From: Pontederia crassipes | Lineage: Eukaryota; Streptophyta; Magnoliopsida; Commelinales; Pontederiaceae | Assembly (NCBI GenBank): GCA_030549335.1 | Contig: CM060198.1 | Location: forward strand, 41,394,353-41,458,352 | DNA: 64,000 nt | Reading direction: 5' to 3' | In this document: positions 1-64,000 of the stretch, one piece after another | How the letters are laid out: each line of letters starts with the position of its first letter | Numbering within the stretch: the stretch's first letter is position 1 | The notes under the pieces: model-generated | The model's database searches: none | What the model was told of the DNA's origin: nothing | Seen by the model: only the letters and a program-made list of their open reading frames with translations | Program-made: the position numbers and the translations under genes

Positions 1-280
1 ATATTCCAATTAGAGCATAATGACTACTTAACTATCGATAAATTTTACAAAAGTAATTACATAAGTTTATTAGGAATAAATTGTAAAATTTCTAAATATT
101 ATAATATATATATTTAAATAGGATTAGGTAAGCTTAATTAGGGTTAAAATACTTAGTTATGACAAAAAATGTGATGGACCATCACATAAGTTCTAAGCAG
201 CTGAAGCAGACAGGTGAACAACTGTTTAAAGGGATATTTTTTCCAAACTGCCTTGTGTACTTGAGAAAATTCTGAAAAAC

Positions 281-290
281 ATATATAAGG
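281..290 (+). promoter_or_regulatory. TATA box of LTR F1
   Basis: ATATATAAGG lies some 50 bases ahead of a GC-richer leader (from about 325) that resembles the R-region start of plant gypsy LTRs. Position and orientation fit the LTR promoter; no other promoter element is evident. Confidence 0.45.
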
Positions 291-1462
291 CACTTAACAT
301 TATCTTTTCACCGTAGAAAAATTTCCAGAGGCGGAAGTCGAGCGAAACGACCTAGGAAAAATCGGGAACATCAACTATTCAAGGTGAGTTTTGATCCGAA
401 AATTGTTCTTTTGATTGAGAGGATCATTCCGTCGTGATTACCAAACCATAAATCATGAAATTGTGTATGGTTAATTCACTCGAAGTTAGCTTTCCATTGA
501 CTCTAGAATCACCTAAAGAGGAGTTTTATAGAGGATGTTATGTACTACGTTCACTGGTCACTCATCCTGTCCCGAGTCTGATATAGGTTCAACTTGTGAA
601 TTAGGGCACGGTTCGAATATAATGAATTAGGGCTTGGAGTTTGGATATAATTAATTAGACATTCTAAGAGTTCAGTGAGAAGTGGAATCATCCTATTTGG
701 ACTTGTATTTTGGGAGAAATGACTTTTCATTTCATAGTGATGCTTCTGTGAGATTCTAGAACATGGACAGATCACGACCCTAATTAAATATTTTTGTTAT
801 AAGGTCATACAAAGAGTTAAATTCTATAGTTTTTATGCCTAAACACTATTGAAGTCTAGATTCTAGAAAAATTAAGATCTCATCAAATGGATAAGTATTA
901 TTATAGATATAAATTAATCATTCAGTGACACACAGTCTGCCAGGACACAAACCCTAGGTCAGATTTCCTGGGATATTTTGAATTACTCACTTGGATTTAG
1001 TTAACGATATTTGGGGGTTCGAAACCTTAATAAGTCTAGTTTCTAATTTATCCAGAATCATGAGATTTTCCTTTGTGATTAAGAAGTAATGAATTATTCA
1101 TTGACAAGTACTTAGTCTGAAATCCCGAGACAATACCTAGTTAAACTATGGAGGATTGAGAAGTTACAATTGTGAAATAGCCTATGAACAAAAATATCTA
1201 AAGTTAGAAATTCGAGGAGATTATAGCATTTTAGGGTGCATAAACATTCATGCATCAAGAACATGCATTGCATATTACCTTATTAGTGATTGGGAAGTAA
1301 AAAGACATTATTACTTGTAGAAAAATATCAAGTTGCAAGTGAAATGGAGGAAATCTAATAAACCTCCTTGAAGGGATAAAGTACAAGGTGAGTGGGTAAA
1401 TTTACAACATAGGAAAATGTTATATGTTGGTTCTTTAATTTATGATATTATCTCAAGTAAAG

Positions 1463-1486
1463 ATTATTATTATTATTATTATTATT
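1463..1486. repeat. (ATT)8 microsatellite
   Basis: Eight uninterrupted ATT units within LTR F1. Confidence 0.95.
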
Positions 1487-1693
1487 GAAACATATATTGA
1501 GTTATGAAAGATATTTATTGTATGTTTCACGAATATCATATGAGATGGAGTAACCTTTTACACAAAAATATTTTCAGGGAACAATGCTTGTGAAGTTAAA
1601 ATAAGTTTTATTTGATAATGATATGAAAATTATGATATGAGTATTTTGATATTGTTAAACTTCATGTGTTCATTAGCCATGCTAGTTGTAAAA

Positions 1694-1765
1694 GGTCTTT
1701 GGGACCGCACTCGATATATATGAAGCCTTTGGGGCATATATCGGGTGTCTTTGCCCTTTGGGGGC
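1694..1765 (+). repeat. Three TTTGG-loop hairpins in LTR F1
   Basis: Three successive perfect small hairpins share the loop TTTGG but have different stems: GGTC/GACC (1694-1706), GCC/GGC (1725-1735) and GCCC/GGGC (1753-1765). The middle one is extended by flanking ATATATG/CATATAT. Same loop with changed but still pairing stems suggests a structured RNA or DNA unit. Confidence 0.7.
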
Positions 1766-1778
1766 TGCTCCGCGTGCA

Positions 1779-1960
1779 CGTATTGACCCTTGATATGCTC
1801 TGCGTATCTGAGAATGATTGGGTGACACACAATCATGATTAAAATACGTATTGACCCATGATTTGCTCTGCATATTTGAGACCCTTTGATTGTGAAGCTC
1901 TGCTTAACTGTATGACACATAATCATAGAGGGATACATATCGACCCATGATGAGTATGTG
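1779..1960 (+). repeat. Imperfect 70-90-base tandem repeat in LTR F1
   Basis: Units begin with CGTATTGACCC or close variants at 1779, 1847 and 1936, and carry TGATATGCTCTGC followed by an inverted pair around ATGATTGTG and CACAATCAT. The same units recur at 5137-5310 in the second F copy. Confidence 0.7.
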
Positions 1961-2650
1961 CAATGATACATCAGCGCAGTTTAACTTTGAATATGACGAT
2001 ATCTTGAATAATTTTTATTTATGTAAAAGTTCATATAATTTGGAAACTTATGCGATATGAGTTATGCTTTAAATGTTTTCTCACATGGAATTATTTAAAT
2101 ATTTTATGCACTCGTATTGTTCCCCTATGTTGTACATTTATTCCACTCACTGAGCAAACGATTGTTGCTCACATTAACCTTGTTGAATTTTTCAAATGAT
2201 TCTAAGTTCTCAGGTTGAGTTGACTCGAAGCTTGGTTTGATGCATATAGAAGAGGTCAAACCGTCGGAGCATTGTTATTTTTTCTTTCACTTTTATTTTT
2301 CCCTTCACTTTTGTTTTTAAAACATGCATGTAATAGATAATCCTAGATGTTGTAATTAAGTTGGTGAGAAAACTTTTTGTAAGGTTGTATAAAACTTGAT
2401 CCTGTGGGATGTTATATGTGAGGTGGTTAGTGGAAAAAACTTTTATGAGGGTGTTATATGTGAATGATATATTTTATAACTGTTTATTTAAATTTTGATG
2501 AATATATATATGCATCCTTTGTATGTATTGGCAAATAACACAAAATAAGTAAGGGAGGAGGTTTTGCTAATTTTATTTTTAGAATTGCTAAATAAGATTA
2601 AAGGAAATAATAATTACGATTAAAATTTAGTCACGGAGTGGGGTGTGACA

Positions 2651-3587
2651 CCTGCTGCATACATAGTTTTTCCAGGGTTATAATTTGCTTTTCTAGCCGC
2701 CTCATGAAGTTCTCCAACTTAATCTTAAGATCTGACTTTTTTGTGAATTGTTTAAGTGTTTGTTGATTTTCTAAAATACCCATGGTTGCAACTTGAAATT
2801 CTGACACTTGACCTTGATTGTGATGGTAATACAAATGATTTTGTAAGTAATAAACATAAGGACTATTGCTTGAGAAGTCTTGCTCAGGATTCCAATCATT
2901 TGAAATATAATGACTACTAGTAAGAAGTCTTCCTCAGAATTTCAATAACTTGAACTTTCATGACCATGTGAGGCATACATGTAAGTATTAGAACGCTGTT
3001 GAAATTGTGATGATCTTTGATTAAAGTGAACTTGTGATGATTCTCCAACATCAAAACCGTATTTCTGAAGAGTTTTGAACACGATATCTTCAACTTCATA
3101 ATATAATTTCTCCTAGCTGATTGGCATTTCACTTGATTGATAATAGTCTTGGGGCTAAGTTTGCCAATTCATATTTATCATATACTTAATCTTCAAAATG
3201 CTAGCTGATTTATGCTCAGTTTGATATGTGACCTTTCATCTATTCTTCTCTCTCTTTTAGAAGTCAAATTCCAACTTTTTTGCAATCTTGCAAGTTGTTA
3301 TACAATGAGGTTAAGTGGAGAGATATCAAAAGCAGGAGTAAACATGAAATGAAACAGAGATTAAGATAAGATTGATTGCAGAAAAAGAAAATTCCAAAAA
3401 GGACTAATATAATAAGAAAAATGATAACAAAAAAGGAACTGAATATAAACAATGGAATGTGATATAAACAATGATAGTATAAGAAAAATCAGAGGCATAT
3501 ATAAACAAATGCTAATCTAAAGAAAAGAAAATAACTGCTGAAAAGTAGACTAATCTAAACTACAGAAAGTGAATCTAATCAGCCTCA
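2651..3587 (-). mobile_element. Decayed internal region of a Tat/Athila-like gypsy element (G)
   Basis: This stretch lies just downstream (minus strand) of a Tat/Athila-type primer site, so it should be the leader and gag region. A short frame at 2651-2834 reads like the low-complexity end of such a gag (NFMRRLEKQIITLEKLCMQQ), but no zinc knuckle or pol domain is recognisable. It is bounded on the left by the end of LTR F1. Assignment rests mainly on position beside the primer site. Confidence 0.35.
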
Positions 3588-3612
3588 AATCTCCGGCAAC
3601 GGTGTCAAAAAC
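3588..3612 (-). other. Primer binding site of element G
   Basis: The minus strand reads TTTTTGACACCGTTGCCGG, close to the TTTTTGGCGCCGTTGCCGG primer site shared by plant Tat, Athila and Ogre gypsy elements. It starts five bases beyond the LTR end at 3617, as expected. Confidence 0.65.
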
Positions 3613-3680
3613 TTCATGTAAAATTAGGGAGTGTGATTAACTTGTTGATTTATTGGAATCGCACATAATGCAAAAAGACT

Positions 3681-3787
3681 AAGGTCTAGGCGTAGACTAT
3701 GCACAAATGAAACTAAACAAGATCTAGATGTCGACTATGCACAATATGAAACTTAACAAGGTCTAGACATAGAATATGCACTCCTGA
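3681..3787. repeat. Three 38-39-base tandem repeats in LTR G
   Basis: Units starting AAGGTCTAGG (3681), AAGATCTAGA (3719) and AAGGTCTAGA (3758) each continue with a variant of ACTATGCAC. Units 1 and 3 contain a small TCTA/TAGA inverted pair. Confidence 0.8.
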
Positions 3788-4701
3788 CTTCACTGAACTA
3801 CAAGTGCACAGATCGGAGTAGTAAACTCGAATGTCATATCCACAGTGATTTGAAACTTAAGATTCACTAAATAATCTAAATTAATCCTAAACTAAGTTAA
3901 CTTTTTTTGGTGTTTTATGGTAATTGATATAAAATGATAACTAACAGATAATTAAATGTTCTCTTAGGAATGGGGTTCATCTAAGATTCTGTTATGGAAT
4001 GGATTAGAACAACTTAGCAATATAAATCAAACTAGATTCAACCTGTAAAGACTGCTCTCATAGTGCATTAAAGTTAGAACTAAATATCATACTTTCATAT
4101 GAATGTTAGTTAGGTTAATTCAATAAGGGTTTCAACTGATATTAGATTATCATGAAATCTCTAGCTCAATGAATAAATATAATGATATCTACAACTAGTG
4201 CTAATGCTTTTGATTTATTTCTAAACATCAAGGGAATCTAGAATCAGCCTCTCTGCTATCATTACAAGATGAGATTCACATTAACAAGAAGTAAAATGAT
4301 GCATTCAAATTTGACATGGATTAGAAATCGAAAATATGCTGATGTTATTTACTCATTTCTGAGTAAGAAATGAATCAAACATCAACTTCTCATTTGTTAT
4401 TCTAAAACATGATTCACATCAACAGAAAACTATTTTAAAAGCACTGAGAAACTTCACCAACATCAGTGGTAAAAGTGTTGTTCAATCATCCATCCATAAA
4501 TAGAAATTAAACTACTATCCTATCCTAAGAGAGCTAAGATTTAGCTCCTCATAAGTGATGAAGTCAATAGAAACATATTAGGAACAAAATAAAAAACATC
4601 CTAAACTCTCAAGAAAAATCCTTAGCTCTAAAACTCCAGCAAGAACTCAGACTCCAGCCAAATGGCAAGGAGAGGAGGCCCTCATTGCTCCCAAACATCC
4701 C

Positions 4702-4711
4702 CTTTATATAT
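4702..4711 (-). promoter_or_regulatory. TATA box of LTR G (minus strand)
   Basis: The minus strand reads TATATAAAGG. The orientation agrees with the primer site at 3588-3612. Confidence 0.5.
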
Positions 4712-5530
4712 GGCATTATCATCACCATTTGATCATCATCAGAAGCTTCTATTCATTATGATTTTGCCACCTGTCATTTGGTCCTTTTTTCTGCCAAAAG
4801 ATTCCTTCTTGCATGCTTTATGGCAACTTGCATATTTGTGGTCCCCCTTCTTTTCCAGTAGGATTGTTTATCTTCACTACTTGATTTTGATCTTGCAATG
4901 ACATGAACACTAAGCATCAATTCTTCAAATAAAAATTAGACAAATAAGAACTAAAACAACATATCAAACAACTCAAATGTGCAAGTGCAAGATAATATTA
5001 TGCTGAGAAGACAATTGCATGTAAATTAGGCATAATTATCAGAATATGAACATTTCAGGGCTTATATGCACATGAATTAAGATGGAAATGAGTAAAAATT
5101 TAGTATGATCAACTAGTGGTCACGTACCCAAGAATCATGATTGTGAAGCTCTATTTAACTATATGACACATAATCAGGGAGGGATACGTATTGACCCATG
5201 ATATGCTCTGCGAATTTGAGAATCATAATTGTGAAGCTCTGCTTAACTATATGACACACAATCATGGAGGGATATATATATTGATCCATGATGAGTATGT
5301 GCAATGACACATGTGTGGAGTTTAATTATGAACATGATAATATCTTGAGTTACTTATATTGGTATTAGTGGAGTTTAATTATGAACATAATAATATCTTG
5401 AGTTACTTATATTAGTATTAAAGTTCATATGATTTGACACCTTATGTTATATGTGTTATACTTTAAATATTTTCTCATATGGAAAATATAGTTATTTAAA
5501 TATTATATGCATTCTCCTATGTTGTACTTT

Positions 5531-6075
5531 GGGTAAATTACATGAATGGTCCATCAACTTTGAGTCATTTTTAAACTGGTCCGCCAACTTCAATTCGTAA
5601 TCAGAACGTCCCTCATCTTTAATTTTCTTGCACAACTAGTCCTCTTGATCGATGATAGTAGGTTTTCCGATTGTCTTGCGTACGTGGTCGACACGTGAGC
5701 CATTTCTCTCTCATCCACGTCATTTAAGTCATCCACGTCATTTAACGCTCCAAAACTGAGTAAATTACACGGATCATCCTCCAACTTTGAGTCGATTTCT
5801 AAACAGTCCCTCTACTTTTATATTATTGCACGATTCATCCACTTGACTGGTAAGAAACAATCTCCCAATTATCTTGCGACGTGGCATAATAAAATATATT
5901 TAACTAGTTGACATCACACAATAAAAATATTATAAAAATTTAAAGGCGTGGACGAGCTGGCAAAGGGGGGTGTCAGCCCCCTCTCCAAACTCGCCCTTTT
6001 ACGAGCTGGCATAGGAGGCGCCAGCCCCCTCTCCAAGCTCGCCCACTAGCTAGCTTCGCACAAGGGGTGCCAACG
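5531..6075. mobile_element. Possible MULE/MITE-type non-coding insert
   Basis: This segment is absent from the aligned part of F1, so it is an insertion in LTR F2. It begins GGGTAAATTACATGAATGGT and contains a second diverged copy of the same 150-base block from about 5760 (GAGTAAATTACACGGATCAT), each block ending near GCGACGTGG or a variant. Its right part has two copies of a GAGCTGGC...CTCTCCAA.CTCGCCC unit. GTAAATTACA-type starts are common in plant non-autonomous DNA elements, but no clear terminal inverted repeat or target duplication was seen, so the class is uncertain. Confidence 0.4.
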
Positions 6076-6285
6076 CATTGAGCATACAATTGTTGCTCAC
6101 ATTACCCTTGTTGAATTTTTCAAATAATCTTAAGTTCTTGAGTTGAGTCGATTTGAAGCTTGCTTTTGATGCATATGGAAGAGGTCGAACTGTTGGAGCA
6201 CTTTTATTTTTCTTTCACTTTTGTTTTTGAAAGCATGCATGTATTATAAACAAACTGTTGTAATATATAGTAATTGGAAATAATT

Positions 6286-7469
6286 TGTTAGTCTAAGTTT
6301 CAATGACATATAAAAATATATTTTGATGATACAAACCTCGAAAGATTAAAGTTAAAATGCTGAAAAAGTTTAAAGAAAAAGAGACAACTTTATGCACTAC
6401 CCTTTGATTAAATAATTGACTATGATCTTATTAGATCTGGATGAATCATAAATTTCAAAGTTGTAGAGAATCATATTAGCTATTCATAGAATTTAAAATT
6501 ATCTAATTTGGATAACTGTGCAAAAAGTTATGCTCAAAATAGTGCAGGTTCATCAACCTGTCGATCGACAGAATGAAAGCCGGTCAAGATAACACCGATT
6601 GACCGATCATGTATGTCGATTGATCGATCAATGCATTCACTGCCCAGGTTCAATGGTGCAACTATACTGATCGACGCCGAGATGATACCGGTCGACCGAG
6701 GTCAGTGAATAAAATCAGTGCAACGGTCATATAGATCGGTCGATCGGTCCATAAATGCGATCGATCGATCCACTGTTGGAATGAACAAAAATGAATATAT
6801 TTCAAGAAGAAAAATGTGAAATAAATTTTGGACGAATTTTTCACATGCTGAAGCCTATAAAAGGAGTGCCAAAGCCAGAAGCAAAGACATCTATCCAAGC
6901 ATTGAAGCAAAACTTCAAGAAATCAAAAGAAGACCTTTTCGTTGAAGTTTTCATTTTAAGTTTTCTCTTCTTTCTCTCTGCTCTTCTTGTGAGCTTAGCA
7001 TTGTAAAATAGAGAAGCATTCTTATTGAGAAAAATATTGAGAGAGCTCGTGTGTAAAAGAGATTCAAAATCTTACCTTTTGAGTGAGAGAAAAGATTAGC
7101 TTCATTAGGAGGAGAGGTGTGCTTTACTTCTCGAAGTGGAGAAAAGGTGGTGATGTAAAGGGCTTTCTTCCTTGTCCCATTTGGAACAAAGGAAGATATT
7201 CTAGTGAAATCTCCGGCGGTCTCAAGGTTGAGAAGTCGAATAGGGACGTAGGCCAAGGTGTGGTCGAACTTCATCAACAACCACCACATGCATTGTGTTT
7301 GAAATTCTCTCTCTTTTTCTCTCTCATACTATGTTTATGATCTGAATTACTTTGATCTAAAAGAATTAATGAATCAATTTTAATCTTTCACGATGGTTTT
7401 TGTGAAATCAATATTTTCGGTTCAACATCAATTCACTCCCCCCCTCTTGGTGCCCTTTGGGATCCTACA
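6286..7469 (+). mobile_element. Solo LTR of copia family A (A0)
   Basis: Full-length relative of the A LTRs at 24225 and 27591. It starts TGTTAGTCTAAGTTTCAATG, has a GGTCGACC-type array (6552-6776), the TATA box CTATAAAAGG at 6855-6864, a C-rich tract, and the end TTTGGGATCCTACA. No primer site or gag follows, so it is solo. It is clearly more diverged than the other A copies and so probably older. Confidence 0.85.
6855..6864 (+). promoter_or_regulatory. TATA box of LTR A0
   Basis: CTATAAAAGG, conserved at the matching place in A1, A2, B1 and B2. Confidence 0.6.
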
Positions 7470-7726
7470 GTTAGGTGATATGACACTCAATATTTGGAGT
7501 GTTATATGGTGGGTAGTGCGTGAAATAAAAATGACGACATAATGTGAATGATATGTTTTATATTTTTTATTAAAATTTAATGAATATAATTGTATTTGTT
7601 ATTTGTATTAATAAGTAACATCATTAAATAAGAGAGGATATTTTGCCAAATTATTCTAAAATAATTAAATAAGATTAAGATTACAATAATTAGAATTAAA
7701 ACTTAGTCACGGAGTTGAGTATGACA

Positions 7727-8643
7727 AGTAAAGTCATGCATTTGTGTATGTTCTTTTCAAGGAACAATATCTATCATCATAAAGTGTGTATTCCTAAAGA
7801 TGACTAGGACTAAAGTCCCTCACTATTATGATGCATGTGTTCCTAAGATATGACTTATGATATCAAATGAAAGTAAAGATGATGTTATGTGATAAAGATG
7901 AAAGATGAAGATGAAATTACAAGTATCACATAAGAAGAAAGAAAATAGAATGAAAGAAGATCCAAAAGGTTATAAAGCAATCTTGAGAAAATGTAAGTAA
8001 AGTATGAAAGATGTTAAGATACAAATAAAGATTAAAGAGTTATATGGAAATATATAGAAACTCCTAGGATGCACATGACTATGAAAATGAAATGCAATGA
8101 GAGATTATGTTTATGAATGATATGAATACATATTCCAATAGTATGAGACCTGCAAATGTTGACTCAATATATCAAGATGATTATGTTTTAATAATTATCA
8201 TGTTAAGAATGAATGATAAACATGATGTAATAGCATGTAAGGATTATGATATAGTTCATGACATGTAAATTTATATGTTATTGTTATTATGATGAGGATG
8301 CATGATCTTTACATACTCTTACTGGGAATACTGCACTCTGGATCCGTGTAGGTAACCAAAATTAAATGATGGATGACAGCTCAAGATCATGACGAAGTGT
8401 TGCACATGTTTATTTTTAAATAAATCATGTAGTTCTTTTTTAACATTGAGGTTAATGATATAATGAAGGGTTAGCATTTAGCATTTTCTGAAGTATTAGT
8501 TATGATATGATTGATAGAAAGTTTTGATTTATTATGATTTTCTCGAATTGTTAAGTATTCCGCTATTAAATGATGTATGGCGAACGGGCTAACGGCTTGA
8601 AATTTCATGAATGACCAAAACTTTTAGGTGTGGATTTCAAGTC
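7727..8643 (+). mobile_element. 5' LTR part of Ty3/gypsy element D
   Basis: AT-rich block ending TTTCAAGTCA at 8643, immediately before a primer site. Its end region (GGATCCGTGTAGG near 8340) resembles the corresponding part of the C LTR (GATCCATGCAGG near 42370), so D and C are related. The upstream part of this LTR is not seen; LTR F2 lies there instead. Confidence 0.5.
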
Positions 8644-8650
8644 ATTATTG

Positions 8651-8663
8651 TTAGTATCAAAGC
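8651..8663 (+). other. Primer binding site of element D
   Basis: TTAGTATCAAAGC followed by ATAG resembles the initiator-Met site TGGTATCAGAGC and lies just after the LTR end at 8643. Confidence 0.6.
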
Positions 8664-8734
8664 ATAGTTAGAACCTGAGTCTAAGTGATGTAATGTTAAT
8701 AAGTCTAAATCCATATGCAACTGTCATGAGCAAC

Positions 8735-9660
8735 CATCAAAGATTAACGGAGATAGAGATCCAGACAAGGTTGAAACTTGGTTGGATGTAATCACGAAGA
8801 AGCTTAAGACAATGGATGTTCAGAAAGACATAAAGTCAACCTAGCTACTCATCAGCTAGTTGACCAGGCTCATCATCGGTGGAAGTCAATGATTAGGACC
8901 CAATTTGAAGATGAAGATGAGATTATTTGGAGGGACTTCAAGAAGGCCTTCAGGAATAACTATCTCCCTCCGCATGTAATGGGGAACACACAAGCTAAAT
9001 TCATGAATTTACAACAAGACAGTATGACAGTGAAAGAATATCTCAACAAATTTTTTGAACTTGAGAGATATAGTCCTCTGAAGGAGAATGAATAATTAAG
9101 GGTCAACCATTCTGTCAAGGGGCTGAATCCTCACCTCAGATCAAGTGTAGTGATCTTGAAACCATGGCCAAGGCAATCTCCTTAGCATCATCCAAATTGG
9201 TCAAAGAGATTGACACTCAAAAGAAATATGAACAAGACAAGGAGTCAAGGAAGGAATCCAAGAAGAAACAAAGGCAAGAAAGGAGGCCTGAAGACTCTAA
9301 GCCCTAAAAAAAAGGTGATGATGACAATGGACAACAATGCTGCCCACACTATAAAAAATTTCACCTAAGTGAATGTCAAGTGAAAGCTGAGGTCTACAAC
9401 AGTGTGGTCAACTAGGACACTTTATTAGAGATTGCCCTAAAAAACAAGATGACTATAAAGACAAAGGCAAGACCAAAACAAAATGATGGACAACAAAGAG
9501 CTATAGGTAGAGTCACTGCCATGGAGGTTGATGAGACTCAAAACATGAATAATGAAGACTAAGATAACCCTCTAAGTAATGTCCATTATGTTAATGCTAT
9601 AGAAGTTCATATGATTGCTCATGCACCAATACATTTTTGCATTGATAATGATTAAGTAAA
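8735..9660 (+). pseudogene. gag (and start of protease) of gypsy element D, fossil
   Basis: Recognisable as Ty3/gypsy gag: the retrotransposon gag domain around 8889-9095 (AKFMNLQQDSMTVKEYLNKF), a basic linker, then two zinc knuckles near 9355-9440 (CPHYKKFHLSEC-like and CGQLGHFIRDC), then a stretch like the protease leader (VHYVNAIEV). The polypurine tract and 3' LTR follow almost at once; no reverse transcriptase or integrase is seen. The frame is broken several times. The knuckle pair resembles that of element C at 29423. Confidence 0.75.
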
Positions 9661-9724
9661 AGATAATGAAGGAAATTATATGAGCGCATAAGTAAGATCG
9701 AAATTCGAGAATGAATTTCTTTTA

Positions 9725-9736
9725 ATGGGGAAAGGA
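9725..9736 (+). other. Polypurine tract of element D
   Basis: ATGGGGAAAGGA directly abuts the LTR start TGTAACAACCCC at 9737. Confidence 0.7.
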
Positions 9737-9969
9737 TGTAACAACCCCAATTTTCAAATAAAGGTATTTAAGTCATTTGGAGAAATCCTAGATTAGACTG
9801 TATAAAAAGCCTCCAAACGCTCCCTCTTCTCTCTTTTCTTATTTCTCCCACGTGATGGCTCCAACCATAGAGGTGGAAAAAAAATAGAAGAACAAGGAAA
9901 AAAGATGAAAAAGAGAAAGAGAATATGGACAAGGGAAAGGTGATCAACATTGAGGAAGAACAAGACCAT

Positions 9970-9976
9970 AGGTATG
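9970..9976. repeat. Target-site duplication of the LINE (left)
   Basis: AGGTATG, repeated directly after the LINE poly(A) at 13341-13347. Confidence 0.75.
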
Positions 9977-10589
9977 AACAATTTTGGTTTCTTTATCCGG
10001 ATGCTAAGGACATTGTTAAATGTCACTGGTCCTCACCCTTGAACTCCCACTCGATTCATAAGGCTATGATGCATATTCGTAAGGACACCATCCGTTGAAA
10101 CCGAGAGGTTCTTGGGCAGCTTGAGATGTGGGCTCAGGATGCTCTTGACTGCATCTCGCTGCTCAAGAGTTTTGATGTTTCTAGAGGTCTGTCATCTTCT
10201 GAACTCCTCTCCCTTAGAGCCACTTACCACCTCCATGCTGCTCTCCTTCGTCAGATCTCCATCAAGTGGTGGAGCAAGTCTCACACTGCGTGGCTTCAAC
10301 AAGGCGACAATAACACGAAGTTCTTCCACCTCCAAACCATTATCCGACAAAAATAGAACCATATTCGGCAGATCCACTTGGATTCTGGCGAAGTCATCTC
10401 CCCCCCTCATCTTATCGAAAAACATTTTGTAGACCACTATGTCAATCTCTAGAGTCCCTCTCCAGATCTGACCACTCCCCCAGGCCTCTGGCCTGAGGTT
10501 CCCACTCGTGACCCTTGCTTTTTTCCATCCCTCACGTGTCCTATTTCAAGCCATGAAATCTTGTCTGTTATCTGGACTATGTCGTCTGG

Positions 10590-11420
10590 CCGAGCGTCGG
10601 GCCCGGACGGCTTCACTATTGATTTCTATCATAACTACTAGGACATTGTTGGTCCGCGTGTCACCCTGTCTATCCAGCAGGCTTTCGCTAACCTTCAGCT
10701 CCCTGTTGAATGGCGCAAGACCTCCCTGATCTTTATCCCTAAAAAGGATTACTCTCACCATCAGGGATTATCGTCCTATCTCCCTCTGTCATACCTTGTA
10801 TCGTGTCTTCGCTAAGATTCTATCCAACCGTCTCAAACCCACCCTTGATAGCCTTATAAGTAAGGCTCAATCTGCGTTTATCCCTGGTCGCAATATCCAG
10901 GATAACATCTTTCTCGCCCAAGAGCTTGCTCACTCCCTCTCGGTCGAACGCATAAAACATATGCTAGTTAAGCTTGATATGGAAAAAGCTTTTGATCGGG
11001 TCTCTTGGGTTGCGGTTATCCACATCCTTACCCTTATGAACTTCCCTTCTCAGTTTATTGACTGGATCAATCTCTGTATTAGGTCTCCTATCTTCTCCTG
11101 CGTCATCAATAAAAAGCCCTCGCCTTACTTCACACCATATCGTGGCATTCATCAGGGGGATCCTCTTTCCTCGTATCTCTTTATCATTGTTTCCCAGGTG
11201 TTTACCTCCTTGATGCACCGCCACATTGACCAAGGTCGCATCCACCCCTTTAAATTTGGAACCTTCTCTCTTAGCCATCTTTTGTTCGCTGACGACCTGC
11301 TGGTTTGCATCTGGGCTAACCAGCCTAATGCTCGGCGGATTAAGGAAATCCTCTCTACCTATGAGCTTCTCATCGGTCAGCGGGTTAACCCTTCTAAATC
11401 TGCGTCCACCCCCGTCGGGT
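10590..11420 (+). pseudogene. LINE ORF2 reverse transcriptase domain
   Basis: This is the target-primed reverse transcriptase of the LINE. Visible in order: GPDGFTIDFY at about 10600 (fingers), a -LIFIPKKD- match at 10730, then in the next frame RDYRPISL (10765), KAQSAFIPGRNIQDNIFLAQE (one of the most conserved LINE RT blocks), KLDMEKAFDRVSW with the first catalytic aspartate (10970), GIHQGDPLSSYLFI (11150) and the catalytic box LLFADDLL (11280). The 10796-11530 frame is open for 244 codons, so most of the palm is intact. There is a frame change near 10750 and another near 11420, where the downstream thumb continues in a different frame. Identification is secure; activity is excluded by the breaks and the 5' truncation. 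Confidence 0.92.
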
Positions 11421-12600
11421 TATTTTCCCCATCGTTTCCACCCCCGTCGGCGTCCGGCCCTTGTTCATTCATTGGGTATCTCGGCTGGTCATTTCTCCCT
11501 CACATATTTAGGGGTTCCCATTTCGGATAAACACATCTCAGCCTGTGATCAAGGCTTTCTCATCAAGTGCTTCTCCACCAGATTATCTGGTTGGCATCGT
11601 AAACTCCTTAGTCAGGCTGGTCGTACAACTTTAATAAAATCGTGCCTCTCCTCTCTTCCCACCTACTTCCTGAACTCCATCTACCTCTCGGTGGGCACTA
11701 TTGCCTCTCTAGAGCGTCTTTCCAGATCGTTTCTTTGGGACTCTGGAAGTGATCGTCTCCACCTGCTCAATTGGCCCATGGTACAGCTTCCTCGAGCTCA
11801 CGGAGTCTTGGTATTAGGAAGTTCTGACTTATTCGGACGTCTCTTCTGGCGCATCACATTTTCAGTCTTCTCTCTGTCTCTCAGACCCCCTGGGCGTGTC
11901 TGGTCCGAGCTAAGTATGGTCCCATCTCTCTCTGGAACCCCCCGCCTCTTAGTGGCTCTGCCTGTGCCTGGCGGCTGGTTATTGAGTCCCTCCCTCAACT
12001 TCGCCTAGGTTTCCTTAAATCCATCGGCTCGGGTCAGCATACTTCGGTCCTCTTCGACCCCTGGATTTCTCCTATCCCTCTTAGCCATTTACCCACCTAC
12101 CTTAACATGGATATTGACATTAGTACCTTAAGGGATTCTGATCTTATTCTGGATCACTCCTGGAAACACCCTCCTTTTGTCCCAGATTTTTTGCGAATCG
12201 ATTTGCATTGTAATATGTGGTATTTTTATTCCTCGTTCTGCCTGTGATGATGCGTGAGTTTGGGCGACCGATAATCATGGGCAGCCAAATGCTAGCTCTG
12301 TCTATAAATTCTTGACCCAACAGGCTTGGCCGACACCTGTGGCTGGATGGCATTCTTGGACTGCGTCTTGGAATGTCAGTGCTCCTCCTAAGATTCACTT
12401 CTTTCTTTGGAAGTTACTCCACCGGCGTCTGCCTATCTTGGACTACATTCTCATTTTCAACCCCACATTAAATCTTATCTGTCTCATTTGCAGCATGGCG
12501 CCTGAAACCATTTCCCATCTCTTCTTTTCTTGCTCTTCAGCTTTGGGACCTCTTCCAACTCAATCTCCACTACTCCTTTTGCTACTTTTCATCTTGGGAT

Positions 12601-13314
12601 TTGGGCTCCTGGCTCCTTGAGGGTGCGAGCCTTGACTCTCAATCCCGGAAGCAGCTTCTCTCCATTCTCGCTTTCTGCTTGTGGTCTATTTGGAATATTA
12701 GAAATGACATTCATTTTTGTTCCAAATATGCAACCGCCATGGTGCTCTGGGAAAAAGCTCTTGCTGCGTTTCACAAATTTTCGACTAGCACTACCCACAC
12801 CCTTGAGGCAACTCTTCCTTCGGATCCTCCGCGGATTCACTGGGAGCTCCCCGGCACGAATTGGGTCTCTCTCAATTCGGATGGCTCGTACATTCGGGCT
12901 AGCGACGCAGGGGTATACGACTTTTTGCTCCGCTCTTATTCTCAGTCTTTTATTTTTGCAGGTGCTGATGTTGCTCACGTCAATTCTGCCCTTCACTCGG
13001 AGGCCTGGGCGCTCCTCTACGGTATTCGTGTTTGCATTTCTAGGGGCTTCTCCCACGTTTCTATTCGTTTGGATTCTGAGGTGTTGATGCATCTGGTCTT
13101 GCGGCACCGCCACTGGCCTTGGTCGCTACAGGTTTTTCTCTCCGACATCATGGTCTACCTCGAACAAATTAAGCCCTATGATGTCAGAATGTATAGCTCT
13201 GCTGCAGATCATTTAGCGAATTTTGGCCGCCAAAATGACGAGTATTTTTGGGTGGATGGTCCTCCTCCTGACCTCCAACGATTTTTGTATCAGGACTCTA
13301 TGAGCCTTACTTAA
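12601..13314 (+). pseudogene. LINE ORF2 C-terminal RNase H domain
   Basis: Open frame of 237 codons at the end of LINE ORF2. The RVT_3-type plant RNase H begins at WVSLNSDGSY (first catalytic Asp, about 12862), continues with SEAWALLYGI (catalytic Glu, 12996), RLDSEVLMHLV (Asp, 13065) and finishes with AADHLANFGR (13203), so the usual D-E-D set is visible. The stop at 13312 is followed by a short 3' tail and the poly(A). This is the best-preserved part of the LINE. As part of ORF2 it is not an independent gene: the frame upstream of about 12560 differs and no promoter is present. Confidence 0.88.
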
Positions 13315-13340
13315 TTTAATACAACTTTTCCAAAAAAAAA

Positions 13341-13347
13341 AGGTATG
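13341..13347. repeat. Target-site duplication of the LINE (right)
   Basis: AGGTATG after the poly(A), matching 9970-9976. Confidence 0.75.
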
Positions 13348-14035
13348 TAAAAGGGATCCAACCCCTCTCTCCCCTCTTAATAGATTTCATGTTTGGATTG
13401 AGAGATCTAAGAATACCCTAATTCTTAGCGCAGATTGTGATGGAGGGTGCATTGATCATATATTTAGATATATATGATTTATGCTTAGATCTATATGTTT
13501 ACATGCCTAGAAAAAATGATGATCACGCTTTAGATTTATGTTGTATGTTTTAGGGAAGAACCCTAATTCTTCTTTATATTATGATTCATTTTATTCATCC
13601 TATATGCCTATTCGATGTATATGAATGCCCTTTAAGATGGTTAAGGATGATATGCATGATTTCTTAAAGATTCCATCTCAAAAATTGGCATTTTCGGGTT
13701 GGAAATCAGGATTCCAAGATGCCGACACGGTTGTGCCAACACTAGGAATGATTGTGACCAACCAGATGAGATCGGGGGTATTAAAATGGTTCTCGGTCAT
13801 GCCAGTGACACTTTTGTCAGAGCCATGAAGACAAATTTTGGCTAAAGGCCGAGAAAGGTCGTGAAAAGGCTAAGCACAACCATGACAACTCTGGGCACGA
13901 CGGTGACAAGGCACATCACGTTCGTGACAAGATTCGGCACAACTGTGACAATGCTGGAATGACTGTGAAAATGTTGGGCATGTCACATTTCTAAGCTCAA
14001 CTGTGACAATAGGAAGTCATATTGATTTTAGCGAT

Positions 14036-15737
14036 CTTGATCGAAAACATAAGGCAAAAAGTCTTACAATATGAGCATTGATGAGTTAAACCTACCAGAC
14101 AATCTCATTTGCTTTGCATCCATCCTGAAGAAAGATTTCTCGAGCATGTTGCAAGAAGAGCAGGAATGAGGAAAACCATAATCAAGTTGGATAGCTCACT
14201 TGATTAGCTCTCCTTTGGAGAGCATCAACTTCTAAAGTGCTGAATTTGGCCATAGACATCGATTTCACACAGTGAGTGAACTCATGGCTGCTCGATAACA
14301 AGCAAACTAGATCACCATATAGGATAAAATTGGTAAAAGAAATGCAAATACCAAACCAATTAAACATCCTTGCACTCATCCATCTTGATTTGGTGTGTAC
14401 ATGGCCTATCATGCTATATATTTCACATTGATGATTGAACTTTCTAACACCAAACCATGTTTAGCGAATGTAACCCTGGAAATCAGAAGAAATCAGAACT
14501 AGTTTATGCAAAGCAGAAGAGAAGAAATAAAACCTAAAATACCATTAGCATTCTAGTATTAACCGAACATAATTTTTAGTGACGACTAGAGCAAATTACT
14601 ATCCATGTCCGGCTTAGACAAATGACCGAGCACTATTTCTGCTAGTAAATCTATTTCCACAAGTAATTAGGGCTAAGCAAATCCGGGATTGGATTCAGAT
14701 CCAGAGCTGATCCGACTTCTACCAGGTCAGAATTTTCTGACCCGATACCGGATTGGGTCTGACCTAGCAAACCGAGAATAGGACCAGTTTTGGATCGGCA
14801 ATCATCATTTTGAAGACAACAAAATCATTATTTTGAAGAAATAATTAAGTAGCTACTAAAACATAAAGGCAATATCATAAATTGATCAAAACCATCTAGA
14901 AGAAATAAACAAGCAGCACACATTCTAGCATCCACATCTTTCTCATAGCTAAAAATGTTCAAATTTCCAAAGTGGCACAACTTGAGCAGGCTGAATTGAT
15001 TTTAATATGAAAGAAAAAAATAGAAAAAATTTGTTGGTTCCAGGAAACTGGGAGTTTAGACCACATTCTAAATAGAACTAAAAAAATAATGGCGGTGCTA
15101 AATCAGGGGTTTAGACCGCATTCTATACAAAAACATTTTTCAGAAAATATTTGCTGGTTCCTAGAAACTAACACCAAAGATTCTTCTTTACTTCCATCAA
15201 ACCTCCCCCACTCCACATCAACTGCCATGGAGATAAGATAGAAGAATAAGATTAGGCAACACACAGAATGTTTTAGACAATTGAAAAAGAATTAAGTTAG
15301 TGATAACTGATAGCTTTTGGAAACTACGAAGAAGCAAGTGTCCTATACAAACAATGGGAGCGAACTTCATATGTTATACTTAATTATTGGAGATAAAAGG
15401 AGGGTGTCGTAGAGGACACTCAAATATATGATTTTTATATTTGAATTGGATTTTCATTATGATATTTTGCTCTACACATATTTACCTGAAGTTTCTGTCT
15501 TACATTTGTTTGATTTATTTAGAAGAGAGTAGAAGCATTTCCCTCTATTTTCCAAGGCATATCAAGCTTATTTAGAATAGATTAAAACTACTTCCCTCTA
15601 TTTTCTAACTAAAGCATATCAAGCAGACGATATACCCTTTATAAAAATAATAAAAATGAAAATTATAGAGACAAACAATTACATATACTTACATAATGCT
15701 CCCAAACAAGAGGTTTACTGCACTAGATATGTAGTCG
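14036..15737. other. Unassigned AT-rich region; possible hAT terminus near 14655
   Basis: I recognise no protein domain. At 14663 TAGGGCTAAGCAAATCCGGG begins a GC-richer block that resembles hAT ends, with internal TGACCCGATA at 14738-14747; the inverse TATCGGGTCA occurs at 22313-22322. Around 15030-15170 two diverged direct repeats (GTTGGTTCCAGGAAACT and GCTGGTTCCTAGAAACT; TTTAGACCACATTCTA and TTTAGACCGCATTCTA) alternate. Confidence 0.3.
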
Positions 15738-18190
15738 TGATGTGAGGGGCTCATAACAACATAAAACAATGTACTTCATATGGAAGGGCCACGTATTAGG
15801 AGTAGTTATTGCTAAACAATTACCCCTGCATGAGCGACTGCCCTTACTTCACAGAAAAAAAATACCGAATTAAGCTCTAAAATTTATAAGTTCTCTACAC
15901 TATCACGATGCGAACCACAAGTATACAACATGTCACTAGTGCTTGAGGTTCAAATCCATAAGGAAAACCTTGAATTGAAATGTAAACTACCGAAAACCAA
16001 GAACAGATTGAAATAGATAAAGTAAATAGTTCTTTTAAAGTAAATGGTCACTCTAATTTTTAGGATTTTTATGGTATTAAATGAGATAACAAAGAACATG
16101 AATCAAGATTTGAAATGTTCGTCTACTCAATAGGATCATGAACTAAGGATTTATGGGGGATGCTTTTGCTTAGGATTAATGTTCTATGTACTTTAAATCA
16201 TGGTTAAGGTTTTTTGTGATAATAATCACTTAGCTCATCACTGACACTCTCGTGTACACAAATGGCTCAGTTTGCGCACGAATGGTTCCGGCAATGAAGG
16301 AATCAATCCCTCTCTGAGCTGAGATTAAGCTAGGTTTCACGTGATTTTGCTGGGTTCTCAAGATGATAACAAAGGATCCAAATCAACCTCTTGGCCTAAG
16401 TAGAACCTCTCTTTGTAAAGATTACCCTCCCAGGTGAGGACAAGTTGGTAGAAGGTCGTGCAAAGTAAGGGAGAGTTCAGGTGAATGAGGTCCTAACAAG
16501 AAATGAAGGCTGTGACTCTCGATCATCTCCCTAAGTATGACCCTGTGATTGTATACCCTCTCGAATCCTCCACAGACGCAGAGTATAGAAGTTCCCTCTC
16601 GGGTAGGAGGTCATAGAATCAATAAAAATATGACCAAAATAGAAAGAAGATGATAATGCAAAGTAGGGAGAGAAACAACTTCAGCTCCAAAATGTGCAGC
16701 TCACGATTCCTTCTTTGGTGATTGAAACCCTGTTCCACCTCTCAGCATGCATACATGACTTCAATGGAAAACATCCCTCTCGGACTATGAATCAAAGAAC
16801 ATGCATTTCCTGAACTGAATACTTCCAAACACCATCACATGAACGCCAATATCATGGAAACTAATTTCGTCCAAGTTTCAAGAAGATAACTCTGTTCAGC
16901 TTCTTATCCCTCGGCATTCGACTAAATAGAGGCAGGAACTCCCACTTGGGTTGCATTCAAGATAAGCTCAAGAGCTCAATCAACACATAGAATCATTACA
17001 ACAAATTAAATGAAGCAGGAAATGATTCATTAGATTAGCAAAGAAATTGAACAACCTACACAAAAAACAAGAACTAAATAGAGAACAAAAGCATCTGAAG
17101 CAAGCACATCCCCCAACCTTAGTGGCTGGTTAGTTACACAGCATGTTCTTAAAGAGTGACACAACTCTCTCGAATACATCCATGGTAATCTTCATATCAT
17201 GAAATGTTTTTTTCGAAAAATCCACTTGTGAGAACTTTTTAGTCCCCAAGTCTGCTATGCCTTCCCTCCCAAGATTTTAGAACTTAAGAGTTTATGTTAA
17301 CTCATTTTACATTCGACAAACTCGAGATATAAACTTGAAATGTAAACTCGTAGAATATATGTATATGCCTTTATATATATTTAATATTATATGCTATAAA
17401 ATATTTGTGAAAATTGGTTTTTATATGTTAGTTTCAAATGTAATGAGTTCATTGGTCATATTTCAACTCACTCATATTGAATTGCATAATAATTCATTAT
17501 TTTTAACAATTCATCACTCTACAAGTACACTATATAAGTCAATGCGAATTCAAAGTTTGTACCTCAAATTATCAAAGTAGTCCATGAGTCATGCAAATTA
17601 AAACGTAGAGTATTCTTAGTTTTAAATCATGAATGTTTAATGCTATTGTCATTTCAATTTTGACCTTAAATTTTGGTTAAATGCCTAACTATTGCATCTG
17701 ACGATTCTACTTACAGACTCGGTCAACTTTACCTAAGTTTTTTTCGAGCTTACTTGAGTCTACTCGAGACCATCAAAGTCTAATCGAGTTTAGCACCAAG
17801 TCTGATTTCACTCTGAATTCACTCGATTTTATGACAAAACTCATGAACTCCTAAGAGTTTAAGTCTCAAAATTGAGAGTTTATGAACCATGTTCCCACTA
17901 TCTCGGCCCCCCTTTTTCGTTGCCTTCAGTCTTCCTTTTATAGCCTTGCATCATACCCTGCCAGCTGCCATTCTACTTGCCCCCCTTTTTTCTTTGTTAT
18001 GTTTTTTGTCCTCTATTGCCTTCATCCAACGAGACCTCATTTGCAAAGTGGTTGTTTTCTGTTGATTGTTTGGCCTCATCCAAGAACAAAACAACCCATT
18101 TATTTTCAAAATAGCTTATCGAAATTGGCTTTAGCACGTTCCCCCACTTATCAGCATGGGTAGAAGTTCTTGCAAGGGGTTAATGCATCA
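15738..18190 (-). mobile_element. Tat-like gypsy solo LTR H1 (minus orientation)
   Basis: Begins on the + strand TGATGTGAGGGG and ends TTAATGCATCA, i.e. minus-strand TGATGCATTAA...TCACATCA, the same end style as the Tat-like LTRs at 34479 and 54420. It carries the motif pair near 15920 (ACAAGTATAC and AAATCCATAAGGA) and is collinear, diverged, with H2 at 22353-23605. A minus-strand TATA box (CTATAAAAGG) lies at 17937-17946. An AT-rich block at about 17265-17880 has no counterpart in H2 and looks like a later insertion. No matching target duplication was found. Confidence 0.6.
17265..17880. mobile_element. AT-rich insert within LTR H1, unclassified
   Basis: Absent from the collinear LTR H2. 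It starts near ACTTAAGAGTTTATG and ends near AATTGAGAGTTTATGAACC, so similar words (AGAGTTTATG) occur at both ends in direct orientation. Its right half is rich in ACTCGA/CTCGAG words. No coding capacity. It may be a non-autonomous DNA element, but the ends are not defined. Confidence 0.3.
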
Positions 18191-18940
18191 AAGGAAAAAG
18201 CAAATTGAGTCTTTGTCATCGATAAGTAAAATTAGTTGTGGAGAATTAGAAATTGTTGCATATAGAGATAAATCATGCATTAAGGGCTGAAATTTTAATC
18301 ATTTTTTAACCAAATGCTTGCCTAACAGATGTGAAAACATATATATATATAAATTCTCCACATCATCAAGGATTAGTGGCATTTGTTTGCAAGCCATAGA
18401 AAGTTCAGCAGTACATAGAAAGAAACAATTTTTTTTCAGCTTCACAAGTAGACTTCCTTTCCTCTTTCTTTTAACAATGTTGTGCTGCAACTAATATGAC
18501 AATTTTAGTACAAATGGTTGCAACTAATATCTTATTTTCTAGTTTAGTACAAGTGTTGCCTCTAAAGTTATAAAGATTCAATTACCAAATGGAGAGCAAG
18601 AAAATTTAAATGTATTATAAAAAAGGTCAAAGTTCACATGCTCACAATTGAGCGAGTTAATTGTCTTTTATCATTTTATCCAATGATAAACTTGAGGGCC
18701 CAACTTGGGTACCCCCGATAGCTTCTACATAAGTGTCCAAAATGTCATAATTAATAACATGACTAACAATATAAATAAAGAGTTAAATAATATGTAAATA
18801 TCTTAATATTACTTTAACTTATAATTATATTATTTGTGATATTGAATTGATCAAAATATTCTTCAACTTTGAAGTGTGGTGATGATAGCCAACTTTGCGT
18901 GCAAATGAGAGCTTTAGCCATTTTTTGTGATAGACAACTC
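18191..18940. other. Unassigned; probable 3' non-coding part of the hAT element
   Basis: Between LTR H1 and the end of the transposase fossil. AT-rich, with no domain or RNA gene seen. A GC island at 18692-18722 reads GGGCCCAACTTGGGTACCCC, with nested GGGCCC and GGTACC palindromes. Confidence 0.3.
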
Positions 18941-20660
18941 CTAAAAATAATCAAGAATGCGTCCTTCAATGCTAAAAACAAAGTCCGAACGAATTGTAGA
19001 GACTAGAATGGCCAAACCATCATGTGTCATTAGAGAAAGCACTCTATACTTTGTAGAATTGACCTTATACAAATTTAGGATGTCAAAATCCCCTTCACCC
19101 TCACAAGGTTCTATAAAAAATCTCAATTTCAGATTTGTTATCATTGTATTTTTCCTTTTGTAGTCTACTCCATTGATGAATCCTTACATTACATTTTTAA
19201 CCATAGTTATAGAACTTGGATTCTTCACTTGAGAAATTGAGCCATTACTCACTTCCTGTGCATAATAGTCATACATATGATACATAATATCTTGAATATT
19301 TGTAACAATCATAGTAGCTATAGTTGAATCATAAAGATTGGTATAATTCCATTCAACATACCCACACTTACATCTAGGATCTAATACAACAACAATAAGT
19401 ATCAATGGGATAATGTTTTCATATTTTTTCCAGTACTTATCGTATTTAGATCTCATGTCGCAAGCCATATTTCACAAGTAGGCATCATGACCATTACTCC
19501 ATTTTGCAATTTGAGATTGAATAGATACAATCTCATGAAAGCAATCAAAAGATGTCACAAATGATGAACCATTGCATGTTGCATCATAAAAAATTTGAAA
19601 AAACAACATAAAATTTTGAACATTTTCCCAATCTTGAGTTGTCGGTGGCACACAATCATTGTCCTTGAAATGTAATTGGTATCAATATCTTCTTCATCTA
19701 ACCTCTCAAATACTTTTAGGAAATTTTCAGCTCATTCCAATATTAAATAGGCTGAATTTATTGAGTAGGCATATTCATAATAAAACTATATTGGCTAGTT
19801 ATTTTCTCCTCTTGTGTAAATCTTTTGAATTTTTCAAATTGTGCCGAGATGATATGACATAGTGAACAACCACATGAAATTGGCACAATTGCTTATTTTA
19901 TATCATGTCAACTATTTTTGACCATATGATTTAGTGTACGTGACAACATCTGATGTGAATAAAATCACTATTACAAATCAAACATTTCCAACTATTTAAT
20001 CTCTTTTTCAAATGGTCAATAACATTATCATTGGCTGATGCTTTAGCAATGTCTTCTCCCTTATGACCTTCAATTGGACAAAGATTAAGAATAATTTTAT
20101 GTAAAACCCAATCTTCATCAATAAAATGTCCTTTCGGTTATCCATTTTATCAAGATATAATTGATAATCGCAATAGTAAATCTTGAAGGAATCATAATTC
20201 TAGGTTCCAAACATTTTGAATACTTACAAAAACCAACACCTTCTACAACTTTGAAAGCTTGCTCATCATATATCACGAACTCAGCCATGGCTCTTCTACA
20301 ATCTTCATATTTATATGAATCGACCTAATGGTTTTGCTGTACGTACTCCTTGTAGGCTTTGTGCCAACATTTTCTGTCCTCTCATTTCACTCCTATGGTC
20401 TTGCATTGTTAAGTGCTTAAATAAACCAGTAGTTCCATGCTTATTAAGTTCCGCAACAAAGTCATTTTTTCAATATTTTCATCTTGATATAGCTTCATGA
20501 TCCGAAGTAAATTTTTCAAAATGATTTGGATCTGTTCTTACTTGACTTCCTCTTAACTAGTTCTATTTCATTGGAAACATCATCAATTCCTTTCGTAGGG
20601 TTATGTGCAAACTCGAATATGATGTCATTAGAAGTTGGATTAGATTTGATGGCAGTCATT
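18941..20660 (-). pseudogene. hAT (Ac-like) transposase, decayed
   Basis: Read from right to left. Near 20350-20480 the BED-type zinc finger's end is visible (HGTTGLFKHLTMQDH). At 20165-20330 comes the hAT core start (RRAMAEFVIYDEQAFKVVEG, then CLEPRIMIPSRFTI). Around 19490-19740 are VFERLDEEDI, QDWENVQNF-like and HEIVSIQSQIAKWSNGHDAY blocks. At 19184-19468 is MRSKYDKYWKKYENIIPLIL followed by VVLDPRCK. The C-terminal hATC dimerisation domain is at 18941-19144 (DFDILNLYKVNSTKYRVLSL, IRSDFVFSIEGRILD, where the family has ASESAFSTGGRVLD). The order and spacing match RICESLEEPER/DAYSLEEPER-type plant hAT proteins of about 600-700 residues. Several stops and frame changes separate the blocks (for example between 19468 and 19500, and about 19640), so it is dead. 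The usual serine-glutamate-serine of the hATC box is altered to RSDFVFS. Confidence 0.85.
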
Positions 20661-22352
20661 GTATTATCCACAATTCACAAAATATATATGCTGCCTTTGA
20701 TAAAAAAAATACACATAAGATAAGTGGTATGCAAATAAGTGGGAGTGCAAATAGGAATCCACACATTATCAATACATGAAAGAAATTAACAATAGAAGTT
20801 GGAATGCAAATAAGTGCAAATACATTACCAATAGGAAACTGCCTTTATGCTGACGTATTATTACAGATTTCATCACAATGGCATGAATGATATATGTGCC
20901 AATTTAGTTTGGTTCAGATGATCACGAGAAGTGGGAGTGCAAATCAATCACATTAATTGGATGAACGCACTGACCATCGACCATCCATTATTAATAGCAC
21001 ATTGTTTAATAGTATGGCCAAATATAAAATGGAGTTAAGTAGGCTTGAGCACTAATTTGCCAAATATATTATTTTCTATTGTAGACATTAGTTACCTAAA
21101 AAAATCTGCACATTATCAATTATAATCAGAATCTGCACAACTGCTCATCATCTGTACTAACAATAAAAGAAACTAAACATTTGTTATTTGCGTGCAGATA
21201 GTAACAACAAAAGAAATTGTCCATAACCATCATAGTGAAAAGTCGACATGAATTGGTGGTTTCTCAAAGTGACTAGTAAATATCGAAAGCCAAACTCCAG
21301 ATTAAAGATAATAACAATAAAAAGGTTGGATTAAGTGTTCAATTAAGATTGTGTTAAGTTCATAAATTAAGAGAATTCCTTAAGTGATGCAATGTAGAGA
21401 TAAAAAAGAGCATCATAATAACTCTACTAATCGAATTAGTTACTAGCTACTAATTTATCCTAGTTAAAATATATACATAGACACCACAAATGCACAACGA
21501 ATTGGTGGAAGAGGTGGTTTAGGGGACAATGCATGATACATACAACCTTTAATTGCGCCAATAGTCCCTGCAAGATCTCAAGGAGACTTTCCAAGTTCCA
21601 AATTTCCAATAGTAAAACAATAACATTCCATACTTAATAAAATTGTGAGAAAAAATGAGTAAACATAATAATTAGGAAAAGGACATCCCTAAAGAGCTCA
21701 CCACACCTAGAAAATATGAGAAATCCTTCGAATCAAACTGTAGAGCCCAATAACTATCATTGTTTCCAAAAGCTATAGAATGAGAACAACAACTCAGGTT
21801 CGAAATGTTGTGCTAGGTTAAAAAACAAGCAATTGTATGATTATATTATGCACAAAAATCAAAATCATAACCGTAAGATTATATTATGCACAAGCAATTG
21901 TGTGAAGAGTTCACATCCAAAGTTCACAGAACCATATGATTATATTATGCACAAAAATCATAACCGAAGGCCCTATTTCCAACTTATAAGTAATGCATCT
22001 TGTACACCGACTAAATTAGGGAACTAACGTTAGGGAAGGGGTCCCGCCAGGATTCAACGTACCAATAGGGAAATTCATCAATGCTCGTTGGTTCCTGGAT
22101 GAACTATGAAAGGGAGAGGAGGGCTTGAGTGGCCATCCACAGATAGTTGGACACAGGACATCAACCAACACAACAACGTCGAAGTGCCTTGCCGATAGTT
22201 GACGACGAGAGTGGAGAGCGATAGTCAAAATCGTCGAGCGTGGGGCATCTACTCATCTAGGGGTTTAGAATATTAGATTTTAGGATTTTACATTTGGGAT
22301 GGGTTAACGACTTATCGGGTCACGGGGGATGGGTACTGACTCACATAGATTA
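20661..22352. other. Unassigned AT-rich region upstream of the hAT transposase
   Basis: Presumed 5' non-coding part of the hAT element. It contains three dispersed copies of GATTATATTATGCACAA (about 21840, 21878, 21937), the first and third extended by AAATCA..AACCG. No domain was recognised in its short open frames. It ends in a G-rich block (22290-22345) before LTR H2. Confidence 0.3.
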
Positions 22353-23605
22353 TGATGTGAAGAGCATAGAAACAACAAAAAATAGTGTGCCTTGTAATGA
22401 AAGAGTCAAATGTCATGAGCGATTACCCCTAGACGTATGACTACTCCCACATAGGCCATTACCTTTACTTCACAAGAAGAATATCAAATTAAACTTTAAA
22501 ATTTATAATTCTCTACACTATTACGAGAACCGCAAGTATATAGCATGTTATTGTAGTGCTTGAGGGTAGACCCATAGGGACAAAGTTGAAAAGTTCACAC
22601 TTGATTGAAACTATTTAGAAGGAATAGCTTAAGTCTATGGGTGTTGCTTAAAGTAATAAAACGAAATGCTACGAACTAGAAATCACAGCAAATAAAACTA
22701 CACTAATTTTTATGGAAGCAAAAATAGACAAAGGTCAGTGTAGATAAACACTAAGGCTTAGGAGAATGTTTTCACTTGGAATTAATATTCTCTGGTCATT
22801 AAATTATGATTATAAATTGCCCCTCAGCATGTGCAAAAGTATGTAATCATGATACACATCACTCAGCACATCATGCATTAGTGGCACTCTCGTACACACG
22901 AATGTCTCAACTCACGCATGTTGATGGGATCATCTATTCAACTCAATCAACATTCTCATGTGCATAAGCAGGTAGATGAATCAAATCCTCTATGCAGGGA
23001 TTGAGTTGGGATTTCGTGCAGCCTCAACCTACTGGGTTCTCTAGAAGATTACAGAAGATCCAAAATGGCCTTTCGATTTGTGTTGGAATCCCATTTGTGA
23101 AGATAGACCTCTCGGGTGAGAACCTCTATGGTCGAGAATAGCACAAAACAAAATGAGTTCAGACAATTAAGATCTTATCTAAAAATTCAGACCATAAAAG
23201 GAGTAGAGAAACAAGACAGATATGGTTCAATAGAATCATTTCAAACAGATTTAAACAAAATGTAACGTGATATGATTCAATAGAACAGTAGAGAAATTGA
23301 CAGTCTAACAGGAGAGAAGAATCAGGAAGTAAAAAGAGAAGATAAACATCTCAAGATCAACATCCTCAAGCCACTAGCTGGCTGGTTTATACACATTAGG
23401 AAAACTACAAAAATGTAAAAGAAGAAAGGAAAAATGAAATAAAAGAAGAAGAAGGGACCGCAACCTCCTCTTCAGTCTCCTTTAGCAATAATGGGGATTC
23501 AGATTGTCGATTCGAGAGCCCCCTTCTTTGTTGACTTCAATCCCTTCTTATAGCCCCTCTTGCTCCTACCAGATGCCCACTCTTTTTGTCCTTTGGCACT
23601 CAAAT
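22353..23605 (-). mobile_element. Tat-like gypsy LTR H2 (partial, minus orientation)
   Basis: Starts TGATGTGAAGAG and is collinear with H1: the TTACTTCACA..AAATTTATAA..TTCTCTACACTAT block, the ACCGCAAGTATA...AGACCCATAGGGAC motif pair (22530-22580), CTCGTACACACGAATG (22888) and the minus-strand TATA region near 23550. It ends where the inverted A LTR begins at 23606, so its outer part is not seen. About 1.25 kb without coding content. Confidence 0.6.
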
Positions 23606-23950
23606 TGTAGGATCACAGACACTAAGAAGGGGGGGGGGGGGGGGGGGGGTAAATTGGTGTTAAATCGAAAATATTGATTTCACAAAAATCATCGTGAAAG
23701 CTTAAAATCAACTTGTCAATATTTATATCAACACAATAGCAAACAAATCACATGCATAATAGAGTAGAAATAGAGGGAGAATAGAGGGAGAGAGAAAGAT
23801 AAATACAAGATGCACAGTGATTTGTTGACCAGATTCGGCCACACCTTAACCTACGTCCCTGCTTCAACTTTTCGACCTCGAGACCATCGGAGATTCCACT
23901 AACACCCTTCTTTCATTTCAAATGGGGTAAGGAAGAAATCATTTACAACT
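23606..23950 (-). mobile_element. Inverted fragment of a copia A LTR
   Basis: The + strand reads TGTAGGATCACAGACACTAA then about 20 G, then GGTGTTAAATCGAAAATATT: the exact reverse of an A LTR end. Similarity continues, in reverse, to the leader (CTCGAGACCATCGGAGATTC, 23879) and stops near 23950. It lies head-to-head with the forward A cluster that follows. Confidence 0.85.
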
Positions 23951-24074
23951 CTTGCCATAACATACATTACCATAACATTGATGTGGAGAAAAAAAATTGC
24001 ATTTCAACAATAAATCATACATTTGAGCATGACAACATAACAAAACATGAAATAAATGTATGTTGAACATGAAC

Positions 24075-24224
24075 AAAAGGGGGAGAAATATGACCTGAAT
24101 ATATTGTATATGAAGAGTTAAGTGTTAAAGGGAGTAAAATTATTTTAACAAGATTTTACAACTTTTTCGTCAACTTATAACTTTTTCATATTTCTCAATT
24201 TGTCTTCATCAAAAAGGGGGAGAT
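24075..24224 (+). mobile_element. 3' internal tail of a copia A element, before LTR A1
   Basis: GGGGGAGAAATATGACCTGAA through AAAAAGGGGGAGAT is nearly the same as 27441-27590, the end of the internal region before LTR A2. Its presence upstream of LTR A1 means the A cluster is a tandem (internal-LTR-internal-LTR) and not a simple insertion. Confidence 0.85.
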
Positions 24225-24485
24225 TGTTGGGTCAAAGTTTTAATGACATATAAAATTATATTTTGATGAAACAAACCTCGAAAGATTAAAGTTGAAATGT
24301 TGAAAAAGTTTAAAGAAAAGTTGATAACTTTATGCACTACGCTTTGATTAAATAATTGTCATTGATCTCATTAGTTTTGAATGAATGTGGAATGTCAGAG
24401 TTGTAGAGAATTTTGTTAGCTTTCCATAGACTCTAAGATTATCTAATTTGGATAACCGCACAAAATGTTATGATCAAAAGAGTGC

Positions 24486-24724
24486 AGGCCGGTCAACCTG
24501 CCGATCGACGCAAAGAAGGCCGGTCGAGAAGATACTGGTCGACCGAATAGAAGTTGCCGGTCGATCGATAACTACTGAGCTTGCTCCGAACGACATCGAG
24601 CCGATACCGAATGATTTATCAGTCGACAGACCGGTCGACCGGTCAAGCGTAGAAATTGAAAAAAATGCGCAACGGTCACATAGACCGGTCGACCAGTCCA
24701 GAAGTGCGATCGACCGGCCTCCGA
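24486..24724. repeat. GGTCGACC palindrome array in LTR A1
   Basis: About ten units of the type CCGGTCGACCGG, including the perfect 16-base palindrome GACCGGTCGACCGGTC near 24645. The array ends 80 bases before the TATA box. Confidence 0.85.
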
Positions 24725-24803
24725 GTCAAATGAATAGTAACAGTCAAATTTGAAGGAAGAATTTGTGGAATAATTTTTGGATGAATTTTCTACACATTGA
24801 AGG

Positions 24804-24813
24804 CTATAAAAGG
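24804..24813 (+). promoter_or_regulatory. TATA box of LTR A1
   Basis: CTATAAAAGG followed by AGTGCCA, the same as in A0 and A2 (28169-28178). Confidence 0.7.
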
Positions 24814-25413
24814 AGTGCCAGAGCTAGAGGCAAAGGCACCCATTCACTCATTGAAAAAAAGCTTCAAGTTATCAAAGAGAGATCATTTTCTTGGAGTTTT
24901 CATTTTATAGCTTTCTCATTCTTTCTCTCTTCTCTTCTTGTGAGCATAGAATTGTAAAAGAGAGAAACACTTTTGTTCAAAAAAATTAGAGAGAGCTCCT
25001 GTGTAAAAGAGGTTCTAAATCTTACCTCTTGAGCGAGAGAAATAGATTAGCTTCCTAGAAGGAGAGGTTGCCTTGCCTCTCGAAGCGGAGAAAAAGTCGG
25101 TGGTGTAAAGGGCTTTCTTCCTTGCCACATTTGGAACAAAGGAAGTGCTAGTGGAATCTCTGACGGTCTCGAGGTCGAGAAGTCGGAGCGGGGACATACG
25201 CCAAGGTGTGGCCGAACCTCGTCAACAATCGCCGTGTTTTTGTGTTTGATTTTCTCTCTCTCTCTCCGTTCATATTGTGTTTATAATCTGAATTGCAAAG
25301 GTTTTAAGAATCAGTTTTGTGCTTCCGCGATGAATTTTTTGAAATCAATATTTTCGATTGAACACCAATTTACCCCCCCCCCCCCCTCTTGGTGCCCTTT
25401 GGGATCCTACAAT

Positions 25414-25425
25414 TGGTATCAGAGC
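25414..25425 (+). other. Primer binding site of element A
   Basis: TGGTATCAGAGC two bases after the LTR end: a perfect initiator-Met-tRNA complement. Confidence 0.9.
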
Positions 25426-25525
25426 GGGTTGCTCTTGTTTTGATCTTTTGAATCATCTCGATTTTTAGATCTAATAATTTTTAAGATTCAATCGTTTGTT
25501 TTAAGATTTAACAATCTTAAGAGCT

Positions 25526-26985
25526 ATGGCATCAAGCGCATATGTTTTTGCCGAAGGACAATCAATTAGTCGTCCTTCCCTTTTAAATGCATCAAATTTT
25601 CAATCTTGGAAGATTCGGATTCAAGCCTACATATGTTCTATTGATATAAACATTGTGGGATATTGTTGAAAAAGACTATTATTTACATGAAAAATTACCT
25701 TCCGAACATGACAAAAGACAAAAAAAAATTTCAAAATTGGATTGAAAAGCAAAGAATATTTTCTATTGTGCTTTGAATTCAATGGAGTTTAATTGGATTT
25801 CAAGTTGTGAAACTGCAACCGAGATTTGGGAAAAACTCATTACTACTTATGAAGGAACCGACAAAGTTAAGAAAATCTAGATTGAATATTTTAAACCATC
25901 AATATGATTCTTTCAAAATGCATGATAATGAATCCATAAATTATATGGTTACTCGGTTTAATGATATTTTGAATGGCTTAGCCTCCTTCGGTGAGCCAAG
26001 ATCTAAACCCCAAAAAGTGAAAAAGATTCTCAGGTCTCTCTCCTCCAAATAGCATACGAAGAGGACCGTAATCGAAGAAAAGGATTTGAACAAATTGGAT
26101 TTTGATGATCTTATTGGCTCACTTTTAACCTATGAGATCTCAATCCAAGAAGATCAAGAAGAAAAAGCCCCCAAGAAGAAAACATTGGCATTGAAGGCAA
26201 ATACAATAGAAGAAGATTCAAGTGATGAGGAAGTGGATGAAAAGAAACTCTCACTCTACTCAAGAAAATTAGATAAGTATCTCAAGTTGGTTAAAAAGAA
26301 AGACAAGAATGAGAAGCCAACAAGAAAATCATACAAACATCACAAAGAAGAAAAATCTCAGAAAGATACAAAGAAAAAATATGAAGAGTCTAGTGAAACA
26401 AATAGTTCATCAAGCTCTTCTAGTGATGAAGCATACATATGCTTGATGGCAGACGACGATGATGTAATCTCTAACCCCTCAAACTCAAATTATGACTCAT
26501 CAAACTCTTCCGAAGAAATTCTTTCTTTAGATGTGAACAAAGAACTCTCCTCTCTTATAAAAAGATATTTTTCAAGTAAAGAGGAAAATAAAACATTAAT
26601 ACATGAAATTGAAAAATTAAAAGAGGAAAATAATGCATATTTTTTGGAAAATGAAAAACTAAAAAGTGATATTGATACTTTGGAAATCACGCATGCATAT
26701 GAAGTTGTAAAACTAGCATGTTCTTTGGAAAAGGTAAAGAAAGAAAACGTCTCTTTGAAAGATATACAAAATAAAATTATTTCTTATGCAAAGAAAAATA
26801 AACTTAGGAATCATCCCTATGATAGAAAATCACATTTTAAATGCTTTACATGTGGATTTTATGGACATTATGCATATCAATGCAAAATGAGAAAATCAAC
26901 ACAACATGATATGATTTGGGTTCCAAAAGGAACATTGTCTAACAAATTAGGACCCAAAGAAATTTGGGTACCAAAGATTACATAA
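25526..26985 (+). pseudogene. gag of Ty1/copia element A, fossil
   Basis: Capsid/nucleocapsid gene of a plant copia element. The UBN2-type gag domain starts near 25600 (SWKIRIQAYICSIDI) and runs to about 26080 (RLNILNHQYDSFKMHDNESI). A lysine/glutamate-rich coiled-coil region with a serine tract (26400-26440) follows, then a CCHC zinc knuckle at 26842-26883 (CFTCGFYGHYAYQC), then the repeated WVPK words typical of the gag end in this group. The 26086-26985 part is open for 299 codons. After it come about 600 non-coding bases and a PPT; no protease, integrase, reverse transcriptase or RNase H is seen between the LTRs. The upstream part is broken a few times. The related element B has the same gag followed by pol parts. 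Confidence 0.88.
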
Positions 26986-27590
26986 TTACTTTTCAGGTGT
27001 GCCTCACATGCAAAGCAAAGGACAAGTGGTGAAGGCACAAAGGTTATGGTAAAAGTATCACTTACTTTTTTATTTCACCCAAAAATTTCAAAACTACTAT
27101 CTCTTTAAAAGAAAAGAAGAACACATAAAAGATTAGTCATGGTGATAGGGGGAGCATGATCAAACATTATTTCACATATCATAGATATCACATTGTTTTG
27201 TCAAAGTTTTATGCCATATTTTAATATATTTTGTTTTGGCTTTCATAAATTGGTTCTCATTATAAAATATCCATAAATTTAGGGGGAGTTATGTTTCAAA
27301 ACTTGCAATAATCTACGTATCTATTATATGACAAAAAAGGGGAAGAATATTTTTTTAAAAAATTTGATTAAGGGGGAGTTACATATTGTTTCTTATATAG
27401 TTCAATTACAAATGACTTCTTAATGAAACAAAAAGGGGAATAATATAGGAGAAATATGACCTGAATATATTGTATATGAAAAGTTAAGTGTTAGAGGGAG
27501 TAAAATTATTTTAACAAGATTTTACAACTTTTTAGTCAACTTATATCTTTTTCATATTTCTCGATTTGTCTTCATCAAAAAGGGGGAGAT
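26986..27590 (+). other. Non-coding 3' internal region and PPT of element A
   Basis: Contains several GGGGGAG words (27160, 27283, 27373, 27581); the last, AAAAAGGGGGAGA at 27577-27589, touches LTR A2 and is the polypurine tract. The same stretch is present in A3 at 58339-58790. Confidence 0.8.
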
Positions 27591-28763
27591 TGTTGGGTCA
27601 AAGTTTTAATGACATATAAAATTATATTTTGATGAAACAAACCTCGAAAGATTGAAGTTGAAATGTTGAAAAAGTTTAAAGAAAAATGGATAAATTTATG
27701 CACTATACTTTGATTAAATAATTGTCAATGATCTCATTAGTTTTGGATGAATGTGGAATATCAGACTTGTAGAAAATTCTGTTAGCTTTCCATAGACTCC
27801 AAGATCATCTAATTTGGATAACCATGCAGAAAGTTATGATCAAAAGAGTGCAGGTCGGTCAACTTGCTGGTCGACGCAAAGAAGGCCGGTCGAGAAGATA
27901 CCGGTCGACCGAATAGAAGTTGCCGGTCGACCGATAACTACTGTGCCTGCTCCGGACGATGTTGAGCCGATATCGATCGATGTATCGGTCGACAGACCGA
28001 TCGACTGATCAAGCGCAGAAATTGAAGAAAACACGCAATGGTCACATAGACCGGTCGACCGGTCCAGAAGTGCGGTCGACCAGCCTTCGAGTCAAATGAA
28101 CAGTAACGGTCAAATTTGAAGGAGGAATTTGTGGAACAATTTATGGACGAATTTTCCACACATTGAAGGCTATAAAAGGAGTGCCAAAGCCAGAGGCAAA
28201 GACACCCATTCAGTCATTGAAGAAAAGCTTCAAATTATCAAAGAGAGATCATTTTCTTGGAGTTTTCATTTTATAGCTTTCTCATTCTTTCTCTCTTCTC
28301 TTCTTGTGAGCATAGAATTGTAAAAGAGAGAAACACTTTTGTTCAGAAAAATTAGAGAGAGCTCCTGTGTAAAAGAGGTTATAAATCTTACCTCTTGAGT
28401 GAGAGAAATAGATTAGCTTTCTAGGAGGAGAGGTTGCCTTGCCTCTCGAAGCGGAGAAAAAGGCGGTGGTGTAAAGGGCTTTCTACCTTGCACCATTTGG
28501 AACAAAGGAAGTGCTATTGGAATCTCTGGCGGACTCAAGGTCGAGAAATCGGAGCGGAGACGTAGGCCAAGATGTGGCCGAACCTCGTCAACAACCCCGT
28601 GTCTTTGTGTTTAATTTTCTCTCTCTCTCCCCATTCATATTGTGTTTATAATCTGAATTGCAAAGGTTTTAAGAATCGGTTTTGTGCTTCCGCGACGAAT
28701 TTTGTGAAATCGATATTTTCGGTTAAACACTACCCCCCTCTTGGTGCCCTTTGGGATCCTACA
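27591..28763 (+). mobile_element. 3' LTR of copia element A (A2)
   Basis: TGTTGGGTCAAAG...GGGATCCTACA, 1173 bases, with the GGTCGACC array at 27852-28090 and the TATA box at 28169-28178. The 3' flank is CCCGT. No matching 5-base repeat borders the cluster, which agrees with rearrangement after insertion. Confidence 0.92.
27852..28090. repeat. GGTCGACC palindrome array in LTR A2
   Basis: Same arrangement as in A1, with GACCGGTCGACCGGTCC near 28050 and GGTCGACCG units at 27903 and 27925. Confidence 0.85.
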
Positions 28764-29371
28764 CCCGTAAGATATTTTTCTTCAAACTTCTTCAATTCGT
28801 AACGGACTATTATACAAATTCACGACCTATGATAACTTTTCCTTATCTGATCGCTAAAGGAGCAGTGAAACTACATGATCCGTGAAGACTAGTTGTATCA
28901 GCCATGAGAAATATGACCCGCAAGATTTCTCAATTGAAAAGTAGAGATTGCCTGGTCCATGAAATGGTGTAGATGGTGCATGAAACTTCGTAGTCACGGC
29001 CGTGACCCATATTTAATGGCCCATGAAATCAATTTTTTCGTGTGAAGTAGTTCTATGACAGCCACGAGTGTCAGGTTTTGGGGCATGAGACAACCCTTTC
29101 ACGGCCATGACAACAAAATAGCGACCCATGGAAAGTCAAGTTTTAATCTTTGAAAGCTGATTTGACTCTATGTCACATGATTCTTCTTTCATTCCCTTCC
29201 TTTGCTGATTTTCATTGATAATTCTTGCAAAATACACCAACTAGAGGTAGATTGCTACTTCAAAGAATTTAAAGAAATAAATAGAAAAACTAGATACATG
29301 CTATGATCAAATTACACAAAATAAGCCTAAATGTCAGCCTAATTATATGTTGTAAAATGCATGCATCAGAC
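28764..29371 (-). mobile_element. Fragment of a Tat-like LTR (minus orientation)
   Basis: Its right end (ATCAAATTACACAAAATAAG... TGTTGTAAAATGCATGCATCA at 29371) matches, diverged, the outer ends of the Tat-like LTRs at 36347 and 44475. The middle has many CATGA/GTGAC words (GTCACGGCCGTGACCC at 28992 is a 16-base near-palindrome). No coding sequence. Confidence 0.5.
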
Positions 29372-29422
29372 CTAAGGAATCCACCCTACCACTCCCCAAA
29401 GAAGGTGGAACAATCCAAGGGT

Positions 29423-31330
29423 CAATGCCATCATTGTGGAAAGTATCATCCTGGCAAATGCCGTCTCAAGGTTGGGACTTGTTTGCAATGTGACAAAGCT
29501 AGAGATTACATAAGAGCCTGAAAAGCATGGACATTACCATGACAAAAGGAAAGGAAAGCAAATTGCAATCCCACCAAGAGCCCCGACAAGGGTGTTTGCT
29601 ATGCATGTTGATAAAGCTCTCCAATCACATGATGTGATCCAAGGTAATATCCTCATCACTGGACATCATGCAAATGTTCTTTTTTTACACGGATGCAATG
29701 CATTCTTTCATCTCACATGCTTTTATTGGAATGTTCAAAGTTAGACCTCAAGTCACAAATTGTCAACTAACGGTAGTGACTCCAACAGAATGGTAGCCAC
29801 AAGAAGAGCCACTAGAAGGTATATTCCTAATGTACTTATAAAGTAGATGAGCAAGATTTTCCTATTGATCTTATTTCATTTCCCATGGTAGATGTAATGA
29901 TAGGAAATAGATTGGCTATCATATAATGATGCTCGTAAGTGTATTGTAAAGAAAAGAATTTTTTTCTAGGTGATCATCATGGAGCACCCAGGGTGATTCA
30001 AGGAATTTCTTCTAAGCAAGCCAAAGTGTTAATCTCAATGACAAAGGCAAGCACGATGATCAAGGAAGGAGCTAGAGGATTCTTCATGAATGTCCTCAAG
30101 ATGGATTCACAACCCAAGGCAATTGAGTCCTTGGATGTGGTAAAAGAATATCCTGATGTCTTTCGGTAGACTTGAGGGATTGCCAGCAAGGCAGGAGATT
30201 GAGTTTAATATTGAACTAGCACTAGACAACACACCAATTTCAAAATCTCATCAAATGACCCCGACTGAAATGCATGAATTAAATACCCAATTGCAAGAGC
30301 TATTGGACAAGGATTTCATTAGGCCGTGTTTCACCTTGAGGCACACCGGTGCATTTTGTCAAAAAGAAACATGACTCCTTAAGGTTGTGTATCGACTACT
30401 GGATACCTGGATTAGTAATCTTTTTTATACATTGTCCTCTACGTTAGTTTTCTCAAAAATTGACCTAAGGAGTAGCTACCATCAATTGAAAATAGCGGAG
30501 CAAGACATTTCAAAGATGGCATTTTGATCAAGGTATGGTGTCTATAATTTTTTTATTATGCCTTTTGGACTAACGAATGTGCCCATTGCATTCATAGATT
30601 TCATGAAGAGGATCTTTCGGCCATACTTGGATAAATTTGTTATCGTCTGTGTAGATGGCATTCTCATTTAGCATCAAGAATATCTTCATACTGTATTGGA
30701 GACAGTAAGTAGAAACGAGCTTTATGCCAAATTTTTTAAGTGTGAATTTTGGCTTGAAGAAGTGATGTTCCTTGGACATATTGTGTGAAAGCATGTTGTA
30801 TCTGTGGATCCGACAAAGGTAGAAGTGGTGACAATTTGGTGTAGGTCAAAGATTGTGACCAAAATTAGAAGTTTCTTGGGACTAGCTGAATATTATAGAA
30901 GATTTATTTAAGATTTCTTAAAGATAGCCACACACAAAGTGGACATGAAAAGGCGAGAAGCTCATATGGTCACAAGAATGTGGAGCAAGTTTTCAAGAGA
31001 TCAAGAGCAGACTCACACAACACCGATCTTAGTCATTCCTTCAGGAAGTGGAGGCTATGCCATTTATAGGGATGCTTGTGGCACGGGCTTAGGTTCTACT
31101 TATGCAACATGGCAAAGTGGTAGTATATGCTTTTCAGCAATTGAAGATGCATGAAGTCAACTACCCAACTTAAGAGTATACAAATCTTAAAAATATTCTC
31201 ATTAAAAATATGGCGTCATTACTTGTATGATGAAGACTTTGAAGTGTATACAAATCTTAAGAGTTTCAAGTATGTATTCTCACTTCTCGCAAGAAGAGTT
31301 GAACATGCGACAAAAAAGATGGCTTGAGTT
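29423..31330 (+). pseudogene. Element C gag end, protease and reverse transcriptase/RNase H part, fossil
   Basis: The zinc knuckle CHHCGKYHPGKC at 29436 is followed by a second cysteine pair. The protease-to-RT spacer (29940-30170) carries the typical VVKEYPDVF-like words (KEYPDVFR, 30146), and RT begins with EMHELNTQLQELLDKDFIRP (30270). The palm follows around 30540-30680 and the FLGHIV and RSFLGLAEYYRRFI words of the thumb near 30770 and 30870. RNase H starts at GGYAIYRDACGTGLGS (31051). The coding frame is broken in many places. The sequence continues at 38955 on the far side of the copia B insertion. Confidence 0.8.
31326..31330. repeat. Target-site duplication of copia B (left)
   Basis: GAGTT, identical to 38955-38959. 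It lies inside the WLEF words of element C's RNase H region, and the same coding words resume after 38955. Confidence 0.85.
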
Positions 31331-31473
31331 TGTCGAGTCCCATGTTTTGACAAAAACAAATTAAATGGGACATAAAAGTTACTAATCTATGCTCAAGTGA
31401 TGATAATGCAAGTGTTATCAATCACATAAGAAATCATCAAATTAAACATTTAAAAATCAAGATTCAGCATACG

Positions 31474-31812
31474 ACCGATCGGCCCATCGGTCGACCAGCC
31501 ATGAAGACCGATCGATTAATATCAAGTGGAAAAAATGTCGAGACTATACCGGTCGACGGTCCGGTCGTTGCACCAGTCGACCGGTCAGTGCAGCAGCATT
31601 CACAAATGACGAGACTATACCGGTCGACGTCGAGACTATACCGGCTGATGTACCGGTCGACTCAAGATGTACTGATCGACATCGAGACGTTACTGGTTGA
31701 TGTATCGATCGAAGGAATGGTCGATCGGATAATGGATAAAATCGCAAATATGCCACAACGATCATATTGACCGATCGACCGGCCCATTAATGCGGTCGAC
31801 CGGTCATAGTGC
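31474..31812. repeat. GGTCGACC palindrome array in LTR B1
   Basis: About a dozen CCGGTCGAC/GTCGACCGG-type units, ending about 80 bases before the TATA box as in family A. It also holds a direct repeat of GAGACTATACCGGTCGACG (31540, 31612). Confidence 0.8.
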
Positions 31813-31889
31813 TAAATGAACAGTAACGACTATTTTTCAAGGAGAAAATTGTGGAATAATTTTTGGACGAGATTCTCACTTGCAGAAGC

Positions 31890-31899
31890 CTATAAAAGG
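31890..31899 (+). promoter_or_regulatory. TATA box of LTR B1
   Basis: CTATAAAAGG then AGTGCCAAAGC, shared with family A LTRs. Confidence 0.65.
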
Positions 31900-32407
31900 A
31901 GTGCCAAAGCATGAAGAAAACTCATCCAAGCAAGCAAGTTCATTTAAAAGTTCCTTTCAAGTTCTTGAGCCCAAATTTGCAAATTCTTCCCTTTTCTCTT
32001 CTAAGCTTTGAGTGTGAGAAGATTTTGTAAAAGAAGAGAGTTAGAGGAAATCTTTATTCTCTGATCTAGTGAGATTGAAAGCTCATTGTAAAAGAAGAGT
32101 GCCTTGACTCTTGAGAGGAGAAAAATGTGTGTGATGTAAAGAGGGTTGTTCTCTCCCTACAAGAAAATAGAAAAATAGTGGATCTCTAGCGATCTCGAGG
32201 TCGAGAAGTTGGAGTGGGGACATAGGTCAAAGAGTTGACGCCAAACCTCGTCAACATATCGTGTCTCTCTATGTTTTCAATCTTACTCACTTTTTATTGT
32301 TATTTGCTTGTGATCGTTTTTATTGATTTTCCGAAAGTAATTTTACGAAAAGATTTTTATATATCAATTCACCCCCCACCCCCTCTTGGTGCTTTCGATC
32401 TTACAAT

Positions 32408-32419
32408 TGGTATCAAAGC
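32408..32419 (+). other. Primer binding site of copia B
   Basis: TGGTATCAAAGC after LTR B1; TGGTATCAGAGC follows LTR B2 at 38664-38675. Initiator-Met type. Confidence 0.85.
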
Positions 32420-32474
32420 AAGGTTGCTCTAGTTTATAAGATTTAAACATCTTTAGAGCTATAGCATCAAGTGG

Positions 32475-34230
32475 ATTCAATTTTTCCGAATGTCAATTGA
32501 TTAATCGTCCTCCGCTTTTTAATGCATCACACTTTGCATATTGGAAAATTAGAATGCAAGCCTATGTTTGTTCTATTGATATTGATATGTGGGACATTGT
32601 TCAAAAAGGTTTTGATTTACGTGGAAAATCTCCTTTGGAATATACCGAAGGAGAAAGGCTTTTGGTAAAACTTGATTGGAAAGCAAAAAATATCTTTTAT
32701 TGTGCTTTGGATCCTATTGAGTTCAATCGGATTTCTAGTTGTCAAAGTGCCAATGAGATTTGGAAGAAACTCATTATTACTCATGAAGGAACATATAAAG
32801 TTAGGGAATCTAGATTGAATATTCTAAATCACCAATACAGTTCTTTCAAGATGCATGAAAATGAATTTATAAATGAGATGGTTGTTCACTTGAATGATGT
32901 TGTGAATGGCTTAGCCTCTTTGGGTGAGCCAAGGGATAATCCTCAAAAGGTAAAAAAGTTTCTCATGTCCATCTCTTTCAAATGGCATACAAAAAGGAAA
33001 GTGATTGAAGAAAAGGATTTGAACAAGTAAGACTTTGATGATCTTATAGGTTCACTCTTAACCTATGAGATCGGGATTAAGGAAGATGAAGAAACAAATG
33101 CTCCAAAAAGAAAAACCTAGCAAATAAAGACGAGGAAGACTCAAGTGAAGAAGATAAGAATCTTGATTAAAAGAAGCTTGTTTTATATGCAAAAAAGCTT
33201 GACAAATATCTCAAGTTTGCCAAGCAAAAGAAGAAAAATGGCTTTACCAAGAAAAGATCTTCATCAAACAAGAATCAAATAACTTGTTTTGAATGTAAAA
33301 AGGTTGGACATTATAAAAATGAGTGTCCAAATTTGGTCAAAAAGGATAAAACTCAAGAAGAAAGAAAAAGGCTCTTCAAGCCACTTGGGATGAAAGTGAA
33401 GATGAAGAAAATGACTCCAACACCTCCTCAAGAGATGATGAAGAAACCTATATATGTTTAATGGCTAATAGCCACGAGGTAAAATCTAACTCATCAGATT
33501 CTAATGATAGTGAATCATTTAATTTGCATAATGAGTTTAGAATTCTTATTAATAAATATGGATGCCTAAAAAAGAAATATGATAATCTAAAAATAGAGGT
33601 TGAAAGCACGCAAAAGAAAATAAGTATGTTAAAGCATGTGAAAAATATGATATATTGAATGAAGAAAACTATAGCTTAGAATTCTTAATTGAAGAATCGA
33701 AAATGGAAAATAGTACACTAAGATCATCATGCGAAAAATAAAATGTAGAATATGCATGCTTGAACAAAGAAATCAAGAATTTAAAAGATGAACATGAAAA
33801 GTTTTCTAATGGAAGTAAAATATTAGATGTCATGACTAGTGGATCTAGAATCTCTTCAAATAAAAAAGGATTTGGTTTTAACTCTTTTGAAAAGAAAAAT
33901 GACAAAAGAATTTTATTTGTTAAAGTATCACGTAGTTACACAAGATCACATATTACCTGTTTTCATTGTGTATATGAAGGGCATTATTCTTACGATTGCA
34001 AAATTAGAAAATAAGTAAATAAAGGGATGAAGGAAATTTGGGTCCCAAAAAGGACCATTTCTAACCAAGATGGACCTAAGCAAGGTTGGGTAGAAAAAAG
34101 ATGAGATTCTCAATTTCTTTCTTGTAAGGAACCCCAAAGCATAATGATGGTAAATGGTATTTGGATAGTGGATGCTCAAGACACATGATCGGCGATGCAT
34201 CAAACTTCATCACCTTGGAAAAGAAAAATG
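32475..34230 (+). pseudogene. Copia B gag and protease start, fossil
   Basis: The UBN2 gag domain is open at 32497-33030 (AYWKIRMQAYVCSIDIDMWD; ANEIWKKLIITHEGT; LNILNHQYSSFKMHENEF). Two CCHC knuckles follow, CFECKKVGHYKNEC near 33292 and CFHCVYEGHYSYDC near 33958, separated by a lysine-rich coiled-coil region. WVPK words near 34045 precede the aspartic protease start YLDSGCSRHMIGD at 34160, whose DSG is the catalytic triad of copia proteases. The coding frame is broken in several places between these blocks. It is a close relative of the family A gag. Confidence 0.82.
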
Positions 34231-34473
34231 GAGGAAAAATCACTTTTGGAGACAATAGCAAAGGAAGAGTAATAGCAAGCACATGATGATGAGGAAGAAA
34301 TAGTTGAAGTGCAAAGACAACTTGATGATGTGCAAAATGAGGACTTAGAAGGAGATAAAGTTGACAATCCAAATGTGGAAGAAATGGAAGAACCTCGAAT
34401 TGAGGAGAACCAAATCATTCCAAGAAACTGAAGACATGCCTCATCACATCCACTCGAATAAGTTATAGGTAAT

Positions 34474-34478
34474 ATAAA
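34474..34478. repeat. Target-site duplication of the Tat-like solo LTR (left)
   Basis: ATAAA, matching 36348-36352. Confidence 0.7.
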
Positions 34479-35504
34479 TGATGCGTGAAATGGTGTAGTA
34501 AAATAAAATCTCTAACAAGTGCACTAGTCGCTCAAATAATATAGAGAATAGGAGTAAGAGTGTCGAACCCACGAGGAATATTATTAATAAAATATCTGAA
34601 TTTATAAATTAATAAGAGAGAAGAAAAATATGGATTTTGGAAATAGGTTTTATAAAATAAAATAAAGAAAATAAGATAAAGATAAGATAGTGGTGTTGAA
34701 GTTAGGCCTTAGGATGAAAATATATCAGGATAAATATTTGAACCATAAAAGATAAATTTAATCTTTAATGATGGATAAGAGTCCCCCTAAATTATTAACT
34801 TGACATGATTAAATTGCGGTCTCCACAAACTGGCATCCCCTCAATCTAAGTATACAAATTAAACTATCTTAATTTAATAAGAATTGAAGTCTCCACAAAC
34901 TGGCATCCATCAAATCATATTAAACTTAAGACGCATTAAATTGGATTCGCTAGATTATTAATCAATCCACAAACTGGTATAGATTAACAGACCACACAAA
35001 TTTGATTCTTCACACACTAGTTATCAAATTTATGTCAATTATTAATTTCAAATAAAATCAATTAAAATTAGTATAATAAATTATGAAATTAAACACTCAC
35101 CAAACTGGCATAGCCTAATTCAAAAATTCAATTAACTGACATAAAAGCGTTAAGCACAATTAATAATTGATAAAAAAAGATTAAAACAAATAAAATAGGG
35201 TCCAAACATTTCCCTTCAATTAATAATCTCCTAAAATCAAAGATATAAAAACATTGAGTTCATCCTAGAAATTTTAGAGAGATAATAAAATACAAATTAG
35301 AAAAATCAAAAGAATTACACCCAAAACAAAAGTAGAGATATCGAATTGGGCAGACAGTCGGGCAACCTTTCGGACTTGATCAGAGTCGCAATCAACCTCC
35401 AGCCATCGCACCTCTCTCCTTTGGTCGAAGACCGCGAAGCTCACGACTTGCTGTGTACGAAAACCAAACTTCAAGGCACCAATTGGGACGACGACTTCTT
35501 CACG

Positions 35505-35514
35505 TATTTATAGG
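35505..35514 (-). promoter_or_regulatory. TATA box of Tat-like solo LTR copy 1
   Basis: Minus strand CCTATAAATA, identical to the box of copy 3 at 55072-55081. Confidence 0.6.
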
Positions 35515-35629
35515 TGCGGACAGACTTCAAGTTGATCCCGACCGTAACATCGTAGGGCCAACTTTAAATTCATGAGATAAATCTTACGGTGTCGATAAGT
35601 TAATGACAAAAAGGTTATCCGTTTTGCAC

Positions 35630-36110
35630 CTCTTCGTTCCCGGCCACAAAATGATAAACTTCTCTTCGTTCTTGGCCAAAACATAGGTCATTACACCCAA
35701 AATGTATGGATTCTTCTTATCTTTACCTCCTTCATGGAATCTCGGCCAAAATGAAGATTCTTTTATCTTTACACCCAAAAAGATAAACTCTTTTATCTTC
35801 CTTCTTGAGTTATCGGCCAAAACGATGTCTTCGCCCGAGAATTTGAGTTATCGGCCGATAAACTTGATTCCTTTCTGAATCTTGGCCACAAAAGGCGTTT
35901 GCGCCCAAGAATCTTGGTCGATAAGGATAAAACATTGGATTTTTGCGGCCGATAAACTTATTGATATGGAATTCTCGGCCAATACATCTTGGTTAAGGAT
36001 AGATTTTTGGTGATGGATTTATCGGCCGATAATCTCCATCTTTATGTTGTTTTTCCCAAGATAGAGTTCTCAGCCGATACGATCATTGGGGTTGAAATTC
36101 TCGGCCGATA
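35630..36110. repeat. GGCCGA/GGCCAA tandem array upstream of the TATA box
   Basis: About fourteen TCGGCC(A/G)A words at irregular 25-60-base spacing; several form TATCGGCCGATA palindromes (35850, 35948, 36020). It corresponds to the 54625-55010 array in copy 3. Confidence 0.75.
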
Positions 36111-36347
36111 CGTCCATTCTTGATCAAATATAATCCTTGGATAATCATGTATTCGATTTTTCTTGCAAAATAATTATCAAAAATTAATTAATCCATCCAT
36201 AATTAAAATATTCAAAGAATTAATAATTAAAATTGATAAATCCAAAATTACGACTAAAAGTGATCTAAAATGATGCATGCAATGATTGAATTACAGAAAA
36301 ATTAACTAAAATAATAATCTAAAATATGTTATATTTTGCATGCATCA

Positions 36348-36352
36348 ATAAA
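36348..36352. repeat. Target-site duplication of the Tat-like solo LTR (right)
   Basis: ATAAA, matching 34474-34478. Confidence 0.7.
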
Positions 36353-36429
36353 TGAAGGTATAAAAACTAGAAACTCTTTGAAAAATCTATGCACTTTTTC
36401 GGCATTTCTTGCTAACTTTACCCAGCAAT

Positions 36430-37500
36430 ATAGATGAAGTACTTGAAGATCCAAATTGGATAAACACAATGCATGAGGAATTAAATAATTTTGAAAGAAA
36501 TCAAGTGTGGAAACTTGTGGAAACATCCAAGGACCATCCCATTATTGGAACCAAATGGGTCTTTTGAAATAAGTTGGATGAAAATGGTGTCATTGTGAGG
36601 AACACGGATAGATTAGTGGCCAAGGGTTAATCACAAATTGAAGGGATTGAATTTGATGAAACTTTTGCTCTCGTTGTTAGACTTGAGACAATTCGAATGC
36701 TTTTGACTTTTGCATGTTATAAAGGTTTTAAAATTTTTCAAATGGATGTAAAATCAGCATTTTTAAATGGTTTTATAAATGAAGAAGTTTATGTTGAACA
36801 AGCTTAAGGTTTTGAAAATCTGGACTTCCCTAATCATGTTTTCAAACTTTCAAAAGCTCTTTATGGATTGAAACAAGCTCCTCGAGCTTGGTATGAAATA
36901 TTGAGTTCATTCTTAATTGAAAATGGTTTTCAAAAAGGTAAAGTTGACAGCACATTACTTTGAAAACATATTAGAAATAACATTTTAATAGTTCACATTT
37001 GTATTGACGATATTGTTTATGGTGCTACTAATGAAAGCCTATGCAAAGTGTTTGAAATCTTATGCAAAAAGAATTTAAGATGAGTCTTGTAGGATAGCTC
37101 ACATTTTTTCTAGGACTACAAGTGAAACAATCCAAGGAAGGCATCTTTCTCAATCAAGAAAAGTACACAAGAGAGTTGCTTAAAAGGTTCGGGATGAACG
37201 AACGCAAGCCGAGCACAACCCCTATGAGCACTACTACAAAAGTTGGATAAAGATGAAAAAGGCAAGTCCATTGATCAAAAAAGGTACAGAGGTATGATTG
37301 GTAGTGTGCTCTGTTTAACGACGTCTAGGCTAGATATAATGTTTAGTGTATGCTTGTGTGCTAGGTTTCAATCTGCACCCAAAGAATCACATTTAATTGT
37401 TTCTAAAAGGATAATGTGCTATTTAAAGCATACATGTTAATTAGGCATTTGGTACGATAGAAATTCCCCATTTGAACTACATGCCTACACCGCTGAAGAA
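36430..37500 (+). pseudogene. Copia B reverse transcriptase (RVT_2), fossil
   Basis: Ty1/copia-type RT: the block near 36465 (WINTMHEELNNFERNQVWKL), IIGTKWVF (36541), FQMDVKSAFLNGFINEEVYV (36738) with the first catalytic aspartate, [19 protein letters not shown] (36841), the catalytic box CIDDIVYGATN (36995) and the GLQVKQSK-type word near 37120. After it a short open frame (37243-37440) reads RYRGMIGSVLCLTTSRLDIM, which is the connector toward RNase H. The frame is broken several times; RNase H itself is not seen before LTR B2. Confidence 0.85.
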
Positions 37501-37506
37501 ATCCCC

Positions 37507-38661
37507 ATTTGAATCACATGTTTTGGTAATAACAAATTAAATTGGACATAAAAGTTACTAATCTATGCTCAAGTGATGTAAGATTGATATGATCTCATTC
37601 GCAGAAGAAATTGTCAAATTAAACATTGAAAAATAAATATTCAACATACGACCGATCGACTAACTATGAAGACCGATCGATTGATATCAAGTGGAAGAAA
37701 TGTCGAGACTGTACCGATCGACTGTCCGGTCATTGCACCGGTCGACTGGTCAGTGCACCGGTTGACGTTGATACTATACCGGCCGATGTACCGGTCTACT
37801 CGAGATGTATCGATCGACATCGAGATGTTACCAGCCGATATATCGATCGAAGGACCGGTTGACCGGACAGCGGATAAAATCGTAGATATGCCGCAACAGT
37901 CATATTGACTGGTTGACTGACCCAGTGTGAAATTGTGTCAGATAAACAGTAACGACTATTTTTTAAGGAGAAAATTGTGAAATAATTTTTTGACAAGATT
38001 CTCACTTGCAGAAGCCTATAAAAGGAATGCCAAAGCATGAAGAAAACTCATCCAAGCTTGGTCGATAGGTCACAGTGTCAGATGAACAGTAACGACTATT
38101 TTTTAAGGAGAAAATTGTGGAATATTTTCTTGACGAGATTCTCACCTACAGAAGCCTATAAAAGGAATGCCAAAGCATGAAGAAAACTCATCCAAGCAAG
38201 CAAGATCATTCAAAAGTTCCTTTCAATTTCTTGAGCCCAAATTTGCAAATTCTTCCTTTTTCTCTTCTAAGCTTTGAGTATGAGAAGATTTTGTAAAAGA
38301 AGAGAGTTAGAGGGAATCTTTACTATCTGATCTAATGAGATTGAGAGCTCATTGTAAAAGAGGAGTGCCTTGTCTCTTGAGTGGATAAAAAGGCGTGTGG
38401 TGTAAAGAGGGTTGTGCTCTCCCTACAAGAAAAGAGAAAGATAGTGAATCTCCAGAGGTCTCGAGGTCAAAAAGTCGGAGTGGGGATGTAGGCCAAAGAG
38501 TTGATGAACCTCGTCAACATATCGTGTCTCTCTATGTTTGCTCTCTTACAAACTTTTTATTGTCATTTGCTTGTGATCGTTTTTACTGATTTTCCAAAAG
38601 TAATTTTGTGAAAAGACTTTTATGCACCAATTCACCCCCTCTTGGTGCTTTCGATCCTACA
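37507..38661 (+). mobile_element. LTR B2 of copia B, with duplicated promoter block
   Basis: Similar to B1 throughout and ending GCTTTCGATCCTACA. It holds a GGTCGACC array (37651-37922). A 140-base block containing the TATA box occurs twice in tandem: boxes CTATAAAAGG at 38016-38025 and 38156-38165, each followed by AATGCCAAAGCATGAAGAAA. B1 has a single block. Confidence 0.85.
37925..38205 (+). repeat. Tandem duplication of the core promoter in LTR B2
   Basis: Both units run from TGTCAGATGAACAGTAACGAC (or TGTCAGATAAACAG) through CTATAAAAGG to AAAACTCATCCAAGC, with the TATA boxes 140 bases apart. Confidence 0.85.
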
Positions 38662-38954
38662 ATTGGTATCAGAGCAAGGTTGCTCTAGTTTATAAGATTT
38701 AAATATCTTTGGAGCTATGGAATTAAGTGGATTCAGTTTTTTCGAAGGTCAATCGATTAATCATCCTCCACTTTTTAATGCATCAAACTTTTCATATTGA
38801 AAAATTAGAATGCAAACCTATGTTTGTTCTATGATATTGATATGTGGGACATTGTTCAAAAAGGTTTTGATTTATGTGGAATGCCAATTCACCCCCCCCC
38901 CCCCCCCCCCCCGCCCCTCCTCCTCCTCCTCCTCTTGGTGCTTTCGATCCTACA
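38662..38954 (+). mobile_element. Residual internal start and third LTR end of copia B
   Basis: Primer site (38664-38675), then the first 200 bases of a gag leader and gag start like that after B1, then CAATTCACCCC, a long C run (about 38889-38913), (CCT)n and CTTGGTGCTTTCGATCCTACA, which is the end of a B LTR. Confidence 0.85.
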
Positions 38955-38959
38955 GAGTT
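38955..38959. repeat. Target-site duplication of copia B (right)
   Basis: GAGTT, matching 31326-31330. Confidence 0.85.
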
Positions 38960-40530
38960 TCTTAAGGACTATAAATTCATCATAATAATCCATCCAGGAA
39001 AGGCAAATGTAATGGGCAATGCATTGAGCCAAAAGTGGGAAGGATCATTTGGTTGTCTAAGAGTTCACAAGTGGAATGACTCATTATGCAATGGACTCCA
39101 AGACATTTGTGGCCGAAAAATCATATGTATGACTCATTATGTAATTGAGTCAATTTTAATTAGAATGATCATTGAAACTCAAAGGAAGGACCCTGAATAT
39201 GCAAGCATGATCAACATTTGAAAGAGGGAAAGAAATCACTTAAAGTATGGAACAATAGGTACAACAATAGTTTGTGGGTTCCGAAGGATAAGGCATTAAT
39301 GAGGGAGATTTTGGAAGAGTATCACAAGTCCAAATTCTCGTTCACCCCGGGAGTACCAAAATGTTCAAGAACTTGTAAAGAAATTTTTTGTGGAAAGACA
39401 TGAAGAAAACGGTAGCCAGATATATGGCTAAGTGCATAGTTTGCCAACAAGTCAAAATTGAGCATTGAAGGCCTTGTGGAAAATTTCAACTATTGTGTAT
39501 TCCGAAATGGAAATGACAAATTATTACTATGGAATTTGTATTGGGACTACCCCAGATTCTAAAAGGTCATGATGCCATTTGGGTCATTGTGGACCGTTTG
39601 ACAAAATCGACCCATTTTATCTATATGAAGGCGAATCAATCCATGGATAGCATAGTTAGACTCTATTTGTAGCTTTATGTTTGCATGGAATTTCACATCC
39701 ATTATTTCATATAGAAATCTAAGGTTCACTTCAAGATTTTGAAAAGACCAACAAGATGCTTTTGGAACATTTGCTAAATTTTAGCACGATGTTTCATCCT
39801 CAAACCAATGGCCAAAGTGAAAAATAATTCAAACTCTTGAAGACATGCTTAAAGCTTGTGCCTTAGATTGGCATGAGGCATGAGATGATCACCTTTCATT
39901 GGTGGAATTTACTTATAACTAGTTATCATTCTATCATCAAGATGGCACCATTTGAAGTCATGTACATAAGGCCTTTTCATTCACCAGCATGTTGGAGTGA
40001 AACCGACGAAGAGTGATATCTTGAGTCGGATTTGGTGCAAACGTATATTGACAAAGTGGAATTAATCAAGCAATGACAAATCAAAGAAGAAGGGAGCAAA
40101 TCTATGAAGTGGGCAAACATGTAATGCTTAAGGTTTCACCAATCAATGATGTTATGAGGTTTAGAAAAAAAAAGAAAAATTGACTCCAAGATATATTGGC
40201 TCATTTGAAATCCTTGAGAAAGTTGGAGAAGCAGCTTACAAGTTAGCGCTTCCACCCTTCTATGTAAGACTTCATAATATCTTTCATGTATCAATGCTCT
40301 AAAATATATTCATGATGAAGACAATGTAGTTCGAATTGAAAAACCAAATATCAAGAGGACTTGACCTATGTGGAGCAACCGATCGATGTTGTAGACTATG
40401 AAGTGAAGCATCTCAAGAAGAAGACCATACCTATGGTCAAAGTGGCATGAAGCACCATCATGGTCAAGAAGCTACATGGGAGCTTGCGGTGAAATGCAAG
40501 AGAAGTTTCCAAACCTTTTCAAGAAATTTT
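38955..40530 (+). pseudogene. Element C RNase H end, integrase and chromodomain-like end, fossil
   Basis: Begins EFLKDYKFIIIIHPGKANV (RNase H end, 38955), then the connector, then the integrase zinc-binding region (HKSKFSFTPG near 39331 and CIVCQQVK near 39436). The integrase core starts HDAIWVIVDRLTKSTHF (39570); the GPY/F-type box YIGSFEILEKVGEAAYKLAL lies at 40190. A chromodomain-like tail of the chromovirus type (KKKTIPMVKVA, then EATWELA) lies at about 40416-40490. The frame is broken many times. Confidence 0.8.
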
Positions 40531-40548
40531 TATTTAAGGGAGATAGGT

Positions 40549-42615
40549 TGAAACATATGACAAAAAAAGGAAAGAACTGCTACCTCAAAGGCCACCAGAA
40601 AAGCCTAATTACTAAAGTACCAAAAACAACACCCTAAAAGCACCTCACCAACCCCCATTCAGCCACCCCACTCCCACTCCCACTCACCCCTCATTGCCAT
40701 AAGCTCATAAAAATTCCCATTTATCCACACTTGTTGCATCCAGACAAAGAGGAGGAGGAGAGCTAGTGAAAGAGGAACAAGTTGTTGTATCTAGAGAAGA
40801 AAGAGAGAGGATAGAGGAAGGAGACGGAGGATAGAGGTTTTACTCAAAATCCTATTAAGATATGTTTGAGGGGATCCAACCCTAATCTAACTCTTAATGA
40901 TGTTTAATGTTTATATCAAGAGATTTGAAGGCTAAAATTAGGTATTCTTAAATATTAAGATTAGGGAATGTGCATGATTTCTCTTTGATGTTCTATGATC
41001 TCATTATGGTCAATGTTTCATTGGTAATGCAAGTTAGCGTTACAAAGCATCATTTCATTTATGTTGATTCCCTTGTTGTAGCTACTGCTTCATCGAGCAA
41101 AATATGATTACTAGACATGAAAGTTGCACCTCATTTCTCTATTACTCTACTTCTGCCTTAATGTGCTTAAATGATTGTGATGCTAATATTATGTAGATTA
41201 GAGTATTTTCCATTTGTTAAATCAATACATGCTTTATGTCTTCTTTTGCATGTCTGTAAATGAGAGAAAAATTGAGTAAAAATAGGGAAAACTTGGGCAC
41301 GGGTGTGACACTAAGAGCATGACCATGACCTTAGCATTCCATAATTCCCAGTACCTTGCGCGCATAATGGCCTAAGGTTGGAAGGTGCACATGTCCTCTG
41401 TAATGACAAATGGTGCCATGATCATGACCCTTCATACTGAAAATGGGCATGTGTAACGATCGTTCCTATGGAGTGGAACGATTGTGTCTCCAACGAGGAG
41501 CTGAAGATGGTGAAAAGCATGTCCACTGGAGTGGTCATTACTTAGGGTGGAACAGTCATGTCTAGATGAGAAACTTTAAGGCTGGAATTTTTAGTCCACT
41601 ATAACGACCATTACTAAATGACCATGACCAATCAAGACCCATGAACTAGCCCACTGGAGCGTCCGTCACCTGATGGCCTCATGACTGTCTCCAAGCATAG
41701 TCATGGTCGTGATTCTTCCAAGCACGACCATGATAAGTGCATATGACATCTATGTTATGCTAATTGTTTTCACTTAAAAACTATGATGCTTGAGAAGCAA
41801 TAAATAAGATTAAAACTTGTCACATGTATTAATGAATGTAATTAAAAGACAGATGATGAAGGTTTCTTATTGTGATAGTTGAGGGGAACTAAATCTTCAC
41901 TCTCTAGCTTAAACGATGAGTTCTCAGGGAAATGTCATAAACAAAGAGATGGGAGTTTCCAATTGGGACAAAGAAATCCCATCCTACATAGTCATGATTG
42001 ACGAATAAACATGATCTTCTCAATGAACAAGATAAAAAAAATTATATAGAAGATGAAAAGATGATTTTGTCATAACATATGACCAAGATGAAATAACTTG
42101 GAACACAAAGATGAAGATGATGATGTATGCATCAAAAGGATGCTACTGTATGTTCTTTGTCATCTTATGTTATCAAAGAAGATGTCAAAGTTAAGAAAGA
42201 TAAGTGCATGATATGCCTTATCATCATGTTTAATTATATTATATTATCATCATGTAGGTCATAGCATGTGTGCCTTCTATGTTTCTATTATGTTGCAATA
42301 CAGATCATAGGTTCATAGCATGCATGGACGCCTGTACTGTAATGGGAGAATTTCTCTTTGTCTCATAGATCCATGCAGGTACGAAGGAGGTTTAGGCTCG
42401 GCGGTAGAAGCCTCATGATGAAGAATGCACAAGTAGGAGTCAGGCCATGACCCAAGTTATCTTGTGTTGTCCTTTATTATGATGTTGAACTCTTATGTCA
42501 ATCAATTATGTATGACCTATGAGCCTTGAGTCGTAGACTTTTTATACGAGCTCTTTATGTCAATGATGTCATGTTAAACTCTATGTTGGGTTTATGTTGT
42601 TGGAACTTATGTGAT
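40549..42615 (+). mobile_element. 3' LTR of gypsy C, first part
   Basis: Follows a PPT-like AAGGGAGATAGG. It shares GGGGATCCAACCC (40870) with LTR D. From 41280 to 41740 it is rich in CATGACCATGAC words and contains the perfect 8-base-pair hairpin ATCGTTCC/GGAACGAT (41459-41482). The end region resembles D's 5' LTR. The exact start and end are uncertain. Confidence 0.6.
41459..41482 (+). repeat. Perfect hairpin in LTR C
   Basis: ATCGTTCC, an 8-base loop TATGGAGT, then GGAACGAT. A second small one, CCACTGGAGTGG, lies at 41523-41534. Confidence 0.75.
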
Positions 42616-44475
42616 TGATGAATAAAATGATGTACCAAAATAAATCCTCTAGCAAGTGCACTAGTCGGTCAAGTAATATTGTAAATAAAAGTAAAGAGTG
42701 TCGAACCCACGAGGAATTTATTAATTCAATATCTGATCTTATAAATTAATAAGAGAATAAAAATATAGATTTTGAAAATAGGATTTCTAATTATAATATA
42801 AATATTAAAAATAAGATAATAACAAGATAAGATAATGGTGCTAAAATTAGGTCTTAGGATGATAACAAATTGAGGATAAATATGTGAACAAGAAAAGATA
42901 AATTAAATTACTTAAGACGGATTAGAATTTTCCTAAATTGTTAATTTGGCAAGAATAACATCATAGATACCATAAACTGGTATATTCATTATTTAAACAA
43001 GCAAATTAAACTATCTTAAATTTAATCAAAATTAAAGTCACATAAATTGGTATTTTAATCAAATTAGATTAAAATTAAGATGCATTAAAATAAAAATTAT
43101 AAACTATTAATCACTCCACAAACTCGTATAGATTAATAGACCACACAAATCTAATTCTCCACCTAGTACTTATTACATCTATGTCAATTTTTAATTTCAA
43201 AATAAATTATTTAATTAAATTAATAAAATCTAAAATCAAATAATTCATGAACTGCTAATTACTCTTTTCAGAAATATAAATAATTAAACCAAAAGCAACA
43301 AACACAACTAAAAATTGATCAAAACAAATTCAATAATAGAATTAGGGTTCACAAAATTTCCCTTCAAATAATAATCTCCTAAAATAAAATAATTAAAAAT
43401 ATGGAGTTCATCCTAGAATTTCTAGAGAGAAAATAATATAATACAAATTATAATTGGAAGAATTACACCAAGAAAGTAAATCAGGGCCTTTGGATGGTCA
43501 CCGGAGCATCTGGATCAAACTCAACTTCAAAGTGTAAGAAATCGACTTCAAAGTGGAAGAAATCGGAACTCCAAGGCACACCTGATGATGTCTTCATGTA
43601 TTTCTAGGTGCAATAGCGATCTTGAGTTGATCACGATATATCGACAATCATATGCTAAGTTTAGTTTGGCTAGATAAAAGTTTGCATAAACTTTCTTCAA
43701 CTTCACGCACTTCTTCTAATCTCGGCCAAAACTTAGGGTAGATAAAATTTAATACATCATAGTCCAAGCGCAAGGAGATTCAACCATGTGTGAGATTAGC
43801 ATTCATGAGGCACTTGACAAAATCATATGATAAAACATAACTCTTCTAACCACCAAGGAAGTTGGCTCCTCCAATTGATAAGTGTTTATCCAATTAACAC
43901 CTTGAGTTGAATGGTGCTTAACTCCCTTAATCAATTGTGGGGCCCTGTAGTTGATAGAATTATCGGTTGACTACTCATCAACTTGGCGCTCCATGATCTA
44001 ATTTTGATTCATCATACTCTAATTGATAGTCAACTCTTGGCACCATGTGATGTGATTATGGCTCACTAATAACTTTGAATTATGTTTTGTGCCTTTGTAG
44101 ATCCAAATGATTTAGCTCCCTAATTAATCATCCACTTACCACTTGATAGTTTGTGACCTTTGGCGTCGTGGACTTGATAATTATCCATCCACTTAATTGA
44201 AGAAATCAGATGATTTTGGTGCCTTATGATCAAAGCTTGAAGTGATATAATCCGCATAATAAATATCAACTTTTACTACTTGTTTTTACTCGGTTGGTTT
44301 CAATTTTTGCAGTAAAATAATTAAATTAATCAGCCCACTTTAGAAAATTCGTAATAAAAAACAATAAATGACGTGTTACGACTAAAAGTGGCCTAAAATG
44401 ATGCATGCCACGATCGAATTATAAAAAAAATTAATTAAAATAATAAGCTAAAACATGTTGCATTTTGCATGCGTG
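42616..44475 (-). mobile_element. Tat-like gypsy solo LTR, copy 2 (in LTR C)
   Basis: Collinear with copy 1: GCAAGTGCACTAGTCGGTCAAG at 42653, AGTGTCGAACCCACGAGG at 42699, degenerate CCATAAACTGG-type motifs, TCTCGGCCAAAA near 43720, and the end GCATTTTGCATGCGTGA. The GGCCGA array is largely missing compared with the other copies. No matching target duplication was seen, so the ends are approximate. Confidence 0.7.
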
Positions 44476-45269
44476 ACCATGGGCTAGTTATTGTTATCTT
44501 GAAATTTATATGCTTATGAAGTTTTTTACTGTGTTTTATGTTATTTATTTACTATTTGATTATGTTTCTATGTGATGCTAATTGCAATTGGATTATGAAT
44601 TGTGAAAATATATTGTCACTTAAGCTTCAACCTCTAAATTGGGGTTAAAACTACGTTACATTGTATCCCATTAAATGAAAGTCCAAAAAATTGTGATGAC
44701 ATAATAGCTAGGGACCCTCCAGTTCTCCAATAGGACCCCTGCAAAAATGTGTGAGAGAGCACATCAAATGAAGGAGTAAAAAATTTCACCATGTTGTTAT
44801 ATATAGTTGATGCATCTTCGATTGGAAGGAAGCATCTGGAGGCCTCTGATGATCTTCTCATTCTTTTCATCCTCCTTTTTGTTGGTGTTGCTCATTCGAG
44901 CTACTTGACAGACTTCCAATGGCGATCTATGAGCGTTGATTTAATGTTCTTCAAATTTCCTCTTTTTGTTCTCCTTTTTGTTGTTTCAAGTTTCTTTAAA
45001 ATTTCCTCTTTATTGGGATTTTTAACAGAGAGAGATGACGTCTGTGTATTTTGGGAGTGTCTTCTTAGGTGTCGAGCATCCCAAGGAACAACTGGAAGTG
45101 GATGAGGTCATGAGCTATTTCTATCAACTTTTTAGATCTTCATAAAGTAGTTCTAATAGTTACTAATTAATAATATGATGAATTCTTAAGCCTACAGTGA
45201 AAGCACGATGCTTCCAAGGATAAGCTCTCGGACTCCGACATCATTAGTCCTCCCTATCACGGCGAAAGA
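44476..45269. other. End of LTR C and unassigned sequence
   Basis: The first 150 bases are probably the end of LTR C. The rest is not repeated elsewhere in the window. An open frame at 44791-45105 (+, 104 codons) has two hydrophobic stretches and starts with MLLYIVDASSIGRKHLEASD, but I do not recognise it and there is no supporting context, so it may be chance. The element E target lies at the right edge; the flanks of E (45195-45274 and 57115-57240) belong to one interrupted sequence. Confidence 0.3.
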
Positions 45270-45274
45270 CCTCT
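45270..45274. repeat. Target-site duplication of gypsy E (left)
   Basis: CCTCT, matching 57115-57119. Confidence 0.85.
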
Positions 45275-46309
45275 TGTAACGCCCCCAAAATCGCACCTCC
45301 TGCCACGTAGGCCCCTCAGGTTGACCTCGGGAGCACTACACTTCCTATTACACTATTGACCATGACCATTCAATAAAATGGCATACGTGGCATCAATATA
45401 ATAAGAAAGATAATCCAAGACTTTAATGTGAAAGTTTAAACGTTGGAATGTCAAGAGACATCAATAGGTAATGCAGTCTATAACAAAGTGGGGAAGAATC
45501 ACAATTTAACAAGTTCAACAAAGATGTTCGATATGCAGAAGATCATGATGTCCATGAATAACAAGTGAATCATAACTTAGAATGCAATTGATAATTCTTT
45601 GACGATATAATTAGTCATGTGCAACTTCCTCCAAGCTCTGGGCACTTCCATACCTCATTGAGCAGCATTCTCACCTGCAAAATCTCAATGCAAAGGAATC
45701 GAATACCCATGAGCAAAAAGTCCAGTACAATAGCAATATAGACGATGAAATAGGGATCAATGATAATCATAGCAACCATATATCAGTGGTGAACAATACT
45801 ATACTTTGACTTCTATACATTGACTATAATAGACCATATACAATGCTTCTGTTATATCCATAACTGTACTCTATTCTTTATCATGACTATACTTTGTCTT
45901 TACTGTACCCTGCAATATCTGTACAATAACACAGTCCATACTTTGCTATACAATGTTCTATACTTTACTCTAGAGTACTTTACTTTACTTTATTTGACTT
46001 CTGCACATTGACTATATGGGCCATGTACCATGCTTTAACAATGTCAATATCTATACTCTGTTCTTTACTATGACAATACATTGTCTTTACTTTACATTAT
46101 CTTTACCATACCGTATTCCATACTTTACTGTACCATATTCTATACTGTACAATACTTTACTTTACATTTCTTTATTGTGAGTTGCACTACGTCTTTTACA
46201 TTACTACGATGTCCTTAAAGTTAGTTGTCCTATGCGAGCTCGACTTTATTAAATTGGGATGTTAGAGGTGCCTCTATGAATTTGTAAAGCCAGTAAGCCC
46301 ATAAAGGGA

Positions 46310-46560
46310 AAAGAGTGTGACAATGCGTCACCCGATTCGGAATGTAGGTGGGAGAAGACCTACACCCCAGGAATAGTAGTCATTTAAGAATCTGTAGGTT
46401 CACTGTCTCCTCAGTTAGCTACCTGTCCCTCTGGCTCAGTACTATAAAATCTTTGGCGAAGGAGTGTGACCACTACATCACCCTTCTTCGAGGTACAAGT
46501 GGGAGAGGACCTGAAATCTTAGGAACAGTGGTCATTGAAGACCAGTAGGTTTGTTGTCTC
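46310..46560. repeat. Two tandem 125-140-base hairpin units in the 3' LTR of E
   Basis: Unit 1 has GTGAC-AATGC-GTCAC (46317-46331) and TGTAGGT-GGGAGAAG-ACCTACA (46343-46364). Unit 2 has GTGA..TCAC (46465) and a hairpin on the loop GGGAGAGG (46501-46508) with a different stem. Both units then run through GGTTCACTGTCTCCTCAG or GGTTTGTTGTCTCCTCAG. Repeated in the 5' LTR at 53660-53945. Confidence 0.8.
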
Positions 46561-46869
46561 CTCAGCTAACTACCTGCCCCTCTTTATACCATACTGTAAT
46601 CTTTGTTCCATACAATGGGGCGGCACATAACAATCCCGTGTCATTATCTTTGCTTTATTTATCTTTACTTATCATGTAGTCTATGAATCAGGACCCAGAT
46701 GGGTAACAATGTTTGTACAATAGGACTCAACCAGTTATAGGTGAACTGGTTAGAGTCTTCGATTAGAATTTATGAGTCGAACACAAGTTGGGTCTGAATT
46801 TGATTCGGACCATGTCTATATCAAGATTAATTCAATATCTCTCTATGGTTTGAGTGGGTCGAACTGGTT

Positions 46870-47308
46870 CATAGATATACCTGTAATTAGAAGGAAGAAC
46901 CGCCATAAAAATCTTCCTCGTGTATCGTCTGTAGCAGAACTATGAACAGGAGCTAGCAATCCGGACCGTATTGAAGAGGCTCCTGAGACACAGCATGGAA
47001 GAGTCAAAATATTTCTGCGAGGTCCAAGAATGAAGAAGGGGTAGAATTACTGAATGAATACGAGTTGTGGCTAATACCCGAGGCATAAAAGATGCATTTT
47101 CTACGGGATCCCGAAACCACCAGCCACCCCGACCTAATTCATGATGAGCCCACCAACTTCCTGGCGAGATGCCTACGGTTAAAAACAATCGACATGTCAA
47201 GATCCAAATTCGAATTGGTTCCTGGTCCTGATCAGAGACCACAGTGTTCGCGCCGGCGGTCCAACAAAGAGGCGAAGTAGTGGTCTCTTTCTTTCCATTA
47301 CGAACGAG
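46870..47308 (-). pseudogene. ccmFN: NUMT: mitochondrial ccmFN fragment inside an LTR
   Basis: The minus strand encodes an internal part of CcmFN, the mitochondrial cytochrome c maturation (haem lyase) subunit: [37 protein letters not shown], then the WWD-type haem-handling signature [39 protein letters not shown] and [10 protein letters not shown]. After that the frame shifts by one, but [11 protein letters not shown]-like and DDTRG words still track the gene. About 145 of roughly 570-600 codons are present, with no start or stop. Residues such as PRVLA and GISPG look like the unedited genomic form, so the source was mitochondrial DNA and not edited RNA. The other LTR of E reads straight through this point (GAACTGGTT/GGTTTGG at 54218), so the insert is clean and younger than the element. 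Confidence 0.93.
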
Positions 47309-47330
47309 GGTTTGGACCAATGGATTTGAC

Positions 47331-47743
47331 CGAACCGATCGGTCTCCGGCTGGCCTAACTGGAACGGTCGACCCTTCCCTGGACCGGCGACCGTTCTTGC
47401 AATATCAATCGACCGGTCCTCTTGGATCGGTCGACCTTGTTCTCTGTCTATAGGACCGATCGACCGCTCACAAACTATCGGTCGACCGACTTCTCTATGT
47501 GTCAATGGATCGGTTGACCGTTCTTAGAGACCGATCGACCGATCTTACGATCATGGAGACGCGCACTGCGCGTCGGATCGGTCGACCGTTCGGAGGGTCG
47601 GTCGACCGTTCGTAAAACTAAATCTGTGTGTAACATGTGGATCGGTCGACCGGCCAAGTGGGATCGGTCGACCGATCAAAAGATGAAACATTTTGAGTCC
47701 TTTGCTGGATCGGTCGACCGTTCACAGAACTGATCGACCGGAC
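47331..47743. repeat. GGTCGACC palindrome array in the 3' LTR of E
   Basis: About fifteen units, of which about eight keep an intact GGTCGACC. It includes the perfect 16-base palindrome GATCGGTCGACCGATC near 47667. The array lies some 350-770 bases downstream of the LTR's own minus-strand TATA box, unlike in copia A and B where it is upstream. Confidence 0.88.
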
Positions 47744-48091
47744 CCTGCGATAAAATAGGGTCACCGATCATCTCTTTCGATTCCGGCGGCCTTCCGGCCA
47801 TCAAATCACTTCGAGGTAAATATGACTTCATCTAGGGATTAAACACGCTAAGGTACCTCTTTTTCCTTTCGTCGATTGTTCCTGGCCGGAGTGGAGAGTG
47901 CGCCGAGTCCTTGTGAACATCGAGGTAGAGCGGCCGGCATCGGAGGGGGGTCATTCAGCTCAGTACATCGCCTCTGTTCTTCCACCTGGCGCCGGTCGTC
48001 GGACTCACAGAAGAAGGAAAAGAAAACAAAGGGAAGAGTGGCGGCCGGACAGGAGTATCCAAGGGGGACGAGGATGCCCCCTTCATTTCTT

Positions 48092-48099
48092 CTTTATAG
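48092..48099 (-). promoter_or_regulatory. TATA box of the E LTR (3' copy)
   Basis: Minus strand CTATAAAG, preceded by GGCCGAGA; the same box is at 56790-56797 in the 5' LTR, which drives the element. Confidence 0.55.
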
Positions 48100-48419
48100 T
48101 CTCGGCCACCAGTGGCCGGCCATTTCTGAGTGGAATCAGGGGAGGGAAATCCTCCCCTGTCGGCCGTTTCTTAGTTTCCCTTTTTTTATTTCGAATTTGA
48201 ATTCCCTTCAAATTCCTTCCTTAATGGAATTAAATTCTGATTTCATTTTTTATTTGAATTCCTTCAATAATTGCATTGATTCCGATTTTTGAAACGTTTC
48301 GAATTCTTGCCTTTATTGCTTATTAGATTTGATTTTGAATTGATTCATGTATTAATTGCATTAAATTTTCTATTTTGAATCATTTTCCTTATATGGAATT
48401 TGCATGCATTACATTATTA

Positions 48420-48432
48420 CCCCCTTAAAAGA
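48420..48432 (-). other. Polypurine tract of element E
   Basis: Minus strand TCTTTTAAGGGGG, six bases from the 3' LTR, as in element K at 62775-62788. Confidence 0.8.
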
Positions 48433-49650
48433 AAATTTGTCCTCAAATTTAGATAAAGGTTAGGACTTACCGCATAGTTCAGGAAATTTCTCGCGCATTT
48501 TCGATTCTAATTCCCATGTTGCCTCTTTTTCTTGATGATGTTTCCAAGCTACTTTAACCAGTGATATCTTCTTCTTTCCCATGTTGGTGTTCTTGATACT
48601 CCAGTATCTCCATGGGTTACTCTTCGTATGTTAGATCCTTCTTGAGGTTCGATTCCTCAATTTGAATTACATTGGCGTAGTCGTGCTTGTATTTTCGGAG
48701 TAGGGAGATGTAGAAGACGTTGTGCACTCTAGCATATGTCGGGGGTAGGGCTATGCTGAGTCTCCAACCATATCTAAGATTTCAAATGGGCCTACATACC
48801 GTGGACTCAATTTCCTATGCTTACTAAAATGCATCACTCCTTTGGTGGGGGAGACCTTAAGCAGAACTTGATCTCTTGCCTTGAACGTGTGTTCCCAGCG
48901 TTTCTTGTCTGTATAAGCCTTCTGACGATCTTGAGCAGATTTCATCATCTTCTTTATCAATTCCACCCTGTCTGTGTACTCTTGGGTCTGCTTCTATAAT
49001 TCTGCGCTCAAGATCTTCCTTTCGCCCACTTCACCCCAACATGCCGGGGAGTGACATGGTCGACCATACAGTGCTTCAAAGGGGGACATCTCTATGCTAG
49101 CATGGAAGCTGTTGTTGTAGGAGAACTCGATGACAGGTAAGTGTTTGTCCCAGTTACCGTGCCAATCTAGTGTGCATGCTCTAAGTATATTCTCCAGTGT
49201 CTGGATCGTCCTCTTTGATTGACCATTGGTCTAGAGATGGAAGACTGTACTATAGCAGAGCCTCGTCCCAAAAATGTTCTAGAGGCTCTTCCAAAACTTT
49301 GAGGTGAATCTGGGATCTCTATCAGATACAATAACTGATGGGATCCCGTGAAGTCTAACAATCTCCTGCACATATAGATCCATTGACTTTCAAGATATTG
49401 TTTTACCTTGATGGGTAGGAAGTGAGCCGATTTAGTGAGTTGGTCCACTACTACCCAGATAGCATCATGTCCCTTCTGAGTACGAGGTAAACCCGTGATG
49501 AAGTTCATTGTAATCTCTTCCCACTTCCACTGTGGGATGCCAAGACTCTTTAAAGTCTCCTGGGATTGTTGGTGTTCCACCTTGACCTGTTGGCAACTAT
49601 GCATTTGGAGACATACTCTGCTATTTCCTTCTTCATATTTGGCTACCAAA
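48433..49650 (-). pseudogene. Element E integrase with chromodomain-like tail, fossil
   Basis: Read right to left: the end of the zinc-binding domain (CQQVKVEHQQSQ, 49590), then WKWEEITMNFITGLPRTQKG and the core start HDAIWVVVDQLTKSAHFLPI (49440). Further core words are scattered to about 49170. An open frame at 48751-48966 holds KAYTDKKRWEHTFKARDQVL and the GPY/F-type box RYVGPFEILDMVGDSA. Beyond it, in other frames, come ARVHNVFYISLLRKY and the tail KKKISLVKVAW, then EKEATWELESKMREKFPEL (about 48490-48580), which is the chromodomain-type end of Tekay/Del chromoviruses. Broken several times. Confidence 0.85.
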
Positions 49651-51710
49651 AACTTCTCTGCACATCCTTGTACATTTTTGTACTCCCTGGGTGGATTGTA
49701 AACTCGGACTTATGGCATTCGTCTAGGACTTCTCTTCTGAGTTCGGAGTTGCTCGGTACCCATAAATGATCACGGTTCCTGATACCACCGTCCGAAGAGA
49801 CCTTAAAATTTGTAGTCTTAAGACTGGTCTTTATCGTCATAGTTTGATCATCTGGGTCCTCAATCTGTGCTTCGATGATTTTTCCTATGATGTTTGGTAC
49901 TATACGCTGCATCATCATCAGTGACCCATCATGTCTTACCCTTGGCATCCACTTCAAAAGTTCTTCCATCATTTCGAATTGTCGAAGGCGCATGAAGGCG
50001 ACAGATCCTTCCCACTTTCGACTAAGTGCATCTGCCACTGAGTTTGCCTTACCAAAATGGTAGTTAATAGAGAACTCAAAGTCCTTTAAGAACTCCATCC
50101 ATCGTCATTGGCGCATATTCAGATCCTTCTGTGTGAAGACGTACTTTAAGCTCTTGTGGTCAGTGTAGACCACAAATTCTTCTCCATACAGGTAATGGCG
50201 CCAAAGCTTGAGGCAAACACTACTGCTGCCAGTTCGAGGTCATGCGTTGGATAATTGACCTCATGTTTCTTCAGCTGCCTAGATGCGTATGCCACTACTT
50301 TTCCATGTTGCATCAGTATGCACTCCAATCCCGTACCACTAGCATCACTGTAGACTACGTAACCACCGTTGTCCGATGGTAACGTCAAGATTGGTGCTGA
50401 AGTTAGCTGCTTCTTTAACTCTTGAAAGCTTTCTTCACACTTGGGCGACCAGATAAACTTTTCTCCTTTTCTTGTATGCTTGGTCAGCGGCAATGCAATT
50501 CTGGAGAAGTCCTTGATGAAACGTCTGTAGTATCCTGCTAGACCAAGGAAGCTTCTGATCTCAGAGACATTCTTTGGTTGAGACCAATTGGATACTGCTG
50601 CTACCTTCGCTGGATCTACGAAGATCCCATCTTTAGAGACGATGTGGCCAAGGAACATCATCTCTTCTAGCAAAAATTTGCATTTGGAAAACTTTGCATA
50701 TAATTTCTTTGCTCGCAAAGTTTCCAATACTATCCTCAGATGTTCCGTGTGTTGCTCTATGCTTGGCAAGTAGATGAGGATGTCGTCGACGAAGACAAAT
50801 ACGAACTTATCGAGATGTTCGTGGAAAGTTTGATTCATGAGATCCATGAATGTTGTCGGGGCATTTGTTAACCCAAACGGCATTACTAGGAACTCGTAAT
50901 GTCTATACTATGACCTGAAGGCTGTCTTTGGAATGTCTTCTTCTGCTATCCTTAGTTGATAATATCCGCTCCTCAGATCAATCTTGGAGAAAACCTTTGC
51001 TTTGGGCAACTGATCAAATAAGTTATCGATGCGAGGTAGCGGGTATTTGTTCTTTACTGTGACTTTGTTCATATTCTGTAGTCGATACAAAGTCTTAATG
51101 ATCCATCATTCTTTTTGACAAAGAGGACTGGTGCACCCCATGGTGAGACACTAGGCTTGATGAAGCCTTTGTCTAGCAGCTCTTGAATTTGGTTCTTCAA
51201 TTCATTCATCTCTGCTGGGGCCATGCGGTATGGAGCTTTGGAGATCGATGCTATGCCGGGTGTCACTCCGATATGAAGGTCTATCTCCCTTCTGGGCGGT
51301 AGACCACTAACGTCATCAGGGAATACATCAGGAAATTCCCTCACAACCTCTATATCTTGAAGGGTCTTGACTAGCTCTGCTATCTTAGTAACACTTGACA
51401 GATAACCTCTACACCCCTTTTGGAATAGTTTATGTGCCTTCATGGCAAACACTATGATCTTTGGTTCCTTCTGTGCAATGCCTCTGACAATGACTTTGTC
51501 TGTACTCTGTGTACCTATAACCACCTTCTTTTGCTTACACAATATAGAAGCATCGTGGGAGGTTAGCCGATTCATGCCCAAAATTATATCATAATCTCTC
51601 ATAGGGATGATGATAAGATTTGCAGGGAAATTCTTTTTCTCTATCTCTATAGGTACATTAGGAAGGTATTTAGTGGTGACTAGGGTTCCTTGTGGAGTCA
51701 GTATACTCAT
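49643..51710 (-). pseudogene. Element E protease end, reverse transcriptase and RNase H, fossil
   Basis: From the right: the protease C-terminal part ([20 protein letters not shown], 51600); the spacer with [22 protein letters not shown] start [20 protein letters not shown] (51185) and [18 protein letters not shown] (51090); then [27 protein letters not shown], the catalytic box [12 protein letters not shown] (50790), [10 protein letters not shown] and [19 protein letters not shown]. RNase H follows at [20 protein letters not shown] (50350) with [17 protein letters not shown] further frame, 49643-50098, carries EFLKDFEFSINYHFGKANSV, the connector and the first half of the integrase zinc finger (HKSEFTIHPG). 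The frames are mostly open, with only a few breaks. Confidence 0.92.
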
Positions 51711-51976
51711 CTTATGCTCTAAGTTCGTTGCAATTATCCCTAAAGTAGTGGCATTTGCAACATCCTATGAGGAGACATCTATAAAAAAGACCATGAGAAT
51801 ATTTGAGAAATAGTATAGGACTAAAGATCTTTAATAAAAATAAAAATCTCAAAACATAATTGAGTCCTTATGGCTCAATATCCGCTTAAAACAAAAGTCA
51901 ATCTCATGGTAGAGTTAGTCAAAACAAACATAAGGATTCGTCTAAGGCACACTAAGGCCTTCCACATCAAGAAACA

Positions 51977-52450
51977 TTAAACACTAATCATTACGTCGCG
52001 AAGTTTCTCCTTCATCCTTCTTTGGGGTGTTCTTTGCATCCTGTAACCTCCAGAGAAGATGCTGCCAATGTTCATGCCTGAACCATTATACCGTGAGCAG
52101 TAGTCAAGTTCCTTTGGGGATGAGCGACGACGGTATTTGCGAGGCGGAGAACTCTTTGGCTCTAGGTCTCGCAGTTTTGCATACTCTTGGACGATATCTT
52201 TAGAAGACTCTATTGGCGGTGGGGACATCCTCAGTTGGTTACTACCAACACTTTCTTGATCAGAGTGTTCCAGTTCTTCTTGTACCACAGGATGTGGCAC
52301 GTTACGTTCGCAACCTCGATTACGACTTTGGCCGCGTGCTTGCCCTCGCTCTAGTTCCTCAGGAGTTGGAGCTGGGTCATTTGTTTCCATCACGTAAAAG
52401 ATCCTCTGCTTTCGTCGTACAACTCGTGCAATAATACCTCGAGGAGGCAT
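51977..52450 (-). pseudogene. Element E gag start, fossil
   Basis: An open frame 199 bases from the primer site begins MPPRGIIARVVRRKQRIFYV, the basic gag start common in Ty3/gypsy elements, followed by a proline/glutamate/arginine-rich stretch to residue 157. The capsid fold and zinc knuckle expected next are not recognisable before the protease part at 51710. Position and start support gag; the later residues give no family match I can name. Confidence 0.65.
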
Positions 52451-52648
52451 CTATAGAAACAATGTGACCAAATGAAAAAAATAGGAATATGTATACAAAA
52501 TGTACTTAATACTTACTTGAGGAGTGGAGCCGCAGATGCTTGAGAAACTTGCACATGACTTTACTTTGAGCTATGAAACAATATGAACAATAATGACTAT
52601 GCATGAATATCTGCTCTACTATGATCAATGAGAGAGCCAAGAACTTAG

Positions 52649-52660
52649 GCTCTGATACCA
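52649..52660 (-). other. Primer binding site of element E
   Basis: Minus strand TGGTATCAGAGC, three bases from the 5' LTR end: initiator-Met type. Confidence 0.9.
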
Positions 52661-53659
52661 AACTGTAACGCCCCCAAAATTGCCCCTCCTACCACGTAGG
52701 CAGTCAGATTGACCCCGGGAGTGCTACACTGTCTACTACACTATTGATCATGACCATTCAACAAAATGGCATACGTGGCACCAAGACTTTAGTGCGGAAG
52801 TTTAAACGTTGGAATGTCAAGAGACATCAATAGTTAATGCAGTCTATAACAAAGTGGGGAAGAATCACAATTTAACAAGTTCAATAGAGACGTTCGATAT
52901 GCGGAAGAACATGATGTCCGTAAATAACAAGTGAATCATAACTTAGAATGCAATTGATAATTCTTTGACGATATAATTAGTCATGTGCAACTTCCTCCAA
53001 GCTCTGGGCACTTACACACCTCATTGAGCAGCATTCTCACCTGCAAAATCCCAATGCAGAGGAATCGAATACCCATGAGCATAAAGCCCAGTACAATAGC
53101 AATATAGACGGTGAAACAAGGATCAATGATAATCATAGCAACCATATATCAGTGGTGAACAATACTATACTTTGACTTCTATACATTGACTATAATAAAC
53201 CATATACAATGCTTCTGTTATATTCTTTACCATGACTATACTTTATCTTTACTGTACCCCGCATTATCTGTACAATAACACAGTCCATACTTTGCTATAC
53301 AATGTTCTATACTTTACTCTAGAGTACTTTACTTTACTTTACTTTACTTTGACTTCTGTGCATTGACTATATGGGCCATGTACCATGCTTTAACAATGTT
53401 AATACCTGTACTCTGTCCTTTACTATGACTATACATTGTCTTTACTTTACATTATCTTTACCATACCATATTCCATGCTTTACTGTACCATATTCTATAC
53501 TGTACAATACTTTACTTTACATTACCTTACTGTGAGTTGCACTACATCTTTTACATTACTACGATGTCCTTAAAGTTAGTTATCCTATGCGAGCTCGACT
53601 TTATTAAGTTGGGATGTTAGAGCTGCCTCTATGAATCTGTAAAGCCAGTAAGCCCATAG

Positions 53660-53945
53660 CGGGAAAGGGGTGCGACAATGCGTCACCCAATTTAGAATGT
53701 AGGTGGGAGAAGACCTACACCCCAGGAACAGGGGTCATTTAAGAACCTGTAGGTTCACTATCTCCTCAGTTAGCTACCTGTCCCTCTGGTTCAGTACTAT
53801 GAAATCTTTGGGGAAGGAGTGTGACCACTGCATCACCCTTCTTCGAGATACAGGTGGGAGAGGACATGAAATCTCAGAAACAGTGGTCATTGAATACCAG
53901 TAGGTTCGTTGTCTCCTCAGCTAACTACCTGCCCCTCTCTATACC
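53660..53945. repeat. Two tandem hairpin units in the 5' LTR of E
   Basis: TGTAGGT-GGGAGAAG-ACCTACA at 53698-53719 is unchanged from the other LTR. Unit 2 has GAGAT-A-CAGGT, loop GGGAGAGG, ACATG-AA-ATCTC at 53845-53875. Confidence 0.8.
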
Positions 53946-54414
53946 ATACTGTAATCTTTGTTCCATACAATGGGGCGGCACATAACAATCCCGTGTCATT
54001 ATCTTTGCTTTATTTATCTTTACTTATCGTGTAGTCTATGAATCAGGACCCAGATGGGTAACAATGTCTATACAATAGGACTCAGCCAGTTACTGGTGAA
54101 CTGGTTAGAGTCTCCGATTAGAATTTATGAGTCGAACACAAGTTGGGTCTGAATTTGATTTGGGCCATGTCTATATCAAGATTAATTCAATATCTCTCTA
54201 TGGTTTGAGTGGGTCGAACTGGTTGGTTTGGACCAATGGATTTGACCGAACAGGTCGGTCTGGACCGACTGGTCTAACTGGAACAGTCGACCATTCCCTG
54301 GATCGGTCGACCATTCTTGCAATACCGGTCGATCAGTCGACCTTGTTCTCTGTCTGTAGGACCGATCGACCGCTCACAAACTACCGGTCAACAGACTTCT
54401 CTGTGTGTCAATGG

Positions 54415-54419
54415 ATCGG
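54415..54419. repeat. Target-site duplication of Tat-like solo LTR copy 3 (left)
   Basis: ATCGG, matching 56123-56127; the target lies within the GGTCGACC array. Confidence 0.8.
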
Positions 54420-54624
54420 TGATGCATGCAAAATACAACATATTTTAGATTATTAGTTTAATTAATTTTTTCTGTAATTTGATCATGGCATGCATCATTT
54501 TTAGTCACTTTTTTCGTAATTCCGAATTTATCAATTTTAATTATTAATTTTCTGAATATTTTTATTGTGGATGGATTAACTAAATTTTGATAATTATTTT
54601 GCAGGAAAAATCGAGATTTAGATG

Positions 54625-55010
54625 GATTGTGCCGTATCGGCCGAAATTCCGAAGAATTTATCATTACGACCGAGATTAGGATAAAGGATTATTGTTTTGG
54701 CCGAGATATGAAGGGGTAAAGATAAAAAGATTTTATCTTTTTGGGCGTAATGGCATGAAGACTTTTCGTTTTGGCCGAGATTTGGAGGGCGTAATGGCAA
54801 GGAAATATTGTTTTTGGCCGAGATTTGGAGGGGGTAATGATAAGAGGTCTTCCTTACGGCCGAGACTCGAAGGGAGTAAAAGGATTTATCTCAAAGGGCG
54901 TAAAGATAAAAGAGTTTCATTTTGGCCGAGATTCAAATGGGGTAAAGATAAAAGGATTTATCTTTTGGGCATAATAGTTAGAAGAATTATCATTTTTGGC
55001 CGAGTTTATC
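54625..55010 (+). repeat. GGCCGAGAT-type tandem array upstream of the TATA box
   Basis: About eight units of the type TTTTGGCCGAGATTTGGAGG followed by GGTAA(A/T)GATAAAAGG, at 45-70-base spacing. The array ends about 60 bases before the TATA box. Confidence 0.8.
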
Positions 55011-55071
55011 CCGTAGATTTAAATCCAGCCGTACGATGTTACGGCCGGGATCAAATTAAAGGTCGTCCGCA

Positions 55072-55081
55072 CCTATAAATA
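55072..55081 (+). promoter_or_regulatory. TATA box of Tat-like solo LTR copy 3
   Basis: CCTATAAATA, identical to that of copy 1. Confidence 0.65.
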
Positions 55082-55480
55082 TGTGAGGAAACCATCGTCC
55101 CAAGGTGTGCTCTGAAGTTCAGGTTTTCTTCCACGACGAGTCGTGAGTCTACAGGCTACGACTAAGAGGAGAGAGGTGCGACGGCTGGAAGTTGATCGCG
55201 ACCCTGATCAAGTCCGAGAGGCTGCCCGACTGTCTGCCCGTGATCCGAAGCTTCGACTTTTATCTATTTGGGTGTAATTCTTCCAATTATTATTATTTTG
55301 TTATTATCTCTCCAGAATTTCTAGGATGAACTCCATATTTTTATTTATTTCATATTAGGAGATTATTATTGAAGGGAAACTATTTGGACCCTATATTATT
55401 TGTTTTAATCTTTTCTGATCAATTAGTTAATTGTGTTTAATGCTTTTGATTTAATTACTTGGATTTCTGAGTTGAGTAAT

Positions 55481-55766
55481 TACCAGTTTGTGGACTATTT
55501 AATTTCAGAATTCATTAATTAAATTAATTGATTTTATGTGAAATTAATAATTGACATAAATTTGATAAGTAGTGTGTGGAGAATCAAGTTTATGTGGTCT
55601 GTTAATCTATACCAGTTTGTGGAGTGATTAATAGTCTAGGATTTTCATATTAATGCATCTTAATTTTAATCTTATCTGACGAATACCAGTTTGTGGGACT
55701 TTAGGTTTGATTAAATTTAAGATAGTTTGATTTACCGGATTAAATAGCAGAATTACCAGTTTGTGA
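55481..55766 (+). repeat. Four spaced TACCAGTTTGTGG motifs
   Basis: Copies at 55481, 55610, 55683 and 55754 (the last with GTGA at its end). The same four sites occur, as CCACAAACTGG, in copy 1 at 34826, 34891, 34968 and about 35100, and more weakly in copy 2. They lie downstream of the TATA box, so within the transcript. Confidence 0.85.
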
Positions 55767-56122
55767 ACTCTGTGATGTTAATCTTGTAAATTAATAACTT
55801 GGAAAAATTCCTAATCCATCTTTAAAGATTAAATTTATCTTTTATAGTTCAAATATTTATCCTGATCTATTTTCATCCTAAGGCCTAACTTCAACACCAC
55901 TATCTTATCATTATCTTATCTTTATCTTATTTTCTTTATTTTATTTCATAAAACCTCTTTCCAAAAATCCATGTTTTTCCTCTCTTATTAATTTATAAAT
56001 CCAGATATTGAATTAATAATATTTCTCGTGGGTTCGACACTCTTACTCCTATTACTATATTACTTGAGCGACTAGTGCACTTGCTAGTGATTTTATTTTG
56101 CGACATCATCCCATACGCATCA

Positions 56123-56127
56123 ATCGG
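56123..56127. repeat. Target-site duplication of Tat-like solo LTR copy 3 (right)
   Basis: ATCGG, matching 54415-54419. Confidence 0.8.
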
Positions 56128-57114
56128 TCGATCGTTCTTAGAGATCGGTTGACCGATCTTACGATCAAGGAGACGCGCACTGCGCGTCGGATCGATCGAC
56201 CGTTCGGACGGTCAGTCGACCATCCGTAAAATTAAATCTGTGGGTAACATGTGGATCGGTCGACCGGCCTAGTGGGATCGGTCGACCGATCGAAAGATGA
56301 AACATTTCGAATCCTTTGCAGGATCGGTCGACCGGACCCTGCGATAAAACAGGGCCGTCGGTGATCTCTTTCGATTTCGGCGGCCTTCCGGCCATCAAAT
56401 CACTTCGAGGTAAATATGAAAAATGGAGATAACAATATCAAGATCATGATGGATTAACTTTATGCATCAAATAATCTTTATTTCTTCGTATAGGGATTAA
56501 ACACGCTAAGGTACCTCCTTATCCTTTGTTTCGATCGCCGACGAGTCGTACGTCAGTCCTGTAGTCGCCGGTTGTTCCTGGCTGGAGGGGAGAGTGCGCC
56601 GAGTCCTTGTGAACGTCGAGGTAGAGCGGCCGTGCGTCGAAGGGGGTCGTTCGGCTCAGTACGTCGCCTCGGTTCTTTCGCCTGGCGTCGGTCGTCGGAC
56701 TCACAGATGAAGGAAAAGAAAACGAAGGGAAGAGTGGCGGCCGGACAGGAGTATCCAAGGGGAGCGGGGACGCCCCCTTCATGCCTTCTTTATAGTCTCG
56801 GCCGGCCAGGGTGGCCGGCTGTTTCTGAGCGAAATCAGGGGAGGGAAATCCTCCCCTGTCGGCCGTTTCTTCATTTTCTTTTGTTTTTTTTCGAATTTCA
56901 ATTCCCTTCAAATTCCTTCCTTAATGGTAATTAAATTCTGATTTCATTTCTGATTTGAATTCCTCCATTAATTGCATTGATTCCGATTTTTGAAACGTTT
57001 TGAAGTCTTGCCTTGATTGCTAATTAGATTTGATTTTGAATTTATTCCTATATTAATTGCATTAAATTTTCTATTTTGAATCCTTTTCCTTATATGGAAT
57101 TTGCATGCGTTACA

Positions 57115-57119
57115 CCTCT
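57115..57119. repeat. Target-site duplication of gypsy E (right)
   Basis: CCTCT, matching 45270-45274. Confidence 0.85.
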
Positions 57120-57369
57120 CGAAGCGCCAACATGCATCCTGAGAACCTACCACCGCTAGTCGAGAGGCTAAAGGCCAAAACTAGCAAGATCAGCAAAGGT
57201 AAAAGACATAACCACAAAGTTCCTACTTCCATTTGGAATCAGTAAACATGCTCGGTGAGCGAGGTAACACTCTTGACCTAAATGAATGAAACTTATAGCT
57301 TACAATTGTCGCATTGCATATCAGTGAGAAAATGATAATTTAAAAAAAAAATCTCATTTTCTTGCATAT

Positions 57370-57720
57370 CATATTGGCATGGTCTCTGGGGACAATGTTG
57401 TCGGTGGTTTGCTACTAGCGTGGCATGGATCTGACTTAACCTCTCTCTACATTTTGGAACATTATACTCATGCAGTAGTGTCTATTGAAAACTCTTTCTT
57501 TCTTCTCACATGTACTGCTAGTAACAATCCAACAGCTAGGAAAAAAACTATGGACTCATTTAATGAAATTACACTCCAATCACTTTCTCTAGATTGTCAT
57601 TGGAGATTTTAATCTATACTATCTCCCTCAAACAAACAGGGAGGTGCTCTGTTTCGTTTAACACCTTCATTAGAACCATTAGACAAATGATCAATGAACA
57701 ATGTCCTATTGAACTCCCAT
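57370..57720 (+). pseudogene. LINE ORF2 endonuclease fragment
   Basis: Part of the apurinic-type endonuclease of a plant L1 LINE. The frame from 57379 reads GDNVVGGLLLAWHGSDLTSL, then VSIENSFFLLTCTASNN, where the family has GGLLLLW and a FxxTxxYaSn-like strand. In the next frame VIGDFNLYYLPQTNR (57597) gives the GDFN catalytic box, so a one-base frame change separates the two. Nothing of RT follows; the CACTA end begins at 57721, probably inserted into this LINE. The stretch 57120-57369 upstream carries no recognisable domain. It is a different LINE copy from the one at 9977. Confidence 0.7.
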
Positions 57721-58187
57721 CACTACAAGAATATTGCGATTTTACGACGGATATATCCATCGCAAAACCTTCGAAATCCGTCGCAAATATGCCTTTGCGA
57801 TGGATTTTTCGACGGATAGTAGTTAGTTGAAAATTTTGTCATTGAAAAAAATTATCGACGATCCTCAAACGTCCCTTCGAAAGTTGTGACGTCTGCTTGC
57901 GACTGGAAAATTGCCTTCAAAATTTTTTACGAGTAAAATTCATCGAAAGTTCTGAAGGGAAGGTCGTCCTTCGGAACTTCCAACAGATCTTGTCATTGGA
58001 AGCTCCTAATCCGGCTGCCGAAACAGGAGGAAGGAGTGTTGGCCCCTTCAAAAGTTTCAATGGGTTTCGACATAAAACCCATCAATAGTTCTGATGGGAC
58101 AGCACACGTCGAAGGCTTCGAGGGGGACCACCCATCGAACGCTTCGACGGGCGCTCTCCCGTCAAAGGCTTCGGCGGGTGGGCAATA

Positions 58188-59824
58188 TGTTGGGTCAAAG
58201 TTTTAATGACATATAAAATTATATTTTGATGAAACGAACCTCGAATGATTAAAGTTGAAATACTAAAAAAGTTTAAAGAAAAATGGATAACTTTATACAC
58301 TATGCTTTGATTAAATAATTATCACTGATCTCATTAGTTAGATTAAACATTATTTTCACATATCATGGATATCACATTGTTTTATCAAAGTTTTTATGCC
58401 ATATTTTTAATATATTTTTGTTTTGGCTTTCATAAATTGGTTTTCATTATAAAATAGCCATAAATTTAGGGGGAGTTATCTTTCAAAACTTGCAATACTC
58501 ATATGACAAAAAGGGGGAAGAATAAATCTTTTGAAGAATTGATTAAGGGGGAGTTACATGTGGTTTCTTATATACTTCGTTTACAAATGACTTTTTTATG
58601 GAACAAAAAGGGGAGAAATATAGGAGAAATATGACCTGAATATACTTTATATTTCCCACGGTAAGGAGAGTTAAGTGTTAGGGGAAGTAAAAGTGGTAAG
58701 GAAATTATTTTAACAAGATTTTTACAACTTTTTCGCCAACTTATATCTTTTTCATATTTCTCGGTTTGTCTTCATCAAAAAGGAGGAGATTGTTGGGTCA
58801 AAGTTTTAATGACATGTAAAATTATATTTTGATGAAACAAACCTCGAATGATTAAAGTTGAAATGCTGAAAAAGTTTAAAGAAAAATGGATAACTTTATG
58901 GATTACACTTTGAGTAAATAATTGTCACTGATCTCATTAGTTTTGGATGAATGTGGAACGTTAGATTGTAGAGAATTCTGTTAGCTTTCCATATACTCCA
59001 AGATCATCTAATTTGGATAACTGTGCAGAAAGTTATGATCAAAATAGTGCAAGTCGGTCAACATGCCGGTCAAAGCAAAGAAGGCCGGTCGACCGAACAG
59101 AAGATGCCGGTCGACCAATAACTACTGAGCCTGCTGACGTCGAGCCGATACCGATCGAGGTATCAATCGACAGATCGGTCGACCAATCAAGCGCAGAAGT
59201 TGAAGAAAACGCGCAACGGTCACATGAGACCGCCGGAGATTCCACTAATCACTTCCTTTGTTCCAAATGGGGCAAGGAAGAAAGCCCTTTACACCACCGT
59301 ATTTTCTCCGCTTCGAGAGGCAAGGCAACCTCTCCTCCTAGGAAGCTAATCTATTTCTCTCGCTCAAGATGTAAGATTTTGAACATGATCTTTCTTTGAT
59401 AACTTGAAGCTTTTATTTAATGAGTGAATGTGTGCCTTTGCCTCTAGCTTTGGCCCTCCTTTTATAGCCTTCAATGTGTGGAAAATTCGTCCAAAAATTG
59501 TTCCACAAATTCCTCCTTCAAATTTAACCGTTACTGTTCATTTGACTCAGAGGCCTGTCGACAGCACTTCTGGATCGATCGAAGGTCGAGAAGTCAGAGC
59601 GGGGACGTAGGCCAAGGTGTGGCCGAACCTCGTCAACAACCACCGTGTCTTTGCGTTTGATTTTTTTCTCTCTCTCTCCCCGTTTATATTGTGTTTATAA
59701 TATGAATTGCAAAGGTTTTAAGAATCGGTTTTGTGCTTCCGTTACGAATTTCGTGAAATCGATATTTTCGGTTAAACACCAATTCACCACCCCCCCCCCT
59801 CTTGGTGCCCTTTGGGATCCTACA
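58188..59824 (+). mobile_element. Copia A3, rearranged (fossil) within the CACTA end
   Basis: LTR start fragment (58188-58338), internal 3' tail (58339-58790, like 27157-27590), then a full-span LTR (58791-59824) whose middle block, about 59225-59580, is inverted. Flanks CAATA (58183-58187) and CGATA (59825-59829) differ at one base and are probably the target duplication. No gag or pol is seen. Confidence 0.85.
59225..59580 (-). mobile_element. Inverted LTR block inside A3
   Basis: The block reads as the reverse of the A LTR from its promoter part to the CTCGAGGTCGAG leader part: CCGGAGATTCCACTAATCAC at 59232 and CCTTTTATAGCCTTCAATGT at 59458, the latter the reversed TATA box. One junction lies in the GGTCGACC array and the other at GGTCTCGAGGTC. 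Confidence 0.85.
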
Positions 59825-60130
59825 CGATACTCGTCAAAACCTTCGATGGGCGCTGCCCGACGAAGGCACCGGCGGAGTGCGATAGATACGTCCATCAAAA
59901 ATTTTATAAAAATATAAATAAATAGGCCGCCTGCTGCCAAATTGGCTCTCGCAACCTATCCGGAGCAGGCGGCCGAAATCGAGATAGAGAGAGACGGGAA
60001 GGGAGATGGGAGGAGGCCATGGATGTGGTCGGCCGCCCTATTGCCCCATCAGGCCGCCCGTGAGCCCGATCAGCCGCCAGCGACCCGATCCGCCGCCTGC
60101 GGCCAGTTGCGGTGGCCTGTGAGCCGTATC

Positions 60131-62769
60131 TGTCACGACCCCGGTTTAAAACCTCGGTCTAAGCTGCAAGTCGCGACATAAAGCGATCAATAAAATTCTT
60201 AAAGCGGAAGCATCATATTATCGTGTAGAAACATGTGAGATAAGGTTATCAAACAATTGTTCACAACCCACTTATATTTAAACTCATAGCAAGTACACAC
60301 TCTAGTTCAAACTCATCCATTTTAAAAGGTTTCTGAAACATTTAACTTTTACACACCACATAAAACATTAAGAGGAGTCACACATCCCCACAAAAAGACA
60401 TCAAGAAACTAAGTCTTCAAAAGTGCTTCAAATCCGATAGGGGATTTCCAAGCACGGCCACATGACTGGTCTACTGATCTGAAAAGGGGTTAAAATAAAA
60501 TTATGAGCAAACAACAGCTCAGTAAATTGAAAACTCATAACGTATGTGTTACCACCTATTCAGATTAGATAAATTAATTTAGTATTTTAAAAACTTATAG
60601 GAAACAAGTTGACATCTTATTACTTATGAACAATTATCATATAATGAAGGATACTACATCAAGTAATCTCAATGAATAACATCTTTAGCATATCATATAA
60701 TGTCTCACATATTTGTTTTACTTCATATAACATTTCACATATCATATCATGTATCATGCCATATCTATCATGTATCATATCATATCATGTATGCACGTAT
60801 GCATAATGCACATGTCATATTACCAACTGGTCAGAGGAACATATTACCCCGTAAGGTTTCATATCATCCCAAATCATGGGGTACATTTCTTGCAGAAAAC
60901 ATATCATCTCTGACCAGATGCGTCATATTATCTCTACCGGGGAACATATATTATCCCGTAGGATACCATATCATCCCATGAAAATGGGGTACCTTTCCTG
61001 CATAAGACATATCATCCCGGTAGAGGAAATGCAATACATGACAAATAAGATGCATAATGCATGCATTAACCATATCATATCACTTAGAACACATATCATA
61101 TAATTGCATTAAAAATAATCCACTCACTTTTTGATCCTATAGAACATATAGTCAGATCAAATGACATTCCAAAGGACATAACAAGAGCTATAACAATGAT
61201 GGGTTACTTCTAGTGCACCTTGGTACACTAGGAATTTGTGTGGTGCTAGAAACATCATGCATAATAATATTTAAACATGTGATATTAATACAATTATAAT
61301 TTTTGCATCACAACAGTCTTCACGAAGCCTAATCCTCTGTAAATTTCCCATTTAAGGTATATTGTATAAGGGCTCTAAAATTTCATCAAGACAACCATAT
61401 TCTTCACCTACCCAGTTTGCTGACAGATTGAGTGGTGTCATTTGTAAAATCCATAACTTCTGGAATACTTATGATAATAGAGTAATTATAATTTTCCATG
61501 AAACTAGACTACCCAAGATCTAACCCATATAAATGTCATAATTTTATCACTCATATGTGATTCTTAGAAAATCCAGAGATTTACCTCTGTTCTCTTCTAC
61601 TTTTCTGTTCTGACAGACTGAGTGAGGTTCACTTTAAAACTCATAACTCTCGTTGTACATGGTCTATAAAAGTGATTCCACTTGGATTACAAAGATAACT
61701 TTAACATATTTAATCCATATAAATTTCATATATTAAGTGTAAATATTTACATTACTATAGTATTTACAATTCGGACTACTCATCCAAGAAATCAGAAAGG
61801 GCGACTCAGAGTAATTGACTCATAACTTTTCATATAAAATTCCAATTAACCTGATTCCAGATCCTATAGAAAGAAGCTCAATTAGGTTCATCCTAAGAAA
61901 TTTCATAATTTTTTTTAAGCACTCTAAGATGTTGAGAACATGTTTACAACTTTCGGATAGGTTTGGTGTCCAACAAAGAGGAAACTTCATGTAGGTGAAC
62001 TAGGGTTTGATCCACACCACAAGAACATGGACATATAGAAGCATAAAGAGATCTTGGAGGCTCAGGAGAACATAGTTCCATCTGAATTTCATAGGGATAG
62101 TTCATAGAAAAGGAGTAGACAACTTACCTAAATGAAACCCTAACAAGTAAACCTTGATTTCTCCTCTTCCTTTCTTCTTATTTTCCTTAGCCTTAGTTGC
62201 TGCCTTGCTGAAGTGGAATGATTGTTCCCATGGGGTAAAGTGATAAGATTTTAGGCTATACATATCTTGGATACCGACCTATAGTCGGTTGGAAGTAAGT
62301 TTCCAACTTTGCCCTTAGAGTTCACCTTATTCACAAGAATATCATTACTTAAGACATTACATGTAAATAAGAAACTACCCCACATTTGGATTCAAAGAAA
62401 ATATTTAGGAAAATAAATTTCCAAGGAATCGAAATCTAATTTTTTGTCCGAAGAACAAAATCGATCGTTTTTCTGATTTTTCGATTTTGCGCTATCATTT
62501 AACCTCAATAATACTTTACTTAAAAAATATTAAAAAACATATTTAACATACTTTCATATATAGGAACAATTACCGGGACTTTAATTTATAAATTCTAATA
62601 TTTTTTAAAAAGTCATTTTTCCTTGTCCTTGGTCATTTGTCATCAATTTCAGGTGTTGGGTTCTATGGAGTTAATGAACATATGCTCACACAATTATCAT
62701 AATTCATATCAATCAATAATATATGGTTAAATTATATAAACTTAGGTGGATCAAGTCATGGATATTACA
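60131..62769 (-). mobile_element. 3' LTR of gypsy K
   Basis: The + strand begins TGTCACGACCCCGGTT and ends TGGATATTACA. On the minus strand this is a TGTAATATCC...GGGGTCGTGACA LTR, a common plant gypsy form. It holds CATATCAT-rich sequence and the hairpin pair at 60827-61025. A minus-oriented PPT follows. The LTR is about 2.6 kb. It begins where the CACTA sequence stops (flank GTATC). Confidence 0.8.
60827..61025. repeat. Two tandem hairpin units with covarying 10-base stems
   Basis: Unit 1: CTGGTCAGAG (60827-60836) pairs perfectly with CTCTGACCAG (60908-60917) across a 71-base loop. Unit 2: CTCTACCGGG (60932-60941) pairs perfectly with CCCGGTAGAG (61016-61025) across a 74-base loop. The loops are closely similar to each other (GAACATAT...CCATATCATCCCA...ATGGGGTAC...ACATATCAT) while the stems differ. 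Confidence 0.9.
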
Positions 62770-62774
62770 TTCTA

Positions 62775-62788
62775 CCCCCCTTAAAAGA
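62775..62788 (-). other. Polypurine tract of element K
   Basis: Minus strand TCTTTTAAGGGGGG, next to the LTR end at 62769. Confidence 0.75.
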
Positions 62789-63074
62789 ATTTCATCCTCG
62801 AAATTAACATATGAACCAAAATATGGATATTACACCTAAGATTGGTATATGTATATCTTTTATGACAATCTAAATTGGTTTGGTATGCTAATGATCTGTC
62901 CAAAGCAACATAACATTTTACCTTGGGAAATAAAACTATTAGTGCAAAAATTAGATGTGTATTACTTACTCTATCAGTTGGTTATTCCTATATCATATTC
63001 GAAAATTGGATTCTACGAATGCTCTTCTCCTTTTATCCTTTAGTAATATGCTAAATTTTTAAAACATAAAAAGT
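62789..63074. other. Unassigned internal sequence of element K
   Basis: AT-rich, between the PPT and the end of gag. It includes a second GGATATTACA (62824-62833). No protease, RT or integrase words are visible on either strand. Confidence 0.35.
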
Positions 63075-64000
63075 TTAAATACCAATTAAGCAAGCTATGA
63101 TATATAGGGTCATATATCTAACTATATTACCTGCTATCATGTATGGGGCTTCAACATCTTGTTGCTTTAAAGCATACATTTGTCCTTGTGCCACTGGTTG
63201 TTTCCCCTTTTCTGTCGCCCTATATGATGATGGTGGTGGTGGTGGGTGTTGTTGTTGCTGCATCAAAGGACAACTTCTCATATAATGCCCCATTCTTTCA
63301 CACCTAAAACATGCTCCAGTATCCTTATGGCACGGAGACCTTCCATGTCTCCTTCCGCATTTTTTACAAGCTTGATTATTTGGTTGTGGTTCTTGTGTTG
63401 GGATTGATATCTCATTTCCTTTTTCTTTGAAGTCAAAATGTATAGGTTTCAATTGTTGAGAATAAGAACCTCTCTCCATATTCTTCATTTCTCGTTCTGC
63501 ATGAAATTTTTTTATATCACTTTCCACTAATTGAGCTCTTTCATAGACATCCTCATAGATTCTTAATTTTAAATGTATAAGTTTACTCCTAATAGCAGGC
63601 CTAAGTCCTCTCTCAAACTTTTTAGCTTTTTCAACTTCATTTGCTACTATATGGTTTGCAAATCTTGATAACTCCGCAAATTTTGCTTCATATTGATCCA
63701 TAGTCATATCTCCTTGTTCAAGTTTGAGAAAGTCAATTACTTTCTTGTCATGAGCACAATCAGAGAAATATTTTCCAAGGAAGACTTCCACAAACTTCTT
63801 CCACGATAAACTAGGATCAGTAGTTAAGATTCTAGGCTTCGTCGCCTTCCACCAGTGTTCAGCATTGCCCTCAAGCATAAATTCTGCAAAAATAATCTTG
63901 TCCATCTCATCACAACTCAAGGCAGCAAATATCTTTTCCAACTTATTTATCCAAGCTTCAGCTTCAATTGGATCACCATCGCCTTTGAATGTGGGAGGCT
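63075..64000 (-). pseudogene. gag of gypsy element K (runs off the window)
   Basis: Open on the minus strand for about 300 codons, from the window edge to 63075. Near the edge it reads FKGDGDPIEAEAWINKLEKI, the usual gag start region; then the retrotransposon gag domain (AEFMLEGNAEHWWKATKP; FVEVFLGKYFSDCAHDKKVI; EQGDMTMDQYEAKFAELSRF; KKFERGLRPAIRSKL). A basic region follows, then a double zinc-binding stretch, CKKCGRRHGRSPC and CFRCERMGHYMRSC (about 63295-63360), and a proline/glutamine tract. This is the capsid and nucleocapsid of a chromovirus-type Ty3/gypsy element. The start lies beyond 64000. Pol, expected next, is not seen before the PPT. The frame inside the window is unbroken, so this is the best-preserved gag here; the element as a whole is not complete. 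Confidence 0.9.

Follow-up and report, generated by a model that had tools for sequence, protein, structure and literature searches.

Does an array of hairpins in a plant LTR preserve an RNA structure, or does it record only how inverted repeats arise and decay? The question was raised by two adjacent hairpin units in LTR K of Pontederia crassipes, which a preliminary description took as the mark of selection for structure. We studied the stretch of DNA that carries them (64,000 nucleotides, hereafter the window; C16:41394353–41458352 in an assembly of 1.13 Gb) together with other genomic copies of the array. We give about an even chance to the reading that the array is a structural module of the sense-strand RNA of a Ty3/gypsy-type LTR transcript, and set out below the evidence on both sides.

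A gag-bearing element and the array in its LTR

The element lies on the minus strand, so that RNA sense is minus; this corrects the strand on which the array was first read. Its parts in the window are as follows.

60131–62769, minus strand: LTR K, ∼2.64 kb, terminal 3′ LTR of the window's element; its sense ends are TGTAATATCC...GGTCGTGACA
62770–62786, minus strand: polypurine tract adjoining LTR K, AAGGGGGGTAGAA in sense, read from sequence
63075–63998, minus strand: gag open frame of 307 aa, running past the window edge, with PF03732 and PF19259

The gag frame matched Retrotrans_gag (PF03732, E 7e-17) and Ty3_capsid (PF19259, E 4.7e-10). Besides this gypsy-type gag, the element has the TG...CA LTR ends (in sense), the polypurine tract and the PBS-like word that characterize the Ty3/gypsy type; the PBS-like word (TGGTATCTGAAC) is decayed and was found after each of the two LTRs that succeed LTR K in the tandem (L002 and L003). 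The array recurs at exact 4251-bp steps, with ∼1.6 kb between LTRs and the order LTR–gag–LTR–gag–LTR. The element is thus short: gag is present and, judged by size, there is apparently no room for pol. The three tandem LTRs stand at C16 41455132, 41459383 and 41463634 (window 60131–64000 plus L002 and L003), and a further locus, L101, suggests that the LTR–gag tandem may continue.

LTR K is 98.2% identical to the neighboring LTR over 2451 bp and is therefore a fairly young copy. The array lies ∼1.7–1.9 kb into the 2.64-kb LTR, counted in sense. Diverged repeats with a step of ∼177–192 bases occupy 61275–61911 of the same LTR. The window array (60820–61040) is 95.0% identical to those of L002 and L003 over 221 bases, whereas the LTRs themselves are 97%–98% identical. 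This larger divergence of the array from the neighbor (5.0%, against 1.8% for the LTR) counts against the RNA reading; the excess may reflect fast local decay or conversion.

We split the array into short segments at CATATC words. In plus-strand letters the segments run as arm a, CGTA hairpin b, CCCA/TGGG hairpin c, arm d, CGTA hairpin e (a segment of older copies), arm f, hairpin g, hairpin h and arm i′; arms a and d pair as stem 1, and arms f and i′ as stem 2. The corresponding features of the window copy are listed here.

60799–60810, unstranded: ATGCATAATGCA, exact repeat flanking the array, in direct repeat with 61050–61061
60827–60836, minus strand: stem 1, 3′ arm in sense RNA, perfect over 10 bp
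60846–60857, minus strand: inner hairpin b, modal sense ACCC-UACG-GGGU, with a single weaker pair in this copy
60868–60880, minus strand: inner hairpin c (CCCA ... TGGG)
60908–60917, minus strand: stem 1, partner 5′ arm in sense RNA, perfect over 10 bp
60917–60925, minus strand: insertion point, where 43 of 81 aligned copies have an extra ∼20 bases with a third CGTA-loop hairpin, e
60932–60941, minus strand: stem 2, 3′ arm in sense RNA, perfect over 10 bp
60952–60965, minus strand: inner hairpin g, sense UAUCC-UACG-GGAUA
60975–60988, minus strand: inner hairpin h, CCCAT-GAAA-ATGGG on the plus strand, with a UUUC loop in sense
61016–61025, minus strand: stem 2, partner 5′ arm in sense RNA, perfect over 10 bp; the T at 61021 is a rare change
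61050–61061, unstranded: ATGCATAATGCA, second flanking copy, in direct repeat with 60799–60810

The two adjacent perfect 10-bp stems of the preliminary description were confirmed at their coordinates, as was the similarity of the loops that they enclose (60837–60907, 71 bases, and 60942–61015, 74 bases; 80.3% identical over 76 columns). Stem 2 owes its perfection in the window copy partly to the rare change in the pair 60936/61021, which is A.C on the plus strand (a U.G wobble in sense RNA) in 19 of the 22 copies of the window copy's group, itself included; this, too, is a point against the RNA reading. A single pair of 10-bp arms spaced 40–120 bases apart is not rare, with 71 overlapping seeds in the 64 kb. 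Dinucleotide shuffles of 60780–61060 (n = 2000) gave at least one seed in 80 cases and at least two in 24, the latter being an upper bound, as one 11-bp stem counts for two seeds.

The inner pairings first described as ACCCC/GGGGT and TATCC/GGATA are more aptly represented by hairpins with a CGTA loop, ACCC-CGTA-GGGT (which has decayed in the window copy) and TATCC-CGTA-GGATA; a third inner pairing, CCCAT-GAAA-ATGGG, has to be added to them. Hairpin e (GTCC-CGTA-GGAC on the plus strand), which the window copy lacks, is exact in 17 of its 43 carriers.

Differences between units and among genomic copies

We collected 100 array-bearing loci (L001–L100), of which 92 were kept as non-redundant; the eight dropped as identical include three real separate copies (L003, L013 and L014). 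Eleven of the 92 belong to a family with longer arrays and were set apart, leaving 81 two-unit copies for alignment. These fell into groups Y1, Y2 and O (22, 15 and 43 copies), with one copy fitting neither Y1 nor Y2 at 60909. All copies were found through the array itself, and comparisons of conservation are biased accordingly. Seven array copies (L006, L007 and L010–L014; G000 C9 21.21–21.32 Mb) lie on one strand at spacings of 16.7–20.9 kb, as if a larger unit had been duplicated in tandem.

Had the stems been kept by selection among these copies, covarying pairs were expected in both. A self-built test in the style of R-scape (a G-test with APC correction, whose null came from reshuffling substitutions over a flank-based tree) found none in 39 stem pairs across the 81 copies, and the stem mean was −0.18 compared with −0.004 overall. 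Nor was divergence any slower in stem columns than elsewhere in the array in the 81 copies: net divergence between younger (38) and older (43) copies was 0.028 in stem columns and 0.021 in non-stem columns, and the whole-array value of 0.024 lay inside the range of flanking 100-base bins (0.011–0.057). Within the copies of this family, then, the outcome that the preliminary description had named as a refutation was observed. The 78 stem columns hold 556 departures from the group majority, and 406 of these are C>T or G>A, the pattern expected of dead and presumably methylated copies. No selection acts on dead copies as they decay, so only changes from the active period of the element are informative.

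Changes of that kind may be sought in the differences between subfamilies, where a plus-strand A.C mismatch reads as a G.U pair in the sense strand. Across 34 pairs and three copy groups, the modal pair was Watson–Crick or sense G.U in 101 of 102 cases; the sole exception was 60827/60917, broken in group Y2 (eight of 15). The group-level differences at 60835/60909, 60933/61024, 60936/61021 and 60940/61017 all exchange Watson–Crick and G.U pairs, and 60937/61020 is mixed. Counted on the tree, changes of the sense-G.U and sense-A.C types stood at 161.6:127.8 on terminal branches, 26.0:22.0 on branches leading to two or three copies and 26.4:10.6 on branches leading to at least four. The strand bias is weak across all branches and clear only on the last class, for which p is ∼0.02 if events are independent, and they are not fully so. 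Stem changes at the subfamily level thus mostly keep G.U pairing in sense RNA.

A second comparison was offered by the tandem units themselves. From the last CTG onward, arm f in its T form at 60937 (21 of 43 older copies; the other 22 have C) equals arm a minus one G and one A, and arm i′ in its A form at 61020 (20 of 41) equals arm d minus one C and one T. The stems thus differ by two single-base deletions (losses or gains) per arm, and the bases missing from f and i′ are each other's partners. If two bases are removed from arm d, two of the 45 possible choices leave pairing complete and 14 preserve at least seven of eight pairs. Stems 1 and 2 are homologous, with two base-pair indels between them; they are not the unrelated stems first supposed. 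The paired indels are near neighbors and may go back to a single event. The alternative form, with C opposite G at 60937/61020, would give one more compensated pair, and the T/C and A/G states are not linked in older copies (in sense, C-G in 12, U-A in 10, G.U in 10 and A.C in nine of 41). Two further compensated pair differences separate the stems of the CGTA-loop hairpins b, e and g (ACCC/GGGT, GTCC/GGAC and ATCC/GGAT).

A third comparison concerns the loops. Loose patterns caught 217 distinct loops in 91 of the 92 copies, of which 166 are CGTA (UACG in sense), 29 CATA (UAUG) and four TGTA (UACA). The two single-step CpG variants, CATA and TGTA, therefore differ by a ratio of ∼7:1, whereas the same two decay routes at flanking CpGs gave 237:189 (Fisher p = 1.8e-4 against the loops, a value overstated by the large asymmetry from site to site among the flanking CpGs, e.g., 6:22 and 27:11). 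An effect of sequence context on deamination is a possible explanation of the skew. Only on the sense strand is C(UACG)G a tetraloop sequence of the UNCG class; hairpins b and g are closed by C-G as their modal pair. A paper on enterovirus tetraloops, in the part available to us, places UNCG-class folds under YNMG plus some YNUG, jointly YNHG (PMC5633025); UACG and UAUG fit this consensus and UACA does not, and UAUG itself goes unnamed in that part. Judged by sequence, the UACG loops would belong to a stable class in sense RNA only.

Relatives of the array and computed folds

The set-apart LTR family (L037 and L091–L100) mostly has three units, with four in L096; eight of its 11 copies entered a separate alignment of longer arrays, from which L037, L092 and L096 were left out. 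The arrays of L037 and L091 are 71%–77% identical to those of two-unit LTRs. On one side of L037, up to ∼240 bases beyond the array can be aligned to one or more two-unit LTRs, but not the ∼500 bases that follow, as far as an LTR-end-like motif; its other side is interrupted by another sequence. The right flank of L091 (L103, 860 bases) has one patch of 58%–62% identity with three of four two-unit loci, and its left flank (L102) gave no alignment with the four two-unit loci compared. The two-unit subfamilies, by comparison, align with one another over ∼2 kb at 79%–86%. The distance from the stem 1 arm to the LTR-end-like motif is 761 bases in L037 and 696 in the window. By these alignments the LTRs of both families are related, with the array looking like their best-kept part; since the array was itself the means of finding the loci, this is no more than suggestive. 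In the longer arrays, the middle unit appears by eye to have one extra, unpaired base in many cases, and this counts against the RNA reading.

Two other tandem arrays in the window, at 45793–46178 and 53310–53533, are TACTTTACTGTACA-like, lie in two other repeats that resemble each other and contain no inverted repeats of at least 10 bases within 150 bases, which rules them out as relatives of the LTR K array. Many GGTCGACC-like palindromic words form clustered inverted repeats at 24633–31771 and 47425–47711.

In computed folds of a 226-base region, the window copy was more stable than shuffled sequences on both strands (z = −2.95 for minus, the sense strand, and −4.62 for plus, the antisense strand). 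Mean z-scores in 16 of the 81 aligned copies were −2.22 for sense and −1.88 for antisense, and two flanking LTR stretches gave −0.33 to +0.75 in the same comparison. Ensembles computed for the sense strand of all 81 copies had mean pair probabilities of 0.57 for stem 1 and 0.46 for stem 2, with the inner hairpins only partly formed (0.30–0.37). Several of these results count against a sense RNA: The antisense strand outfolds the sense strand relative to shuffles in the window copy; the UACG hairpins b and g reach only 0.30 and 0.35; and hairpin h, whose GNRA-type GAAA loop exists on the antisense strand only (64 of 146 loops of c and h pooled), has a pair probability of 0.65 in antisense and 0.32 in sense.

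Candidate roles and rival explanations

The stems, the genomic copies, the homology of the units and the sharing of the array between families are observations; the cause is where readings divide. Selection for structure, as first proposed, draws on the differences between units, the sense G.U lean, the loop class, the shared array and the fold scores relative to the flanks, and is opposed by the lack of covariation and by stems that diverge no more slowly than the rest. On balance, the evidence supports, but does not prove, that pairing in sense RNA was kept during the active period of the element. If so, each unit would consist of an outer stem of 8–11 bp enclosing two hairpins, one capped by C(UACG)G and the other CCCAU...AUGGG, together a multi-way junction. 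The linkers between units are AUGAUAUG, to which older forms add another UACG hairpin, and duplication has brought the units to two in the window's family and to three or four in the divergent family.

A purely mutational history would need no RNA function: Tandem duplication and fold-back template switching would have remade the inverted repeats, which then decayed neutrally. As reported in the part available to us of a study of template switching, the process can produce a perfect stem, or compensatory changes at several bases, in a single step (PMC8794818), and one event of this type could explain the neighboring paired indels of stems 1 and 2. The absence of covarying pairs among copies and the pace of the stem columns, no slower than the loops, agree with such a history, which leaves unpredicted the sense G.U lean on deep branches, the repeated C(UACG)G loop and an array that survives in LTRs with poorly alignable flanks; we regard it as doubtful, if plausible. 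The array might instead act as DNA, its repeated CATATCATC words and palindromic cores serving as protein-binding or cruciform sites (in a promoter, in silencing or as an insertion target). Both strands do fold, and the words are regular and by eye look little changed, but the stability of the linkers may merely reflect their few methylatable C. Moreover, relative to shuffles the same strand folds no more strongly as single-stranded DNA (z = −2.59) than as RNA (z = −2.95), and the UNCG loop and G.U preference are specific to RNA and to one strand. A DNA-level cruciform is less favored than RNA structure, and we judge a DNA-level element distinctly unlikely. The stems, 10 bp long and lying beside other hairpins, could in principle also be diced, making the fold-back RNA a source of siRNAs for silencing, a by-product of no function to the element. 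They are short and interrupted, however, and selection on pairing from the side of the element would not be expected, which makes this account very improbable.

Three more specific candidates found no support. A leader intron spanning the array, from AGGTAAGT (sense, 62129–62122) to TTTTCAG (near 60478), is unsupported; across copies the two signals are no more intact than usual (59th and 36th percentile of 2031 8-mers), with the branch-like word at the 13th. A search of window positions 60000–64000 against Rfam gave no family at E ≤ 1, hence no hammerhead as in a retrozyme. An ENE would call for a U-rich internal loop between flanking helices, none of which we saw by eye in the sense array, and it too had no Rfam match in the same interval.

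Comparison with known systems bears on what a sense-RNA module might do; the sources cited here were available to us in part. In the long R regions of retroviruses, residual conservation is tied to stem-loops (PMC3601003); the present array differs in being repeated, in lying in a plant-type Ty3/gypsy LTR and in being placed by its position in the LTR, not by a mapped R. Ty1 and Ty3, the latter of the same broad superfamily, need cis-acting RNA for Gag-dependent packaging; according to a review of their encapsidation, the sequences important for it lack a precise definition and the structure of Ty3 RNA has yet to be characterized, and the portion at hand of that review contains no array like that of LTR K (PMC4974528). 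Retrozymes likewise place a structured RNA, in their case a hammerhead, in the LTR of a short non-autonomous element (PMC4918200, PMC9695139). The ENE of the Arabidopsis Copia element Evade is also a plant retrotransposon RNA structure, one that promotes mobility, but its U-rich tracts form a triplex with poly(A) and it sits between the ORF and the LTR (PMC12501189). The non-autonomous TR-GAG elements resemble the present one in having LTRs and a gag frame, and here too the size would apparently leave no space for pol; the available text mentions no LTR hairpin array for them. Among the entries listed in searches of an open-access library, we saw no description of such an array.

For the sense-RNA module, recognition by Gag is our first choice of role, because the element seems to have kept hardly anything but gag and cis-acting sequence and because a series of hairpins would lend itself to multivalent binding. 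We tentatively suggest that the element's Gag would bind the array as a packaging or dimerization signal; after it we would rank a role in nuclear export or stability and one in translation control. In a more elaborate version, which we think unlikely, the array would be expandable, its two to four units of junction plus UNCG hairpin acting as multivalent sites for Gag (its own or that of a partner element) and changing in number as the element evolves. If true, a packaging signal would thereby be defined for an LTR retrotransposon of plants.

The array also serves as a worked example of how decay of dead copies can hide possible structure from a plain covariation test, and of the evidence that stays informative despite that decay: wobble changes specific to one strand, the class of the loops and the ways in which tandem units differ. 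LTR retrotransposons make up a large share of many plant genomes, and to our knowledge their packaging and RNA-recognition signals are largely undefined in plants. A repeated, strand-specific RNA array, better kept than the remaining LTR, would be a concrete and testable candidate for such a signal.
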